Source of the DNA: Hyphomicrobiales bacterium | GTDB taxonomy: Bacteria; Pseudomonadota; Alphaproteobacteria; Parvibaculales; Parvibaculaceae | Direction: 5' to 3' | Assembly: GCA_016124805.1 (NCBI GenBank) | Contig: WGND01000016.1 | Location: 1 to 59,077, forward strand | Length of the DNA stretch: 59,077 bases | In this document: one piece after another, positions 1-59,077 of the stretch | Numbering within the stretch: position 1 is the first letter of the stretch | Layout: each line of letters begins with the position of its first letter | Made by a program: the position numbers and the translations under genes | The notes under the pieces: generated by a model | What the model saw: only the letters and a program-made list of their open reading frames with translations | What the model was told of the DNA's origin: nothing | The model's database searches: none

Positions 1-2009
1 AGGCCAATTTCATCGGTCAGGGGCAAAGCTGCCACCAGCGTGAGAGCGATAAGCGTGGCGGCAATACGCTCCGTCACAGTGAGGGGCACCAGTCCGTACC
101 CCGTAGCTGCAATGGCCCAAAGCGTGATGGCGATCAGCGCCTTGGCAACAATGTAAATGACAGCAGGGACATAACCGATCTTGGCCGCAAATGCGCCCCC
201 ATCCTGCAGCATCAGGGCAGGTGCATAGACAGCCATAAAGGGGATGACGAAGCCGGCAAGCGCAATACGCACCGCCTGCAGACTGATCTTGAGGCCTGAC
301 TCACGCGCGATCGGTGCGGCTGCAAAGGCGGCAAGTGCAACAGGTGGCGTGAGGTCTGCCAGAATACCGAAATAGAAAACAAACATGTGGCTGACAATCA
401 ATGGCACACCAAGGGCAAGCAGGGCCGGACAGGCAAGCGACGAGGTGATGATGTAGTTGGGTATGGTTGGAATACCCATGCCGAGCACGAGGCATATAAG
501 CATGGTCAGCACGAGCGAGAGGAAAAGACTTGTCTCGCCAATCGAGACAACGAACTGTCCGAATGTTGTCGCAGCCCCCGTCAGTGTCATCGTGCCAATG
601 ATGATGCCGACCAGCGCGCAGGCAATACCCACCGGAAGGGCGGTCCTGGCACCTTCGGCGAGGCTGTCCCGGCAAAGGGCCAGCGTTTCGCGCCCGCCTT
701 TGGAGAAGACATTCCAGGCAATCAGCACGGCAATGGCTGAGACGAGCGCACCGACACCCCATTCGAGAAATGAAGCGGCGATCAGGCCAAGGCCGATCCA
801 GAAGAGGAAACGCACAGGCGCTGAGGGCAGACCAAGCGCGATGCTGCCACCGAGAATGAGCATCACGGTGAGGGCCAGACCCATGGTCCCGGCAAAGAGA
901 GGCGTATAGCCGCTGAAAAGCAGATAGACGAGCGCAACCAGCGGCAGGATCAGATACCAGCGCGCGCGAAGAGCCTGCATGGCGGAGGGGCGCTCGGCAT
1001 CCGGAATACCAGTCAGGTGATGCTTCTCTGCTTCCAGATGCACCATGATGAAGGCCGAAACGAAATAAAGGATCGCGGGAATGATGGCTGCCTTGACGAT
1101 GGTGGCATAAGGCACATCGATGGTTTCTGCCATGATGAAGGCCACGGCACCCATGACAGGCGGCATGAGCTGCCCTCCCATGGAAGCGGTGGCTTCGACA
1201 CCCCCGGCGAAGGCGGCACGATACCCAAAGCGCTTCATCAGCGGAATGGTGAACTGTCCAGTCGTAACGACATTGGCAACGCCCGAACCCGAGATCGTGC
1301 CCATCAGCGCAGATGTGGTGATCGCAACTTTTGCCGCTCCCCCTTTTGTCTGGCCGACCAGGGCAAGCGCCACATCGGTGAAGAGGGAGATCATGCCTGC
1401 GCGTTCAAGAAAGGCGCCAAAGAGAATGAAAAGAAAGATATAGGTCGAGGACACCAGTGTCGGAATGCCGTAAATGCCTTCCGTGCCATAGGCCATGTGA
1501 TCGACGATCTGGTCGAGCCCGTAGCCGCGATGGTTGAGGGGTGCGGGAAGGTCCTGGCCTAAAAGGCAATAGGCGAGAAACACAGATGAAATGATCGGCA
1601 GCGCGGGCCCCATGATGCGCCAGGCAGCAATGAAAAGGACGGCAATACCCAGAATGCCGACGCCCATGTCGATAGGCAGTGGATCACCGGCACGCAGCAG
1701 CAGATCGTTATAGTTTGTCCACTGATAGGCCGCGACGCCCATACCCGCAATGCCAAGAGCCCAACCGGCAATTTGCGACAGGCGATGGCCTTGCTGTGCA
1801 ATCAGTGGCAGGCCAAGCAGCAGCAGAAAGCCGACATGCATCGCGCGTACGATCTGACTCGGCAGGATCGCATAGGCAGCCGTAAAGAGCTGAAAGCAGG
1901 CAAAGACAAAGGCGATGGCAAAAAGCAAGCGACCCTGAAGGTCTGGGCCGAATTTTTGCGTGAGGGCCTCATGTGAAGCCGGTAACGCCTGATCTGCCTC
2001 CGGCGTCAT
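1..2009 (-). CDS. TRAP transporter fused permease, 4TM/12TM (TAXI type), 3' end cut by window edge
   Basis: An open frame runs from an ATG at 2009 to the left edge: 669 codons with no stop, so only the last residues are missing. The protein is almost wholly hydrophobic, with an N-terminal helical part (DctQ-like) joined to a long DctM-like part containing Gly-rich loops such as TSALMGTISGSGVANVVTTG and GMGIPTIPNYIIT, the hallmark loops of TRAP large subunits. TRAP systems import a substrate with a Na+ gradient and a periplasmic binding protein. That partner lies 16 bp upstream (2026-2991). A GGA sequence precedes the ATG. The family is sure; the substrate is not. Its position at the end of a galactoside operon suggests a galactose-linked substrate, which would be unusual for TAXI systems. 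Confidence 0.9.
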   Translation of the reverse strand, partial: MTPEADQALPASHEALTQKFGPDLQGRLLFAIAFVFACFQLFTAAYAILPSQIVRAMHVGFLLLLGLPLIAQQGHRLSQIAGWALGIAGMGVAAYQWTNYNDLLLRAGDPLPIDMGVGILGIAVLFIAAWRIMGPALPIISSVFLAYCLLGQDLPAPLNHRGYGLDQIVDHMAYGTEGIYGIPTLVSSTYIFLFILFGAFLERAGMISLFTDVALALVGQTKGGAAKVAITTSALMGTISGSGVANVVTTGQFTIPLMKRFGYRAAFAGGVEATASMGGQLMPPVMGAVAFIMAETIDVPYATIVKAAIIPAILYFVSAFIMVHLEAEKHHLTGIPDAERPSAMQALRARWYLILPLVALVYLLFSGYTPLFAGTMGLALTVMLILGGSIALGLPSAPVRFLFWIGLGLIAASFLEWGVGALVSAIAVLIAWNVFSKGGRETLALCRDSLAEGARTALPVGIACALVGIIIGTMTLTGAATTFGQFVVSIGETSLFLSLVLTMLICLVLGMGIPTIPNYIITSSLACPALLALGVPLIVSHMFVFYFGILADLTPPVALAAFAAAPIARESGLKISLQAVRIALAGFVIPFMAVYAPALMLQDGGAFAAKIGYVPAVIYIVAKALIAITLWAIAATGYGLVPLTVTERIAATLIALTLVAALPLTDEIG

Positions 2010-2025
2010 TCCGGGCGCAGGTGGA

Positions 2026-2991
2026 TTACTCGACAAGACCAATCTCGCGATAATAGCGCAAGGCCCCCGGATGGAGCGGCAGCACCATGCCGTCAAGCGC
2101 CGCTTCCGGTTTGATCCCGAGCGCGGCTTTGTGCGCCACGACAAGCTCCGGCAGGTTTTCATAGAGAAGCTTGGTCATCAGATAGACCGTTTCTTCCGGC
2201 ACATCCTCATGCGTCACCAGCATGTTGGTGACAGCAACAGTTGCAACATCGCTCTCCTGACCCGGATAGGTGCCGGCAGGGATCGTTGCGGGAATATAGG
2301 GCTGGCCCAGCTTGGCGGCGATATCGGCGGGCACGGCCACAATGTTGATTGGCAGCGATGCGCCCAGGTCGCGAATGGATGCCACGCCAAGACCTGCGGA
2401 TTGGAGCGTTGCATCAATCTGGCGGTTCTTGATCAGTTCGACCGATTCCGAAAAGGGGAGATACTCCGTCTTGCCGAGATCGTCATAGCTCAAGCCGCTG
2501 GCACCCAAAATGGCGCGGGCATTGAGTTCCGTGCCGGATTTGGCGGCCCCCACGGATAGGGCCTTGCCCTTGAGACCGTCCAGCGACGTGATGCCGGATT
2601 CCTTTGAGGCGACGATCTGAATATAATTGGGATAGATCGCCGCAATGCCACGCAGCTTGTCGAGCTTCTTGGGAAAGCCTGCTTCGGCATTGCCCTCCCA
2701 GGCAAATTGCACGGAGTCACCCAGTGCGAAAGCAATTTCGCCGCGTTCCTTCTGCAGCAGGTTGAGATTTTCAACCGAGGCCTTTGTCGCTTGTACCTGT
2801 GTCCGCGCGCCGGGAATATTCTCGCCATAGATTTTGGAGAGCGCGACACCAAGCGGATAATAAACGCCGCTCGTGCCGCCTGTCAGGATATTGATAAAGG
2901 CATCAGCCCGCGCGGTTGCCATGCTGGCACCCATCAGAAAGCTGCTGACGGCGAGCGCCGTGCCGATCTTCTTCAAAAGCCTGTTGCGCAT
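2026..2991 (-). CDS. TRAP transporter solute-binding protein, TAXI family
   Basis: Periplasmic binding protein of about 321 residues for the neighbouring TRAP permease. The frame opens at 3030, but I prefer the ATG at 2991 (MRNRLLKKIGTALAVSSFLM), which has a strong GGGAGGGACC ribosome site just upstream and gives a normal signal peptide cleaved near ATARADA. The mature start FINILTGGTSGVYYPLG is the TAXI signature (T-G-x-x-G-x-Y-Y-P), followed by the SVENLNLL segment. Family members bind glutamate, 2-oxoglutarate or other carboxylates where studied; a sugar ligand would be new. It lies 57 bp downstream of galM on the same strand, so it is probably cotranscribed with the gal genes. Confidence 0.93.
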   Translation of the reverse strand: MRNRLLKKIGTALAVSSFLMGASMATARADAFINILTGGTSGVYYPLGVALSKIYGENIPGARTQVQATKASVENLNLLQKERGEIAFALGDSVQFAWEGNAEAGFPKKLDKLRGIAAIYPNYIQIVASKESGITSLDGLKGKALSVGAAKSGTELNARAILGASGLSYDDLGKTEYLPFSESVELIKNRQIDATLQSAGLGVASIRDLGASLPINIVAVPADIAAKLGQPYIPATIPAGTYPGQESDVATVAVTNMLVTHEDVPEETVYLMTKLLYENLPELVVAHKAALGIKPEAALDGMVLPLHPGALRYYREIGLVE

Positions 2992-3048
2992 TGGTCCCTC
3001 CCTGATTTCGGCCAAGGCTAACACAGCCAATGTGACAGATTAAGCCTT

Positions 3049-4044
3049 TCAGGCGTCCAATCCGAAGCTGTAGACAGTTGTCGACCGCCAGATCTCTCCC
3101 GGTCGCAGCAGCGGTGAGGGGAACGAGGGCTGGTTGGGCGCATCCGGATATTGCTGCGGTTCAAGCGCGATGCCCGTGAGAGGCGACGGCAGCAAGTGGC
3201 CATCATAGGCCTGAAGGGCCGGTGCAGTGGTGGTGAGCCGCATGATGCGTCCTGAGTCCGCATGTTTGAGGGTCGCCACGGGCTGCTTGCTGTCTGACGG
3301 ATGCTTCAGGATGAAGCAATGATCAAGCGGCATGCTTGTGTCGAGATCGCGGCTTTGACGAAAATCAAAACCCGTTTCCTGAACGGCTTCGATTCGGCCC
3401 GTCGGCAACTTGTCAGCACTCACGGCAAGAATCTTATTTGCCGCTATCTGCAGGCTGTGATCACGGAGCGGTCTGTCGGCATGACCCGAGAGGTTCCAAT
3501 ATGGATGCGGCGCAAGTGACACGACAGTTGGCGCAGTTGTTGTCGCGCGGATGTCGAGTTGCAATTCGTTTCGGTCATTGAGTTCATAGCGCGCTTCAAC
3601 GGTCAGCTCACCGGGAAAGCCCTGATCGCCATCCGGGCTGACATGGGAAAGGGTGATGGATGCATCCGGCCCGCTTGAAACGATATGCCAGAGCGCCTTG
3701 TCAAAGCCTGCCGTCCCGCCGTGCAGACAATGCGCGCCTTCATTGGCGCTGAGTTCATGGGCAATGCCATCAATCCTGATGGCGGCGCCTTTAATGCGAT
3801 TGGCATAGCGCCCGATGACTGCACCCATGTAATTCGTATCGGCGAGATATTCTTCCGGCGAGTCATGACCAAGGCAGATGTTAGAAAATCGACCCTGCCG
3901 GTCGGGCGTTTCAACTGATTGCAGGATCGCACCGAGGGTCAGGATGCGCGCGCTCAGTCCATTGGCATTGGTCAGCATTGCGAAATGGACCTCTCGCCCG
4001 TCCGGCATGTTGCCGAATGTCTTGACCCGACAGGCGGACGTCAT
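3049..4044 (-). CDS. galM: Aldose 1-epimerase (galactose mutarotase)
   Basis: Interconverts beta- and alpha-D-galactose, feeding the alpha form to galactokinase in the Leloir pathway; cytoplasmic. The 331 residues match the family length. Visible active-site segments are NRIKGA near residue 82, HCLHGG near 105-110, the catalytic-His segment PHPYWNLSGH (His about 180), and the Glu-containing GIALEPQQYPDAPN near the C terminus. The ATG overlaps the galT stop in an ATGA, so the two are translationally coupled. It is the last sugar-metabolism gene before the transporter genes. Confidence 0.95.
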   Translation of the reverse strand: MTSACRVKTFGNMPDGREVHFAMLTNANGLSARILTLGAILQSVETPDRQGRFSNICLGHDSPEEYLADTNYMGAVIGRYANRIKGAAIRIDGIAHELSANEGAHCLHGGTAGFDKALWHIVSSGPDASITLSHVSPDGDQGFPGELTVEARYELNDRNELQLDIRATTTAPTVVSLAPHPYWNLSGHADRPLRDHSLQIAANKILAVSADKLPTGRIEAVQETGFDFRQSRDLDTSMPLDHCFILKHPSDSKQPVATLKHADSGRIMRLTTTAPALQAYDGHLLPSPLTGIALEPQQYPDAPNQPSFPSPLLRPGEIWRSTTVYSFGLDA

Positions 4045-5057
4045 AGAGCAGCCCGGAGTCTTTCCGCAGCTGCCTCGGCTGTTAGGTCGCGCTGCGGCAT
4101 GGCCAGCATTTCAAAACCCACCATGAATTTGCGTATGCTCGACGAACGCAAAAGTGGCGGATAAAAATGGGCATGCAATGTGAAATGATCGCTCGGCTGC
4201 CCGTTGCAAGGTGCCTGATGGAAACCCATGGTGTAGGGAAATGGTGCCTGGAAGAGCTGATCATAACAGGCTGTCAGACGCTGCAACACATCAGCAAGAT
4301 CCAGTCGTTCGCCATGGCTGAGCTCGTCAAGCGAGGTGACCTGCCGACGCGGCAATACCAGCGTCTCAAAGGGCCATGCCGCCCAATAGGGCACGAGGGC
4401 CACAAAGCTGTCATTGGTGAGCACAAGGCGGCTTTGGTCTTCGAGTTCGCGCACCAGATAGCTCGTCAGCAAAGCTTCTCCATTTTTCGACAGCCATGCC
4501 TTCTGATGTGCGTCCTCACGGGCAAGTTCGTTGGGCACATGACCCGTCGCCCAGATCTGTCCATGTGGATGGGGATTGCTCGCCCCCATCATCGCACCCC
4601 GGTTCTCAAAGATCGTGACAGCGGTAATATCATCGCGCTCGGCAAGCATGGCATATTGCTCGGCCCATACATCAACCACCGGAGTAATTTCCGCAGCCGT
4701 CATATGCGCCATGGTGCGGCTGTGGTCGGGTGAATAACAGATGACGCGACAAATGCCATTCTCGGTCTGGCGAACGAAAACAGGGTCCGCGTTCTCGTCG
4801 GTCTCCATGCCAGGGAGAAGGGCCGGAAAGTCATTGTCGAAAACATAGACGCCTTCATAGACCGGATTTTGGACCCCGCCTGCGCGCGCCACACCGGGGC
4901 AGAGATAGCAGGCCGGATCATGTTTGACGGAACGTTGTGATGTTGCTTGTTCCTGCGCGCCTTGCCAGGGGCGGTTCATGCGATGGGAGGAGACAAGCAC
5001 CCAGTCACCTGTGAGAAGATTGAGCCGCCGTTCGGGAGCAGAGGCAGGGGAGGTCAC
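4041..5057 (-). CDS. galT: Galactose-1-phosphate uridylyltransferase
   Basis: Exchanges UMP between UDP-glucose and galactose-1-phosphate, the second Leloir step. The 338 residues carry the CYLC zinc-ligand pair (residues 50-53) and the catalytic NPHPHGQIW motif (His-x-His at 163-165, the second His being the uridylylated nucleophile). The C-terminal ALRSSSIRKFMVGFEML segment is also typical of the family. It has ATGA overlaps at both ends, with galK upstream and galM downstream. No galE (UDP-galactose 4-epimerase) is in the window, so that step must be encoded elsewhere. Confidence 0.96.
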   Translation of the reverse strand: MTSPASAPERRLNLLTGDWVLVSSHRMNRPWQGAQEQATSQRSVKHDPACYLCPGVARAGGVQNPVYEGVYVFDNDFPALLPGMETDENADPVFVRQTENGICRVICYSPDHSRTMAHMTAAEITPVVDVWAEQYAMLAERDDITAVTIFENRGAMMGASNPHPHGQIWATGHVPNELAREDAHQKAWLSKNGEALLTSYLVRELEDQSRLVLTNDSFVALVPYWAAWPFETLVLPRRQVTSLDELSHGERLDLADVLQRLTACYDQLFQAPFPYTMGFHQAPCNGQPSDHFTLHAHFYPPLLRSSSIRKFMVGFEMLAMPQRDLTAEAAAERLRAAL

Positions 5058-6211
5058 AAAATCACCTCGCGGGCACCATCGACTGCATGGGTCACAAAGG
5101 CGTCCGGCAGCTTGTGGACGATATTGCCATAGCGTGATTGAATTTCGCTGCGGATACTGTCTTCCCTGTTGCGGTCGACCAGTGCAATGATGCTGCCGCC
5201 AAAGCCACCACCCATCATGCGTGCGCCATATACGCCTTCCGTTTCATTAGCGATCGCAGCAAGTTGATCAAGTGCTTCAACGCTCACTTCCATATCGTCG
5301 CGCAGGCTGGCATGGGACTGCTGCATGATCTGGCCGAGCGCATCAAGGTCGCTTGCGCCCATAGCAATGGCGGCGTGTCGCACGCGCTCATTTTCCGTGA
5401 CGACGTGACGGCAGCGCCTGGCCTCGTCATCTGTAAGTTTCTGAAGAACATCCGGTAGGTCGCCGACGGAAAGGTCGCGCAGACTTGCCACGCCAAGTTT
5501 CCGGGTGGTACTTTCGCAGTCGTCCCGGCGTTTTTTATATGACCCTTCGACATGGGCATGGCGAACCATGCTGTTCACCAGCAGAAAGCTCGCCCGCGCG
5601 GGGAGCGGTGCAGGCGTTGCCGCAAGGCTCTGGCAGTCAAGCATCAGGGCATGGTCCTTGATGCCGTTCATGGAAGCAAACTGATCCATGATACCGCAAG
5701 GCATCCCGACGAAATCATTTTCCGCCGCCTGCGCCCATCGGGCGATCTGTTGACCGGGGGCTGTCTCGCCATTCAGTGCCAGGAGCGCGATCAGGGTGGC
5801 GACTTCCAATGCGGCAGAGGAGCTGACACCTGCCCCCATGGGGACATCACTTTCAATCCAGATATCTGCGCCAGTCAGCTTGATGCCTGCCTTGAGCAAT
5901 GTGTCGGCGACACCTGCCACATAATCACACCAATCACCGCGCGGCTTGAGATCAGCCAGCGGAAAATCCGCCTTCTCGGCAAAAGACGTGGCGACCAGCC
6001 GCAGATGCCCTGTGTCATTGGGCGCGGCAGCCACGACACACCAGCGGTCGATAGCGGCTGGCATGACGAGACCGCCCGTATAATCCGTATGCTCACCAAT
6101 GATATTGATGCGGCCCGGCGCGTGAAAAAGGCGGGGTGTGGTGCCAAAACGGCGTTTGAAGCGCGTGGCCAGAGACTCCGGGTCGACAGGGGGGAGGGTG
6201 GAACTGCTCAT
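5054..6211 (-). CDS. galK: Galactokinase
   Basis: ATP-dependent phosphorylation of alpha-D-galactose at C1; cytoplasmic GHMP-family kinase of 385 residues, the normal length. The galactokinase signature PGRINIIGEHTDYTGG is at about residues 32-47, the GHMP ATP-binding motif PMGAGVSSSAA at 124-134, and the third GHMP motif GGGFGGS near residue 340. The start overlaps the stop of the upstream beta-galactosidase by 4 bp and its stop overlaps the galT start by 4 bp. This fixes the ATG at 6211 and implies one polycistronic message. Confidence 0.96.
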   Translation of the reverse strand: MSSSTLPPVDPESLATRFKRRFGTTPRLFHAPGRINIIGEHTDYTGGLVMPAAIDRWCVVAAAPNDTGHLRLVATSFAEKADFPLADLKPRGDWCDYVAGVADTLLKAGIKLTGADIWIESDVPMGAGVSSSAALEVATLIALLALNGETAPGQQIARWAQAAENDFVGMPCGIMDQFASMNGIKDHALMLDCQSLAATPAPLPARASFLLVNSMVRHAHVEGSYKKRRDDCESTTRKLGVASLRDLSVGDLPDVLQKLTDDEARRCRHVVTENERVRHAAIAMGASDLDALGQIMQQSHASLRDDMEVSVEALDQLAAIANETEGVYGARMMGGGFGGSIIALVDRNREDSIRSEIQSRYGNIVHKLPDAFVTHAVDGAREVIL

Positions 6212-8157
6212 GCGGTCACATCCCGCCAGATTGAAACTCCCGCAGGTAACATCTCATGACCGCCGACAAGAAAATCGGCGTCTTCGGGTGCCGGGGCACT
6301 GCGGGTGTCCGCAGCGTAATTGATGGCAAACACAAAGCCACCGCGCCGACTGATCCGCACATCCTCCGGCAGCGACTGGACCTCCAGACCTGCGTCCTCC
6401 GCGAGCTCGCAGAGGATATGCGCCAGCGCCTCCCGGTCGGGCCAGAACCCGAGATAGTTGACGCGCCCCTGCTGATACCAGGCACCTTCGCCATTTTTGT
6501 AAGTCGCATGCGGTATCAGCTGGCTGCGAATATCCTCGCGCCACATGTGACCCTTCAGATCGCGTGACTTGTAAATCACATCGCTCAAGGTTCCGGGCCT
6601 CAAGCTTTCGACACGCGTCACTTTGATGGGCAAGAGCTGCTGAACGGGACCAGGGGGAAGCGTGTCAGGAATCTGGAAGTCTTTCGTCTTGGAACCCGAT
6701 CGCGGGCCGAGCAATAACACGGCCTCACTTTTCGAGATGGCTTCAACAAGCTCGTTACTGACATGGATTTGGGCTGGTGCAATCACGAGCTTGTAGGCCG
6801 TGAGATCGGCACCCGGTGGCACCATGTCCACATCCAGCCCCATGCCACGCAGGGCTGAATAGGTTTCAAAGGCCATATGGAGCCAGCGAAAGCTGCGGCC
6901 CTGTGGCTGGATCAGGCTCATCCAGTCGGCCTCATATGAAAATATCAGGGCAACTTTGGCTTGTTCTGTGGTGGCAATCGGCCCGAGAATTTCGATTTCA
7001 TCGGCAACTTGCCGTGCCTCTTGACCGCCTATGTCCAGACTGCGGTCTGGCAGGTTTAGCCCGGCATGCATCTGTTCCTGCGCAAAGGGCGCCTGTCGCC
7101 AGCGGAAATAGGAAACCACTTCCGCCCCATGCGCAAAGGCCTCCCAGGTCCATGCGCGCACCATGCCCGGCAGTGGCGCAGGATTATATCTCGCCCAGTT
7201 CACCGGTCCGGGTTGCTGTTCCATGACCCACCAGCGGCCCTGTCCACATCCGCGATAGAGATCGTGATGAAAGCCCGCCACATCGGGATGGCCCTGCCGC
7301 AGATAGCGTTGCTTCTCCTCCGGAGAAAACCAGAACTGTTCGAGAAAGCCAAGCGGGTAGCTGTCCCATGTCGCCACGTCCAGATCGCGCCCGACGTCAA
7401 AGTGATCGAACTCGGTGTAAAAACCCATGAAATTATGCGTGATGTCCCGACCGGGCGAGAGGCGGCGCAACACGTCGACCTGCAGCTTGTTGAAGCTCAC
7501 CACTTCATTCGATGCAAAGCGGTTGTAATCCAATCGGTGGCTTGGATTGACTTCGGTGACAGTCAGATGAGGCGGGTCGATTTCATCAAAGCTGCGATAT
7601 TCCATCGACCAGAAGACACTGCCCCATGCGCGATTGAGGCTGTCGACATCATTATAGCGACGCGCCAGCCATTGCCTGAAGCGGGTGGCCGCGGCTTCGG
7701 AATAGCTGATGGTGGTGTTGTGACAGCCAAATTCATTGTCGGTCTGCCACGCGCCAATAGCCGGATGCTGCCCGTATCGTTCGGCAAGGGCGGTGACGAT
7801 GCGCAAGCACTCGGCGCGATAACTCTCACTTGAAAAGCAGTAATGGCGCCGCGAGCCAAAAAGGCGCGGCCGACCGTTTTCATCAATTGCAATCATGTCG
7901 GGATGCTGATCGACCAGCCATTTGGGCGGGGTCGCGGTCGGTGTCCCCATCACGATCTGGAGCCCGGCATCGCCGAGCGTGTCGATGGCGCGATCAAGCC
8001 ACGCCCAGTTAAAGTGCCCCGGTTCCGGCTCCATGCGGCTCCAGGCAAATTCGCCGATGCGTACCCATGAGAGACCCATGGCCACCATGGCGCGGGCATC
8101 ATCCTGCCACCATGTCTCAGGCCAATGTTCCGGGTAATAGCAGACGCCGAGCTTCAT
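6208..8157 (-). CDS. Beta-galactosidase, glycoside hydrolase family 42
   Basis: Hydrolyses terminal beta-D-galactosides. The 649 residues show the GH42 layout: a TIM barrel starting GVCYYPEHWPE, a middle trimerisation (flavodoxin-like) domain at about residues 390-590, and a short C-terminal beta domain. The acid/base Glu is in WQTDNEFGCH (Glu 142) and the nucleophile in WWVMEQQPGPVNW (Glu 313); both are intact. There is no signal peptide, so it acts in the cytoplasm on imported oligosaccharides. It sits between the alpha-galactosidase (43 bp upstream) and galK (4-bp overlap). Confidence 0.95.
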   Translation of the reverse strand: MKLGVCYYPEHWPETWWQDDARAMVAMGLSWVRIGEFAWSRMEPEPGHFNWAWLDRAIDTLGDAGLQIVMGTPTATPPKWLVDQHPDMIAIDENGRPRLFGSRRHYCFSSESYRAECLRIVTALAERYGQHPAIGAWQTDNEFGCHNTTISYSEAAATRFRQWLARRYNDVDSLNRAWGSVFWSMEYRSFDEIDPPHLTVTEVNPSHRLDYNRFASNEVVSFNKLQVDVLRRLSPGRDITHNFMGFYTEFDHFDVGRDLDVATWDSYPLGFLEQFWFSPEEKQRYLRQGHPDVAGFHHDLYRGCGQGRWWVMEQQPGPVNWARYNPAPLPGMVRAWTWEAFAHGAEVVSYFRWRQAPFAQEQMHAGLNLPDRSLDIGGQEARQVADEIEILGPIATTEQAKVALIFSYEADWMSLIQPQGRSFRWLHMAFETYSALRGMGLDVDMVPPGADLTAYKLVIAPAQIHVSNELVEAISKSEAVLLLGPRSGSKTKDFQIPDTLPPGPVQQLLPIKVTRVESLRPGTLSDVIYKSRDLKGHMWREDIRSQLIPHATYKNGEGAWYQQGRVNYLGFWPDREALAHILCELAEDAGLEVQSLPEDVRISRRGGFVFAINYAADTRSAPAPEDADFLVGGHEMLPAGVSIWRDVTA

Positions 8158-8200
8158 GATGTCAAAACAGACTCTGTGACGGTATGGTTCAATGACTGGT

Positions 8201-10315
8201 TTAGTTTAATCTTTGCAGGTGGAACAGGGCAATTTCGCCGGCCCGCAACACGGGAAGCGGCAGGCCGCCATGAGCGAGTTGCGCGCCTGAAACCGTCAAT
8301 GCGTTGCCTTTGATAAGTGCGGGCGTTTGTTTCATCGTAAGGGCTGGATTGCGTGGCGGGTTGATGAGTTGCACGCGGTAATTTGCGGTTGGCTGCAGGT
8401 CTGGCAGCTGAAGATGGGGCGCCGTCGCATAGACAGGCGATTCCACCTGTGCCGCGCTGACAAGGATATCGCGGTCTTCGACCATGAGACAGAGAAGCCC
8501 TTTGTCTTCTGCCGCGAGGCGAGTCAGGCGACCGCGATGCAACAGATCGCGCCATTTCTTGTGATGTCCGATCCAGGTGGCGAGCTGACTTTTCTCTCCT
8601 TCCGAAAAATCAGCAATGTTTCCCTCGATTCCCATATGACCAAAGAGTGCCGTCACGGCGCGCATTTCCAGCGAGGTGATGCGCGCCGTGGTGTGGGCAT
8701 GGCGGGGGCCGACATGGGCACCCATAACTTCGGGCGGAAAGAAAATCGAAAAATGACGCTGTATATGCTGGCGCTCGATCGGGTCATTGCAGTCTGATGT
8801 CCAGATGCGATCTGTACGCTTGAGGATTTCATAATCCGCGCGCCCGCCGCCGGAACTGCAGCTTTCAATTTCGACATGCGGATGGTCTGACCGCAGTCGA
8901 TCCATCAGTGCATAAAGCGCCTGCGTTTGGTGATGCACCGCCGGTCGGCCTCGGCTTGCTGCATGCGTCAGGTCGCGGTTCATGTCCCATTTCAGATAGC
9001 CGATATCATATGCGCGAAGAAGGGCATCGATCTGCCCGTGAATATTGTCGAAAACGTCGGGCCGCGTCAGATCAAGAACATATTGTCCGCGCCCCAACGG
9101 CTGCTGGCGTCCGTCAGCAGCCAATATCCAGTCAGGATGGGCCCGCAGCAGATCTGAATTGGCATTAGCCATTTCCGGCTCCACCCAGAGGCCGAATGTC
9201 ATGCCGAGCTTTTTTACATGATTGATGAGGGGTATCAGACCGTCCGGATATTTCTCGCGGTCGACGGTCCAGTCACCGAGCGCAGCCGTGTCGTCATGGC
9301 GACCCTTAAACCAGCCATCATCAAGCACGAAACGTTCAACACCCAGCGCTGCGGAAAGCTCTGCCAGATGCATCAGCCTGGGCATGTCGTGATTGAAATA
9401 GATCGCTTCCCATGTGTTGAAATGCACCGGTCGCGGTCTATCCACCAGCCGGTTGCCGAGAATGGTTTCCCGAACAAAGGGGTGGAAGCGCGCGGTCAGG
9501 CCATTCGTGCCGGTCGTGGAGCGCGCCACGTGGCATTTCGGCGTCTCGTAGCTCGCCGCCGGCGCAAGGATCATTTCGCCGGGCAGAAAGAGTTCACCGG
9601 CTTGAATCTGGATGCGTCCGTCCCGCAAGCGTTCGGCAAGCAGCCGGTGATTGCCACTCCATGCCAGATGCACGCCATAGGCCTCACCCTGTCGCTCATC
9701 AAACCCGTGACTGCCATAAATCATGAAGGGCGGCGCATGATGCGATGTGCGCCCGCTCCGGCTTTCCTTGATCGTCAGACCGGTTTCAATGCGACAGCGC
9801 ACGGGCTGGAATTCACGGGTCCATCGTCCCTCAAAAAAAAGGAACTCTTCGTGATGGGCGGGGATAGTCGCGGCTGACAGCCATTCAAGATGCAGCTGAT
9901 CTTTGCCGCAATTCCGGATGCAGCTTGAGGCGGTCATGACGCCAGTGGAACTGTCGAGTTGATAGGTGAGCCTCAGCTCAATGCCAAAGGCTTTGTCCAC
10001 GAGATGAAAGGTGATCAGCGTTTCATCCTGGTCAACCGACAACAAAGCGAGTTGAGTAACGAAACGACCATCGGCACGATGACAAATCAGCGCCGGATGG
10101 CCGGTAAAGCCGCGCCCGGCTTCCGGGAGGCAATCCAATCTCTCGCCGCGATCAAGCTGGCCTTGCGGCACAGGCCGTTCGTGAAGCAGCGCGTCATCAA
10201 TTTGTGGCGCACCGTCGGCAGATCCCCAATAGAGCAGGCTGGGTGGCGCCTTATCCTCGCTGATGAAAACCAGCCGCTCGCCACCACCTGAAATCTGAAA
10301 ACGGTCCGTCCCCAT
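8201..10315 (-). CDS. Alpha-galactosidase, glycoside hydrolase family 36
   Basis: Releases terminal alpha-D-galactose from raffinose-type sugars, melibiose or galactosylglycerol-type compounds. The 704 residues have the GH36 build: an N-terminal beta-supersandwich, a TIM barrel from about residue 300, and a C-terminal beta domain. Seen motifs are FVLDDGWFKGR (about 329-339), the nucleophile segment GYLKWDMNRD (Asp 444), and the acid/base segment TDRIWTSDCND (Asp about 508). No signal peptide is visible, so it is intracellular. It is the first gene of the galactoside operon. The 104 bp upstream, up to the phaZ stop, must hold the promoter, though no clear box can be named. Confidence 0.95.
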   Translation of the reverse strand: MGTDRFQISGGGERLVFISEDKAPPSLLYWGSADGAPQIDDALLHERPVPQGQLDRGERLDCLPEAGRGFTGHPALICHRADGRFVTQLALLSVDQDETLITFHLVDKAFGIELRLTYQLDSSTGVMTASSCIRNCGKDQLHLEWLSAATIPAHHEEFLFFEGRWTREFQPVRCRIETGLTIKESRSGRTSHHAPPFMIYGSHGFDERQGEAYGVHLAWSGNHRLLAERLRDGRIQIQAGELFLPGEMILAPAASYETPKCHVARSTTGTNGLTARFHPFVRETILGNRLVDRPRPVHFNTWEAIYFNHDMPRLMHLAELSAALGVERFVLDDGWFKGRHDDTAALGDWTVDREKYPDGLIPLINHVKKLGMTFGLWVEPEMANANSDLLRAHPDWILAADGRQQPLGRGQYVLDLTRPDVFDNIHGQIDALLRAYDIGYLKWDMNRDLTHAASRGRPAVHHQTQALYALMDRLRSDHPHVEIESCSSGGGRADYEILKRTDRIWTSDCNDPIERQHIQRHFSIFFPPEVMGAHVGPRHAHTTARITSLEMRAVTALFGHMGIEGNIADFSEGEKSQLATWIGHHKKWRDLLHRGRLTRLAAEDKGLLCLMVEDRDILVSAAQVESPVYATAPHLQLPDLQPTANYRVQLINPPRNPALTMKQTPALIKGNALTVSGAQLAHGGLPLPVLRAGEIALFHLQRLN

Positions 10316-10419
10316 GTTCCCCCGCGCGCATGTCCATGCGCCTTCGCCTTCAAGGCTTGTTTTGAGAGAGCCTAGCAGGGTGGGGCGGGGTGTTCACGGG
10401 AGAAAAGGCTCAGCGCGCC

Positions 10420-11637
10420 TTAATCATTCGACAGAATGACATTGCGCACGATGGGATAAATCTGGTTAGCCCATTTGGAGCCACTGAATACGCCATAATG
10501 GCCAACGCCCGGCTGGAGATGGTGGCGCTTTTTATAGGGCCGGATGCTCGTGCAAAGATCCTGCGCGGCCAGGGTCTGCCCAACCGAGCAGATATCGTCG
10601 CGCTCGCCTTCGACCGTAAACAAAGCGGTCTTCTTGATTGCGCGCGGGTCAATTTTCTCGCCATGCCAGGTGAGCTTGCCCTTGGGCAGCACATGTTCCT
10701 GAAACACGAGATTGACCGTTTCTAGATAAAATTCAGCTGTCAGGTCAAGCACGGCAAAATATTCATCATAGAATTTCTTGGTTGAATTGGCCTTGTCATC
10801 ATTGCCAGTGGCCAGATTCCCGTAGAGATCGACATGGGTGTCGAAATGGCGTTTCGGGTTCATGCTCATGAAGGCGGTCAACTGGACGAAGCCCGGATAC
10901 ACTCTGCGCCCGCCACCCTTGAAGCCATAGGGCACAGTGGCAATGAGGTTCTTCTCAAACCATTCAATGGAATGTGTGGTGGCAAGCTCGTTAACGGTCG
11001 TTGGATTGATGCGTGTATCAATCGGGCCGGCCATCAGCGTCATGCTGGCGGGCTGGTAAGGATTGTCGCTCGCCGCCATGGCCGCAACAGCGGCAAAGGC
11101 ATGGGCGCAGGGCTGACAGACAGCAAGAAGATGCGCGCCTTCACCAAGTGTCTCGAGAAACAGAATGACATGATCGATATATTCGTCGAAACCGAAGCGA
11201 CCGGCCTCCACGGGAACTTCGCGCGCATTGTGCCAATCGGTGATGTAGACATCGTGATCAGGCAGCAGCACTTCCACCGTGTTGCGCAGGAGCGTCGCAA
11301 AATGGCCTGAGAGCGGGGCGACCACGAGCACGCGTGGCTGGGGCACATCCGTTTCCTTGGCAAAGCGCAAAAGCGTGCAGAAGGGCGTGACAAGCGTTGC
11401 CTCTTCGACCACGGGCACTTCCTCGCCATCCACCATGACGCTGTCAATTTCATAGGAGGGGCGCGAATGGGTCAGGGTGGCCCGGCTCAGCATTTCCAGG
11501 CTGGCCGACACATAGGGACGGACGACCTCGCCCAACAAACCGGCAAAGGGACCGTCCAAGGCCAGCTTTGCGGTTTCAGCAGCAAATCGGATGGGAACCA
11601 TTAGGTCGGCTTGTGCCTGATAGGCCAAGTATTTCAT
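10420..11637 (-). CDS. phaZ: Intracellular polyhydroxyalkanoate depolymerase
   Basis: Mobilises stored poly-3-hydroxybutyrate granules. The 405 residues match the intracellular PhaZ family, beginning MKYLAYQAQADLMVPIR. The alpha/beta-hydrolase nucleophile is a Cys, as known for this family: HLLAVCQPCAHAF (Cys 174). The acid lies in EGERDDICSVGQT (about residue 355) and the His in HLQPGVGHYGVFSG (about 388). It has its own upstream region (11638-11887), shared with a divergent GST gene and holding two TGC-rich direct repeats. A separate transcription unit from the galactoside operon is likely, though both are on the minus strand 104 bp apart. Confidence 0.93.
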   Translation of the reverse strand: MKYLAYQAQADLMVPIRFAAETAKLALDGPFAGLLGEVVRPYVSASLEMLSRATLTHSRPSYEIDSVMVDGEEVPVVEEATLVTPFCTLLRFAKETDVPQPRVLVVAPLSGHFATLLRNTVEVLLPDHDVYITDWHNAREVPVEAGRFGFDEYIDHVILFLETLGEGAHLLAVCQPCAHAFAAVAAMAASDNPYQPASMTLMAGPIDTRINPTTVNELATTHSIEWFEKNLIATVPYGFKGGGRRVYPGFVQLTAFMSMNPKRHFDTHVDLYGNLATGNDDKANSTKKFYDEYFAVLDLTAEFYLETVNLVFQEHVLPKGKLTWHGEKIDPRAIKKTALFTVEGERDDICSVGQTLAAQDLCTSIRPYKKRHHLQPGVGHYGVFSGSKWANQIYPIVRNVILSND

Positions 11638-11717
11638 AGATATTCACCAGCCCCAGCCTGCCGGACGGGGGCCCGTCGCAGGTACAAAAACTCACGCAGG
11701 AAAATGCTAGTGCTTTT

Positions 11718-11755
11718 ATTTGCGCAGTGCGAGAATAATTTGCTGCAGTGCGAGA
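11718..11755. promoter_or_regulatory. Pair of TGC-rich direct repeats upstream of phaZ
   Basis: ATTTGCGCAGTGCGAGA (11718-11734) is repeated as ATTTGCTGCAGTGCGAGA (11738-11755), about two helical turns apart, in the 250-bp divergent region between phaZ and a GST gene. PhaR repressors of PHB metabolism in alphaproteobacteria bind TGC/GCA-rich sequences, so a PhaR-type operator is a reasonable guess. The repeat is seen; the regulator is inferred. Confidence 0.45.
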
Positions 11756-11887
11756 CGAGGGTTAAGCTGATTTTATGGGAACGCGGGAAGCGGTCCTTCT
11801 GTTGGCCAAGGAGGGATGGGTCCACGTTCCCCTAAAGCGGCTGCCAACATGGCCAGACTGGGCGTATTCGCGCCGGAGGAACGATAA

Positions 11888-12544
11888 ATGACCAAGACGA
11901 CGCTGACAATTAGCTCGAAAAACTACTCCTCCTGGTCTCTCAGGGGGTGGTTGCTTTGTGAAATGGCGGGTCTTGAGTTTGAGGAAAAATTGCTTTCCAG
12001 CTCCGATGCGGCCACCCGGGCCGAGCTGCTGCTGCTGTCCCCTTCTTTTCTGGTGCCCTGTCTTGAACATAATGGAATCAAGGTCTGGGATACCCTGGCA
12101 ATCGCTGAATATCTGCAGGAAGTGATTCCCGATTCCGGCCTGCTGCCCAAGGACTTGAAAACGCGCACCCATTGCCGTGCCATTTCTGGCGAAATGCATT
12201 CGGGTTTTTCCAATCTTCGCGCGGCGCTGCCCATGAACCTCAAAGCGCATTATCCGGGTTTCAAAATTTGGGCTGGTGCCCAGGCCGATATCGACCACAT
12301 CGTATCGATCTGGAATGATTGCTTCAGCCGCTACAAGGGCCCTTACCTTTTTGGTGAGCACCTTACCATGGCTGATGCCATGTATGCGCCGGTCTGCACA
12401 CGCTTCACAACCTATGATGTGGAGCTGGATGAAGCCTGCGACGCGTATCGCAAGAAAATCCTTGCCCTGCCCGCCATGATGAAATGGATCAAGGCGGCAA
12501 AATCAGAGCCGGAAGAGTTCGAAGAACTCGACATGGAATTCTGA
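11888..12544 (+). CDS. Glutathione S-transferase family protein
   Basis: A 218-residue soluble protein with a thioredoxin-fold N-terminal half, YSSWSLRGWLLCEMAGLEFE, which is the GST N-domain start with a Ser-rich glutathione-activating region. It is followed by the cis-Pro loop FLVPCLEHNG and the glutathione-contacting VWDTLAIAEYLQE. The helical C-terminal domain contains HLTMADAMYAPVCTRF, the conserved N-capping region of GSTs. The substrate cannot be told. It stands alone between divergent phaZ and a DUF1330 gene 174 bp downstream. The start follows GGAGGAACGATAA. Confidence 0.9.
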   Translation: MTKTTLTISSKNYSSWSLRGWLLCEMAGLEFEEKLLSSSDAATRAELLLLSPSFLVPCLEHNGIKVWDTLAIAEYLQEVIPDSGLLPKDLKTRTHCRAISGEMHSGFSNLRAALPMNLKAHYPGFKIWAGAQADIDHIVSIWNDCFSRYKGPYLFGEHLTMADAMYAPVCTRFTTYDVELDEACDAYRKKILALPAMMKWIKAAKSEPEEFEELDMEF

Positions 12545-12646
12545 TTCCAAACCTCATCTGCGCATTCTGTCAAAGCCCCTAAGCGACCCTTATGCCCTGG
12601 CCGCCCGGCCTGAGTATTCCTGCCATAATGCATGAGCGTTCTTGTA

Positions 12647-12670
12647 ATATGGCATTAACGGTGCCAATAT
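12647..12670. promoter_or_regulatory. Inverted repeat upstream of the DUF1330 gene, possible operator
   Basis: ATATGGCA (12647-12654) faces TGCCAATAT (12662-12670), an almost perfect inverted repeat with a one-base bulge. It lies 49 bp before the DUF1330 start, in an AT-rich patch. It could be a regulator site, but no second copy was noticed. Confidence 0.3.
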
Positions 12671-12718
12671 ATTTACGAAAGTGTAAAACCAAACCGCTGC
12701 TGCAGGGGGAGAAACATC

Positions 12719-13156
12719 ATGCAGGTCGTAAATGAGGTGACTACAACGGATCCTGAGCGCATCAAGCAGATGCTGCAGCCTGGGCCGGATGCGCCGATCT
12801 ATATGGTCAATTTGCTGAAGTTCAAAGAAAAGGCGGAATACAAGGATGGCCGCAAGACCGACCTGTCTGGCCGCGACGCCTATATGATTTACGGGCGTGC
12901 CGTGTCTGACCTGTTGCCAAAATTCGGCGGCAAGGCCATTTTCGCCGGGGATGTCACCTTCCTGATGCTCGGTCAGGTCGAAGAACTCTGGGATGAAATT
13001 GCCATCGCCACCTATCCCAATCGCAAAGCACTGGTAGATATGTCGACCTCCGCTGAATGGCGCGAGATTGCCGTGCACCGCGAGGCCGGTCTGGCAGGCC
13101 AGCTCAATATTGAAACCGTGCTGCAGGACAAGGATATTTCAGGTCAGAAGTCTTGA
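12719..13156 (+). CDS. DUF1330 family protein
   Basis: A 145-residue protein of the dimeric alpha-beta barrel type. The conserved DUF1330 elements are visible: PIYMVNLLKFKEKAEY at about residues 24-39, YMIYGRAVSDLLPKFGGKAIF, and the second strand EELWDEIAIATYPNRKALVDM with the trailing helix EWREIAVHREAGL. The biochemical function of the family is unknown; related ferredoxin-fold proteins bind small aromatic or acyl compounds. A good ribosome site (GGGGGAG) precedes the ATG. A membrane-anchored protein at 43928-44857 carries domains of similar appearance. Confidence 0.85.
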   Translation: MQVVNEVTTTDPERIKQMLQPGPDAPIYMVNLLKFKEKAEYKDGRKTDLSGRDAYMIYGRAVSDLLPKFGGKAIFAGDVTFLMLGQVEELWDEIAIATYPNRKALVDMSTSAEWREIAVHREAGLAGQLNIETVLQDKDISGQKS

Positions 13157-13201
13157 TCTGAACCGTCTGCCGATGCATCCGATTTTGAGCAGGCCGTGGT
13201 C

Positions 13202-13798
13202 CTAGGAAAGCTTTTCGATATATTGAACGGCTTGAGGTATGGCGGCTTTATTCTTAAGCCCGCCAAAACTGATGATCGCTGAAACCACGGCCCGTGTCCG
13301 CTTCAGGAGACCCGGATAGCGGAGCATCAGAATATTGTCGGGCGCTTCCACATAGAACCGCATCATATGGGTATAGAGGGTCTGCGCGCCCTCGCGTCCC
13401 ATATGGGCGGGCCGTTTATGCTGCAACCGGTTGGCTTCAATTTCCTTGAAGGGTCGGTAAATAAAGATGAAACGCGGCTGAAAGACCTCTGAGATTTCAG
13501 GCAGGATCAGGGCCGAGAGGGGATGTTGCAGGAAAAAGGGCAGGGTGGTCTGCGGCAGGTTGTCCCGAAAAACCGTCAATGCGTCAATGACCTTTGTGCG
13601 GTCCTTGATCTTGTAGTCGAGCTTTTCTTCATCGAGGAAGGAAAGCAGAAGACGATGATATGCTTCTGACTCAAAGCCCGCTGCCTGTGCCTCTCTCTGG
13701 TGAAAGGGGGGAAGACTTGGACAGCCAAGGCTGTTGAGGACGCCTGCAACTTCGGTACTGCCCCCGCCCCAGGCGCCGACGACAAATATATATCCCAT
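13202..13798 (-). CDS. Sulfotransferase-like protein
   Basis: A 198-residue protein beginning GYIFVVGAWGGGSTEVAGVL, a P-loop-like PAPS-binding start, with a central RFIFIYRPFKEIEANRL segment that corresponds to the 3'-phosphate-binding strand of sulfotransferases. It is shorter than typical family members (about 250-330), and the classic KxGTT motif is replaced by GGGST, so activity is not certain. It faces the DUF1330 gene convergently, 45 bp away, and is divergent from the flavin oxidoreductase at 14027. Two more sulfotransferase genes lie within 4 kb. Confidence 0.7.
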   Translation of the reverse strand: MGYIFVVGAWGGGSTEVAGVLNSLGCPSLPPFHQREAQAAGFESEAYHRLLLSFLDEEKLDYKIKDRTKVIDALTVFRDNLPQTTLPFFLQHPLSALILPEISEVFQPRFIFIYRPFKEIEANRLQHKRPAHMGREGAQTLYTHMMRFYVEAPDNILMLRYPGLLKRTRAVVSAIISFGGLKNKAAIPQAVQYIEKLS

Positions 13799-14026
13799 GA
13801 ACTGTCTTCTTCTTGGCGTCTTTGTGAACGCATTGCCGGATCAAATGGCTTGATCCTGTTTCGGCTAAATTCGGAGGAAGCGGTTGAATTGTCAAACAGG
13901 GCGCGAAATCGGCGTGTCTGGTGAGACTGACATCGGCTCTGGAATATGGTCTCATAGCCATAACAAGAATTGCCGCCAATCAGAACGACTTTCTTACAAT
14001 AAGAAACGCATTGCAGGACTTCACCG

Positions 14027-15118
14027 ATGACAAATCTCTTTCGGCCCCTTTCCTTCATGCATGGTCATGCGATGAAGAACCGGTTCATGCTGGCGCCGCT
14101 GACCAATTGCCAGAGCCACGCAGACGGCACCCTGTCAGATGACGAATTTAACTGGCTCACCTATCGGGCGGAAGGCGGCTTTGGACTTGTGATGACCTGC
14201 GCGGCGCATGTCCAGCCATCGGGCAATGCCTTTCCCGGTCAGCTCGGCGTCTTTTCAGATATTCATCTCCCCGGGCTTACGCGCCTTGCTTCAGCGCTGA
14301 AGGCGGGCGGGGCGATCTCAAGCCTGCAGCTGCATCATGGCGGCATTCGCTGCCCCGAAAGCCTGATAGGCGAAACGCCACGCGGCCCCTCCGCAGATGC
14401 CGAAACCGGCGCCCGCGCCCTGAGCGAGACGGAAGTCGAGGAGCTGATTGAGGATTTTATCGCTGCCGCCGTTCGCAGCGAGAAGGCCGGATTTGACGGT
14501 GTCGAAATCCATGGCGCGCATGGCTATATCCTTTGTGCTTTTCTGAGCCCTGAACTGAACCGCCGCACGGATCGATATGGTGGCTCGCTTGAAAATCGTT
14601 CTCGCATTCTTTTTGAAATCATCAAGGGCATCCGGGCCCGAACCGGTCCCTCTTTCCAGCTCGGTCTGCGTCTGTCACCCGAGCGCTTCGGACTGGTTTT
14701 TGCCGAGCAGCGCGAGCTTGCCCGCCAGCTTCTGACTGCCGGTGACCTTGATTATCTCGACATGTCGCTCTGGGATGTCTTCAAGGCACCGGTTGATGCA
14801 GCATTTGCCGATCGGCCGCTGATTGACTGGTTTGCCGATTTGCCGCGCGGGGCAACACGTCTTGGCGTTGCCGGCAAGTTGATGTCGGCTGCAGATTGTG
14901 AACATGTGCTTGCTCATGGTGCTGATTTTGCCATCATCGGGCGTGGCGCCATTCTGCATCATGATTTTCCGGGCTGCGTTGCACAAGATCCTGCCTTCCA
15001 GGCTGTCTCCCTGCCGGTGACGCGCGACTATCTCGGTCATGAGCGGTTGAGCCCGACTTTCATCGACTATATGGCCAACTGGAAGGGTTTTGTGGCTGAG
15101 GAGAGCAACGCGGCCTAG
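14027..15118 (+). CDS. NADH:flavin oxidoreductase, old yellow enzyme family
   Basis: A 363-residue FMN-dependent TIM-barrel enzyme. Typical OYE segments are KNRFMLAPLTNCQS near the start, QLHHGGIRCP (FMN/substrate region), and GVEIHGAHGYILCAFLSPELNRRTDRYGGSLENR in the second half. Members reduce activated C=C bonds with NAD(P)H; the particular substrate is unknown. The 228-bp upstream region is shared with the divergent sulfotransferase gene. A sulfotransferase gene follows within about 45 bp on the same strand, so the two may be cotranscribed. Confidence 0.9.
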   Translation: MTNLFRPLSFMHGHAMKNRFMLAPLTNCQSHADGTLSDDEFNWLTYRAEGGFGLVMTCAAHVQPSGNAFPGQLGVFSDIHLPGLTRLASALKAGGAISSLQLHHGGIRCPESLIGETPRGPSADAETGARALSETEVEELIEDFIAAAVRSEKAGFDGVEIHGAHGYILCAFLSPELNRRTDRYGGSLENRSRILFEIIKGIRARTGPSFQLGLRLSPERFGLVFAEQRELARQLLTAGDLDYLDMSLWDVFKAPVDAAFADRPLIDWFADLPRGATRLGVAGKLMSAADCEHVLAHGADFAIIGRGAILHHDFPGCVAQDPAFQAVSLPVTRDYLGHERLSPTFIDYMANWKGFVAEESNAA

Positions 15119-15163
15119 CCGCAGAAACAGGTTTGGGTCGGCATTTTTCGGGTGGGGGCTTTT

Positions 15164-15970
15164 GTGTTTTCCAAACTAAAAGCAAAAAAAGATATCCCGC
15201 GTCTTTTCTTCCTGCACATACCGAAAACGGCGGGCACGAGTTTTGTCGACCTCGGTGTGCGCTGGTTTGGCCAGAAAAATTCAGCAAACTATATTGAGGG
15301 ACGGCCAGTTGCCGCCCGGAAGAAACTTGGCAAGAAGAGATTTGTTTCAGGACATATTTTTTACGATGAGATGATGCGACTTCCTTATATCGGGGATTGC
15401 AAGCGTGCGATTTTTCTTCGCGATCCCTATGCCCGCCTCGCCTCTCATCTGCGCTATATGGATCGATATAATCAGCCCGAATTCGAACGCGGCTTTGCTG
15501 TCTTGCGTCCCGAGCTACAAGGTATCGTCAAAAAACTCGCGCAGGTCGATTTCAATTCGCCCCGTGAGATCGAGACCTATCTCTCTGATCTCACAGACTG
15601 GGGCAATGCCGCCTATCATAATTGTCAGACGCGTTTTCTTGTTTGCGATCTCGAATCCAGTGCGATCACGCCCTATCTGCCGCAGTTGCCGGAACATGCG
15701 CTTGAGCAGGCGTGCGAAAGACTATCGAAATTTGATTATCTTTGCCTGAGCGAAGAATTTGCAGACAGTGTCGCGCCCATGGCTGCCGATTTTGGGTTTG
15801 ATCTTTTATCGGAAACGCCCCGATCCAACACGGAATCATCATCCCGGAAACTGGACTATCTGGATCCGGCTATCCGGAATGTGTTGGCCCCATTTCTTGA
15901 AGAAGATGTCGCACTCTATCAATTCGCAAGAAAGCTATTTCAGGAGAAGCGGGCGGCAGCGTTTGAGTAA
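15164..15970 (+). CDS. Sulfotransferase family 2 protein
   Basis: Transfers sulfate from PAPS to a carbohydrate-type acceptor if active. The 5'-phosphosulfate loop is textbook for this family: LFFLHIPKTAGTSFVDLG near residues 13-30; a 3'-phosphate strand RAIFLRDPYARLASHLRYM follows near residue 85. About 268 residues. I chose the GTG at 15164, with a G-rich stretch 5 nt upstream; a GTG at 15152 is the alternative. There is no membrane segment, so it is cytoplasmic. Together with the genes at 13202, 16945, 18062 and 19259 it suggests a sulfated, methylated glycan. Confidence 0.85.
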   Translation: MFSKLKAKKDIPRLFFLHIPKTAGTSFVDLGVRWFGQKNSANYIEGRPVAARKKLGKKRFVSGHIFYDEMMRLPYIGDCKRAIFLRDPYARLASHLRYMDRYNQPEFERGFAVLRPELQGIVKKLAQVDFNSPREIETYLSDLTDWGNAAYHNCQTRFLVCDLESSAITPYLPQLPEHALEQACERLSKFDYLCLSEEFADSVAPMAADFGFDLLSETPRSNTESSSRKLDYLDPAIRNVLAPFLEEDVALYQFARKLFQEKRAAAFE

Positions 15971-16076
15971 ATTGATTTGCGGAGATGATTTGTCTTGCTT
16001 TGCAACAATTCCGGAACATCTCACTTTTGAGTGAAGGTCGGCTTTGAAGTCTCGCAATGAGAAGGAGGGGAAGGAT

Positions 16077-16964
16077 ATGACCCGGATGACAGCCAAGGAT
16101 TTTGATCAGGCGCTGCTTGAACTCTATGATTTCTACGCGCATGGACAGATCACCAAGCGTGACTTTCTCAATCAGGCCAGCCGCTGGGCGGTCGGCGGTG
16201 TTACTGCTGCGGCGCTCCTGAATATGCTGAGCCCAGATTATGCGCTGGCCGAACAGGTCTCCTTCAATGATCCGGATATCTATCCGGAATATGTGACCTA
16301 TCCCTCGCCCAACGGCCATGGCGAGGTGCGTGGATATTTGGTGCGCCCTGCGACAGTTGAAGCGCCGCTGCCTGCCGTGCTGGTGATACATGAAAATCGC
16401 GGCCTCAACCCCTATATTGAGGACGTGGCGCGGCGTCTGGCAAAAGCAGGTTATCTTGCTCTTGCGCCAGATGGATTGACGTCGGTTGGCGGCTATCCGG
16501 GCAATGATGCCGAAGGCAGGGAGCTGCAGAAATCCGTAAACCCCGAAAAATTGATGAATGATTTTTTCGCCGGGTTTGAACACCTCATGAGCCATAAACA
16601 ATCGATGGGTAAAGTTGGCGCTGTCGGCTTCTGCTATGGTGGTGGTGTCTGTAACGCGCTGGCCGTTGCCTATCCTGAGCTCGGCGCTTCGGTGCCTTTT
16701 TATGGACGCCAGCCAGCGGTAGAAGATGTGTCAAAAATTAAGGCGCCTTTGCTTCTGCACTATGCGGGTCTGGATGATCGCGTGAATGCAGGCTGGCCGA
16801 CTTATGAAGCCGCGCTCAAGGCCAATTCAAAAACATATCAGGCCTATATCTATCCGGATGTGAATCACGGCTTCCACAATGATTCCACGCCGCGCTATGA
16901 CGAAAGCGCTGCAGAACTCGCCTGGCAGCGGACTCTTGATTGGTTCAAGACCTATTTGAGCTGA
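16077..16964 (+). CDS. Dienelactone hydrolase family protein, probably exported
   Basis: An alpha/beta hydrolase of about 295 residues. The nucleophile is a Cys in [13 protein letters not shown], with the acid in [12 protein letters not shown] and the His in [10 protein letters not shown], the dienelactone-hydrolase triad. Before the domain is a Tat-like stretch: [12 protein letters not shown] followed by a hydrophobic run ending YALAEQ (K-R in place of R-R). Export to the periplasm is therefore likely. The start at 16077 follows a strong AAGGAGGGG; the frame also opens at 16044. Its last 20 bp overlap the convergent sulfotransferase gene. The natural substrate is unknown. Confidence 0.88.
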
Positions 16965-17937
16965 GGGGTTGTTGGACCGATGGTAGATCATCATATGCGA
17001 CCTGCCATCGGCTCAGATCAACATTCAGCAGCGCGGATAGTTTGGCAATATCCTCTGTAAACGCGGCTTGAAGGGTTCCATATTCTTCACGATTCAGTTC
17101 ATCGCGAAGCGTAGGTCGTTCAGGCGCCGGAAGCGGGAATAGCCGATCCATAAGGCGCGGGCCGAAAATTTTGCCGAGCTGTCTTGCCAGACCTTGTCGC
17201 TTTGGTGGGGCCATCCGGGCCGTGTCTGAGTTATGTCGCGCGGTTGCATCTATATTGATGGGTGGAAGACCCAGAAAGGCAAAGACCGCTTCGAGCGTTT
17301 CAGCGGGTTTCTGTTCAAAATCCTCAATAAAGATAATGTGAACCTGATCGCAGCCAAAGACTTCCAGATAGTGCTTCACACCTTCGTAATAGAGCCCTCT
17401 CCGGACATGGGCGAAAATCGGATCATAACCTTCTTTGTGTCGCTCTGCCTCCATTGACAGCGACTCCGCAAATGTTTGGGTCTGGAATTTCGCGGCAAAG
17501 GCATGCCGATATTCCGAATAGGCACGCAGCACAGGGTTCCGCAGCATGATGATAATTCTGCTTTGCGGGTTCCACGCATATATACGTTCGGCCGTGCCTG
17601 GCGTGGAGAGATAGTCGGTCGAAGCCTCTCCAGAGATCGCCTCATCGGAGGTGCCGGAGAACAAGGCGCTATAGCATTCGGCATCCGTCACGATACCCGG
17701 GTGAAACTGCTTGATGCCAAATTCAAATTGTTCAACAGGGTAGTTACAGAAGAACCGGGGTTCCTTGTTGGCCGGCATGAATATTTGGGGATGTTGCTGC
17801 AAGTAATGATATAGCGAGGTTGTTCCGCATTTGGGTGCGCCAACAATTATAAATTCCGGTGCTGATGGCACGTCCTCAATCCCTCTGGTAAATCCGCCCC
17901 GATGTACGGAATCTAGACTGTCAGAGGGCTTTGTCAA
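16945..17937 (-). CDS. Sulfotransferase domain protein
   Basis: A roughly 330-residue PAPS-dependent sulfotransferase. The PAPS loop is [20 protein letters not shown] with the following [15 protein letters not shown], exactly as in heparan- and Nod-factor-type enzymes. The 3'-phosphate strand is [20 protein letters not shown]. It is cytoplasmic, with no transmembrane helix. The frame starts at a TTG (17937); a GTG about 23 codons in is an alternative. Its stop lies inside the end of the convergent dienelactone-hydrolase gene (20-bp overlap). Confidence 0.9.
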
Positions 17938-18061
17938 AACCTGCCCTCATACTTAGCCGAAGAAGGAGCCAGCACCTTATGGCTTGCGGTAAAGCGGTTG
18001 CTTGCTAAGCTTGTTTCAACATATTCATGCCTTTACTGAATGACGGACCCGGGACCCCGCG

Positions 18062-19258
18062 ATGACCAAGAGCAACAAAAAGCCCCCGATGTCCAATCGC
18101 CTCAAGAATGCACTGCGTGTCCTTCGTGGCAAGCAATCTAAAAATCCAGGACCTGTCCTTCTCGAAATTCAGTATCTTCTGCATCGCGATGTGACGACAC
18201 TCAGGGCCAAGCCTGAAATCACAAAAGCGGTGGATCGCGACGACCGGCGGATTGTTGAAAGGATCGTCAAATCATTCCGCCTGCCTTCCGAAGATGCATC
18301 TCAGCCTGCCGATATATGGGACCGCATCTATAATGATTTCCAGAGGCCGACAGTTGAACTTTTAAGAACAGGCGATATTCAGGCCGTGCAGGCCTTGCTG
18401 AAAGACCCTCGTGCAGCCAATCTTTTCATTGGCTTTGATGGTATTTTCCCCGGTGTGGTGCATCTTGACCCAGAGAGTGTCGAGCAAGTGATGGGTGCCG
18501 CCCTTGTGGCGCATGATCACGCCATTTGCGTTGCTGAAGTGACGGGGGCTGTTCGTTACGAAAATCCGCAGGCTGGTCCACTTGCTGCAAAATATGCAGG
18601 CCAGCCGACCGACGACTTCATTGATGCCCTGGAAAAGTTGACGGGCAGCACGCTAACTTTCCCCAATCCCTATCCCGGTGAAGTGGGCGTTGTCACATCA
18701 CGTGGCATCATCTCGCCGCGCGCCCTGCATGCCATCTATCAGGCTTGGCGTATCCGGGAACTGGTCAAGGATATTGCCCATCCGCGTATCCTTGAAATCG
18801 GCGGCGGCATGGGGCGAACAGCCTATTATGCCCGTTCCCTTGGGCTGCATGATTATGCGATTGTCGATCTTCCGTTGGCGGCGGTCGCTCAGGCTTTGTT
18901 TCTCATGCCCACGCTTGGCGAAGACAGGGTTTCCATGCATGGCGAAGAGGCGGGTGAGATGGCCGAGACAATCAAACTCCATCGACCGGAGACCTTCTTC
19001 AATTCCGATCAATCATATGATTTGATTGTGAATGTGGATTCCATGACAGAGATCGGCATTGATGCGGCGCTCGCCTATTGGGAAAAGATCAAGCGTTCAA
19101 CTTCGCGCTATCTTTCCATCAATCACGAGATCAATCCCTTCACCATGGCGCAGATCGCTCGGGAGCATCCAGCCGGGGTCATAAAATATCAACGCTATCC
19201 CTATGGGCCGCGGCGCGGTTATGTCGAGGAATATTTTGAATTCGACGCGGGAGGCTGA
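18062..19258 (+). CDS. Putative sugar O-methyltransferase
   Basis: A 398-residue protein. The SAM-binding motif I is ILEIGGGMGRTAYYARSLG near residue 245, followed by the acidic strand YAIVDLPLAAVAQALFL and a later YDLIVNVDSMTEIG. The family (putative sugar O-methyltransferases of polysaccharide clusters) has a long N-terminal helical region, as seen here. It probably methylates a nucleotide sugar or glycan hydroxyl in the cytoplasm. The glycosyltransferase gene starts one base after its stop (TGA then ATG), so the two are coupled. This pairing supports a role in glycan building. Confidence 0.82.
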   Translation: MTKSNKKPPMSNRLKNALRVLRGKQSKNPGPVLLEIQYLLHRDVTTLRAKPEITKAVDRDDRRIVERIVKSFRLPSEDASQPADIWDRIYNDFQRPTVELLRTGDIQAVQALLKDPRAANLFIGFDGIFPGVVHLDPESVEQVMGAALVAHDHAICVAEVTGAVRYENPQAGPLAAKYAGQPTDDFIDALEKLTGSTLTFPNPYPGEVGVVTSRGIISPRALHAIYQAWRIRELVKDIAHPRILEIGGGMGRTAYYARSLGLHDYAIVDLPLAAVAQALFLMPTLGEDRVSMHGEEAGEMAETIKLHRPETFFNSDQSYDLIVNVDSMTEIGIDAALAYWEKIKRSTSRYLSINHEINPFTMAQIAREHPAGVIKYQRYPYGPRRGYVEEYFEFDAGG

Positions 19259-20458
19259 ATGGCGATGTCGAGGAAGTTTTCTGTTCTGCTGCCAACGCGC
19301 GATCGCCTGGAACTGGCCAAGGGCGCGATAGAGACAGTGCGCCGTCAACCTTACAAAAACTGGGAACTGGTCCTTTCAGATAATTGTTCGCGTGAGAATG
19401 TGGCTGAATATGTTCAGTTGCTCAATGATCCGCGGATCCAATACATCCGGTCCGACACGCCGCTCCACGTCACCGAAAACTGGAACCGTGCCATTGAGGC
19501 TGCCACCGGTGACTATGTTGTGATGCTGGGTGACGATGATGGGCTCATCCATGGCTATTTTGACCGCCTGAACGAAGTACTCGATCAACTCGAACAGCCA
19601 GATTTTGTTTTTACCGGTGCGTTCAATTTTACATTTCCCGGAGTCATCGCGGATTGTCCGGATGGCAAGATCGAAGATGTCAGCATTTATCAGAGTTTCT
19701 TTGTCGGCCGCGACAATCCTTCTCTGCTGCCAAAGGTCGAAGCACATGCTGCAGCACGCGCTGCCCTTGATATGCAGGCTGTCTATGGCTTCAACATGCA
19801 ATATTTTCTTTTCAGTCGGCCTTTTCTTGAACGCATGCGTGAATATGGTCCCGTTTTTCAGGGGCCTTTTCCGGATTTCTATGCCGCCAATCTGGCGATG
19901 TTGATCGCCGACCGTATTGGCTTGCTGCCCGAACCTGTTGTTTTTATCGGTATCTCGCCGAAGTCATATGGCTTCTTCCATTTCAACGAGCAGGAGAAAG
20001 GCGGCATGGCTTTTCTCAATGCTGAACGAAGCATGGAGCCCTCTGACGCGATCAGGGACAGTCTCCTGCCGGGAACCAATATGAATACGTCCTGGCTGAT
20101 TTCGGTGGATCAGGTCAGAGCTGTTCTTGGTGATAGAATGAATCTGGCCGTCGGTGTTGACCGCTACAGATTGCTGCAACTCTTTTATATCATCGAGAGA
20201 GAGGGAACCCCCAACGCCGTTGACACCACGATTGCTGATCTTTGGTCAAAGCTTGCGTGGCGTGAAAAAACGGCAGTGTTGGCGTTTCGTTTCACACAGC
20301 TTCTCAAATACCTGCCTTACCGGCAGCTTTACAAATTGGCACATAAGCGTGTTGTGAAAGCGTTGGCCCAGTATCCACGAAAGAAGGGGCGGGTGCCGCT
20401 TCAGGTGCAGGGCCAGTTCCGCTCAATGACTGATGTCTATGACGCCTTGCGGCTATAG
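19259..20458 (+). CDS. Glycosyltransferase family 2
   Basis: A 399-residue GT-A enzyme. It has FSVLLPTRDRLELAKGAIETV at the N terminus (nucleotide-sugar strand), WELVLSDNCSRENVAEY, and a DxD-type metal site in GDYVVMLGDDDGL near residue 90. The C-terminal half, after about residue 230, has no clear family match. There is no transmembrane anchor. A GGGAGGC ribosome site lies in the end of the methyltransferase gene. The donor and acceptor are unknown. It ends 15 bp from the convergent gene at 20474. Confidence 0.9.
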   Translation: MAMSRKFSVLLPTRDRLELAKGAIETVRRQPYKNWELVLSDNCSRENVAEYVQLLNDPRIQYIRSDTPLHVTENWNRAIEAATGDYVVMLGDDDGLIHGYFDRLNEVLDQLEQPDFVFTGAFNFTFPGVIADCPDGKIEDVSIYQSFFVGRDNPSLLPKVEAHAAARAALDMQAVYGFNMQYFLFSRPFLERMREYGPVFQGPFPDFYAANLAMLIADRIGLLPEPVVFIGISPKSYGFFHFNEQEKGGMAFLNAERSMEPSDAIRDSLLPGTNMNTSWLISVDQVRAVLGDRMNLAVGVDRYRLLQLFYIIEREGTPNAVDTTIADLWSKLAWREKTAVLAFRFTQLLKYLPYRQLYKLAHKRVVKALAQYPRKKGRVPLQVQGQFRSMTDVYDALRL

Positions 20459-20473
20459 GCGGCGAGCGCCGCG

Positions 20474-21337
20474 CTAGTTGATGATCCTCAACAGCCGCCA
20501 GAAGCCTTGTTTCCATGTTATGAAACGACCCAGGCTGATCAGTTTTTCCCGAATGTTTGCGATATAGGGATCTGCATCCTCCCCCCAACTCGCCCGAGAT
20601 TGTTTGCGGCGCCAGTACTGGATCGAGTGTATATATGTGGTCGTCTGGTTGTCTGATATGAGCAGGTTTTCCTGCCGTCCGCATCGAAACACATTCGCCC
20701 TGGGCCAGGATTCTTTGGGATAGGCGACACCATCACAGCCAACGAGATAGGCTTGAAGCCCACGTGCCTGAAGTTGGCGCGTCATGTTGTTTTGGCCGGC
20801 TTCAAACAGGCGACAGCACCATTTTGTTTGGAGTGTGCCAAAATCAAGAGACAGAAATTCATGTCGTTGAACAGCGAAGGCATTCGTCCTGATATGCGCA
20901 TTAGGATAGGACACCTCATCATTAATGGTCTCCCAACTGCCGGTCGCGCCCGTCACGCCGACTGCTGACTCAAATTCAAATGGGTGCAGCATCTTGGCGA
21001 GCCAGCCGTCACATTCGATCTTTGAATATGAGTTCAAAAACACCAGATAGTCGCTCTCCAGATTTTCAGCAGCAAATTTATAGGCATTGATATCAAAGCC
21101 TTCGTCAGCCATTTCCAGAAATCTGGTTTCTGGTACCCGGCTCAACGCCATCGCTTTGAAGCGTTCGCGCCCGCGGCGGTCGAAGCCCTTCATCAGAATG
21201 ACGAGGTCATGATCATATCCGGGATCATGCGCCAGATAGCTGTCCAGAAAACGGTCAAAAAGACGGTCTGGATTGCACTGGCGGACGAGATGAGTCACTG
21301 AAACCTTAGAATTGACTCTCAAGGGGACCTCAAACAC
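20474..21337 (-). CDS. Glycosyltransferase-like protein
   Basis: A 287-residue protein with a GT-A-like pattern: HDLVILMKGFDRRGRERF (nucleotide strand), DINAYKFAAENLESDYLVFLNSYSKIECDGWL (a position equivalent to the GT2 DxD strand, but reading NSYSK rather than DxD), and VGVTGATGSWETIN. The metal-binding Asp pair is therefore not obvious, and activity is uncertain. The frame starts with GTG at 21337; a GTG at 21298 with AAGG before it is an alternative. It is convergent with the GT2 gene. Confidence 0.6.
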   Translation of the reverse strand: MFEVPLRVNSKVSVTHLVRQCNPDRLFDRFLDSYLAHDPGYDHDLVILMKGFDRRGRERFKAMALSRVPETRFLEMADEGFDINAYKFAAENLESDYLVFLNSYSKIECDGWLAKMLHPFEFESAVGVTGATGSWETINDEVSYPNAHIRTNAFAVQRHEFLSLDFGTLQTKWCCRLFEAGQNNMTRQLQARGLQAYLVGCDGVAYPKESWPRANVFRCGRQENLLISDNQTTTYIHSIQYWRRKQSRASWGEDADPYIANIREKLISLGRFITWKQGFWRLLRIIN

Positions 21338-21495
21338 AGACTTCTAAAAATGCGGAATTGTACTTTCATGATAATGGCAAGTGCCACCGCCAGCTAACAC
21401 TTATCTCCCTTGATTGGGATTAATTTCACTGCCATATGGTCAACTTATCTCAAGCTTGAATTGATCTTTCTACAAACGATTGGTATTTCAAAAGG

Positions 21496-21756
21496 CTAGT
21501 TTTTCGTCTCTCCCATCGCTAGGTACTGCAGCTCACGCAGCAGGCGTATTGTCGGTTTCATGGCAAAACAGATTGAGCCGACGAGGAAAAGCCAGGCGGC
21601 CTGATAACTCATATCGGGAAAGAAGAAAAACAGGGAACCAATGACAAAAGCAACGGCTGCGGAAAAATCCACAATCGTGTACACAACTTCATAGCGGGCC
21701 CAAATTTTCTGGTGACGCGGTGATTTGGCTGAATTGTCGGGAAGAAACATGGTCAT
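21496..21756 (-). CDS. Small YrhK-like membrane protein
   Basis: About 86 residues, starting at ATG 21756 with GGAGGT upstream; the frame opens earlier at 21894. Two hydrophobic helices are visible: TIVDFSAAVAFVIGSLFFFF and AAWLFLVGSICFAM. They are preceded by RYEVVYT and followed by KPTIRLLRELQYL, the pattern of the YrhK domain found in small inner-membrane proteins of unknown role. The flanking regions (21338-21495 and 21757-21996) are AT-rich and hold nothing else I can support. Confidence 0.65.
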   Translation of the reverse strand: MTMFLPDNSAKSPRHQKIWARYEVVYTIVDFSAAVAFVIGSLFFFFPDMSYQAAWLFLVGSICFAMKPTIRLLRELQYLAMGETKN

Positions 21757-21996
21757 CGGATGTTGGGACCTCCGTTTAGTCTGATACTGCAATGAATCAG
21801 GGTGGATTGCTGAGCATATGATGCCGACAGGCCACCGGGTCTCTCGGTAGTTTTTGCTCAGGGCTTTTGTCGTCTGCAAAATCACTAATGACAATAAACC
21901 GCCCTGAGATAAAGTCTTATCCGGGTTTCAGTGCCACGTGAGGGGATGCAAAATCCTCCAATTGATTCTGGCGACGCCACATGAGTTCGAACGACG

Positions 21997-22353
21997 ATGA
22001 TATACAGCCTTGCTCTCCCAAAAACAGATCCGCAAATGAGCTCTGCCACCATTCAGGTTATTTACCCGATGGAGGGCACGCTCATGGTGCCGGGAAGCAA
22101 ATTGCTGGATATCAAGGTCGATCTCAGCCTTGCGGCCTCGCATGATTGTCCGCCCGTGAGCTTCCACCGTATTGCGCTCCGCGATCGCGTTTGGCTGCGT
22201 CGTTTGCTGGTGCCTCTGAATGCCGAGCTTGCGGTGGGAACGAAACTCGCGCTCTTCAGCACCACAGCTGATGAAAGCCTCGACGTTGCGCCTGCCCGCG
22301 AGGTGAGAACCAGTATGGCCAGCATTCTCCAGCAAACAGATTATTGGGACTAG
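21997..22353 (+). CDS. Degenerate lipoyl-domain-like protein without the lipoylation lysine
   Basis: A 118-residue protein that aligns end to end with the lipoyl protein at 23721-24026. Both begin MIY-x-L-x-x-P, both have a G-x-(7)-G hairpin (EGTLMVPGSK here, EVGRAFEPGE there), and both end with x-x-G-x-x-L-A-L-F-S (AVGTKLALFS here). At the turn where the partner has ETHKA, this protein reads VDLSLAASHDCPP, with no Lys. So it keeps the barrel-sandwich fold but cannot be lipoylated in the usual way. The start at 21997 is supported by the shared MIY start rather than by a ribosome site. The SGNH-like gene follows 4 bp downstream. A scaffold or pseudo-carrier role is inference. Confidence 0.6.
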   Translation: MIYSLALPKTDPQMSSATIQVIYPMEGTLMVPGSKLLDIKVDLSLAASHDCPPVSFHRIALRDRVWLRRLLVPLNAELAVGTKLALFSTTADESLDVAPAREVRTSMASILQQTDYWD

Positions 22354-22357
22354 CCTC

Positions 22358-23728
22358 ATGCCGAGCATTGCCTTGAAGCTGGGTCCTCTGGTGCCGGAGG
22401 GATGCATTGTCCGACGGTCCGGATTTCGCTGGCTCTGTGCAGATGGTGCACAGGTGAAGGCCGGCGAGCCCGTCGCCTATTGCAATATTGGCGTTACAAA
22501 GGCCGGCACAGCTTACAAATCAATTGAGGGGTTTGCCGAGGAGACGTTTGATTTTCAGGTCGCCTTTGTCCTGCAGAGTGATGGTGTCGTCCATCGGGCG
22601 CCTGAAAGTTCACGCGGGGGATATATTGATCAGCTCGTACATTTTCATCAATGGAACGCTGAATATGTGCTGGGCTCGCTGACCGTTTCAGAAGGCGATC
22701 TGCCCAGGGGCAAGAACGCTACGCGGCTCGTTTTCGCCGCCGGTCGAAGGGTGACGGATGTTGCGGAAATTCGTTCCGGTTTCATTTCCGGTTGGCATAA
22801 CCGCACGCGCGCCTGGACCAGCGGCCCAAGGGGTGTGGAGCGGACACTGATCAGTCTGGGCAGTTGTGAAACGACGCTGATGATCAGGGGCGACAATGCC
22901 GGCTATATGGAACTGCTGAATGGCTCAAGCTGTCCCATGCAGGTTGTTCTGGTGCCGGATGATTTTCTCATTCCTTGCGCGCGTGTTGTTCTGGAGCAGG
23001 TGCGTCGAACACCTTCGGAGCTTGACGCGATTGCGCAGGATCTGGCAAACACCTTGCCGAAGGTCGCCTCGACACCGTCATCCGAAGACTGGATGCTGGC
23101 AGGTGTGCTGCTGGGATCGCTGAAGCGCTCACCATTGACTGAACCCACCGAAGTCCTGACGCGCGCCGGGCTGCAGACAATTTCAGGACCTGATGCGGTC
23201 GTCATGTCACTTATTGCCGAACCACCCCGCATATTCCGGCATCGGCGTCTTGGCTATGCGATCTGCTTCATGGATCACCGTCTGAAAGTCATGGGACAGG
23301 CGTTCAAGGAGTGGCTGCGGGATAATTTTGTGGCTGTGCGTCGCGAAGCTGAAGATATCCGCAAGGATTACAGCGAATTGATAAAATATATGCACCAGCG
23401 ATCAGCCCTGCATTTCATTATTCTCAACCGACTGTCCAGCAGGGGAACGGAAGACCTGTTCAATTATGCTCCCTTTGATCCGCCAATGGGAAACACGCTT
23501 GAAAGCATCCACAACAAGGAAATGAATCTCATGTTGTACGATCTGGCGCGTGAGCATGAGATATCGATTATCGATATAGACGCTTTCGCTGCCGAACTGG
23601 GGGAAAGACGCCATCTCCCGGACGCGGTGCACTTAAGCGGTTCTCTGCAGGACGAGGCCCGAAACGAAATTCTGCGCGTGATGGACACATATCAGCCCAG
23701 GAAATCGCCGGTCAGCGCCATCAGGTAA
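22358..23728 (+). CDS. Large SGNH-hydrolase-like protein with lipoyl-like N-terminal segment
   Basis: A 456-residue protein. Its first 50 residues resemble the start of a lipoyl/biotinyl barrel (CADGAQVKAGEPVAYCNIG). Residues about 60-200 are beta-rich and unassigned. The last 200 resemble an SGNH hydrolase, with the strand LHFIILNRLSS, the helix NLMLYDLAREHEISIIDIDAF, and the final Asp-x-x-His block PDAVHLSG (Asp 422, His 425). The Ser-bearing block I is not obvious, so I cannot claim a complete triad. It is cotranscribed with the degenerate lipoyl gene, and its last 8 bp overlap the convergent lipoyl gene. A role as esterase or O-acyltransferase is inference. Confidence 0.6.
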   Translation: MPSIALKLGPLVPEGCIVRRSGFRWLCADGAQVKAGEPVAYCNIGVTKAGTAYKSIEGFAEETFDFQVAFVLQSDGVVHRAPESSRGGYIDQLVHFHQWNAEYVLGSLTVSEGDLPRGKNATRLVFAAGRRVTDVAEIRSGFISGWHNRTRAWTSGPRGVERTLISLGSCETTLMIRGDNAGYMELLNGSSCPMQVVLVPDDFLIPCARVVLEQVRRTPSELDAIAQDLANTLPKVASTPSSEDWMLAGVLLGSLKRSPLTEPTEVLTRAGLQTISGPDAVVMSLIAEPPRIFRHRRLGYAICFMDHRLKVMGQAFKEWLRDNFVAVRREAEDIRKDYSELIKYMHQRSALHFIILNRLSSRGTEDLFNYAPFDPPMGNTLESIHNKEMNLMLYDLAREHEISIIDIDAFAAELGERRHLPDAVHLSGSLQDEARNEILRVMDTYQPRKSPVSAIR

Positions 23729-24026
23729 TTTCAAAATCCACAAGCATCGCGGTCAACTGCTCGGCATCATCAGGTATGGGTTCATCAGGTTCATCACTGA
23801 AAAGCGCAAGCGCCGCACCAATCTTCTGCCAGTCACCTTCAGCACAAAGAATATCACGCAGCACGCTTATTTTGCTTGCACGAACCTCGACAATCGCCTT
23901 GTGTGTTTCAAGCTCGACAACAAGTTCGCCGGGTTCAAATGCCCGCCCGACCTCACCATGCCACTCAAGAATGCGGACTTCCTCAACATCGGGAACGGGC
24001 CCGGGCACTTGCAATTGGTAGATCAT
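23721..24026 (-). CDS. Free-standing lipoyl-domain carrier protein
   Basis: A 101-residue single-domain protein, MIYQLQVPGPVPDVEEVRIL and onward. The lipoylation turn is VELETHKAIVEV, with Lys 43 in the place of the usual E-T-D-K-A. The second half, ISVLRDILCAEGDWQKIGAALALFS, is the typical return strand. There is no E2 catalytic domain and no E1/E3-binding domain, so it is a stand-alone carrier. It lies 57 bp after E1 beta on the same strand, with GGAG 6 nt before its ATG. The inferred role is to accept an acyl group from the E1 pair and hand it to an unknown acceptor. Confidence 0.82.
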   Translation of the reverse strand: MIYQLQVPGPVPDVEEVRILEWHGEVGRAFEPGELVVELETHKAIVEVRASKISVLRDILCAEGDWQKIGAALALFSDEPDEPIPDDAEQLTAMLVDFEIT

Positions 24027-24083
24027 GGATTCTCCGACAGTGATGTTTTTTGACGCTCTTTATGCCTGTTTCAATCATGAAGG

Positions 24084-25085
24084 TCACCCTCCTTTGCCGT
24101 TCAGCAGGGTCAAAACACACGTCACGATCTTATCGGCATCGGGCAGGCTGGCTGCTTCCAGAACGCGGTTGGAAGACACCGGCGCTGCAACGGCGCCGAT
24201 CCGCGCGATTTTGACTCCATCAAGCATCTCGCGCAGGCGGAAAGAAATTTCACTGCCGACGCCACATGTCAGTTGCCCTTCCTCCACCGTCACCATGACA
24301 CCTGTCTTTTTCACCGACGTGCAGATGGTGGCCATATCGAGCGGCGCCAGGCTTCGCAGGTCGATGACATCGCAGGAAACACCCTGGGCGTTGAGCCGCT
24401 CTGCGGCTTGTAATGTGGGCGTCATCATATAGGAAAAACTCACGAGAGTGACGTCACTGCCGCTGCGGACATGCAGCGCCTGCCCGAACGGGATGCATGC
24501 CGCTTTAACGGGTACATGACCGGCGGTCGGAAAAAGCCGCTTGTGGTCGATATAGACGACCGGGCCCTCTTCGCGCAGCGCTGTCTTTAGCAGACCATAA
24601 GCATCCGCCGGCGTTGAAGGAGCCACAACCTTGAGGCCGGGCACCGCCATCAGCCATGCTTCAATGCATTGTGAATGGGCAACGCCCTGTCCTTTCGCAC
24701 CTGCCGTTGTTTTCACAACGACGGGTGCACGCAATTGTCCCGCTGTTTTGAAGCGGAGTTTGGCGGCGTAGTTGACGAGCGGATCAAGGGCCAGCATCAG
24801 GAAATCCATATAGGTGATGCTCACAAGTGTGCGCATTCCCGCCGCCGCTGCACCAACACCGATACCAACCATGGCCGCCTCGGCGACCGGCATGTCGCGC
24901 ACGCGCTCTGCGCCGAACGCATCGAAGAGTCCGTCAAACTCGCGATAAGAGCCGCCAAAGGCACCAATATCCTGACCCAGCAGGGTCAGTTTCGGATCCG
25001 CCTGCATTTCTTCTTGCAGGGCGCGGATAATGGCCTCACGGAAGAATATTTTCGTTGCTGCAGCTGTTTCATCAGACAATGTCAT
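24084..25085 (-). CDS. 2-oxo-acid dehydrogenase E1 component, beta subunit
   Basis: About 333 residues from the ATG at 25085 (MTLSDETAAATKIFFREAII); the frame opens at 25127. It has the normal E1 beta layout: LLGQDIGAFGGSYREFDGL, the TPP-pyrimidine-contacting VAEAAMVGIGVGAAAAGMR (the conserved Glu), and AKGQGVAHSQCIEAWLMAVPG, plus the transketolase C-terminal domain with CDVIDLRSLAPLD. It pairs with the alpha subunit just upstream (14-bp overlap) to make a thiamine-diphosphate enzyme that decarboxylates a 2-oxo acid. No E2 acyltransferase or E3 lies nearby. An acetoin-dehydrogenase-like or carboligating enzyme is possible. Confidence 0.92.
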   Translation of the reverse strand: MTLSDETAAATKIFFREAIIRALQEEMQADPKLTLLGQDIGAFGGSYREFDGLFDAFGAERVRDMPVAEAAMVGIGVGAAAAGMRTLVSITYMDFLMLALDPLVNYAAKLRFKTAGQLRAPVVVKTTAGAKGQGVAHSQCIEAWLMAVPGLKVVAPSTPADAYGLLKTALREEGPVVYIDHKRLFPTAGHVPVKAACIPFGQALHVRSGSDVTLVSFSYMMTPTLQAAERLNAQGVSCDVIDLRSLAPLDMATICTSVKKTGVMVTVEEGQLTCGVGSEISFRLREMLDGVKIARIGAVAAPVSSNRVLEAASLPDADKIVTCVLTLLNGKGG

Positions 25086-25998
25086 GAAGCACCTCTGCAG
25101 GATCGGGGAAGGCGGCTGCCTCCGCAAAGACGGACGCCGCCTGCACGGCCGCGTTAACGTCTTTCTTCATCTGGTCGAGGTCTGCCTGACTGATCTCACC
25201 ATCCATAAGCATCTGGGAAGAGAGTCGGACAATGGGACAAAGCGCCTGTATCGCTTCTATCTCGGCAGTCGGACGGCTCTCACGCGCTGAAGTGGAGTGG
25301 GGTGTGAAACGATATGAAATACATTCAAGAAAGGCAGGGCCTTTCCCGGCCCGAATGTGGTCTGAGAACTCCCGTGTTGCATCCCGAACGGCCGTGACGT
25401 CCATGCCGTCCACGGTCAGGGCGGGCATGCCGAAGGGCACGGCAAGATCAGAAAGCTTCTGGGGCGCCAGTGCGGCGGCGCGCGGCGTCGAAACGGAATA
25501 CTGATTATTGTTGCAGACAAGAAGCAGCGGCAGATGCCATAGGGCCGCAATATTGAGGGTCTCGTGCAATGCGCCGGCACCACAGGCACCATCTCCAAAC
25601 ATGCAGGCCACAAGGTTCTGGTTACCTTCGGATTGCATGGCGAGCGCAACACCGGCTGCAATTGTCAGATTACCGCCGACAACGGCATGGGCCCCAAAGA
25701 AGCCCTGCGCGGGCAACGCCATATGCCCTCGTCCCGCACGGCCACGGCAGGGGCCCGCAACCTTGCCAAGCAGTTCCGCCAGAACAAGACCTGGTTCCAG
25801 ACCGCGCGCAAGGGCGGGGCCAATGGCGCGCCCGCTGCACAGCAGTTGGTCATCGCGATTCAGGACGCTGCACAGCCCGACTGAGACAGCTTCTTCCCCA
25901 CTGGAAAAAAGCTGGAACCCGTGGTCTCTGCGCTTGATGAGATGTTGCTCAAATGTGCGTATGAGGAGCATGTCGTGCAAGAGCTCATGCGCCGACAT
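25072..25998 (-). CDS. 2-oxo-acid dehydrogenase E1 component, alpha subunit
   Basis: About 308 residues from the ATG at 25998 (MSAHELLHDMLLIRTFEQHL), preceded by GGGGA; the frame opens at 26052. The thiamine-diphosphate motif is complete: FGDGACGAGALHETLNIAAL (GDG at 135-137) ending in VCNNNQYSVS (Asn about 163-165). The GHMALPAQGFFGAHAVVGG segment is also typical of E1 alpha. It is somewhat shorter than PDH E1 alpha (about 330-380), closer to acetoin-type subunits. It overlaps the upstream SGNH-like gene and the downstream beta subunit by 14 bp each, which suggests tight coexpression. Confidence 0.92.
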   Translation of the reverse strand: MSAHELLHDMLLIRTFEQHLIKRRDHGFQLFSSGEEAVSVGLCSVLNRDDQLLCSGRAIGPALARGLEPGLVLAELLGKVAGPCRGRAGRGHMALPAQGFFGAHAVVGGNLTIAAGVALAMQSEGNQNLVACMFGDGACGAGALHETLNIAALWHLPLLLVCNNNQYSVSTPRAAALAPQKLSDLAVPFGMPALTVDGMDVTAVRDATREFSDHIRAGKGPAFLECISYRFTPHSTSARESRPTAEIEAIQALCPIVRLSSQMLMDGEISQADLDQMKKDVNAAVQAASVFAEAAAFPDPAEVLHDIV

Positions 25999-26686
25999 GC
26001 TGGTCCCCTTCCGAGCGGAGCTGTTTCTGCCATTGGGGCAAGCGATAGACAATGCCCTGAATGCCGCCGGACATTCTTTGCAGCTTTATCTGGTCATCAG
26101 GTGAAACCAGATCATCAAGCCCGGCAGTGGCAAGAATTGTTGCGATCACATCACCGGCAATAAAGGTGCCCAGCCTGCCGCGGAGACGATAGTCAGTCTG
26201 GGCACTGCGGGCGCCGATATAGGTCAATGCGCGATCAATATCGATGACATTGACGCCCAGCGATTGTGAAAGCTCCAGGGCCAGCAGGTTGATGCGGCGA
26301 ATGCGTTCGAGTGTCCACGCACGCGATGGCTGGCCGACACCTATCTGGTCCTTTGGGACATGTCGGAAAATCGTACAGATAAAGACGGGGCATTGATGTT
26401 GTGTCATCAGCGCCTCAATTCGCAGGCGCCAAGTTGTTTCGAGCTCCGTCATCGACTTATCAACAGCGGTCAGTCCGCCGAGCAGCGACATGATGATCAT
26501 GTCGGGCGTTTTGGTCTCATTGCCCGACGCGGTGGCATTCTCAAATAGCGTCTCGATTTTGTGAGCTTCACCTGTGGCAACCGAAAGACGGCGACCCAGC
26601 TGACGCGCCGCCATGATAAAAGGAGGCCGTTCAACAGGTGTGTCGACGAGAGCCTGAATGAAAAACGCTGTTCGATGGGCGGTCAT
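25985..26686 (-). CDS. SGNH-like protein with a degenerate active site
   Basis: A 233-residue protein with the flavodoxin-like SGNH pattern: PDMIIMSLLGGLTAV, the strand CPVFICTIFRHVP, and the helix-strand RIRRINLLALELSQSLGVNVIDIDRAL. At the place of the final Asp-x-x-His block it reads TDYRLRGRLG, so the catalytic His appears to be lost. No GDS-type block I is seen either. It probably binds rather than hydrolyses. Its start overlaps the GT2 stop (ATGA) and its end overlaps E1 alpha by 14 bp. It is the middle member of three SGNH-like proteins in this block. Confidence 0.6.
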   Translation of the reverse strand: MTAHRTAFFIQALVDTPVERPPFIMAARQLGRRLSVATGEAHKIETLFENATASGNETKTPDMIIMSLLGGLTAVDKSMTELETTWRLRIEALMTQHQCPVFICTIFRHVPKDQIGVGQPSRAWTLERIRRINLLALELSQSLGVNVIDIDRALTYIGARSAQTDYRLRGRLGTFIAGDVIATILATAGLDDLVSPDDQIKLQRMSGGIQGIVYRLPQWQKQLRSEGDQHVGA

Positions 26687-27801
26687 GCGGGATTACCCCC
26701 AGGAAGGGCCGCGTCGCGAGCCACCTTCGGTGATGTTGATGCCGTCTGGTGCCAGAAGTCCGATCCAAGGGGGACAAAACCGATCGCCTGCCGCGCTATA
26801 TCATAGTCAAGACCAGTGTCACCGCGTGCGGCGGCTGCCAGTTCCAGCAATGAGGAGATGCGATATTCTGGCGGCACACGGGAAGTTGAAGATATCGAGG
26901 CCCAGAAGACAGCAAGCAAGGCCACAGCCGGATTCGGTTGGGCCTGAAGAAAGACTGGCTCCCAGTCTGCTTCTTTCAGAGGGTCCCGCCAGCCGCTTCG
27001 ATGGGTCAGGTGATAGCTATATGCACCCATCAGTGGGACCATCCTGTGTCCATGCTGGGTCAGCCGCAATGCCATCTCCCGGTGCTCATTATTGTCGATC
27101 AATTCGTCGAATCCGCCATTGTCGACAAAAGCATCGCGTCGCATCGACATATTGCTGCCGGATGACGCGCTCCACAGCACATCGCAATCAGGGTGATTGA
27201 CCAACGCATCTGTTTCGATTTCATAGAGATATCGCGGCCCTGCACCTGGATAGATTCCCGGCTCTGCGCGGCGGTGAATAGCCTGAAAGTCTTCATACAC
27301 CTGTGTCAGGGTCACGCGCGAACGGTCAAGCTCGGCAGCAGGACGACGGGCAAGGTCTTCAGCACGATCCGGCCAGGCTGTTCCCGCATCAGGGTCTTTG
27401 AATATCCGCGTGCAGCGAAGGTGGTGTGGATCACCACGACAGATGAGTTGCCGTTCTTTCTGATGCGCGTCCATATGCTTGGAGAGCAGTTCGGGCATTG
27501 CCGGCGTGTCGCCGTCGAGAAGCAGCAATATCTCGCCACGCGCGACGCGGGCACCGGCATTTGATGCTGCTGAACGGCCCTGCGCTGCGTCATGTCGAAC
27601 CACATTGAGCGGAAGACGCCTTGCCGCATCGGCAAGCACCGAGGCGGTGTGATCGCTTGAGCCGTCATCAACGACGATGATCTCGCAGTCAGAGGTCTGA
27701 CATTCAAGGGACGCCAGCGTCAGCTTAAGACGATCCGCCTCGTCCTTGGACCGGATGACAACGCTCAGATAGGGCTTTTTGCTGACGTGACCTATAGGCA
27801 T
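26683..27801 (-). CDS. Glycosyltransferase family 2
   Basis: A 372-residue GT-A enzyme. YLSVVIRSKDEADRLKLTL is the nucleotide-sugar strand, followed by CEIIVVDDGSSDHTASVL and the DxD site ILLLLDGDTPAM near residue 97. Further on, DCDVLWSASSGSNMSMRRDAF and FDELIDNNEHREMALRL match the acceptor region of GT2/GT27-like enzymes (an ED-like pair is in NNEH). No membrane helices are seen. It overlaps the SGNH gene upstream by 10 bp and the SGNH-like gene downstream by 4 bp. This places sugar transfer in the same operon as the E1/lipoyl genes. Confidence 0.88.
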   Translation of the reverse strand: MPIGHVSKKPYLSVVIRSKDEADRLKLTLASLECQTSDCEIIVVDDGSSDHTASVLADAARRLPLNVVRHDAAQGRSAASNAGARVARGEILLLLDGDTPAMPELLSKHMDAHQKERQLICRGDPHHLRCTRIFKDPDAGTAWPDRAEDLARRPAAELDRSRVTLTQVYEDFQAIHRRAEPGIYPGAGPRYLYEIETDALVNHPDCDVLWSASSGSNMSMRRDAFVDNGGFDELIDNNEHREMALRLTQHGHRMVPLMGAYSYHLTHRSGWRDPLKEADWEPVFLQAQPNPAVALLAVFWASISSTSRVPPEYRISSLLELAAAARGDTGLDYDIARQAIGFVPLGSDFWHQTASTSPKVARDAALPGGNPA

Positions 27802-28571
27802 CCGAGATCATCCAATATGCGAACGACTTCTTCGGCTATCAAACGGCAACCATCGCCGTTCAGATGCAGCGTGTCGATTTTGAGATGATCCGTACCATGA
27901 CGGGCAAGTATCGTGTCGACATCCACAATGGATATCCCCTTTTTTTGGGAAAGTTCGATGAGGCCCAGATTAAAGCGTTTGATACGGGTTGAAAGACTGT
28001 CTTCAAGGCCGAGAAAGCAATGTATCGAATCGCTCGGCACAACGGAGGATACATTGTAGATCAGGATCGGTGCATCTGCCTGAACCTGGCAGCGATCAAT
28101 GATCCGGGAAAAATTGTCCATTGACTGATCGACATCAAGCAGGCTGACACGATCAAAACAGGTCCGGAGCCATTGTTTTTGTTCCGGCGCCTGAATCTCA
28201 TGCGCATTGGTAAAAATCAGATATCCCTCGGTCTTGTGGCGCCACAGGGGATTGGCAATATCCGGCATGGCGGAAAGAATGATGGCATCCGATTTTGTTT
28301 CGAACAGGGCCTGACTGAACTGGGAGACGGCCGGATAGGCACCCAGGGGAAGATCGTGTTGCATCAGGTCTTTCGGGACGCTGCCACCCGACTGGAGGAG
28401 GGCGTCTGACCGGGTCCAGGTCTCGTGGCGCAGCCGAACCGTCGTATCGGGATAACGCGCGCGGACCAGTTCATTGATTCCATTCCATTTCAATTCGCCA
28501 TTCAGCTTCAACGAGTGAAGCGAATCCCGCAGGTCAAGATTCCCTTTCAGGAAGATATTCAGCCGGGGCAT
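27792..28571 (-). CDS. SGNH/GDSL hydrolase-like protein
   Basis: A 259-residue protein and first gene of the minus-strand operon. The N terminus FLKGNLDLRDSLHSL could be a modified block I. DAIILSAMPDI, the strand APILIYNVSSVVP, and the helix NLGLIELSQKKGISIVDVDTIL follow the SGNH pattern. The last block DTLHLNGDGCRLIAEEVV has the catalytic Asp-x-x-His (Asp 233, His 236). Of the three SGNH-like proteins here it is the most complete. SGNH enzymes act as esterases or as O-acyltransferases for glycans; which applies is unknown. The divergent 120-bp region upstream is shared with the transglutaminase-like gene. Confidence 0.7.
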   Translation of the reverse strand: MPRLNIFLKGNLDLRDSLHSLKLNGELKWNGINELVRARYPDTTVRLRHETWTRSDALLQSGGSVPKDLMQHDLPLGAYPAVSQFSQALFETKSDAIILSAMPDIANPLWRHKTEGYLIFTNAHEIQAPEQKQWLRTCFDRVSLLDVDQSMDNFSRIIDRCQVQADAPILIYNVSSVVPSDSIHCFLGLEDSLSTRIKRFNLGLIELSQKKGISIVDVDTILARHGTDHLKIDTLHLNGDGCRLIAEEVVRILDDLGCL

Positions 28572-28691
28572 TGAGCGGCCTTTTGGTCATGCATTGGTAT
28601 AATTTTGTTTGCCGGATACTATCCCATACAAACTTGATCTGTCTTTTTTTCAGGTCCGCTATTTGTCCGTCCAGTCTGGAATCCTCAAATC

Positions 28692-29987
28692 ATGAATCGC
28701 ATTGGAACAAAGGGGGACCCGCGGTACCGGCATGTCGCTGAAGACCGTATTCTGGATTATCTCCTTTTGCTTGGTTTCCCTCAGCTTGTGCGGACGGGTG
28801 AGCGTGCGCAGGCGATGCGGGCGGCACGCAACGCGCTTTCCCGATGGGTTGAAATGGGCCTCCCCAGATCAACAGACTCAAGGGGGGTGAACCATTACGC
28901 CCCCTTTGAGGTTGTCAATTTCATGAAATGGGCGGGGCGCTATCAAGGGGACCCTTTCTGGGCTGTCCAGTATATTCAGACTGCCAGACGACACGCCCTT
29001 GCGCAGGATGCAGCATGGGCCGCATTAGGCCCTCCCTTCAAAGCCGGTTTGCTGCCCGACAAAAAAATCCAACTCACATTCACGCGGTCATTCAACCTGT
29101 CGACATTGGAGCCGGGCAAGCCTGTCCGACTGCGATTGCCCGTGCCGCTTGAGGACGAAAAACTGGTTCTGTCATCCTTTGAGATCGGGCAGACAGCGGA
29201 TGATGAAATCAAGCTCCGGAAATCGGCAGACCGCTTGGAGGCGAGGCTCAATGTGCCCGCCTCGCGGCAGGTGAGCCTTTCCTATCAAGCTGTTTTTGAC
29301 ATTCCCATGAATGATGTCGATGCCATAATGAAGGGCCCGCCTGCCGCATTGGATGATCATGAACGGCGTCTTTATACGGAACCGAGTGAAGGCTTCATCC
29401 GTGTGTCACCGGCCGTTCTGGCGCTGGCGGATGACCTGACCGGGCCTGGTGATACACCTCGCGAGAGTGCGGTTTCTTTCTGGAATGACCTGATGGACCG
29501 GCTGATGTTTGGTCTGATCCACTATCACGAGATCGATATGGCGCAGCCAATGGATTGGCTGCTGGATCATGTCTGGTCGGACTGCCAGCTGGGGTCGGCG
29601 CTTTTTGTTTCACTCTGCCGCGCGAAAAAAATTCCCGCGCGCATTCGAGGCGGCATCAAGCTCTATCCCGACGCCTGTGATCCGCATTATTGGGCGGAGG
29701 TCTGGTTTGACGATTCAGGTTGGACGCCTTTTGACTTCGGCGCATGGGATCTCGCAATCGGTGGACAGGATAGAGACTGGCGAGAGATTTATCTTGGGGC
29801 CGTCGATTACCGCATGACCACGGAGTGCTTGCCCCGGTTTTTTGTCGGCCCCATGAGCCTGCGCCTGCCGGAGGCATGGAATCTGGTCACGCGTCTGGAA
29901 GACGAAGGTATTTCTGCCACCTATGGCAATGCCCTGACAGGCGCGGAGACATACCGCGACCACATCGTGATGAGCGAAATGCACTAG
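28692..29987 (+). CDS. Transglutaminase-like domain protein
   Basis: A 431-residue protein. Residues 1-115 are helical and unassigned; about 125-210 form a beta-rich domain; the C-terminal part is a transglutaminase-like fold. Its Cys-His-Asp triad is visible: SDCQLGSALFVSLCR (Cys 298), DPHYWAEVWFDDSGW (His 332), TPFDFGAWD (Asp 348). No signal peptide or membrane helix is clear. The family includes peptidases, amidases and crosslinking enzymes. It is divergent from the SGNH/GT2/E1 operon across 120 bp, so shared control is possible. Confidence 0.85.
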   Translation: MNRIGTKGDPRYRHVAEDRILDYLLLLGFPQLVRTGERAQAMRAARNALSRWVEMGLPRSTDSRGVNHYAPFEVVNFMKWAGRYQGDPFWAVQYIQTARRHALAQDAAWAALGPPFKAGLLPDKKIQLTFTRSFNLSTLEPGKPVRLRLPVPLEDEKLVLSSFEIGQTADDEIKLRKSADRLEARLNVPASRQVSLSYQAVFDIPMNDVDAIMKGPPAALDDHERRLYTEPSEGFIRVSPAVLALADDLTGPGDTPRESAVSFWNDLMDRLMFGLIHYHEIDMAQPMDWLLDHVWSDCQLGSALFVSLCRAKKIPARIRGGIKLYPDACDPHYWAEVWFDDSGWTPFDFGAWDLAIGGQDRDWREIYLGAVDYRMTTECLPRFFVGPMSLRLPEAWNLVTRLEDEGISATYGNALTGAETYRDHIVMSEMH

Positions 29988-30033
29988 GTATCTTCCGGAC
30001 CTTTTTTGATACTGTCCGGCGTGACACCTCAAA

Positions 30034-30555
30034 TCATGCCGGGTCCTGTTCGCCCTCCAGAAAGCCACTGCTGGTGAAAAACGGGGGCAGGGCGTTTGCG
30101 CTACCGGCATTCATCATCGCGGCAATCTCTTTGAGAACGGCGATCATCTCGGCCTGCCGGGCCGGAGGGAGTTGGGAGAAGCGCTCCGTGAATTTCTGCT
30201 CCATCAGGGGTGGGGAGGTTTCCAGCGCCGCTCGTCCTTCTGCCGTCAGGCGTGCATGGATGATACGGCGGTCTGTCAGGCTACGATAGCGTTCCGCCAG
30301 GTTCTTGGCTTCGAGACGATCCATGATGGCCGTAACCGTACCCTGGCTCAGACTGGCTTCATCCGAGAGGCGCCGCAGCGTGACATCACCAAGTCGGGCG
30401 CAGGCCTGCAGAACGACCAGTTGCGGCGTGGTCAGGCCCGCATATCTGCCAGCCTTCTTGGAATGAATGTCCATGGCGCGAATGATCCGGCGAAGTTCGA
30501 TCAGGACAGCTTCGCCCTGATTCCCTGAAGCACGTTCCATAGCAATATCAGACAT
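30034..30555 (-). CDS. MarR family transcriptional regulator
   Basis: A 173-residue winged-helix repressor. The DNA-recognition region is TLRRLSDEASLSQGTVTAIMDRLEAKNLAER, and the wing is YRSLTDRRIIHARLTAEGRAAL. The N-terminal HSKKAGRYAGLTTPQLVVL and the C-terminal helices form the dimerisation part. It is divergent from an MFS gene that leads into the glucosylglycerol operon. A perfect inverted repeat, ATATTGC-N6-GCAATAT, lies between them. EctR, a MarR protein, controls ectoine synthesis in some halophiles, so osmotic control here is a reasonable inference. It converges with the transglutaminase-like gene 46 bp away. Confidence 0.92.
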   Translation of the reverse strand: MSDIAMERASGNQGEAVLIELRRIIRAMDIHSKKAGRYAGLTTPQLVVLQACARLGDVTLRRLSDEASLSQGTVTAIMDRLEAKNLAERYRSLTDRRIIHARLTAEGRAALETSPPLMEQKFTERFSQLPPARQAEMIAVLKEIAAMMNAGSANALPPFFTSSGFLEGEQDPA

Positions 30556-30650
30556 CGGAGGCAGTCCCTTGTGCAGCTATCCTGCTGTTTTCAAAAGAAT
30601 TCATACGAAAATTCATAAACCTTCTCGCCATTGCTTTCTAGCCAAAAGAT

Positions 30651-30697
30651 TTGACATCAAAGTATATATGCTGTTTTATATTGCAACGCAGCAATAT
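30651..30697 (+). promoter_or_regulatory. Putative promoter and MarR operator of the glucosylglycerol operon
   Basis: TTGACA at 30651-30656 is followed after 18 bp by TTTATA at 30675, a good sigma-70-type pair pointing toward the MFS gene. Overlapping its -10 and start region is the perfect inverted repeat ATATTGC (30678-30684) N6 GCAATAT (30691-30697). The size and symmetry fit a MarR operator, so repression by the divergent regulator is likely. Confidence 0.55.
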
Positions 30698-30754
30698 GAT
30701 TCATTTCGCTGATTTTCGGCGGTTTAGCGAGCGTTTTCAGCTGAGTAGGAGGCC

Positions 30755-32128
30755 ATGGCTTCTGTGCTACAAAAAAGCGGCATTTTTCACGGCTTTCGGC
30801 GACAATCTGCTGGGTCTGTGGACGAAGCGAGAGCCCAATATCTTCTCGGCGTGACGACCCTGCTGGTCGGTGTTTTCTGCTTTACCGGCGCCAATTCGCT
30901 TCTGACCACCTGGCTCATTATTCAGGCGGGCAATTTCTCTTTCCCTGCCGCAGCCATCGGTCTTCTCACGTCGCTCTATTTCTGTGGCTTTATCGCCGGC
31001 TGCCTCTTTGGCGGTAAATTGGTGGCCCGTGTCGGGCACATCCGCTCCTTTGCAGGGTTTGCTGCTCTCGCAACAATTGTCACCCTGCTGCATTCGGTAG
31101 TGGCGGATGCCGTCTTCTGGATCGCGTTGCGTTTCATCAGCGGTTTCTCGCACGCCATGCTTCAGATGACCGCCGAGAGTTGGCTGAATGCCGTCAGCTC
31201 CAATGAGACCCGAAGCCGGACCTTTTCCATCTACCGGATTGTGGACCTCACATCCGTCACGATTGCCCAGTTCGGCATCATGCTGGGAGACCAGAATGGT
31301 GGTTATCTTGTCTTTGCGCTGATTGCCGTTTCGATCTGCCTCTCGCTTTTGCCGCTGACCCTTTCAGGGTCGACAGGGCCGGCACAGATCACGAATGCGA
31401 AAATTGATGTCAGAAAGCTCTTTGCCATGGCGCCCATGGCGGCAGCGGCTGCCCTCGGCTTTGGGTTTGTCAGTGGCGGCTTCTGGGGTCTGGCCCCCGT
31501 CTTTCTGGGCACGTTTGACTATGGCACCGACACGGTCGCGATTTTCCTTGGCATCGCCATTGTTGGCGGCGCCCTCTCGCAATGGCCGATAGGACGACTG
31601 TCGGACAGGATAGACCGCCGCCTCGTGATGATGTTCTGCGCCGCCACGGCAATTGCCGCCGCCATGCTTCTCACATTTGGCGCCGAGATGAGGCCATTTC
31701 TGCTGGCGGGTGCATTCCTCTTCGGCGCGTCGTTTATGCCGCTCTACGCGCTCGCCGTGTCGCATGCCAATGACTCTGCAGATGCGCAGAGCTTTGTATC
31801 TGTTGCCGGGGCCCTGTTGCTCTGCTTCGGCGTTGGCGCTGTTCTGGGGCCCGTCGTTTTTTCAACTGCAATGGGGCTCTTCGGCGGTGGCACGCTTTTC
31901 ATCGGTATCGCCCTGGTGCTGCTGTGTCTGATCGCCTTCGGTGTGTGGCGTCGTTACGCCAAAGCGACATTGTCTGAAGACGAAAAGGATGAATTTGTCT
32001 TCCTTGCCCAGGCAAGTCAGGCAACGCCTGAAGCGCTTCATCTCGATCCGCGGGCTGAAGAATATACCGAATCCGGTGAAGCAACGGCGAATGAAACGAA
32101 TGATGAGCCGATCCCGGCTTCCGCCTAG
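30755..32128 (+). CDS. MFS transporter
   Basis: A 457-residue permease with about 12 transmembrane helices, e.g. LLVGVFCFTGANSLLTTWLII and AAIGLLTSLYFCGFIAGCLFG. The MFS motif A-like loop GGKLVARVGHIRSFAGF sits after helix 2 and GRLSDRIDRRLVMM after helix 8. LQMTAESWLNAVSSNETRSRTFSIYR is typical of the YcaD-type subgroup. A charged, Glu-rich C-terminal tail of about 45 residues is cytoplasmic. The ATG at 30755 closely follows AGGAGG. gpsA begins 33 bp downstream, so it is probably the first gene of the osmolyte operon. Its substrate is unknown. Confidence 0.85.
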   Translation: MASVLQKSGIFHGFRRQSAGSVDEARAQYLLGVTTLLVGVFCFTGANSLLTTWLIIQAGNFSFPAAAIGLLTSLYFCGFIAGCLFGGKLVARVGHIRSFAGFAALATIVTLLHSVVADAVFWIALRFISGFSHAMLQMTAESWLNAVSSNETRSRTFSIYRIVDLTSVTIAQFGIMLGDQNGGYLVFALIAVSICLSLLPLTLSGSTGPAQITNAKIDVRKLFAMAPMAAAAALGFGFVSGGFWGLAPVFLGTFDYGTDTVAIFLGIAIVGGALSQWPIGRLSDRIDRRLVMMFCAATAIAAAMLLTFGAEMRPFLLAGAFLFGASFMPLYALAVSHANDSADAQSFVSVAGALLLCFGVGAVLGPVVFSTAMGLFGGGTLFIGIALVLLCLIAFGVWRRYAKATLSEDEKDEFVFLAQASQATPEALHLDPRAEEYTESGEATANETNDEPIPASA

Positions 32129-32161
32129 GTTTGCTAGGTTTGAAAGTGATCAAGGAGAAAA

Positions 32162-33268
32162 ATGTCCATGCGTAATATCGAGATCCAGCGACCGCGGGAT
32201 TTGCTGAGCTCTGATGCAGAACAGGCGACGCGTATCGCCAGCAGGAAGACGGCTCGGCGGCGCAGGGATTTGCCGCTTCAGGTCGCGGTTCTGGGGGCGG
32301 GGGCCTGGGGCACGGCCCTTGCCATAGCCTTTGCCCGATCAGGTGCGAATGTGCGCCTGTGGGGCCGCAGTGACACGCGCATGGAGCGCATGTTCCGCAC
32401 GCAGGTGAATGCCGATTATCTGCCGGGCGCCTCCTTCCCGCCAAAACTCGAACCGACGGCCGATATCCATTATGCGGTGGCATCCGCCGATACCATTTTT
32501 CTGGCGGTGCCGTCTTCCATCATCATGGAAACGGCAATCGCGATTGCGGATGATGTGCCGCCGGAAACGCCGGTTGTCTCCTGTGCCAAGGGGATTGACC
32601 CCGACAAGGGGCGCCTCATAACGGATATGCTGTCTGAAATCATTCCGCAGGCGATACCCATGGTGCTGTCGGGCCCGAGCTTTGCAACGGAAGTAGCACA
32701 GGGACACCCGACAAGCGTCATGCTGGCGGGCAGGCGTCAGGAAGCCGAGTGGCTTGCCATGCGTCTCACCAGTGATGAGTTTCATATTCAAGCGGAGACA
32801 GATGTCATCGGCGTTCAGATAGCCGGTGCCATCAAGAACGTCATTGCGATTGCCTGTGGTGTTGTGGATGGGCTGGGCTATGGTGCCAACACGCGCGCAT
32901 CTGTCATGGCCCGCGGCCTTGAAGAAGCCTCGACATTGGCGCAGGCGATGGGCGGCAGTCGAGAAACATTTCTCGGCGTCGCCGGTTCAGGCGATTTCGC
33001 CCTGACTTGCTCTGATCCCCAATCCCGTAACTATTCGCTCGGCAATTCATTGGCCACGGCGGGAAAAGGCAAGAAAAGCAAGACATTTGAAGGGGCAGCC
33101 AACGCCATCCGTGTGCTTGACCTGATTGACCGGCACGGATGTGACGCCCCGATCATTCGCGCGGTCTGCGCCCTGCTGGAGCAGGACGTGACACCGCGCG
33201 AGATGGTCGCAGAGATGTTCCGCTCAGAGTCGACTAATGAGGAAATGGCGATGGATATCAGCATATGA
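32162..33268 (+). CDS. gpsA: NAD(P)-dependent glycerol-3-phosphate dehydrogenase
   Basis: Reduces dihydroxyacetone phosphate to sn-glycerol-3-phosphate. The Rossmann motif VAVLGAGAWGTALA is at about residues 41-54. The substrate region GPSFATEVAQG and the catalytic-Lys segment QIAGAIKNVIAIACG are present, as is MARGLEEA. An extra N-terminal stretch of about 40 residues, rich in Arg, precedes the fold; it is not an artefact of start choice, because AAGGAG lies 5 nt before the first ATG. The next gene overlaps it by ATGA. Here G3P is probably dedicated to glucosylglycerol synthesis, with a second general gpsA elsewhere. Confidence 0.92.
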   Translation: MSMRNIEIQRPRDLLSSDAEQATRIASRKTARRRRDLPLQVAVLGAGAWGTALAIAFARSGANVRLWGRSDTRMERMFRTQVNADYLPGASFPPKLEPTADIHYAVASADTIFLAVPSSIIMETAIAIADDVPPETPVVSCAKGIDPDKGRLITDMLSEIIPQAIPMVLSGPSFATEVAQGHPTSVMLAGRRQEAEWLAMRLTSDEFHIQAETDVIGVQIAGAIKNVIAIACGVVDGLGYGANTRASVMARGLEEASTLAQAMGGSRETFLGVAGSGDFALTCSDPQSRNYSLGNSLATAGKGKKSKTFEGAANAIRVLDLIDRHGCDAPIIRAVCALLEQDVTPREMVAEMFRSESTNEEMAMDISI

Positions 33269-34038
33269 AAAGCCTGCGCCGTAAAGAACTGGTGCTGGCC
33301 ACCGATCTGGATGGAACATTTCTGGGCGGATCGGAAGACGAGCGTGCGGCACTCTATGCCTTCATCAAAGCCAATCGGGATCGCATGGGATTGATCTTTG
33401 TGACGGGACGCGATGTTGATTTTATCCGCTACATCACCACGTCTGAAAATGTACCCGCGCCGGATCTGATCATTGGCGATGTCGGGACGACCATTGTTAG
33501 CGGCATCGACTATGAACCATTTGCGCCGGTTGATAGCTGGATAGAGGATCGCTGGCCGGGCCCGTCGGCGGCAGAAGCGGCTCTCGCAGATTGCGATCAT
33601 CTGAAAAAACAGGAAGTTTTTGGCGGGCGTCGTGTGTCCTATTTTTACTGCGACGAAACCGCTGCCCGGCAGATTGCCAGAGATGTGGAAGAATGCGGCT
33701 ATGATGTCCTGATGTCGGCAGGCGTCTTTTTCGATGTGCTGCCACGCGGTATTCAAAAAGGCCCCACACTGATGAAGGCCATCGACGCGCTGGAGATTGA
33801 CCCGGCCAAAGTTCTCGTCGCCGGTGACACGCTGAATGACCTTTCGCTCTTCAAGACAGGTCTGGACGGCGTCGCCGTGGGAAATTCCGAACCCTTGTTG
33901 CTTCAAGCCCTGTCGGGTCTGGACACTGTCTATTACCCCACGGGTGAAGGTGCAGCGGGCGTTCTTGACGCCATACACAGAAAATTCAATGCACGAAATG
34001 CAAAGGAGACGTCGAGTGACCGGTATGAAAAAATCTGA
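33265..34038 (+). CDS. HAD phosphatase, probable glucosylglycerol-phosphate phosphatase
   Basis: A 257-residue HAD-IIB hydrolase of the sucrose-phosphatase type. Motif I is LATDLDGTFLG (nucleophile Asp 14, acid Asp 16), motif II is FVTGRD, the motif III Lys is in RGIQKGPTLM, and motif IV is VLVAGDTLNDLSLF. The C2 cap lies between about residues 75 and 170. The start overlaps gpsA by 4 bp, and its last 23 bp overlap ggpS. In several proteobacteria a similar HAD domain is fused in front of GgpS (GgpPS), so here the two functions look split. Dephosphorylation of glucosylglycerol phosphate is a strong contextual inference. Confidence 0.82.
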   Translation: MKSLRRKELVLATDLDGTFLGGSEDERAALYAFIKANRDRMGLIFVTGRDVDFIRYITTSENVPAPDLIIGDVGTTIVSGIDYEPFAPVDSWIEDRWPGPSAAEAALADCDHLKKQEVFGGRRVSYFYCDETAARQIARDVEECGYDVLMSAGVFFDVLPRGIQKGPTLMKAIDALEIDPAKVLVAGDTLNDLSLFKTGLDGVAVGNSEPLLLQALSGLDTVYYPTGEGAAGVLDAIHRKFNARNAKETSSDRYEKI

Positions 34039-35542
34039 TCTGGTGCTGGTCTATCACCGTGAGCCTTATGAAGAGACCATGGTGAAGGGCAAGCGCGTGC
34101 TGAAAGAAAATGCGAGCCCGAATGGCATCGTGCCAGTTCTCAAGAGTTTTCTTGGTGCGGCTGACAAGGGCTGCTGGCTGGCCTGGAAGCAGGTCACACC
34201 CAAGGAGAAGAAAAGCTTCGAGCGTGAAATCACGATTGATGATGCCTATGGCAATTATTCTGTCGTCCGCATGCCGCTCACCGCGAAGCAGGTAAAATCC
34301 TTCTATCATGTAACATCGAAAGAGGCGCTTTGGCCCATCCTTCATTCCTTCCCCTGGCTCTTCAACTATGACGCTGTCGATTGGCCGGTCTTTCGCGAGG
34401 TCAACCGACTCTTTGCCGAGGCAGCGTGTGAGCAGGTAGCCGATGATGGTCTCATCTGGATTCATGATTATAATCTGTGGCTGGTGCCGACTTTCATTCG
34501 GCAAAAAAAGCCCAATGTGAAAATTGCTTTCTTTCATCACACGCCCTTTCCGAGCGCGGATGTCTTCAATGTATTGCCCTGGCGCGACGAGATCATTGAC
34601 AGCCTTCTTGAATGCGATGTCGTCGGGTTTCACATTCCCCGTTATGCCGAAAACTTTGCCGGCGTCGCGCGTGCCCTGCGTGGCGTAGAGCTGGGGCCGC
34701 GTGTTGATGTGGAGCCACCCCTGGTCTCATCCGGCATGGCCCTGTCCGAGCCAACTGTCACGCCCTGGCTGCAAACGGGCAAGCGCCGCGTCATCATTGA
34801 TACCTGCCCCATCGGCACCAATCCCCGTGTCATCACCGAACATCTGTCGACCTATGAGGCGGGCGAGCGCGTGGCGGAGATCAAACGGGAAGTCGATGGC
34901 CGCCAGCTTATTATGTCGGTCGGGCGCGTCGACTATGTGAAAGGCACCAAGGAGATGCTGGAAGCCTTTGATCGCCTGCTCGAGCGGCGGCCCGAATTAA
35001 GGGGCAAGGTCAAACTTTTGTTGATCTGCGTGGCACCTGCAGCAGGCATGACGGTCTATAAGACAGCGCAACGCGAGATTGAGCGTCTCGTTGGCGGCAT
35101 CAATGGCCGTTACGGCAATCTTGGCTGGTCGCCCATCATGCTGACAACGCGGCCGATGAAATTTGATGAGCTTGTCAGCCATTATCGCGCCGCTGAAATC
35201 TGCTGGATCACGCCCTTGCGGGACGGGCTCAACCTCGTTGCCAAGGAATATGTCGCGGCGCATAAAGACGGAACTGGTGTGCTTGTCTTGTCGGAATTTG
35301 CAGGCGTCGCCGTTGAGTTGCCCCATGCTGTGACCACCAACCCCTATTCGGGTACCAGCATGGATGAGGCCATCGACACAGCCATTGATATGCCCGCTGC
35401 GGAGCGCAAGAGGCGCATGTCAGCTTCACTGGAAGTGGTGACCAGTGCGGATATCGATGCCTGGTCCAAACATGTCACGTCGCTTTTTGAGGGCCTGCGG
35501 AGCTACAGCAAGACGGCTGATAATGACATTGAGGCGGCCTGA
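34016..35542 (+). CDS. ggpS: Glucosylglycerol-phosphate synthase, glycosyltransferase family 20
   Basis: Joins the glucosyl group of ADP-glucose to glycerol-3-phosphate, giving glucosylglycerol phosphate, a compatible-solute precursor. 508 residues; cyanobacterial GgpS is about 500. GT20 landmarks: WIHDYNLWLVPTFIR, FFHHTPFPSADVFNVLPWR, SVGRVDYVKGTKEMLEAFDR (donor phosphate Arg/Lys), and TPLRDGLNLVAKEYVA (DGxNLVxKE). The N-terminal YHREPYEE and the operon with gpsA favour GgpS over trehalose-phosphate synthase. I chose GTG 34016, with AAGGAG 7 nt upstream; ATG 34025 is possible. Confidence 0.9.
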   Translation: MTGMKKSDLVLVYHREPYEETMVKGKRVLKENASPNGIVPVLKSFLGAADKGCWLAWKQVTPKEKKSFEREITIDDAYGNYSVVRMPLTAKQVKSFYHVTSKEALWPILHSFPWLFNYDAVDWPVFREVNRLFAEAACEQVADDGLIWIHDYNLWLVPTFIRQKKPNVKIAFFHHTPFPSADVFNVLPWRDEIIDSLLECDVVGFHIPRYAENFAGVARALRGVELGPRVDVEPPLVSSGMALSEPTVTPWLQTGKRRVIIDTCPIGTNPRVITEHLSTYEAGERVAEIKREVDGRQLIMSVGRVDYVKGTKEMLEAFDRLLERRPELRGKVKLLLICVAPAAGMTVYKTAQREIERLVGGINGRYGNLGWSPIMLTTRPMKFDELVSHYRAAEICWITPLRDGLNLVAKEYVAAHKDGTGVLVLSEFAGVAVELPHAVTTNPYSGTSMDEAIDTAIDMPAAERKRRMSASLEVVTSADIDAWSKHVTSLFEGLRSYSKTADNDIEAA

Positions 35543-35587
35543 TATTTTACCGCTTCCCGATAAGAGAGAAAAAACGGGGGGAAAACC

Positions 35588-37171
35588 ATGCCGACATTCC
35601 ATCTGCAACCGTTGGACCTGGCCATCATTGTGGCCTATTTTGCAATTGTGCTGGTGATTGGCTATGCGGTGAGTCGGCGTCTAAAGAGTGGCGACGATCT
35701 TTTTCTGGCTGGTCGCTCCCTCGGCTTTGCAGCCATCGGTTTTTCTCTCTTTGCCTCCAATGTCTCCAGCACGACGCTGATCGGGCTTTCCGGCCAAGCC
35801 TACAGCACCGGCATATCGGTTGCGAATTATGAGTGGATGGCAGGCCTGCTTTTCCTGTTCATGGCCTTCACCACGATCCCGGTATTCCTGAAGTCCCAAA
35901 TCACGACAGTGCCTGAATATCTGGAACGTCGTTTCAGCCCGGTGACACGGAAGTATTTTTCTGCGCTGACCATCTTCCTGTCGATCTTTGTGGATACCGC
36001 CGCCAGCATCTATGCAGGCGTGCTGGTGCTGCAGACATTCGTCCCGGAGCTGCCCTTTGTGCCGACATGTTTTGCGCTCGCCATTCTGGCTGGCGCCTAC
36101 ACAACGGCGGGCGGTCTGAAGGCTGTTGTCTATACTGATATTCTGCAGGCTGTCGTTTTGCTCATTGGCTCAACGGCCATCGCCTATAGCGTCTTTGCCG
36201 AATTCAATTTTTCCTGGGATCAGGCCGTGGCATCCCTGCCCGAAGGGCGTCTGTCTCTCATCCGCCCGATGGATGACCCGACGCTGCCCTGGTTGGGGAC
36301 GCTGATCGGTGTGCCCATACTCGGCTTCTATTACTGGTCGACCAATCAATATATCGTTCAGCGTGTGCTGGGCGCGCGCAATGTTGAAGAAGCGCGCTGG
36401 GGCGCGGCTCTTGCCGGCTTGTTGAAAATTACGCCACTCTTCATCATGGTCCTGCCGGGCGTCTTCGCTGCCACACTGTTGCCCGGCCTGCCGGATGGCG
36501 ACATGGTTTTCCCCAATCTCATCAAGACCTATCTTCCTGTCGGCTTCACCGGCTTGGCCTTGGCCGGTTTGATTGCCGCCATCATGTCGACGGTGGATTC
36601 CACTCTCAACTCCGCTTCGACTCTCGTCCTGCATGATTTTATGGATGTGCGCGGGCAGGGCTGGGATGACGCGCGGATCTTGCGTGTCGGGCGTCTGGTC
36701 ACCGGCCTTTTGATCATCATCGCGGCGATTTGGCCGCTTGCCATTCGCGAGTTTCCCGGCCTCTTCAACTATATCCAGCAGGTGTTTTCCTATGCGGTGC
36801 CGCCCGTCGTGGCGATCTTTCTGCTGGGCATGTTCTGGCGCCGGACGGGTGCATCAGCAGCGCTGGCCACCCTCATATTTGGCCATGTCTTGGGCGCCGG
36901 GATATTTGCCTGGCGCGCCTATCACGCCAGCCAGGGTATCCCCGACGGCCTGCCGCATTTCACGATCGTGGCAGGCATCGTGACCTTCATTTGCATGGGC
37001 TTTTGCGCCGTCTTAAGTCTGGCCGTTCCTGCGAAAGCACCTGCCGAAGACACCATGTGGATTGCCAGTGACGCGGCCCCACACAAAACACTCGGCTGGT
37101 TCCAGGATTACCGGATCTATTCCGGAGTCGTCGCCATTCTCACCATTGCAATGGTCATCATCTTCTGGTGA
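35588..37171 (+). CDS. Sodium:solute symporter (SSS family)
   Basis: A 527-residue permease with 13-14 predicted helices. SSS landmarks include RRLKSGDDLFLAGRSLG, FASNVSSTTLIGLSGQAYSTG (the discontinuous first core helix), TTVPEYLERRFSP, AGAYTTAGGLKAVVYTDILQ, and MSTVDSTLNSASTL (Na2-site region). It resembles the SGLT (sugar) branch. It begins 45 bp after ggpS, with GGGGGGAAAACC before its ATG. A role in uptake or recapture of glucosylglycerol or a related sugar is inferred from position; Na+ coupling is expected from the family. Confidence 0.9.
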   Translation: MPTFHLQPLDLAIIVAYFAIVLVIGYAVSRRLKSGDDLFLAGRSLGFAAIGFSLFASNVSSTTLIGLSGQAYSTGISVANYEWMAGLLFLFMAFTTIPVFLKSQITTVPEYLERRFSPVTRKYFSALTIFLSIFVDTAASIYAGVLVLQTFVPELPFVPTCFALAILAGAYTTAGGLKAVVYTDILQAVVLLIGSTAIAYSVFAEFNFSWDQAVASLPEGRLSLIRPMDDPTLPWLGTLIGVPILGFYYWSTNQYIVQRVLGARNVEEARWGAALAGLLKITPLFIMVLPGVFAATLLPGLPDGDMVFPNLIKTYLPVGFTGLALAGLIAAIMSTVDSTLNSASTLVLHDFMDVRGQGWDDARILRVGRLVTGLLIIIAAIWPLAIREFPGLFNYIQQVFSYAVPPVVAIFLLGMFWRRTGASAALATLIFGHVLGAGIFAWRAYHASQGIPDGLPHFTIVAGIVTFICMGFCAVLSLAVPAKAPAEDTMWIASDAAPHKTLGWFQDYRIYSGVVAILTIAMVIIFW

Positions 37172-37192
37172 GAAGGCGCCTTTTCCGCTTCA

Positions 37193-38053
37193 TCATTCGG
37201 CGCGGTTGATGATGTCAGTCGATAGCTTGTTCAGGGCGACAATGGTCTTATAGGCAGTTTCCTCGCTGACATTCTGGTTTTGCCCGGTTACAAGCCGGCC
37301 ATCCGTCACGACCGCGCCCGTGAAAATATCCATATAGCCGGTTGCACTTTCGAAGTCGGCACCGGCCGCACGAAGGTCGCGTTCGGGATGCCAGGGCGTG
37401 CTGGTAATTTTCAGTTCCCGGATTTGCTTGTCGGTGGCGCCTGTCACCTTGCGTCCCTTTACCAGAGGTGCACCCGTTTCATCCCTGGCTTTCAAAAGAC
37501 CGAGCGCACCATGGCAGACGCTGCTGACAATCGCCTCATTGGCCCAGGCCTTCGTCACGCCATCACCCAGTGCGTCGGATGTCGCCAGGTCAAAAGCCGC
37601 CCCCCAGCCACCGGCAATGAGGATGATGTCATATTGGGAAAAATCAACCTGATCGACGGCGAGGGAATTCATTGCCTTCTGCCTGAGCGCTTCATCTTTC
37701 ATGTAACGACGATCAGGGGCCCGGTCCATCGGCCAGCGCAAGGTTTGGGCATCGAATGGAATGGCGCCGCCCTTGATGCTTGCAAGATCAACCGTCATCC
37801 CCGCATCTGAGAAAACATAATATGGACCCGTCAATTCCAGCGCGGCCACGCCTGTCGGCGTTCCCTTGTCATCAAGCGTGTCGTGACTCGTGGCGATAAT
37901 GAGTGCACGTCTGCCATCCGCCCGGATGGCGGGCACTTTATAGTTCGGCTGCAGACCGAGCAGGCCGAGCAGCGGCGGAAGCGCCACGTAAACAACGAGC
38001 CCCAAAGCGGCGAGCCCCAACAGCACAATCCCGGCGGTTTTGTACAACGTCAT
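37193..38053 (-). CDS. Membrane-anchored DJ-1/PfpI family protein
   Basis: A 286-residue protein. Residues 7-35 form a hydrophobic anchor (IVLLGLAALGLVVYVALPPLLGLL segment), followed by a class-I-glutaminase-like DJ-1/Hsp31 domain. The nucleophile elbow is IVSSVCHGALGLL (Cys 180), with the partner Glu in AALELTG (Glu 73). Relatives act as glyoxalases, chaperones or deglycases; the membrane anchor is not usual. It begins 3 bp after the end of the frameshifted GST gene, so they form one transcription unit under the 38996-39014 operator. Confidence 0.85.
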   Translation of the reverse strand: MTLYKTAGIVLLGLAALGLVVYVALPPLLGLLGLQPNYKVPAIRADGRRALIIATSHDTLDDKGTPTGVAALELTGPYYVFSDAGMTVDLASIKGGAIPFDAQTLRWPMDRAPDRRYMKDEALRQKAMNSLAVDQVDFSQYDIILIAGGWGAAFDLATSDALGDGVTKAWANEAIVSSVCHGALGLLKARDETGAPLVKGRKVTGATDKQIRELKITSTPWHPERDLRAAGADFESATGYMDIFTGAVVTDGRLVTGQNQNVSEETAYKTIVALNKLSTDIINRAE

Positions 38054-38056
38054 GTT

Positions 38057-38942
38057 TCAGGTTCCTTGTAATTGGGCTTCGATTTTGTCCTGCGTCCTGG
38101 TTTCAAAGTCAGACGCATCATGGCGTTCCCTCAACTGCTTGGAGGGGGCTCCGAAAAGCTGATTGACCATGCGACCGCGTTTGACAGCCTCGCGCGCGCC
38201 AATTTCATTGGTCCAGCGCATCAGGTTTTCATAGCTGCTTACATTCAGGAATTCGGCGGCATTAAAAGCGGCGTTCTTCATCAATCCGCCATACCAGGGC
38301 CAGATTGCAATGTCCGCAATTGTGTAGCTGTCACCGGAAATGAAGGGCTCTCGTGCCAATTGGCGATCAAGAACATCCAGCTGCCGCTTCATTTCAATGG
38401 TGAAGCGGTTGATGGGATATTCCAGCTTCTCCTTGGCATAAGCATAGAAATGGCCGAACCCACCCCCCCCCAAGAAGTGGCGCGCTGGACATTTGCCAGA
38501 AAAGCCATGACAGGCATTGGGCCCGTTTGGCGCTTTCGATCGGAATGAAGGCCGCGAATTTTTCGGCAAGATAGAGAAGGATCGCACCGGACTCGAAGAC
38601 CGTCACGGGCGTTTCGCCACTTCGATCAACCAGCGCAGGAATCTTCCCGTTGGGATTGAGTTCAATGAAGCCGGACGAAAACTGATCACCCATGGCGATG
38701 TTGATGAGCCAGGCATCATATTCCGCCTGATCAAATCCGAGAGCCAGAAGCTCCTCCAGCAGAATGGCAACCTTGACGCCGTTCGGTGTTCCCATTGAAT
38801 AGAGTTGAAGCGGATGCTTGCCCACCGGCAGGGATTTTTCCTGCAGCGGTTCCGAGGTCGGCCGGTTGAAGCCACCTGTCTTGGCGGCCATTTCATCGGT
38901 CCACTCCCAGATTTTGGGGGGTGTGTAGTCCATCTGGGTCAT
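38057..38942 (-). pseudogene. yghU: YghU-type glutathione S-transferase, frameshifted in a G9 run
   Basis: The N-terminal 160 residues (from MTQMDYTPPKIWEWTDEMAA at 38942) and the C-terminal part (GFGHFYAYAKEKLEYPINRF and onward, stop at 38057) are in different frames. They join at a run of nine C on the plus strand (38463-38471). With eight or eleven bases the frame reads LGGGGFGHFY, as expected for YghU, and gives a full-length protein of about 295 residues. YghU-type enzymes reduce disulfides using glutathione. A sequencing error in the homopolymer is the simplest reason; a true mutation or phase-variable switch is possible. Confidence 0.85.
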
Positions 38943-38995
38943 CTGTTGTTGTCCGCGTTAGAGAGCCATGCGCAAGGGCGGGTTGAACCTAACTA

Positions 38996-39014
38996 ATGAC
39001 AAAAAACTAGTCAA
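38996..39014. promoter_or_regulatory. Copy of the 19-bp element WTGWC-N9-GWCAW (site 1)
   Basis: ATGACAAAAAACTAGTCAA lies between the divergent GST (start 38942) and sulfatase (start about 39183). It has two 5-bp half-sites 9 bp apart, with an AT-rich centre. The other copies are at 42006, 44943, 48779, 51508 and 52754. Confidence 0.6.
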
Positions 39015-39182
39015 TAGAAGCAAAAATGTTCTAGTGTCCGGTGGAAGGGCTTCCGCAAATTCAATTTATATAGGTTTGTTCAAACTGCGGGGATCTTGTG
39101 GCTCGCCCTTAAATTATGACGAGAGAAAAGACAAAATATGGTTGGCGATCTGTTCAGACCGCCTTTGCACATGGAGGAAACT

Positions 39183-40880
39183 GTGCTGGAAAAATTTGTG
39201 GCGAGCAGGCTTGGGAAAATTCTCCTTGGCGTGGTGATCGTCGCCGTGGTGGTGGGCGCGACTGGCTACCATTTTCGCAAGGAACTCATTCTCTTTGCGA
39301 TTGCCAAAATGTCCAAAAGCGAAGTCGCTGAGAACCGGCCTGTTATTTGGGAGAGCGGACCTACCGAAAGCAGCCTTCCAGCGGACAAGCGCCCGCCCAA
39401 CATTATCTTTATCGTGGCCGATGATCTGGGTATCAATGACATCTCTACCTTCGGTGGCGGCGTCGCGGGCGGTGCCGTGCCCACCCCCAACATTGACAGG
39501 CTTGCTGCGACGGGCGCGATCTTCAAGCAGGCTTATGCCGGTGCCGGTTCATGTGCCCCGTCCCGCGCCATGCTGATGACCGGTCGCTATCCCACACGGA
39601 CCGGTTTCGAGTTCACACCCCTTCCCAATGGCATGGCGCCGATTGTCGCTATGTTCCAGAACGATCTGGCCGATGAAGAAGGGTCGCCACTTCCAAAAGT
39701 GGTGCTCAACAAAAAGAAGTCGGCGGATACGCTGCCTTTTGACGATCAGGGCCTTCCCGGCAGCGAAATCACCATCGCGGAACTGCTCAAGGGCGCGGGC
39801 TATCATACAGTGCATATCGGAAAGTGGCATTTGGGACGCGGCAAGGAATTCGGCCCGAATGCGCAGGGCTTCGACGAGAGCCTTCTCATGGCGAGTGCGC
39901 GATATCTGCCGGAAGATGATCCCGATGTCGTCAATGTGAGGCTGCCCTTCGATCCCATCGACCAGTTTCTCTGGGCCAGCATGCAATATGCAGCCTCCTT
40001 TGATGAAGGACCCTATTTCAAGCCCAGGGGCTATCTCACAGACTATTGGACGGATGAATCGGTCAAGGTGATCCACGAGAACCGGAACCGACCCTTCTTT
40101 CTTTATCTTGCGCATTTTGCCCCGCACTCACCCTTGCAGGCGACACGTGAGGATTACGAAGCGGTTGGCGATCTGAAACCGAAACGCCTCCGGGTTTATG
40201 CGGCCATGGTGCATGCACTTGATCGCAGCATTGGAAAAATTCTGGATGCGCTGGATGAGGAAGGTCTGGCTGACAATACGATTGTGGTCTTCACCAGCGA
40301 CAATGGCGGTGCCGGCTATCTCGGTCTGCCAGGCTTGAATGCGCCTTATCGCGGCTGGAAGGTCACCATGTTTGAGGGTGGTCTTCGTGTGCCGCTCTTT
40401 GTGCGCTGGCCAGAGAAAATTAAACCGGGCACAGTAATCGATACCCCGGTGGCCCATATCGATATCATGCCGACGCTTGCCAAGGCCGGCGGCGCGACCA
40501 TTCCGTCAGATGACACGATTGACGGCGTGGATCTGCTGCCAGCCCTGGAGGACGGCGTGAAGGTGCGTGGTCCGAATGATCCGCTTTTCTGGGAAAGTGG
40601 CGACTACAAGGTTGTGCGCCAGGGTGACTGGAAGCTGCAGGTCAGCCCCCGTCAAAACAAAAAATGGCTCTATAATCTCGCTAATGATCCCACCGAACAG
40701 GTCAATCTGGTCGACAGTGAGCCTGCCAAACTGGCACAGCTGGAAGGCCTGTTGAGTGATCATGCGGCTGGCGCCCGCCCGCCGCTCTATACATGGTCAA
40801 TCGCCGCCCCCGTCCTTGTTGACAAAACAAAAGCCGACAAGGTCGAAAAGGGCGACGAATATGTGATCTGGCAGAACTGA
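39183..40880 (+). CDS. Sulfatase with N-terminal membrane anchor (type I, Cys-type)
   Basis: Hydrolyses sulfate esters. About 565 residues. One transmembrane helix (LGKILLGVVIVAVVVGATGY) anchors it with the catalytic part in the periplasm. The sulfatase core starts PPNIIFIVADDLGIND (metal Asp pair). The formylglycine site is GSCAPSRAMLMTGRYPTRTG, with Cys about 124 in C-x-P-S-R. Later motifs are GKWHLGRG and VVFTSDNGG. I chose GTG 39183, with GGAGG 5 nt before; the frame also opens at 39138 and 39171. It needs a formylglycine-generating enzyme, not present here. Its end shares a bidirectional terminator with the next gene. Confidence 0.92.
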   Translation: MLEKFVASRLGKILLGVVIVAVVVGATGYHFRKELILFAIAKMSKSEVAENRPVIWESGPTESSLPADKRPPNIIFIVADDLGINDISTFGGGVAGGAVPTPNIDRLAATGAIFKQAYAGAGSCAPSRAMLMTGRYPTRTGFEFTPLPNGMAPIVAMFQNDLADEEGSPLPKVVLNKKKSADTLPFDDQGLPGSEITIAELLKGAGYHTVHIGKWHLGRGKEFGPNAQGFDESLLMASARYLPEDDPDVVNVRLPFDPIDQFLWASMQYAASFDEGPYFKPRGYLTDYWTDESVKVIHENRNRPFFLYLAHFAPHSPLQATREDYEAVGDLKPKRLRVYAAMVHALDRSIGKILDALDEEGLADNTIVVFTSDNGGAGYLGLPGLNAPYRGWKVTMFEGGLRVPLFVRWPEKIKPGTVIDTPVAHIDIMPTLAKAGGATIPSDDTIDGVDLLPALEDGVKVRGPNDPLFWESGDYKVVRQGDWKLQVSPRQNKKWLYNLANDPTEQVNLVDSEPAKLAQLEGLLSDHAAGARPPLYTWSIAAPVLVDKTKADKVEKGDEYVIWQN

Positions 40881-40885
40881 CGCGC

Positions 40886-40922
40886 AGACCACGTCGGCCG
40901 AACAATCAGGCCGACGTGGTCT
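40886..40922. terminator. Bidirectional hairpin terminator
   Basis: AGACCACGTCGGCC (40886-40899) pairs perfectly over 14 bp with GGCCGACGTGGTCT (40909-40922), around a 9-nt loop. It lies just after the sulfatase stop and covers the last codons of the convergent GST gene. There is no strong T-tract on either side, so efficiency as a rho-independent terminator is uncertain. Confidence 0.65.
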
Positions 40923-41940
40923 CAGTTACTGCGAGCACATCAAGGCAACCTGTTTCGCGAAGCAGACCACGCAGGGTCGGATTGTCGGACACTGTCCGGA
41001 ACTTGCTTCGCAGTGCTTCGAGTGTGAAGGCCTGATACTTGAACGTCTTCTGTCTGTAGGGGGCGCCGTTCATGATGAAGGCTGTTTCCGGCGCTCCGGC
41101 GACCCAGGCTCTTTCATTTGCGTCAACCCATGGCAGGAACCGTGCGCCCACCTCCTCAGTGAGAATGGGCTTGAGTGTTGGCAGAAGTGTATCAAGCGAT
41201 TCAAAATCGCCATCGATACGCGGCGCCCGCATTCTGTGAATCCATGCCAGAAGATGCGGCGTGTGGGCTTCGAAGTGAGCGCGCGGTGTTGGGTCCGTCC
41301 ATGCCTGATAGAGGTTGCACCACATACCGAAATCACCGAATGACGGCCGTGCCCCAAGCAGATAGGGGCGGGTTGCCAGATGCTGGTCCAGCAGTTTGGA
41401 CAGGTTGAAGAAAGATTCTTTGTAAATCGGAATATTTGTGGGAGTCGCCCCGGCAAAACTCATGCGGGGAACCATGCGGCGGATAATCATGCGCGCAAAG
41501 AAGGGGCGGGCGAGAAGTGCATACCATTGGCCTTCCAGCGTCAGGCCCGCGAGCCGTTTGGCTGTCGCCTCCTGGTCGGCCTTATAAAGCCAGCGCTGAA
41601 AGAACATCAGCTTGTTGCACCATTCATCACCGAATTCTTCCAACAGGCAGGAAAGGAACCATAGCGTCGGATCTTCCGGATGAATGGTCGGTTCGGGATG
41701 GTCACTTTCCAGACGCTCCAGAATGGGCGTGGAGTCCTGCATCGTTTCGCCATCAGGGAAAAAGAGCAGGGGGATCAACTGAACCTTGGCATGCTTCTGG
41801 AACAGCCCTTCCGTTTTCATGTTCCTGCTGATCCACTTAAAGGGCAGGCCTTTGAAGGTGAGATAGGCGTCGACCTTCATGGTATAGGGCGAGGCTTCGA
41901 GGCCCATCAGGCGAAATTCATTTTTGTTGTTGGACGTCAC
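40906..41940 (-). CDS. Long glutathione S-transferase-like protein (A)
   Basis: About 344 residues. An N-terminal thioredoxin-like domain (LMGLEASPYTMKVDAYLTFK, then VQLIPLLFFPDGETMQDSTPILERLES) is followed by a long helical domain. It is clearly a paralogue of the protein at 45794-46858: both share SPYT-x-K, the D-S-T-P-I-x-x-R-L-E-S segment and G-D-E-W. Both are about 120 residues longer than ordinary GSTs. I chose GTG 41940, with GGGAGGAAA upstream; the frame opens at 41967. It is divergent from sulfatase 42074 with a shared operator between. The substrate is unknown. Confidence 0.85.
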   Translation of the reverse strand: MTSNNKNEFRLMGLEASPYTMKVDAYLTFKGLPFKWISRNMKTEGLFQKHAKVQLIPLLFFPDGETMQDSTPILERLESDHPEPTIHPEDPTLWFLSCLLEEFGDEWCNKLMFFQRWLYKADQEATAKRLAGLTLEGQWYALLARPFFARMIIRRMVPRMSFAGATPTNIPIYKESFFNLSKLLDQHLATRPYLLGARPSFGDFGMWCNLYQAWTDPTPRAHFEAHTPHLLAWIHRMRAPRIDGDFESLDTLLPTLKPILTEEVGARFLPWVDANERAWVAGAPETAFIMNGAPYRQKTFKYQAFTLEALRSKFRTVSDNPTLRGLLRETGCLDVLAVTETTSA

Positions 41941-42005
41941 GTCTGTTTCCTCCCGGCTACGGCACACAGCTTAATGGGCGACCGCCAAAACAATTGGCAG
42001 AACTA

Positions 42006-42023
42006 TTGACAATACAGAGACAA
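42006..42023. promoter_or_regulatory. Variant copy of the 19-bp element, spacer 8 (site 2)
   Basis: TTGACAATACAGAGACAA lies between the divergent GST (41940) and sulfatase (42074). The half-sites match the other copies, but the spacer is 8 instead of 9, so it is the weakest member of the set. Confidence 0.4.
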
Positions 42024-42073
42024 AAGTAAAGGATGCTCGTGCTGGATTCGAATATCCTGCCAAGGAAAAGCAG

Positions 42074-43918
42074 ATGGCGGAGGGACCCAAAATCGTAATC
42101 TTGAACGATATTTTTCGGTCCCTGAGTCAGCGCTCATATCTGAAGATCGTTTTGTCGGTCACTCTGCTTCTGGGAGGCGGGGCCGCTGCCCCGGCTGCAA
42201 GCTCCGCCACGCCGGAGCAAAAACCCAACATCGTAATCATCCTGATTGATGACGCCGCCTTGATGGATCTTGGCATCTATGGCGGAGAAGCCCACACACC
42301 CAATATTGACGCATTGGCCCGACGCGGCGTCCTGTTCACGCATTACCGGACATCACCAATGTGCGCCCCGTCGCGGGCTATGCTCTTGACCGGCATGGAC
42401 AGTCACCGCACCGGTGTTGGGACCATTCGTGAAGTGATCCCGCCCGAACTGAAAGGCCAGCCGGGGTATACACTGCATTTGGAGCCTGGCGTTTTCACGA
42501 TTGCCGATCGCCTGCGCGCAGATGGATATGAAACCTATATGGCTGGCAAATGGCACCTCGGCAGTGGCGCGGGCGATCTGCCCGTTGATCACGGCTTTGA
42601 CAGGTCCTTTGCCCTTGATGCGTCAGGCGCCGACAATTGGGAAGACAAGCCGTTCAATCCGCTCAATGCAGAGGCGCCCTGGTATGAGGATGACAAGTCT
42701 GCAGATTATCCCGATGGCACCTACTCATCGACCTATCTTGTCGACAAGTTGATTGAATATCTTGATTCCAGCCGCGATCACGAAGCCCCGTTTTTTGCCT
42801 ATCTTCCCTTCCTCGCAATTCACATTCCGGTTCAGGCACCGGCAGCTTATACAGCCAAATATCGGGCCACATATCAGGATGGCTGGGACAATCTGCAGAC
42901 CCAGCGCTGGTCGCGCGCCAAATCACGCGGGCTGGTTGGTGAAGGGGCTGCCAAACCGCGCATGCATCCGGCGCTGCGGGACTGGCAGACACAGGACCAG
43001 AAGCACAAGGAACTCTTCGCGGCACGCATGGCCGTCAACGCGGGCATGCTGGAGGCCATGGACCATGAAGTTGGCCGCTTCATTGACCACATCAAGGAGA
43101 TGGGGCGATACGACAATACCATCTTCGTCGTGACATCTGACAATGGACCGGAGGGAACAGATGTTGACGATCCGCGAATTGGCTGGTGGATGGCACTGCA
43201 TGGGTATCAGCGGGGCATAGCGCATATCGGAGAGCGGGGGAGCTTTGCCTTTATCGGCCCGGAATATGCGAGCGGGGCGGCAGCACCCAGCTATCTGTTC
43301 AAGCTCTATATGTCCGAAGGCGGCGTTCGCGCCCCGCTCGTCATGGCCGGCCCCGGCATTCCTTCCGGCGGGCAGGCACTTGCGGGCAAGGCTTTTGTAG
43401 CCGATCTGACGCCAACACTTTTGGATATTGTGAAGCCCGATGATCCATTGGCATCATCCCTCCCCATGGATGGGCGGAGCCTCATGCCGATGGTGCTGGG
43501 CCAGAAGACAGAAGTCTATACAGCAGACGAAGCCGTCGCGATGGAAGCGGCTGGCAGCGCGGCTCTCTACAAAGGTAACTACAAGATTGTTCGCAATCTG
43601 GGACGATTGGGGAACCGGACATGGGAGCTCTATGATCTGGCCAAAGATCCCGCGGAGGCCGAGGACCTGTCCGTTGCCATGAAGCCGGTATTCGACGATC
43701 TGCTTGCTGATTATCAAGCTTATGCCAAGCGGGTTGGGGTGATTGACCTCCCGGCAGATTACGACCCGATGGCACAAGCCGACTCCAATGTGATGAGTGC
43801 AATACTGCATCAATATGGCGGCTGGTTTTTGCTTATCCTCGCCTCGCTGGGGGCGATGATCGGTCTGGCTGTCTACACAGCTTTGCGTCTCATCGGGAAA
43901 TGGCGCCGCACCAGCTGA
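42074..43918 (+). CDS. Arylsulfatase-like sulfatase with C-terminal membrane helix
   Basis: A 614-residue Cys-type sulfatase. A signal sequence (SYLKIVLSVTLLLGGGAAAPAAS) leads to KPNIVIILIDDAALMDLG (metal Asp pair). The formylglycine site is SPMCAPSRAMLLTGMDSHRTG, with Cys 97. AGKWHLGSG and FVVTSDNGPEG follow. A transmembrane helix near the C terminus (GGWFLLILASLGAMIGLAVY) is followed by KWRR, so the enzyme is held at the periplasmic face. Similarity to sulfatase 39183 is only moderate, so the two may have different substrates. AAGGA precedes the start. Confidence 0.92.
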   Translation: MAEGPKIVILNDIFRSLSQRSYLKIVLSVTLLLGGGAAAPAASSATPEQKPNIVIILIDDAALMDLGIYGGEAHTPNIDALARRGVLFTHYRTSPMCAPSRAMLLTGMDSHRTGVGTIREVIPPELKGQPGYTLHLEPGVFTIADRLRADGYETYMAGKWHLGSGAGDLPVDHGFDRSFALDASGADNWEDKPFNPLNAEAPWYEDDKSADYPDGTYSSTYLVDKLIEYLDSSRDHEAPFFAYLPFLAIHIPVQAPAAYTAKYRATYQDGWDNLQTQRWSRAKSRGLVGEGAAKPRMHPALRDWQTQDQKHKELFAARMAVNAGMLEAMDHEVGRFIDHIKEMGRYDNTIFVVTSDNGPEGTDVDDPRIGWWMALHGYQRGIAHIGERGSFAFIGPEYASGAAAPSYLFKLYMSEGGVRAPLVMAGPGIPSGGQALAGKAFVADLTPTLLDIVKPDDPLASSLPMDGRSLMPMVLGQKTEVYTADEAVAMEAAGSAALYKGNYKIVRNLGRLGNRTWELYDLAKDPAEAEDLSVAMKPVFDDLLADYQAYAKRVGVIDLPADYDPMAQADSNVMSAILHQYGGWFLLILASLGAMIGLAVYTALRLIGKWRRTS

Positions 43919-43927
43919 TAAACAGCA

Positions 43928-44857
43928 TCAGTCAAGCCGATGCAGGATTGGTGCCGTGATCGTGGCTTGCGTATCCAGCACCTGTTTCATGGGCAGGATA
44001 CGCTGGTAGAATTCGCTCGCACTGAGATCGCGAAAATAGGCCGCACCCGGATAATAGACCAGTGCAACCTGATCAAAGGATGTCTCCGGATGGAATGAAA
44101 TTGCTTTGCCGGCATGCACAGGCCCGTTGTTCATTTCGCTCATGAGGTCAAACATGGCTGCAGAATAGGCCGCATCCGCTTTCTGCTGTTCTGGCGTGCC
44201 TTGTTCCAGCAGGTTGACGATAACAATGGCATCACGTCCGAGATTGTCCGCATTGGCGGTGAGTGCCGCGCGCACGCGTGTCTGGTTTTCATTATTTGTG
44301 TCGGCTGGTGCCGGTTTGAACGGCCTGATCTTTGGCTGAAAGGTCATGGTACGCATGAGACGCCGCAGACCTATTGCCTCCGAAATCATGATATTGCCGA
44401 TGGCGGACCGCTTCATGCCGTGCCAATAAACATGCTCCAGAGCTGCAAGCTGAGCCTGCACGGCCGGGTCCGCGATAAATGCCGCATAGCGGTCCCGTGA
44501 GTCGAACTGGATCAGGATCGTGGCATCCCAATCAACCTTCGAGCCATAGAGTGAGACGAGTTGCTGCGAGTTGAGCGCATTGACGATGACCTTGCCAGCA
44601 TAGACCATCCTGGCACCGGGAAAGGCGTTTACGGTATCGCGCAATTGCCTCACGACGTGAAAGACCGACTCGTCCTGGCGCAGCTTCAGGAATGCGACGG
44701 CATGAAACGCCTTGTCGGGATAGAACGCCGGTTGATCGTCTTGCACAACTGTTCGGCGCAACTCCTGGAAATTGCGGTATTGCAAAACGGCGAGAATGAG
44801 TACAATGCCAATCAGGATTGCAATCACGAAGCCACCATTGACGAAAATTGTTCGCAT
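43928..44857 (-). CDS. Membrane-anchored protein with tandem ferredoxin-fold (DUF1330-like) domains
   Basis: A 309-residue protein of unknown function. One N-terminal helix (FVIAILIGIVLILAVLQY) is followed by two beta-alpha repeats that look like dimeric alpha-beta barrel halves: FHAVAFLKLRQDESVFHVV through DATILIQFDSRDRYAAFIAD, and DAIVIVNLLEQGTPEQQKAD through VALVYYPGAAYFRDL. The second half of each resembles DUF1330. Two fused half-barrels could form one intramolecular binding barrel at the periplasmic face. It converges with sulfatase 42074 (9 bp) and is divergent from a TetR gene, with an operator between. Confidence 0.6.
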   Translation of the reverse strand: MRTIFVNGGFVIAILIGIVLILAVLQYRNFQELRRTVVQDDQPAFYPDKAFHAVAFLKLRQDESVFHVVRQLRDTVNAFPGARMVYAGKVIVNALNSQQLVSLYGSKVDWDATILIQFDSRDRYAAFIADPAVQAQLAALEHVYWHGMKRSAIGNIMISEAIGLRRLMRTMTFQPKIRPFKPAPADTNNENQTRVRAALTANADNLGRDAIVIVNLLEQGTPEQQKADAAYSAAMFDLMSEMNNGPVHAGKAISFHPETSFDQVALVYYPGAAYFRDLSASEFYQRILPMKQVLDTQATITAPILHRLD

Positions 44858-44942
44858 GTCACTCTCCCCCTCGCTTGGAACGCAGCGCGTAGCGCATTCT
44901 GCGCCGGTCCCCCACCTGGACTATCGCGCCAGAGAGAATATT

Positions 44943-44961
44943 TTGTCAATTTATTTGTCAA
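44943..44961. promoter_or_regulatory. Copy of the 19-bp element (site 3)
   Basis: TTGTCAATTTATTTGTCAA, TTGTC-N9-GTCAA, lies in the 210-bp divergent region between the ferredoxin-fold gene (44857) and tetR (45068), in an AT-rich patch flanked by ATATATGA. Confidence 0.65.
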
Positions 44962-45067
44962 TATATGAGATGATTCACTTGTTCGATCCTCTCTCCCGAC
45001 TGAAGGGGATGAAACGGTCGGCGGCCCGTGCAGTCAAAGGCGCATATATTGAGATTCAAGGAACGCC

Positions 45068-45721
45068 ATGAGCTCCAGAAAAAACAGTGGAAACGTGAAT
45101 GCCATGCCCCCGCAAAGAGTGGATGGGCGGCACATGCGTTCAGAGCGCAGTCGGGAGCGTATTGTTGACGCACTGACAGAACTTACGGGCGAAGGCAATA
45201 TGGAGCCCAGTCAGGCTGAAGTTGCCGAGAGGGCAAATGTCAGCCTCCGCACGGTGTCGCGGCACTTTGAAGATATGGAAACGCTCTACGCCCAGTGCAC
45301 GCAGAAGATCGAAACCACGATGCTCAACAAGTTCATGGCGCCGTTTGAGAGCACGGATTGGTATGGCCGTATCTTTGAGCTGCTGGAACGACGAATGGCT
45401 GCCTTCGAGCAATTCCTTCCCTATCGGGTGTTCTCAAGCGTAAGAAGATTTCGCTCGGATTTCGTAGCCTACAGCTATGCACGTGTGTTGGGAGCAGAAG
45501 TGGCGGGTGCCATGGCGGTGCTGCCGCCGGAATTGAAAAATGACAAGATATGGGCTTCCGCTTTTGACAGTGCCATGTCATTTGAGTCCTGGCGCCGCAT
45601 GCGTCATGACAGGAAGCTGACGATCGAAGAGGCGAGTGCGGTTTTTTACACGCATATCGAGGCGCTGCTGGCGGCCAAAGGTATTGCTTCCAATCCAAAA
45701 AGAAGCCCCCGGAAGCCATAA
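45068..45721 (+). CDS. TetR family transcriptional regulator (A)
   Basis: A 217-residue regulator. The DNA-binding domain is RSERSRERIVDALTELTGEG, then PSQAEVAERANVSLRTVSRHFEDMETLYAQ (helix-turn-helix with TVSRHF in place of the common TLYRYF). The ligand domain is helical and not otherwise recognisable. AAGGA lies 5 nt before the ATG. One of the two TetR proteins in this block is the best candidate to bind the shared 19-bp element, since a copy lies 106 bp upstream of this gene. An inducer, perhaps an acyl or sterol-like compound, is inference. Confidence 0.88.
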   Translation: MSSRKNSGNVNAMPPQRVDGRHMRSERSRERIVDALTELTGEGNMEPSQAEVAERANVSLRTVSRHFEDMETLYAQCTQKIETTMLNKFMAPFESTDWYGRIFELLERRMAAFEQFLPYRVFSSVRRFRSDFVAYSYARVLGAEVAGAMAVLPPELKNDKIWASAFDSAMSFESWRRMRHDRKLTIEEASAVFYTHIEALLAAKGIASNPKRSPRKP

Positions 45722-45793
45722 GCGGCACCGAGGGCAGGGGGGAGAGGTGACGCTTACCGGCGTCAGCGGTCACTGTGTGAAAGCCCGGGTCGA

Positions 45794-46858
45794 TTAAACT
45801 GTCGCTGTAACAAGATCGCCGAGCCCCGCCTTTTCAAGAATGGCGAGCGCCTTTGTCCGATCCTTTTCGTTCAGGCTTGCATATGCCTCGCGTGTCCAGC
45901 GCAGGCATTTTGCCTGGTAGGGAAAGCTTGGCTGTTTCCACTGTTTGCCATCAATCACGGTTTCGAACTGATCCTTGCCGGAAGCGACAGCCTTCGCATT
46001 GGCAAGCATCTGGGGCATATGGGTTCGCGCCACTTCCCGCAGCAGCGCGATAAGAGTGTCGGGAATATCGTCGGATGCAATCCAGTCAGCATCGGTGACT
46101 TCAATCCCGCAGAGATCTTCATTCCGCTCCACCCAGGCATAGGTGCGTGGCGACGTCTTGATCGTTATATCGGTCGGTGTCGGATCAAAATGGGTCAGGC
46201 AGGTCAGCTGGCCCACGGCAGCAAAATCGGCTGATGCCGGGCGCTGTCCGAGCAGAAACTGATGATGGTGCAGGTGTCTGTCCATATTCTCGAGAAAGCG
46301 GACATAGCTCTGTTCAATGACGGAGCGCGTTGTCTCGTTCGACCCCACGACATAGAGGCGTCCGATCTGGCGTTCCGAAATCACCTTCTGCATGGTCTCA
46401 GAGAACTCATCAGACAAATTCATGGCCTGATAGAAAGGCAGAATGGTTGCCGCCTTCGCGACATCAGCCGGGAAGGCCCACCGGAAATGGAACATGCAAC
46501 GCGTCAGCCATTCATCGCCATAGTCCTCGAGAATATAGTTCAGGAAGGCGAGCACCGGATCACCCGGAATGATGCTGCGTCCTGACACCTCCGATTCCAG
46601 CCGGCGGATGATGGGCGTGGAGTCGGTCACAGCCTGCTCCACGCCATTCTCGTCCTTGAAATAGAAGGTCGGGAGGAGTGGCACCTTGGGCATGGGAAGC
46701 GACGCACCATCGGGATATCCCCATTCGATGGGGAGACCCGGCTGGCCGATGATAAAGCGATAGGGAATGCGCCGATAGCGCAGCACGGCCAGCATCTTGC
46801 GCGTATAGGGACTGCCCGGTACGCCCTGCAGCTTGATGGGATTTGAATCAGTCGTCAT
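45794..46858 (-). CDS. Long glutathione S-transferase-like protein (B)
   Basis: A 354-residue paralogue of the gene at 40906-41940: LQGVPGSPYTRKMLAVLRYR, then KVPLLPTFYF and DSTPIIRRLESEV, then DYGDEWLTRCMFHFRW. The large C-terminal helical region (about residues 120-354) is typical of this subgroup. It follows the acyl-CoA synthetase gene by 51 bp on the same strand, with AGGAGAGA before its ATG, so it is probably cotranscribed with it. The 72-bp gap to the convergent tetR gene contains no strong terminator. Confidence 0.86.
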   Translation of the reverse strand: MTTDSNPIKLQGVPGSPYTRKMLAVLRYRRIPYRFIIGQPGLPIEWGYPDGASLPMPKVPLLPTFYFKDENGVEQAVTDSTPIIRRLESEVSGRSIIPGDPVLAFLNYILEDYGDEWLTRCMFHFRWAFPADVAKAATILPFYQAMNLSDEFSETMQKVISERQIGRLYVVGSNETTRSVIEQSYVRFLENMDRHLHHHQFLLGQRPASADFAAVGQLTCLTHFDPTPTDITIKTSPRTYAWVERNEDLCGIEVTDADWIASDDIPDTLIALLREVARTHMPQMLANAKAVASGKDQFETVIDGKQWKQPSFPYQAKCLRWTREAYASLNEKDRTKALAILEKAGLGDLVTATV

Positions 46859-46909
46859 GGGTAGGTCTCTCCTGATCTTGGGTGAAGTCTTGGCGGTGCA
46901 ACAGCGACG

Positions 46910-48733
46910 TTAGAGCCGGATTTTGCCCGATTGGATGTCTGCCAGTCGCTCCGGCGTCAGCGGCAGCCAGGCTGGCTCGGCGGGGGCGAGCAGATAAACG
47001 GGATCATCGATTTTCGAAATATCGATGCCCTCGGCCTTCAGCGTGCTCTTCTGGTGCTTGAACGTGACGGTGACGTCGGCATGGCCACGCAATCTGAGAA
47101 AGCGTGGAACGGCATAGCCCGGGAGCGTCTTGCGCAGGTGGCGCGCTAGATCATCAATATCCGGCTTCGCGCCTTCGACGGGTGTGAGCGCGAGCATGCC
47201 GCAACGGCCATCATAACCGGGCAGAGCCACACCATAGACAACAGCATCCTCGACCGGCCCCCAGCCTATCACGGCAGCCTCCACCTCGGTGGTCGCAACA
47301 TTCTCGCCTGTCCAGCGGAAGGTGTCGCCGACACGGTCAACAAACTGGACATGGCCGCAGGGCAGACGTTTGAGGAGATCCCCTGTATTGATCCATGCGT
47401 CACCCGTCTCGAAGACATCGCGCAGGCAGAGTCGTTCGCTCGCGGCCGGATCGGAATAGCCGTCATAGGGATTCGCATCTGTAATTTTCGTGATGAGCAA
47501 GCCTGTCTCGCCCTCATCCAGCACGATCAGGCGGCCCTGCGAATCCTTGATGGGTTCATCGGCGTCCACATCATAGGCCACAATATTCCAGGTCTCTCCG
47601 GCGCCCGGCGCCCAGCCGCATGTGCAGTCGTAATTGAGAAGATTGACAAAGGCGGCATTGCCCTCCGACGACCCGTAGAACTCATGGACGCGCCTGATCC
47701 CGAACCGCTTCTTGAAACTTTTCCAGATATCGGGTCGGAGACCGTTGCCGACGATTTTCTTTATGGTGTGATCCCGGTCCTTCTTGCTCGGTGGCTGGTT
47801 CAGAAGATAGCGCAGCGTTTCACCGATATAGCAGAAGGTCGTTGCCTTATAGTGCCGGCATTCATCCCAGAAACGGCTGGCGCTGAATTTGCGACCGATT
47901 GCAATTGTCGAACCACCGACAAGCACACTTGAAAATGACAGCGTCAATGCGTTGCTGTGATAAAAGGGCAGGGGGCAATAGAGCGTGTCGTCCGGTGACA
48001 TCTGCAGGACGAAGGCGCCAATATAATGCCCGGCGCGCGTCGTCTTCATATGGCTTGCTATCGATGCCTTGGGCATGCCGGTCGTGCCGGATGTGAAGAT
48101 ATGATAGACGGGCGCGCCCAGCGTAATCTCCAAAGTCTGCGGCAGGTTTTCCGTGCTTTGGTTGCGGATCACGTCTGCCATGTCCAGATAGTCTGCCGGC
48201 GGCGGGGTGTCCGTGCCATCGGCCCAATAGAGCAGGCGGTCCCGATATTCTGCCTTGAGCAAGGCTGAGACTGTCTCCATGTTCGGGATTGTTTCCTCGC
48301 CCGCAATGATCAGCTTGGGGGTGACAAGTTTCAGACTGTGAATGAGCACGTCGCGTGTCTGCGATGTATTGATCATCGAAGCAACCGCACCGAGCTTGGC
48401 AATGCCCATAGCCGTGATAAGCAGTTCAGGCCGGTTCTGGAGATTGACTGCAACCGCATCACCGGGCTCCACACCCCGCGACTTGAGGTAATGGGCAACC
48501 TGGTTTGCTCTCGCGTTGAAAGCTGACCAGGTGATCGTCTGGTCTTCATATTTGATGGCAATGCCCTGCGGACGCTCGACTGCATTCTTCTGCAGAAATA
48601 TGCCAAGCGACATCTTGTCGGAGCGGCGGCTTTTGCTCGAAAAAGCCATCCCCCGGCGTCCGATTGGCGACATGATTTTGCGCGCGAAGCGCCACGTAAA
48701 ACCGGGGCGCGTGATGGTTGCAGAATTGGGCAA
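46910..48733 (-). CDS. Long-chain or very-long-chain acyl-CoA synthetase
   Basis: A 607-residue adenylate-forming enzyme that activates a carboxylic acid to its CoA thioester. The AMP-binding P-loop is HIFTSGTTGMPKAS (213-224). HEFYGSSEGNAAFVNLL is the A5 region as found in the FATP/VLACS subgroup (FadD6-like), followed by WINTGDLLKR and DRVGDTFRWTGENVATTEVE (hinge). Substrates of this subgroup are long-chain fatty acids or bile-acid/sterol side chains. Its promoter region carries a copy of the shared element. A basic N-terminal extension of about 40 residues may aid membrane contact. Confidence 0.92.
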   Translation of the reverse strand: MPNSATITRPGFTWRFARKIMSPIGRRGMAFSSKSRRSDKMSLGIFLQKNAVERPQGIAIKYEDQTITWSAFNARANQVAHYLKSRGVEPGDAVAVNLQNRPELLITAMGIAKLGAVASMINTSQTRDVLIHSLKLVTPKLIIAGEETIPNMETVSALLKAEYRDRLLYWADGTDTPPPADYLDMADVIRNQSTENLPQTLEITLGAPVYHIFTSGTTGMPKASIASHMKTTRAGHYIGAFVLQMSPDDTLYCPLPFYHSNALTLSFSSVLVGGSTIAIGRKFSASRFWDECRHYKATTFCYIGETLRYLLNQPPSKKDRDHTIKKIVGNGLRPDIWKSFKKRFGIRRVHEFYGSSEGNAAFVNLLNYDCTCGWAPGAGETWNIVAYDVDADEPIKDSQGRLIVLDEGETGLLITKITDANPYDGYSDPAASERLCLRDVFETGDAWINTGDLLKRLPCGHVQFVDRVGDTFRWTGENVATTEVEAAVIGWGPVEDAVVYGVALPGYDGRCGMLALTPVEGAKPDIDDLARHLRKTLPGYAVPRFLRLRGHADVTVTFKHQKSTLKAEGIDISKIDDPVYLLAPAEPAWLPLTPERLADIQSGKIRL

Positions 48734-48778
48734 GCTAGAATTTCCTTCCCTTTACCAGACAGGCGAGTTTTTCTTATA

Positions 48779-48797
48779 TTGACATAAATTTTGTCAA
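48779..48797. promoter_or_regulatory. Copy of the 19-bp element (site 4)
   Basis: TTGACATAAATTTTGTCAA on the plus strand, nearly palindromic, lies 46 bp upstream of the acyl-CoA synthetase start (minus strand). It is placed where a repressor would cover the promoter. Confidence 0.65.
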
Positions 48798-48816
48798 TTT
48801 ATTTGAGGCTGTCAAA

Positions 48817-50178
48817 TCAACCTGTCCGGCGACGGATTTCAGCCGCGACAAGCCAGAGCCGGTCCTGTCCCCACACTTCGAAATCAGTTTCCCCGTCCGG
48901 GCCGGAGAGGCGATAGCTGGGGACACCCCAAAGACCCATGTCCGAAACGAGCTCCTTCTGGTAGCTGGCCACCATCTCTTTCCAGTCATCCGTCGTGATG
49001 CGTTGCTCCGCGTCGCGCCATGTCAGCCCGACCGACTCTACGGTGCGCTTCAAACCGGAACGGCGATGAAGTGGCGCTGCTTTGGCAAATGCCTGATGCA
49101 GCAATGCCCCCATCAGCTCTTCATCCTTGCCAAGCGATTTGGCCCAGGGGAGCAGGGCATAGGCTTCGCGTACGGGCCGTCCCACAGGCGGCATAACCGG
49201 ACCAAACGGAACCTGCCGCAATATTGATTCCCGCATGCTGTCGAAGAACACATAGCGTGCCTTTGTCATGCTGGCCGGCACGCCCCGCATGACCATCGGC
49301 AGAACGGGCTTCATGCGGAGAGTGAGCCCGCAGGCGTCCCGAAGCGCCAGCGTGCGTGGATAGGATATGGCCGAATAGGGTGAATTCAGTGAGGGATAGT
49401 AGTGAAGCGTCAGACCGCTGGCGTCGATGCCTGCAACATTTTCACTCTGTCGGTCGATAATGTAAGCCTTGGTGTCGTCACGCTGTGTGCCAAGCGCTCT
49501 CAGTCTGTCTTCGAGAAAATTGAGTCTGTCGACGCCCCAATACCATTCACCGCCATAGTGAAACATGGCGCCGGAATAATGCCCCATTTCGTCGCGGTGC
49601 ATGGATCCGTTGTCGACACGGAGACGGGCAGCATCGGCGGAAACCCCGTGCTCGGCCATACGGGACAGCGTAGCGCTATCGCCCTGCCAGAGGGCCTCGC
49701 TGATGGCGAAGGCATCCTTGATAAAAGAATCAACCGGTAGCGCCGCAAGGGCACGCTCAGCGAGTAGCACATGTTCGCCATCCGGCGCGATGCTTCCCCC
49801 TGTCGGGAAACGCAGACCATAATATGGCGCAATCAGCCCTGCGTCGCGATATGCCCATTTTTGCAGGTCTTCATATCGCGGCTGGTTGATTCCGCGCGCG
49901 GCGCGTATGAGCTCAATCTCCAGTTCGACATCATATCGGGCCACGAATTTTCCGAGAACCTGCAAGGCCAGATGCGAATAGGGATCGTCAGTCTGATGAA
50001 AATAGGTCACCCGATGAGGCGCCTTTTCCCTCAGCCGCGTTTGCTCTGCGCGTGCGCGCGCTTTCGCGATCTGCTTTGGCGAAATGACACGATTAAGGCG
50101 ACGCGCCAGCAGTTTCCGGATCACCAGAGGCGGATCCGTCATGAGTTTCGGCAGAGACTTGTTTTCAGGCTCTGGCAT
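48817..50178 (-). CDS. Tandem DsbA-fold protein (2-hydroxychromene-2-carboxylate isomerase-like)
   Basis: A 453-residue protein with two thioredoxin/DsbA domains. Domain 1 starts RVTYFHQTDDPYSHLALQVL (about 56-75); domain 2 starts LTLHYYPSLNSPYSAISYP (about 258-276) and ends MGLWGVPSYRLSG plus WGQDRLWLVAAEI, the usual HCCA-isomerase ending. The x-P-Y-S motif, in place of CxxC, marks the glutathione-dependent isomerase (GST kappa) branch, which acts in aromatic catabolism. A fused double-domain form is uncommon. It overlaps the MFS gene upstream by 14 bp. Confidence 0.82.
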   Translation of the reverse strand: MPEPENKSLPKLMTDPPLVIRKLLARRLNRVISPKQIAKARARAEQTRLREKAPHRVTYFHQTDDPYSHLALQVLGKFVARYDVELEIELIRAARGINQPRYEDLQKWAYRDAGLIAPYYGLRFPTGGSIAPDGEHVLLAERALAALPVDSFIKDAFAISEALWQGDSATLSRMAEHGVSADAARLRVDNGSMHRDEMGHYSGAMFHYGGEWYWGVDRLNFLEDRLRALGTQRDDTKAYIIDRQSENVAGIDASGLTLHYYPSLNSPYSAISYPRTLALRDACGLTLRMKPVLPMVMRGVPASMTKARYVFFDSMRESILRQVPFGPVMPPVGRPVREAYALLPWAKSLGKDEELMGALLHQAFAKAAPLHRRSGLKRTVESVGLTWRDAEQRITTDDWKEMVASYQKELVSDMGLWGVPSYRLSGPDGETDFEVWGQDRLWLVAAEIRRRTG

Positions 50179-51490
50179 GGCTCATTTCCGTCTGCGGATC
50201 TTCGCTGTCCGGGCGTCGGCTCGGGGCGCTCGAACGCCAATAATGATATCCGGACCAGATGGAGAAGAAGCTCATGATCGCCATGGCTTGTCGAAGACCA
50301 TTATTGCCCGAAGAAACGGTGAGCAGGTCGCTTATGACGCCAACGGCGAGTGGGCCGAGGCCATAGCCGATCAGATTGACCGTCAGCATTAGAAGGGCCG
50401 CCATCTTTGCCCGCATCGCAATGGGGGAGCGGGTCTGGATTTCTGAAAAAGTAGGCCCGAGATAGAGGCCGGAGATGACGATCACCGGGGCAAAGGCACA
50501 GAGAGATTGCCAGAGTTCGGGGGCGAGATAGGCCACGAGGGTCACAGGGATCATGACGACCTGCGACAGGCCAACAATTTTCAATCCCAGTCCTGCCCGA
50601 CGCGCATCTGCGCGCTGGACAATATAACCACCCAGCAACGTGCCTGCGGCGCCCAGAATGCCAAACATCCCGGCAAGAATGAGACCGACGGTTGACATTT
50701 CCAGGCCGTATGAACGGACAAAAAAGGTCGGCAACCATTGCGCGTTGCCATAACCGAGCATGCCTGTAATCATGCAACCCATGAAGAGATGCATAAGAGA
50801 TGGTGTTTTCAAAAGATATTTTACGGAACTGAAATAGCTGGCGGAGGCTTTCACTGCGCCCGCAATCACGCCATCAGATTGTCCACGAGACGGTTCGCGC
50901 AAGAGGAATATGGCGGCCACCACAAGAAGCATGCCGGGCAGACCCATAACAAAAAAAGCGACACGCCATCCATATAATTGACTGGTAATGCCGCCGATCA
51001 GAAAACCGGCAATCATGCCGACATTGGCCCCCATCGCAAGTATCGACATGGCGAAGGGGCGGCGCTCCTGGCTGAAATAGTCGGCAATCACGGATTGGCT
51101 TGCGGGGTTCACACCGGCTTCGCCCACGCCGACCATCATGCGCAGAGCAAGCAGGCTCGCAAATCCGCCGGCAAAGCCACACAGCGCGGTCATGAGTGAA
51201 AAAACAAAAAGCGAGATAAGGATGATTGTCTTGCGGCGGTAGCGGTCAGCCAGCACAGCAATGGGCAGGCCGAGCGTGGCGTAAAAGACAGCAAAGGCGA
51301 GCCCGCCCAGCATGCCGAGCTGTGCGTCACTCAAGCTGAAGGCAACCTTCAATTGAGGGGCAACAATTCCGACAATCATACGATCAGCAAGGGAGCAGGC
51401 ATAGGCCAGCATCAGCAGAATGAGCGCAGACCGTTGCCCCGGTATGTTCCGGCCCGGCTTCCCCGCGCCCTGATCATTCTCTCGTGACAT
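50165..51490 (-). CDS. MFS transporter, spinster-like
   Basis: A roughly 442-residue, 12-helix permease. It opens SALILLMLAYACSLADRMIVGIVAP, with the MFS motif A loop GLPIAVLADRYRRKTIILIS and GVGEAGVNPASQSVIADYF, typical of the spinster (SLC63-like) group often found near aromatic or sterol catabolism genes. I chose ATG 51490 (MSRENDQ); the frame opens upstream at 51598, but that would run through a 15-bp inverted repeat that looks regulatory. It is cotranscribed with the tandem DsbA-fold gene. The substrate is unknown. Confidence 0.88.
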   Translation of the reverse strand: MSRENDQGAGKPGRNIPGQRSALILLMLAYACSLADRMIVGIVAPQLKVAFSLSDAQLGMLGGLAFAVFYATLGLPIAVLADRYRRKTIILISLFVFSLMTALCGFAGGFASLLALRMMVGVGEAGVNPASQSVIADYFSQERRPFAMSILAMGANVGMIAGFLIGGITSQLYGWRVAFFVMGLPGMLLVVAAIFLLREPSRGQSDGVIAGAVKASASYFSSVKYLLKTPSLMHLFMGCMITGMLGYGNAQWLPTFFVRSYGLEMSTVGLILAGMFGILGAAGTLLGGYIVQRADARRAGLGLKIVGLSQVVMIPVTLVAYLAPELWQSLCAFAPVIVISGLYLGPTFSEIQTRSPIAMRAKMAALLMLTVNLIGYGLGPLAVGVISDLLTVSSGNNGLRQAMAIMSFFSIWSGYHYWRSSAPSRRPDSEDPQTEMSHARA

Positions 51491-51495
51491 TGAAA

Positions 51496-51538
51496 GCGCC
51501 CCATATATTGACATAAAAACGGACAATATATGGGGCGC
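51496..51538. promoter_or_regulatory. Long inverted repeat containing the 19-bp element (site 5)
   Basis: GCGCCCCATATATTG (51496-51510) and CAATATATGGGGCGC (51524-51538) are perfect 15-bp inverted arms with a 13-bp spacer. The shared element TTGACATAAAAACGGACAA spans 51508-51526. It sits just upstream of the MFS start. The outer arms go beyond the common element and might bind a second dimer or form a hairpin in the leader. Confidence 0.7.
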
Positions 51539-51738
51539 CGATACGTGTGCTGTCAAGATGAAATCAGGTCGCTGTCTATGCTTTGATGCACTGATCAAGT
51601 TTTCAAAATAACAGTGCGGAAGATATTCCAGTAAAGTTTGTGCGGCGCAAAATAAACCGCGTTTTGTTCAAATCAACGGGCATGGCGCCGTTTTTGCCTT
51701 TCAAACAGTACCCGTGTCACAAGGCCTAACGGCATGCA

Positions 51739-52512
51739 CTATTTCACGCCACGACCCTTCTCCGTCAAAAGCGGCCCGAAAATAATTTCAATAATGAAAT
51801 CGGCGAAGGCATCAATTGTTTTCTCGTCATGAGGATCAATCCCGTAGACCTCTTTAAGCAGCAACGGGCTGCTCATGAAGTAGGACACGCCGCCGACAAC
51901 AAACTGGGTCATGAAAGACATGTTGACGGGTCGCATGAGGCCTTGGGCGACAGCCAGTTCAAACAGGCTGTCGCTGGCTTTCTGAATCGGTTGGACGTGA
52001 TGCTTAATCAGCCATTTCAGGCGCTCGACGCCTGCCCCGGCTTCGTTATTGACCAGGCGTCCGAATTTGCGGTGTCGCGCAACAAAATAGACATAGCGAC
52101 GAACCTGGACCTTGAGCACCGTGACGGGATCAGCGTCAATAAGTTCTTTCTGACTTTGCCGCATGATATTTGCCCAGTCGCTGATGGCATATTCAGCAGC
52201 AGCTCGCCAGAGTTCGTCCTTGTCAGAAAAATAATAATAGATCAGAGGGGACACCACACCGGCCTCACGTCCGATCTGTGTGATTGTTGTGCCATCAAAT
52301 CCGGATTTGGCAAAAAGGGTAAGGGCAGCAGAAACAATACGTTCACGGACGCCTTCCTGACCACCCGGTGCTTTTGGGGGGGTGCTTTTTTCTGAAGCGG
52401 TCTTGGTATTTTTTCTGCCGGCGGATTTGACGGAACCGCGTTTTACGGACGTCGCTTTGGTGGTCTTCGGCATATTTGTCTTTTTTTTGCGTTGTGATGT
52501 GCCTGCCGGCAT
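51739..52512 (-). CDS. TetR family transcriptional regulator (B)
   Basis: A 257-residue regulator. The first 55 residues are a Lys/Thr/Ser-rich tail, unlike ordinary TetR proteins. Then RERIVSAALTLFAKSGFDGTTITQIGREAGVVSPLIYYYFSDKDELW forms the helix-turn-helix domain; its C-terminal ligand domain resembles TetR_C proteins. The start may be 52512 or the ATG at 52473; neither has a strong ribosome site. It lies downstream of, and divergent from, the DUF1302/DUF1329 genes, with site 6 between. The basic tail may add nonspecific DNA contact. Confidence 0.87.
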   Translation of the reverse strand: MPAGTSQRKKKTNMPKTTKATSVKRGSVKSAGRKNTKTASEKSTPPKAPGGQEGVRERIVSAALTLFAKSGFDGTTITQIGREAGVVSPLIYYYFSDKDELWRAAAEYAISDWANIMRQSQKELIDADPVTVLKVQVRRYVYFVARHRKFGRLVNNEAGAGVERLKWLIKHHVQPIQKASDSLFELAVAQGLMRPVNMSFMTQFVVGGVSYFMSSPLLLKEVYGIDPHDEKTIDAFADFIIEIIFGPLLTEKGRGVK

Positions 52513-53069
52513 GCGTCACCATTTTTGTTGGAATGAGCAAAGGAATCGCTGCGTACAAGGCACGCAGATGGGCGAGGAAAATTGGCTGAATTACTTTGTA
52601 TATATCTTCTACAAATCTGTCGAGGAAGTGTCAGAAATACTGACTGAAATATCATTCTGTACACGGCGCGTGCCCGCCAAACCCACAAAACGACAGGCTT
52701 TTATTCTTAATAAAGTACAGGAAAACGCTGGGTAAAATCGTATTTTAAAACTAATGTCCATTTTGTTGACATAATCATAAAAATATATGATGGTACGTTC
52801 AATTCGTTGTCACTGGTTGCTTTTCGTCCCGATTTTCCGGACCTGCAATCAAAATACGGGGCATACGAATAGAACGACAAAAGGTATCCATTTTCACCGG
52901 ATAGCCGTGTCGCTCGGGGGGAGGGAGAGTACCGATGCTGGGCCAGCTTTGATTGTCGGGAGGCAAGTAAGAGCCCTCATCAACAGTATCTTCCGAATAA
53001 TTTCATCGTAACGGGCTTGCGCGAGCAGCTCGAGTGGTCGGCGCTCGTCTCGCCGCAAGGAGGGGAATT
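52513..53069. other. 557-bp divergent intergenic region
   Basis: The region lies between tetR B and the DUF1302 gene. It is AT-rich around 52600-52800 and holds the shared element (site 6). No open frame in it looks like a protein. The distal part (52900-53065) is probably the leader of the DUF1302 message, ending in AAGGAGGGG before the ATG. Confidence 0.5.
52754..52772. promoter_or_regulatory. Copy of the 19-bp element (site 6)
   Basis: ATGTCCATTTTGTTGACAT, ATGTC-N9-GACAT, has the same length and spacing as sites 1 and 3-5 and is the copy whose half-sites are truly palindromic. It is between tetR B and the DUF1302 gene, about 300 bp from the latter. Confidence 0.55.
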
Positions 53070-54764
53070 ATGTCTGGTTCGTGGAAAAAATGCGTTGTTC
53101 CAGCGCTGCTGGGCGTTGTCTTTGCATCGCCTGCAGTCGCGTTTGAGTTCAACTCAGGGGAGCTGCACGGCAATTTCGACACGACAGTGTCGGTAGGCAC
53201 GACCATGCGTGTATCGGGTCGCGATTGCCGTCTCATCGGCACGTCCAATGGCGGCTGTTATGCAAGCGGGACAAATCAGGATGATGGCGATCTCAATTTC
53301 GACAAATATGATTTCACCTCAGCGTCAATAACAATGACGAATGAGCTCGCTGTCGATTGGCAGAATTACGGCGCCTTCTTCCGCGTCAATGCCTATTACG
53401 ATCCGCTGCTGAACAGCGATGGCGGCACGCGCCGGACGAATCTTTCAGACTCGGCCAAGCGCGAAATCGCACGTGGCGTTGATCTGCTCGATGCCTATGG
53501 CTACGGCCTTTTTGATATTGGTGGCCACTCGGTCAGCGTGCGTCTGGGGCAGCAGGCAATCAGCTGGGGCGAAGCTCTCTTCACGATTGGTGGCGTCAAC
53601 CAGATCAATCCGCTTGATGCATCCAAGATACGTCAGGCAGGGTCGGATATTAAGCAGGCCACGATTCCGACGCCAAGCATTGATGTAACGACAAATCTTT
53701 GGAGCGGCGTCAGCCTGGAAACCTATTACCAGTTTATCTGGCGCCAGACGCAGTCTGATCCCGTCGGGACATTCTTCTCAAAATCAGATCCGGCCGGTTC
53801 TGGTGCGCAGGGCATTTTCCTCGCGAGCGATCCCGGTGCAGTCGGGACGGCTGCCTATGCCGCCTATCTTGAGAAAAGGGACAATCGCACACCTCGTCGC
53901 AGCGGGCAGTGGGGTGCCGCCTTGCGTTATTTCGATGACGATCTGGGTGCGGAGCTGGCAGCCTATTACATCCACTACCACCTCAAGACACCCATCATCG
54001 GCTTTACAGGCCGGAAGACGATCAGCCTTCCAGGACCGGTCGTTTCTGTGCGCCCCTATGCCTATTTTGAGGAATATGTCCCGGACATGGATCTCTTTGG
54101 TGCGAGCTTCAACACCTCGTTGTTCGGGTCGGCGCTCGGGGGTGAAATTTCCTATCAGCCGGAACTCGCCGTGCCACTCGCCCAGTCATCGGTGATTGCG
54201 CAGGCGACAGCCGCGGCCGGTGGTGCAGCTCTGATACCGCCCGGCTTCGTTGAGCGCACTGTGCATGGTTATACCTATACCAAAAAATGGCAGGCATCCT
54301 TGACAGATATCGCCGCCTTTGCACCAAGCGATAAATTTTTTGGTCCAGTCGTGCGTGCCATCGGTGCGGACTCTGCCACCATGGCAACGGAAGTGGTGGG
54401 GACGATGTATCCCAATCTGGACAGCTCCAAGTCCTTTGCCGTGCCGGTCAGCAAGACCAAGCCGACGAAATATGCCTGGGGTTATCGGCTTTCAACCTCC
54501 GCAGTCTATCCGACCGCCTTTGGCACCAATGTCACCTTGGCACCATCCATTGCCTTCCAGCACGACGTACAGGGAACAGTACCGGATACACCGGCTGCCG
54601 CGATCCTTGTTGATGACCGCAAGACTCTGACACTTGGGGTGGGCGCGTCATATCTCAGCAGCTGGAGCGGTGGCATCTACTACACAAATTACTTCGGTGC
54701 CGGCGGCGACAATCTGGCGCTTGATCGGGACTTTGTGTCTCTCAGCTTGTCATACGCTTTTTAA
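53070..54764 (+). CDS. DUF1302 family outer-membrane protein
   Basis: About 564 residues from ATG 53070 (MSGSWKKCVVPALLGVVFA), with AAGGAGGGG upstream; the frame opens at 53034. The signal peptide ends SPAVAFEF. The mature start FNSGELHGNFDTTVSVGTTM is the DUF1302 signature. The rest is rich in alternating aromatic and polar residues and ends LSLSYAF, with a terminal Phe, as outer-membrane beta-barrels do. DUF1302 proteins are found with DUF1329 proteins in hydrophobic-compound gene clusters and probably form an uptake channel. No MMPL pump gene lies beside them, which is atypical. Confidence 0.9.
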   Translation: MSGSWKKCVVPALLGVVFASPAVAFEFNSGELHGNFDTTVSVGTTMRVSGRDCRLIGTSNGGCYASGTNQDDGDLNFDKYDFTSASITMTNELAVDWQNYGAFFRVNAYYDPLLNSDGGTRRTNLSDSAKREIARGVDLLDAYGYGLFDIGGHSVSVRLGQQAISWGEALFTIGGVNQINPLDASKIRQAGSDIKQATIPTPSIDVTTNLWSGVSLETYYQFIWRQTQSDPVGTFFSKSDPAGSGAQGIFLASDPGAVGTAAYAAYLEKRDNRTPRRSGQWGAALRYFDDDLGAELAAYYIHYHLKTPIIGFTGRKTISLPGPVVSVRPYAYFEEYVPDMDLFGASFNTSLFGSALGGEISYQPELAVPLAQSSVIAQATAAAGGAALIPPGFVERTVHGYTYTKKWQASLTDIAAFAPSDKFFGPVVRAIGADSATMATEVVGTMYPNLDSSKSFAVPVSKTKPTKYAWGYRLSTSAVYPTAFGTNVTLAPSIAFQHDVQGTVPDTPAAAILVDDRKTLTLGVGASYLSSWSGGIYYTNYFGAGGDNLALDRDFVSLSLSYAF

Positions 54765-54790
54765 TATCGCCGGAAATGGGGAGTAAAATA

Positions 54791-56146
54791 ATGGAAAAGA
54801 ATTTCTTGGGAACGCTCGTGCTGGGGATGGCCCTGGCGGTATCCGGCATCAGTGCTGTGAAGGCAGGTGACATTTCAGATCTCGGCACAACCTTGACGCC
54901 GATTGGTGCCGAGGTCGCGGGGAGCGCCGATGGACGCATTCCGGCTTGGGATGGTGGCATCAAATCACCACCCCCCGGCTGGAAGCCGGGTGAAGAAAGA
55001 CCCAATCCTTATGCATCGGATGCAAAGCTCTTCACGATCAACAAGAGCAATGTGGATCAATATGCCGCCAATCTAACGGCAGGCCAGATCAAGATGCTCA
55101 AGACCTATCCGGGCTACCGGATGGACGTCTATCCGACCCATCGCAGCTGCGCTTATCCGCAGTCGGTCTATGATGACACGCGAAAAAACGCGTCGATCGC
55201 GAAGATCGACCAGGATGGTTTTCTGCTGAATGGCAAGGGAGGCTTTCTCTTTCCCATGCCGAAGTCAGGCGCAGAGGTCATCTGGAACCACAAGATGCGC
55301 TATCAGGGTGTTGTCACGAAGGGTGGCCTTGCAACGGCTACGCTGACCGAAAAAGGGTCGTACACGCAGTCCCGCTCTTATCGGACAAGCTATTCCCTGT
55401 TCAGTGATCCTGAGGTGCCAAGTTACGATGCGATGAAAGGGGTTGCTGTCGAGCAGTTGATTGAGGTGACCGCACCGCCTGTGCTGGCGGGTTCAACAAC
55501 GCTCGTTCGCGAAACACTCTCGGGTGATCGTCAGACATGGCGCTATCTCCCGGCTCAGCGTCGCGTCAGGCAGGTACCGAATTTTACCTATGATACGCCG
55601 GTTGCCGAGTTTGATGGTCTGATCGTGACCGATCAGGTAGGCATGTATAATGGCGCGATGGACAAATATGACTGGAAACTTCTGGGCAAGAAGGAACTCT
55701 ATATTTCCTACAATGACTGGGAACTGAACAGCTCAAAACATCAGTACAAGGATATTTTGACGCCGGTATATCCCAATCCTGATGTCATGCGCTATGAACT
55801 GCATCGCGTCTGGAAAGTTGAGGCGACACTCCGGCCCGGCGCTCGCCACCTCTATAGCCGCCGCGTCTTCTACAGCGATGAGGATAGCTGGCTCATCGCG
55901 GCGACGGAACTTTACGATGGCCGCGGCGAACTCTGGCGCGCTCAGGAAGGTCCCATCGGGGTCGTGTCGGAATTGCCCGCCTGCATCAATCAGGCCCAGT
56001 TCCACTACGATCTGAATGCTGATCGCTATGTCGCTCAGTATCTCAGGAACCAGGAAGCCGATTACCAGTTCTACAGCCAGAAAGACGGCGTGGTGGAAGA
56101 CTCGACCTTCACCCCGAGCTATCTGCGTCAATCCGCCCGCCGCTAA
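54791..56146 (+). CDS. DUF1329 family outer-membrane-associated protein
   Basis: About 451 residues from ATG 54791 (MEKNFLGTLVLGMALAVSG), with GGGAG before it; the frame also opens at 54776. The signal peptide ends at VKAGD. The DUF1329 start LGTTLTPIGAEVAGSADGRI and IPAWDGGI are clear, and the later LPAQRRVRQVPNFTYDTP segment fits the LolA-like fold assigned to this family. It follows the DUF1302 gene by 26 bp and is followed by a strong terminator, so the two form a unit. It probably works with DUF1302 to move a hydrophobic compound through the envelope. Confidence 0.92.
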   Translation: MEKNFLGTLVLGMALAVSGISAVKAGDISDLGTTLTPIGAEVAGSADGRIPAWDGGIKSPPPGWKPGEERPNPYASDAKLFTINKSNVDQYAANLTAGQIKMLKTYPGYRMDVYPTHRSCAYPQSVYDDTRKNASIAKIDQDGFLLNGKGGFLFPMPKSGAEVIWNHKMRYQGVVTKGGLATATLTEKGSYTQSRSYRTSYSLFSDPEVPSYDAMKGVAVEQLIEVTAPPVLAGSTTLVRETLSGDRQTWRYLPAQRRVRQVPNFTYDTPVAEFDGLIVTDQVGMYNGAMDKYDWKLLGKKELYISYNDWELNSSKHQYKDILTPVYPNPDVMRYELHRVWKVEATLRPGARHLYSRRVFYSDEDSWLIAATELYDGRGELWRAQEGPIGVVSELPACINQAQFHYDLNADRYVAQYLRNQEADYQFYSQKDGVVEDSTFTPSYLRQSARR

Positions 56147-56192
56147 GGCAGGGCAGCCAAAGTTTGAATTTACTGGAAGACCCTCCAACTTG

Positions 56193-56223
56193 AGTCCGCC
56201 CTTCGGGGCGGACTTCTTTTTTT
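56193..56223 (+). terminator. Rho-independent terminator after DUF1329
   Basis: AGTCCGCCC (56193-56201), a TTCG loop and GGGCGGACT (56206-56214) make a perfect 9-bp stem, followed directly by TCTTTTTTT. It ends the DUF1302-DUF1329 unit. Confidence 0.95.
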
Positions 56224-56515
56224 GCAGTCTGCCTGCCTGCGTCCCACTTGATTTGAAAGGGACAACCGGCCACAAACGCGAGAGCCGGAAATCACGCGGA
56301 TATATGGAAAGCCGAGCGATATCTGCGCCAATCTCTTTCGCAAAAACAATGGCTTGCGGAATTAGTCCCGACCGGAAACAGGGATATTTTCCGAGTTTTC
56401 ATGCCAGGAACGGAGATAAAACCGGGATAGGGCTCACCCCACAAGGATTTCGGGGAAAGGCTTGCTCTGGCATGCTATGTCTTCTGCATCTGCCGTTTCC
56501 CGTCTGGAGAGTTTC
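56224..56515. other. Intergenic region before the decarboxylase gene
   Basis: About 290 bp with no convincing gene. It must hold the decarboxylase promoter and a leader; I see no clear box or riboswitch. Confidence 0.4.
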
Positions 56516-58807
56516 ATGAAGTTCCGTTTCCCCGTCTTTGTCATTGATGAAGATTTTCGCTCAGACAACTCCTCGGGGTTGGGCATTCGCGCCTTGGCGC
56601 AGGCCATTGAGAAGGAAGATTTCGAAGTGGTGGGGGTGACAAGCTATGGGGATCTTTCCCAATTTGCGCAGCAGCAGTCGCGCGCAAGTGCGTTCCTTCT
56701 ATCGATTGATGATGAAGAATTCAGCGCCGGCCCGGATATCGACCCGGTCGTGTTAAACCTGCGCAGCTTCATTCAGGAAGTTCGCCGGAAAAACCCCGAT
56801 GTGCCGATCTATCTCTATGGCGAGACCAAGACAAGCCGGCATCTGCCCAATGACATTCTGCGCGAGTTGCATGGCTTCATTCACATGTTTGAAGACACGC
56901 CGGAATTTGTGGCGCGTCATATCCTGCGCGAAGCCAAGAGCTATCTGGAAGGCATCCAGCCGCCCTTTTTCAAAGCCTTGCTCGATTATGCGGAAGACAG
57001 TTCCTATTCCTGGCATTGCCCGGGCCATTCAGGTGGCGTGGCATTTCTGAAAAGCCCTATCGGCCAGATGTATCACCAGTTCTATGGCGAGAACATGCTG
57101 CGCGCCGATGTGTGCAACGCGGTAGAAGAGCTCGGTCAGCTGCTGGATCACAATGGCGCCATCGGTGCCTCGGAGCGCAATGCCGCGCGCATTTTCAATG
57201 CGGATCATTGCTTCTTCGTCACCAACGGCACCAGCACCAGCAACAAGATGGTCTGGCATCATACGGTGGCACCGGGAGACGTGGTGGTGGTGGATCGCAA
57301 CTGTCACAAATCCATCCTGCACAGCATCATCATGACCGGCGCCATTCCGGTTTTTTTGAAGCCCACGCGCAATCACTACGGCATCATCGGTCCGATTCCC
57401 CAGAGCGAATTTGAGATCGAGTCCATCAAGGCCAAAATCCGCGCCAATCCGCTTCTCGCCCATATCGACGCCGACACCGTCAAGCCGCGCGTCATGACAC
57501 TGACGCAGTCCACCTATGACGGCGTGCTTTATAATACCGAGACTATCAAGAGCATGCTCGATGGTTATGTGAACAACTTGCATTTCGACGAGGCCTGGCT
57601 GCCGCATGCCGCCTTCCATCCCTTTTACGGCAATTTCCACGCCATGGGCCGCAAGCGCGAGCGGCCTGTGCATTCGGTGACCTATGTCACCCAGTCGATC
57701 CACAAGCTGCTCGCAGGCATCAGTCAGGCAAGCCACGTCCTGGTGCAGGATTCCCAGAACACCAAGCTGGATCGTCACCTCTTCAATGAAGCCTATTTGA
57801 TGCACACCAGCACCAGCCCGCAATACAGCATCATCGCCAGTTGCGATGTGGCCGCCGCCATGATGGAACCGCCCGCCGGCACGGCGCTTGTGGAAGAAAG
57901 CATCGCAGAAGCGCTCGATTTTCGCCGGGCGATGCGCCAGGTCGATGAGGAATTTGGCGAGGATGATTGGTGGTTCGGCGTTTGGGGCCCGGATAAACTG
58001 GTGGAAGAGGGCATCGGCCGTGCGGCCGACTGGGTGCTGAAAAGAACTGACGCTGATGCAGTGCAGTCTTCGGATGGCGAAGACTCATGGCATGGCTTCG
58101 GTGACATGACGCGCGGCTTCAATATGCTGGATCCGATCAAGACGACGATCATCACGCCCGGCTTGAACCTGGACGGGCATTTCGAGGAACTGGGCATCCC
58201 TGCCTCGATCGTCACAAAATATCTGACCGAACATGGCGTGGTCGTGGAAAAGACCGGGCTCTACAGCTTCTTCATCATGTTCACCATCGGCATCACCAAG
58301 GGCCGATGGAATACGCTTCTCGCAGCCTTGCAGCAGTTCAAGGACGACTACGGCAAGAACCAGCCCATGTGGCGTATCATGCCCGAATTCTGTGCCAAGC
58401 ATCCCCGCTATGAGCAGATGGGTCTGCGCGACCTCTGCCAGCATGTCCACGCGCTCTATGCCAAATATGATGTCGCGATCCTCTCAACCGACATGTATCT
58501 GAGCGATCACACACCGGCGATGACACCCAGCGACGCCTTTTCACACATCGCACAGCGGACAACGCAGCGCGTGCCGATTGATGAGCTCGAAGGCCGCATC
58601 ACCACGAGCCTGGTGACGCCTTATCCACCCGGCATCCCGCTGCTGGTGCCCGGCGAGGTCTTCAACCGGAAGATTGTCGAATATCTGAAATTCAACCGCG
58701 AATTTGCGCGCGAATGTCCCGGATTTGAGACGGATATCCATGGCCTGGTGCAGGTCGTCGGCGCTGACGGTGTTGTCTCCTATTTCGCCGATTGCGTCGC
58801 CGCGTGA
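56516..58807 (+). CDS. Orn/Lys/Arg decarboxylase, biodegradative type
   Basis: PLP-dependent decarboxylase of about 763 residues, making a polyamine or diamine from a basic amino acid. The N-terminal wing domain (FPVFVIDEDFRSDNSSGLGI, about 1-130) is followed by SWHCPGHSGGVAFLKSPIG, HCFFVTNGTSTSNKMVWH and the PLP Lys in YVTQSIHKLLAGISQAS (Lys about 397), with LHFDEAWLPHA before it. The C-terminal domain ends near GADGVVSYFADC. I chose ATG 56516, with GGAGAG 6 nt before; the frame opens at 56462. Substrate choice among Arg, Lys and Orn cannot be settled. Long forms of this type may serve acid tolerance or polyamine supply. Confidence 0.93.
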   Translation: MKFRFPVFVIDEDFRSDNSSGLGIRALAQAIEKEDFEVVGVTSYGDLSQFAQQQSRASAFLLSIDDEEFSAGPDIDPVVLNLRSFIQEVRRKNPDVPIYLYGETKTSRHLPNDILRELHGFIHMFEDTPEFVARHILREAKSYLEGIQPPFFKALLDYAEDSSYSWHCPGHSGGVAFLKSPIGQMYHQFYGENMLRADVCNAVEELGQLLDHNGAIGASERNAARIFNADHCFFVTNGTSTSNKMVWHHTVAPGDVVVVDRNCHKSILHSIIMTGAIPVFLKPTRNHYGIIGPIPQSEFEIESIKAKIRANPLLAHIDADTVKPRVMTLTQSTYDGVLYNTETIKSMLDGYVNNLHFDEAWLPHAAFHPFYGNFHAMGRKRERPVHSVTYVTQSIHKLLAGISQASHVLVQDSQNTKLDRHLFNEAYLMHTSTSPQYSIIASCDVAAAMMEPPAGTALVEESIAEALDFRRAMRQVDEEFGEDDWWFGVWGPDKLVEEGIGRAADWVLKRTDADAVQSSDGEDSWHGFGDMTRGFNMLDPIKTTIITPGLNLDGHFEELGIPASIVTKYLTEHGVVVEKTGLYSFFIMFTIGITKGRWNTLLAALQQFKDDYGKNQPMWRIMPEFCAKHPRYEQMGLRDLCQHVHALYAKYDVAILSTDMYLSDHTPAMTPSDAFSHIAQRTTQRVPIDELEGRITTSLVTPYPPGIPLLVPGEVFNRKIVEYLKFNREFARECPGFETDIHGLVQVVGADGVVSYFADCVAA

Positions 58808-58960
58808 GCGCGATAAACGAGGGCGAAACGCGAAATCCTCAGCTCGTCAGAAAACCAACATCCTTAACACGGTCTTAATGCGGCAGGAGAAAGCGAGCAC
58901 CGTCAAACGGTCGGGTACGCGCTTGCCGTCCAGAGAGGGCACCAACACTGTCAGCTTTGA

Positions 58961-59077
58961 TGGCGCCTGTCCTCGGGCCGCGCTGACGCGGACCCGGGGG
59001 ACAGCGACCATGCCCGCATCCGTCAGGTGACCAATAGCAACACGACGCTTTACATCAATGACCCGGCCTCCGGTCTC
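58961..59077 (+). other. Open, protein-like frame running off the right edge, no visible start
   Basis: After a TGA at 58958-58960 the frame reads 39 codons to the edge, containing GDSDHARIRQV and NSNTTLYINDPASGL, which look like a real protein (repeat or adhesin style). There is no good start codon or ribosome site. It may be the 5' part of a gene using a weak start, a decayed gene or chance. The stretch 58808-58960 holds nothing I can support. Confidence 0.25.

Follow-up and report, generated by a model that had tools for sequence, protein, structure and literature searches.

Oxidative decarboxylation by an E1 enzyme and lipoate is textbook chemistry: any E1 reductively acylates the lipoyl group of its lipoyl domain and, to our knowledge, the acyl group in 2-oxo acid dehydrogenase complexes then goes to CoA via E2. 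In these complexes (pyruvate dehydrogenase, PDH; BCKDH; acetoin dehydrogenase), E1 alpha/beta carries a TPP motif and catalytic Glu and His residues, and the lipoyl domain carries an E-T-x-K-A motif. SGNH O-acyltransferases and esterases, such as PatB, OatA and the acetylxylan esterases, share a fold with a DxxH block and use a serine nucleophile. Two-subunit E1 enzymes also act in sugar pathways, as the alpha-keto-acid dehydrogenase-2 pairs of branched-sugar antibiotics, for which the available text of PMC12247030 names no lipoyl carrier. The available text of PMC4104973 describes WcbI, a capsule enzyme that binds CoA, has an active-pocket Cys and presumably needs a partner, and whose fold its authors call novel.

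The window analyzed here is a stretch of 59,077 nucleotides from a Hyphomicrobiales bacterium (contig WGND01000016.1). It contains a nine-gene cassette that resembles the dehydrogenase complexes in its E1 pair and lipoyl motif, but it has no E2 core or E3, its carrier is a free single domain and its E1 alpha forms a clade of its own. It likewise resembles the alpha-keto-acid dehydrogenase-2 carboligases, as far as PMC12247030 describes them, in having a two-subunit E1 in a putative sugar pathway, but it always includes a lipoyl carrier with its lysine. With WcbI it would have in common an active-pocket cysteine, a thioester cofactor, a presumed need for a partner and a glycan pathway, while WcbI, in that partial account (PMC4104973), uses CoA and its own fold; WcbI was absent from the matches listed for the cassette proteins in Pfam and in sequence searches of the PDB. 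Eight genes lie at 21997-28571, all where a first-pass annotation had placed them; that annotation overlooked the ninth, a transglutaminase-like gene at 28692-29987. Its account of an E1 pair plus a single lipoyl domain, with E2 and E3 genes absent, was borne out by Pfam and by the cassette gene content. No transporter or acceptor-making gene lies within the cassette. Its family 2 glycosyltransferase (GT2; 26683-27801, minus strand; Glycos_transf_2, PF00535, 3.1e-21) is 48-62% identical to those of the other loci.

Twelve other loci were found via E1 alpha, out of 121 pattern stretches, so co-occurrence is conditional on E1 alpha. Of the 13 loci, 11 hold the full set of nine genes, with the ninth running off the contig at one of them; these include locus L064 of the plant endophyte Gluconacetobacter diazotrophicus PA1 5. 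The remaining two are short contigs with five and six cassette genes. Gene order is shuffled between loci and gene content is constant. Such repeated co-occurrence at 13 loci of scattered bacteria shows that the cassette is not a chance grouping, and the conserved neighborhood that the first-pass annotation had called for was thus found in other genomes. Since 10 of the 12 named loci come from MAG contigs, their labels (Nevskia, Verrucomicrobia and Kuenenia among them) could be mistaken. Both L061 and L059 were equated with the G297:C26 contig, which agrees with them in length and genes. A Mantel test on 10 of the 13 loci (partial loci L062, L063 and L071 excluded; run without a housekeeping control) shows no more than that the cassette genes are inherited jointly.

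The E1 pair retains the TPP-binding and catalytic residues of 2-oxo acid dehydrogenase E1 (Pfam; 13/13 loci). E1 alpha (25072 to ~25998, minus strand; E1_dh, PF00676, 1.2e-61) keeps Asp154, Asn183 and His252 in all 13, and E1 beta (24084 to ~25085, minus strand; Transket_pyr, PF02779, 1.9e-37; Transketolase_C, PF02780, 1.3e-30) keeps Glu83 and His151, numbered on the longest frame, in all 13. Both starts were inferred from homologues: that of E1 beta is the ATG at residue 15 of a longest frame running from 25127, and the longest frame of E1 alpha begins at 26052. The pair resembles that of PDH (TIGR03182, 2e-79, under the cut-off of that model), as would be expected of an ordinary 2-oxo acid dehydrogenase whose E1 and lipoyl domain are lent to the E2 core of the pyruvate complex to make acyl-CoA. 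We regard this as highly improbable, given that the cassette E1 alpha forms a separate clade (100/100, stem 1.56), that the carrier is just 101 aa with a Biotin_lipoyl match alone, and that the association with SGNH, GT2 and transglutaminase genes would be left unexplained. An E2 elsewhere in the genome would have spoken against the first-pass reading, and a genome search found two E2 cores (PF00198), one at the PDH locus and one at a locus identified by eye as sucA-sucB-lpd (2-oxoglutarate complex), with none to spare for the cassette E1. On plasmids, E2 follows E1 beta in the three E1 neighborhoods examined (of 40 listed, 630 matched).

In E1 alpha, Ile77 (13/13) stands where the PDH 'RAHG' segment has His. 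This substitution and the glycan context would suit an E1 pair that acts as a carboligase and attaches a two-carbon (acetyl) unit to a keto-sugar, with the lipoyl protein and SGNH proteins tailoring the branch. E1-type pairs act in this way in the aldgamycin and kibdelomycin pathways according to the accessible part of PMC12247030, and the PDH E1 of E. coli is itself capable of carboligation according to that of PMC7696235. Carboligation, however, does not call for a lipoyl carrier whose attachment lysine is invariant, and the same portion of PMC12247030 names lipoamide for the acetoin dehydrogenase system only and not for the sugar enzymes. An NDP-sugar dehydratase and a ketoreductase are also absent from the nine genes, and we consider this route distinctly unlikely.

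The lipoyl carrier (23721-24026, minus strand; 101 aa) has Biotin_lipoyl (PF00364, 1e-7) as its sole Pfam match. The ETHKA motif reported in the first-pass annotation is real (VELETHKA), and its lysine, K43, the predicted site of lipoylation, is invariant in 12/12 sequences. A second lipoyl-like protein had also been proposed. This protein, lip1 (21997-22353, plus strand; 118 aa), is indeed a predicted lipoyl-domain homologue, as judged from its hhalign match to the carrier (97.9%, E 4e-13) and from an AF2 model (pLDDT 87.9) with lipoyl domains among its best fold matches (the top one at E 1.5e-3 and probability 1.00). It lacks the lysine at the usual place: residues 43-53, in the hairpin, contain none in 12/12 sequences, and lip1 of L071 has no lysine anywhere. 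The hairpin instead carries Cys51-Pro-Pro, with C51 invariant (12/12). Pfam returned no match for lip1, and Foldseek at E <= 0.001 returned none for the lip1 or SGNH-A models.

The three SGNH-like proteins of the first-pass annotation are SGNH relatives, although one has lost the DxxH histidine. SGNH-A (22358-23728, plus strand; 456 aa) consists of a beta-rich N-terminal part followed by an SGNH-fold domain at ~159-446 (Lipase_GDSL_2 at 0.03, below the Pfam cut-off). With the nucleophile position set from strand 162-166 and the helix behind it, Cys170 replaces the block I serine in 12/12 sequences, and the block V DxxH is Asp422/His425 (both 12/12), completing a Cys-Asp-His set. Catalysis is not assured, since the block-III Asn of SGNH enzymes was not recognizable by eye at the usual strand. 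SGNH-A thus resembles PatB, OatA and the acetylxylan esterases in fold and DxxH block, but differs from them in its cysteine, its extra N-terminal part, the lack of an export signal (by eye) and its two degenerate partners. A lipoyl-like origin of the N-terminal part found no support in hhalign (1.2% and 6.6%); this part lies outside the coverage of the VIA list. SGNH-B (25985-26686, minus strand; 233 aa) is a degenerate relative that matches SGNH-C at E 5e-6 and has D-Y/H/F-R/T-L/M at the expected DxxH site (12/12). SGNH-B of the window had no Pfam match, and that of L068 matches Lipase_GDSL_2 weakly (8.8e-4). SGNH-C (27792-28571, minus strand; 259 aa; Lipase_GDSL_2, PF13472, 5e-5, below cut-off) aligns with SGNH-A (hhalign 99.5%) and retains the DxxH His, with H236 and N173 in 12/12 and D233 in 11/12 sequences, but has Leu/Val at the would-be block-I nucleophile site. 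Sequence searches of the PDB gave no credible match for the SGNH-A, SGNH-C and lip1 profiles.

We propose, at about even chances, that an acyl-lipoyl thioester made by E1 is passed by the Cys-SGNH enzyme or the transglutaminase-like enzyme to a glycan. E1 alpha/beta would use its thiamine diphosphate to decarboxylate a 2-oxo acid, with reductive acylation of the lipoyl group of the 101-aa carrier. The thioester would then pass to a cysteine acyltransferase rather than via E2 to CoA, most likely to Cys170 in the SGNH domain of SGNH-A and perhaps by way of lip1 Cys51, with SGNH-B and SGNH-C as putative non-catalytic or substrate-holding subunits. Finally, the acyl group (or an amide, via the transglutaminase-like enzyme) would be placed on a sugar that the cassette GT2 attaches either to a surface glycan or to the lipid-linked precursor of one, and the carrier would be re-oxidized by the cell's own E3 from the host complexes. 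The model rests on the gene set, its conservation, the predicted folds, the catalytic residues kept or lost and the lack of a spare E2; from these we infer that the carrier is lipoylated, that thioesters are relayed and that catalysis takes place, as well as the nature of the acyl group and acceptor and the part played by each SGNH protein. Such a system would keep E1 and lipoate, drop E2 and E3, and pair them with cysteine SGNH proteins and a glycosyltransferase, so that glycans could be acylated straight from 2-oxo acids and acyl-CoA pools bypassed.

Transfer from acyl-lipoyl to an SGNH protein had been suggested in the first-pass annotation. Three findings lend this idea weight: the carrier's invariant lysine, a Cys-type SGNH domain and a single cyanobacterial parallel with an ACP. 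It left out the transglutaminase-like protein as another possible acyltransferase. This protein (plus strand; PF01841, 2.7e-14) belongs, as judged from its core domain and conserved residues, to the transglutaminase superfamily, with a predicted triad of Cys298 (12/12), His332 and Asp348 (both in all 11 rows reaching them). Its gene turns up, at varying places, in all of the 12 other loci except L063 (11/12), whose contig stops before it. In work on andrimid, transglutaminase homologues reportedly use carrier-bound acyl groups. The enzyme could be the transferase itself, joining the acyl group of the acyl-lipoyl donor to an amino sugar or protein through an amide bond, with the SGNH proteins as esterases or scaffolds. 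This version and carboligation are the chief competitors of our proposal. We rate it unlikely, as SGNH-A has its complete Cys-Asp-His set and a Planktothrix stretch described below has no annotated transglutaminase gene.

The cassette of the window lies in a glycan context. Two sulfotransferases, a GT2 and a methyltransferase-like gene (Pfam) lie outside it at 15152..21337. L064 and L069 each have flanking Wzx-type genes, and L069 is also bordered by Wzz and a weak Wzy_C match. By eye, the flanks of the Nevskia-labelled L060 hold no glycan genes, which would agree with a lipoyl group that handles not a plain acyl but, for example, a sulfur or hydroxyacyl intermediate of a small molecule, with a glycosylated metabolite, not a surface glycan, as the product; the genes beside L064 and L069, together with sulfotransferases both in the window and in Planktothrix, make this very unlikely. 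A flanking glycan gene was not established in five of 13 loci: L062 and L063 (little flank), and L060, L067 and L068 (by eye only). Flank gene calls were crude (longest frames, some on the wrong strand), so the shared-flank comparison may miss genes, as it did GT2b in L061 and L071.

The cyanobacterial parallel is a single record, plasmid p3 of Planktothrix agardhii (L083), on which SGNH homologues, a lipoyl-carrier homologue, an AMP ligase and an ACP form one gene run. It shares with the cassette two SGNH homologues, a lipoyl-carrier homologue and a glycan/sulfotransferase setting, but has the AMP ligase and ACP where the cassette has E1. Its lipoyl homologue has lysines but no ETxKA motif, and no GT2 or transglutaminase homologue was identified in it. 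A methyltransferase-fused Planktothrix SGNH protein is without the DxxH His. A more specific form of the proposal, which we hold to be possible though doubtful, is a CoA-free relay from the lipoyl-lysine carrier to the lip1 hairpin Cys, the Cys-SGNH protein and the glycan, as one member of a wider family of Cys-SGNH and lipoyl-fold proteins with a swappable acyl source (E1 and carrier in the cassette, ligase and ACP in cyanobacteria). Either form of the proposal, if true, would enlarge the known parts of acyl transfer by a lipoyl fold that has a cysteine but no lysine and by an SGNH branch in which Cys replaces Ser.

In a test that reverses the search via E1 alpha, the SGNH-C profile matched two of 385 class genomes (its own and G297) and, at phylum level, one of 398 (its own). 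E1 alpha passed in 15 of 385 class genomes: its own, G297 (65% identity) and 13 at 38-42%, the last with no other cassette genes save E1 beta within 1.2-1.5 kb of flank. One weak lipoyl match lies beside E1 alpha in L053, among those 13. The lip1 profile matched three of 372 class genomes, namely the two with the cassette and G305, where the match covers 42 positions within a 432-aa frame. Viral contigs gave 29 pattern matches and no relatives, phages no SGNH-C match, plasmids no GT2 relatives at 1e-20, and PADLOC no matches for six proteins. Among the matches listed from open-licence literature, in the text available, the nine-gene set is not named, which does not imply its absence from print. 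On plasmids, SGNH-A and SGNH-C matched the Planktothrix record alone. A promoter/terminator scan yielded nothing of use, with nine promoter-like sites against 5.3 expected.

All eight genes described by the first-pass annotation (21997-28571) are real and correctly positioned, and the E1 alpha/beta pair, the single lipoyl domain and the family 2 glycosyltransferase (GT2) were confirmed by Pfam and NCBIfam. The SGNH-like proteins gave a sub-cut-off match or none to Lipase_GDSL_2 (Pfam), and lip1, the small upstream protein, had no Pfam or NCBIfam match. A ninth member, a transglutaminase-like gene (28692-29987; PF01841, 2.7e-14), follows SGNH-C. The carrier and SGNH-A genes are convergent with an 8-base overlap, and, as the first-pass annotation described, the next five minus-strand genes, which lie upstream of the carrier, overlap head to tail when the E1 starts are set by comparison with homologues. 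No export signal was found by eye in any cassette protein, making it probable that the cassette chemistry is cytosolic. Elsewhere in the window, two sulfotransferase-family genes (15152-15970 and 16945-17937) flank a dienelactone-hydrolase-like gene (the latter identified by eye), with a GT2 and a methyltransferase-like gene nearby.

Together, the nine genes make up a cassette that is conserved. When 385 alphaproteobacterial genomes were searched with E1 alpha (E ≤ 1e-61), 15 passed: the genome itself, G297 at 65% identity, and 13 others at 38-42%. G297 belongs to a different family and has a locus with all nine genes. Genome contigs were also scanned with a two-sequence E1 alpha alignment, yielding 12 loci, or 13 with the window. 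These include Gluconacetobacter diazotrophicus PA1 5 and Falsiroseomonas, as well as MAG loci labelled Micropepsaceae, Acidocella, several sphingomonads, Nevskia, Verrucomicrobia and Kuenenia, the last taken to be the G297 contig. Conservation of the neighborhood in other genomes, proposed earlier as a check, was thus found: the set is complete in 11 of 13 loci (the ninth gene of L062 runs off the contig end), and the short loci L063 (4.4 kb) and L071 (5.7 kb) hold five and six cassette genes, respectively, up to the contig end. The transglutaminase-like gene or GT2 shifts position or strand among loci (e.g. L063, L064, L065, L068) but is retained. Between-locus distances, compared across 10 loci for the nine cassette proteins alone, correlated at 0.65 to 0.93, as joint inheritance would predict. 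No flank gene was shared by more than three loci in a crude clustering that overlooked a second GT2. This small glycosyltransferase, an accessory tenth member, occurs in L061, L065, L070 and L071 (41-54% identity between loci). In the G297 locus, a ligase-like gene (L059:7362-8738; a sub-cut-off AMP-binding match at 5.4e-5, resembling CapK/PaaK by eye) directly precedes lip1 and is a possible alternative acyl source there.

The cassette is rare and patchy, likely through horizontal gain. Searches with an SGNH-C profile hit two genomes among 385 of the class, the genome itself and G297, and just one, itself, among 398 Pseudomonadota genomes. Using a single-sequence query, which divergent copies could escape, SGNH-B was detected in 1 of 61 near relatives, namely the genome itself, and in none of 26 same-genus genomes. 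The best E1 alpha match in those near relatives was at most 205 bits, versus 719 for self. In one same-genus genome, an E1 alpha match (L016; G018:C5:418992) lies inside an 866-aa open frame, possibly a fused E1 alpha-beta.

All 12 cassette E1 alpha rows group in a single clade (support 100/100) on a long stem, separate from 45 other E1 alphas, in a tree that omits the partial L071 and has long branches in two outside rows and unusual composition in two cassette rows. Among solved structures, E1 alpha comes closest to human PDH E1 alpha (5.7e-46), and E1 beta to a bacterial 2-oxo acid dehydrogenase (4.3e-62). In 13 of 13 loci, E1 alpha retains the TPP-motif residues Asp154 and Asn183 together with loop His252, and E1 beta retains Glu83 and His151. 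Where PDH has the His of its Arg-Ala-His-Gly segment, E1 alpha has Ile77, again in all 13; since branched-chain E1s likewise lack this His, this is a hint that the substrate is not pyruvate.

An ordinary dehydrogenase with a distant E2, raised at first pass as a refuting outcome, is improbable, because the two E2 cores in this 99.8% complete genome sit in the PDH locus on contig C19, which also holds the genome's one further E1 alpha hit at 1e-30, and on C12 between frames taken by eye as sucA and lpd, leaving no spare E2; moreover, E2 directly follows E1 beta in 3 of 3 plasmid E1 neighborhoods examined among 40 matches listed. Lipoyl synthase is encoded. The cassette resembles the first half of 2-oxo acid dehydrogenase complexes in working, but for want of an E2 it does not count as one of them. 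On a Streptomyces fungicidicus plasmid (p1; L080:6105-11591), the genes for E1 alpha, E1 beta and E2 share one row with a separate acyl carrier protein (ACP) gene, preceded by acetate-CoA ligase and surrounded by universal stress protein genes; this E2 possibly passes acyl to ACP.

The carrier motif VELET[H/Y]KA is kept, with its lysine in 12 of 12. Carboligation by the E1 pair, one of the two main rival readings, is quite unlikely. Alpha-keto-acid dehydrogenase-2 carboligases, as reviewed in PMC12247030, are set apart from the cassette by its carrier. Lip1 had been called a second lipoyl-like protein, and its homology to the carrier held (hhalign 97.9%, E 4.3e-13). Its AlphaFold model (pLDDT 87.9) had lipoyl domains among the best fold matches (best E 1.5e-3, probability 1.00), with no match at E ≤ 0.001. 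Strands 35-42 and 54-61 are joined by a lengthened hairpin that has no lysine at residues 43-53, so lipoate cannot be attached to lip1 in the usual way. The loop, less confidently modelled (pLDDT 67-80), holds Cys51-Pro-Pro in 12 of 12, and lip1 could be a scaffold or relay acyl via this cysteine.

Flank glycan genes besides the cassette GT2 occur at 8 of 13 loci, based on Pfam in the window, L064, L065, L066 and L069 and on similarity to the L065 GT2 in L061, L070 and L071. Wzx-type genes flank L064 and L069, the latter also with Wzz and a weak Wzy_C match. L060, L067 and L068 were inspected by eye, and the flanks of L062 and L063 are short.

What is established is which genes the cassette has, that they are conserved, their predicted folds, which catalytic residues remain or have gone, and the lack of a spare E2. 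We give about an even chance to CoA-free acylation of a glycan from E1 via the lipoyl carrier and a Cys acyltransferase, close to what was first proposed. E1 would likely decarboxylate a 2-oxo acid and acylate the carrier, judging by family chemistry. The acyl group would pass to Cys170 of SGNH-A, perhaps via lip1 Cys51, and then onto the glycan, and host E3 would re-oxidise the carrier. The transglutaminase-like enzyme may be a second or alternative acyltransferase; an amide route with this enzyme as the transferase, the other main rival, is unlikely. WcbI, a CoA-binding capsule enzyme that has a reactive Cys and is presumed to require a partner (PMC4104973), is a lead only for comparison. 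Any novelty, as judged against open-licence papers, lies in the assembly; the parts themselves belong to known superfamilies.

SGNH-C also matched a methyltransferase-fused protein of a Planktothrix agardhii plasmid (p3, L083; 2e-26 by tblastn, 2e-27 by hhalign), in which the DxxH His is lost. The one-strand gene run that holds it (L083:11967-18224) also contains an AMP-ligase piece, an ACP (by annotation; PF00550 0.0017, short of the cut-off), a piece of an FAD protein, a 140-aa lipoyl-carrier homologue (5e-8 to the carrier; weaker to lip1, 1e-5) with lysines but without the ETxKA motif, a second SGNH homologue, an SGNH-TPR protein (3.5e-24 to SGNH-C, 1.2e-9 to SGNH-A), with DFAH and, by eye beyond the aligned part, GGCD, and a sulfotransferase. 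In this single record, the SGNH and lipoyl-homologue pair thus adjoins another kind of thioester carrier as well, and the run is possibly an ACP-fed relative of the cassette system.
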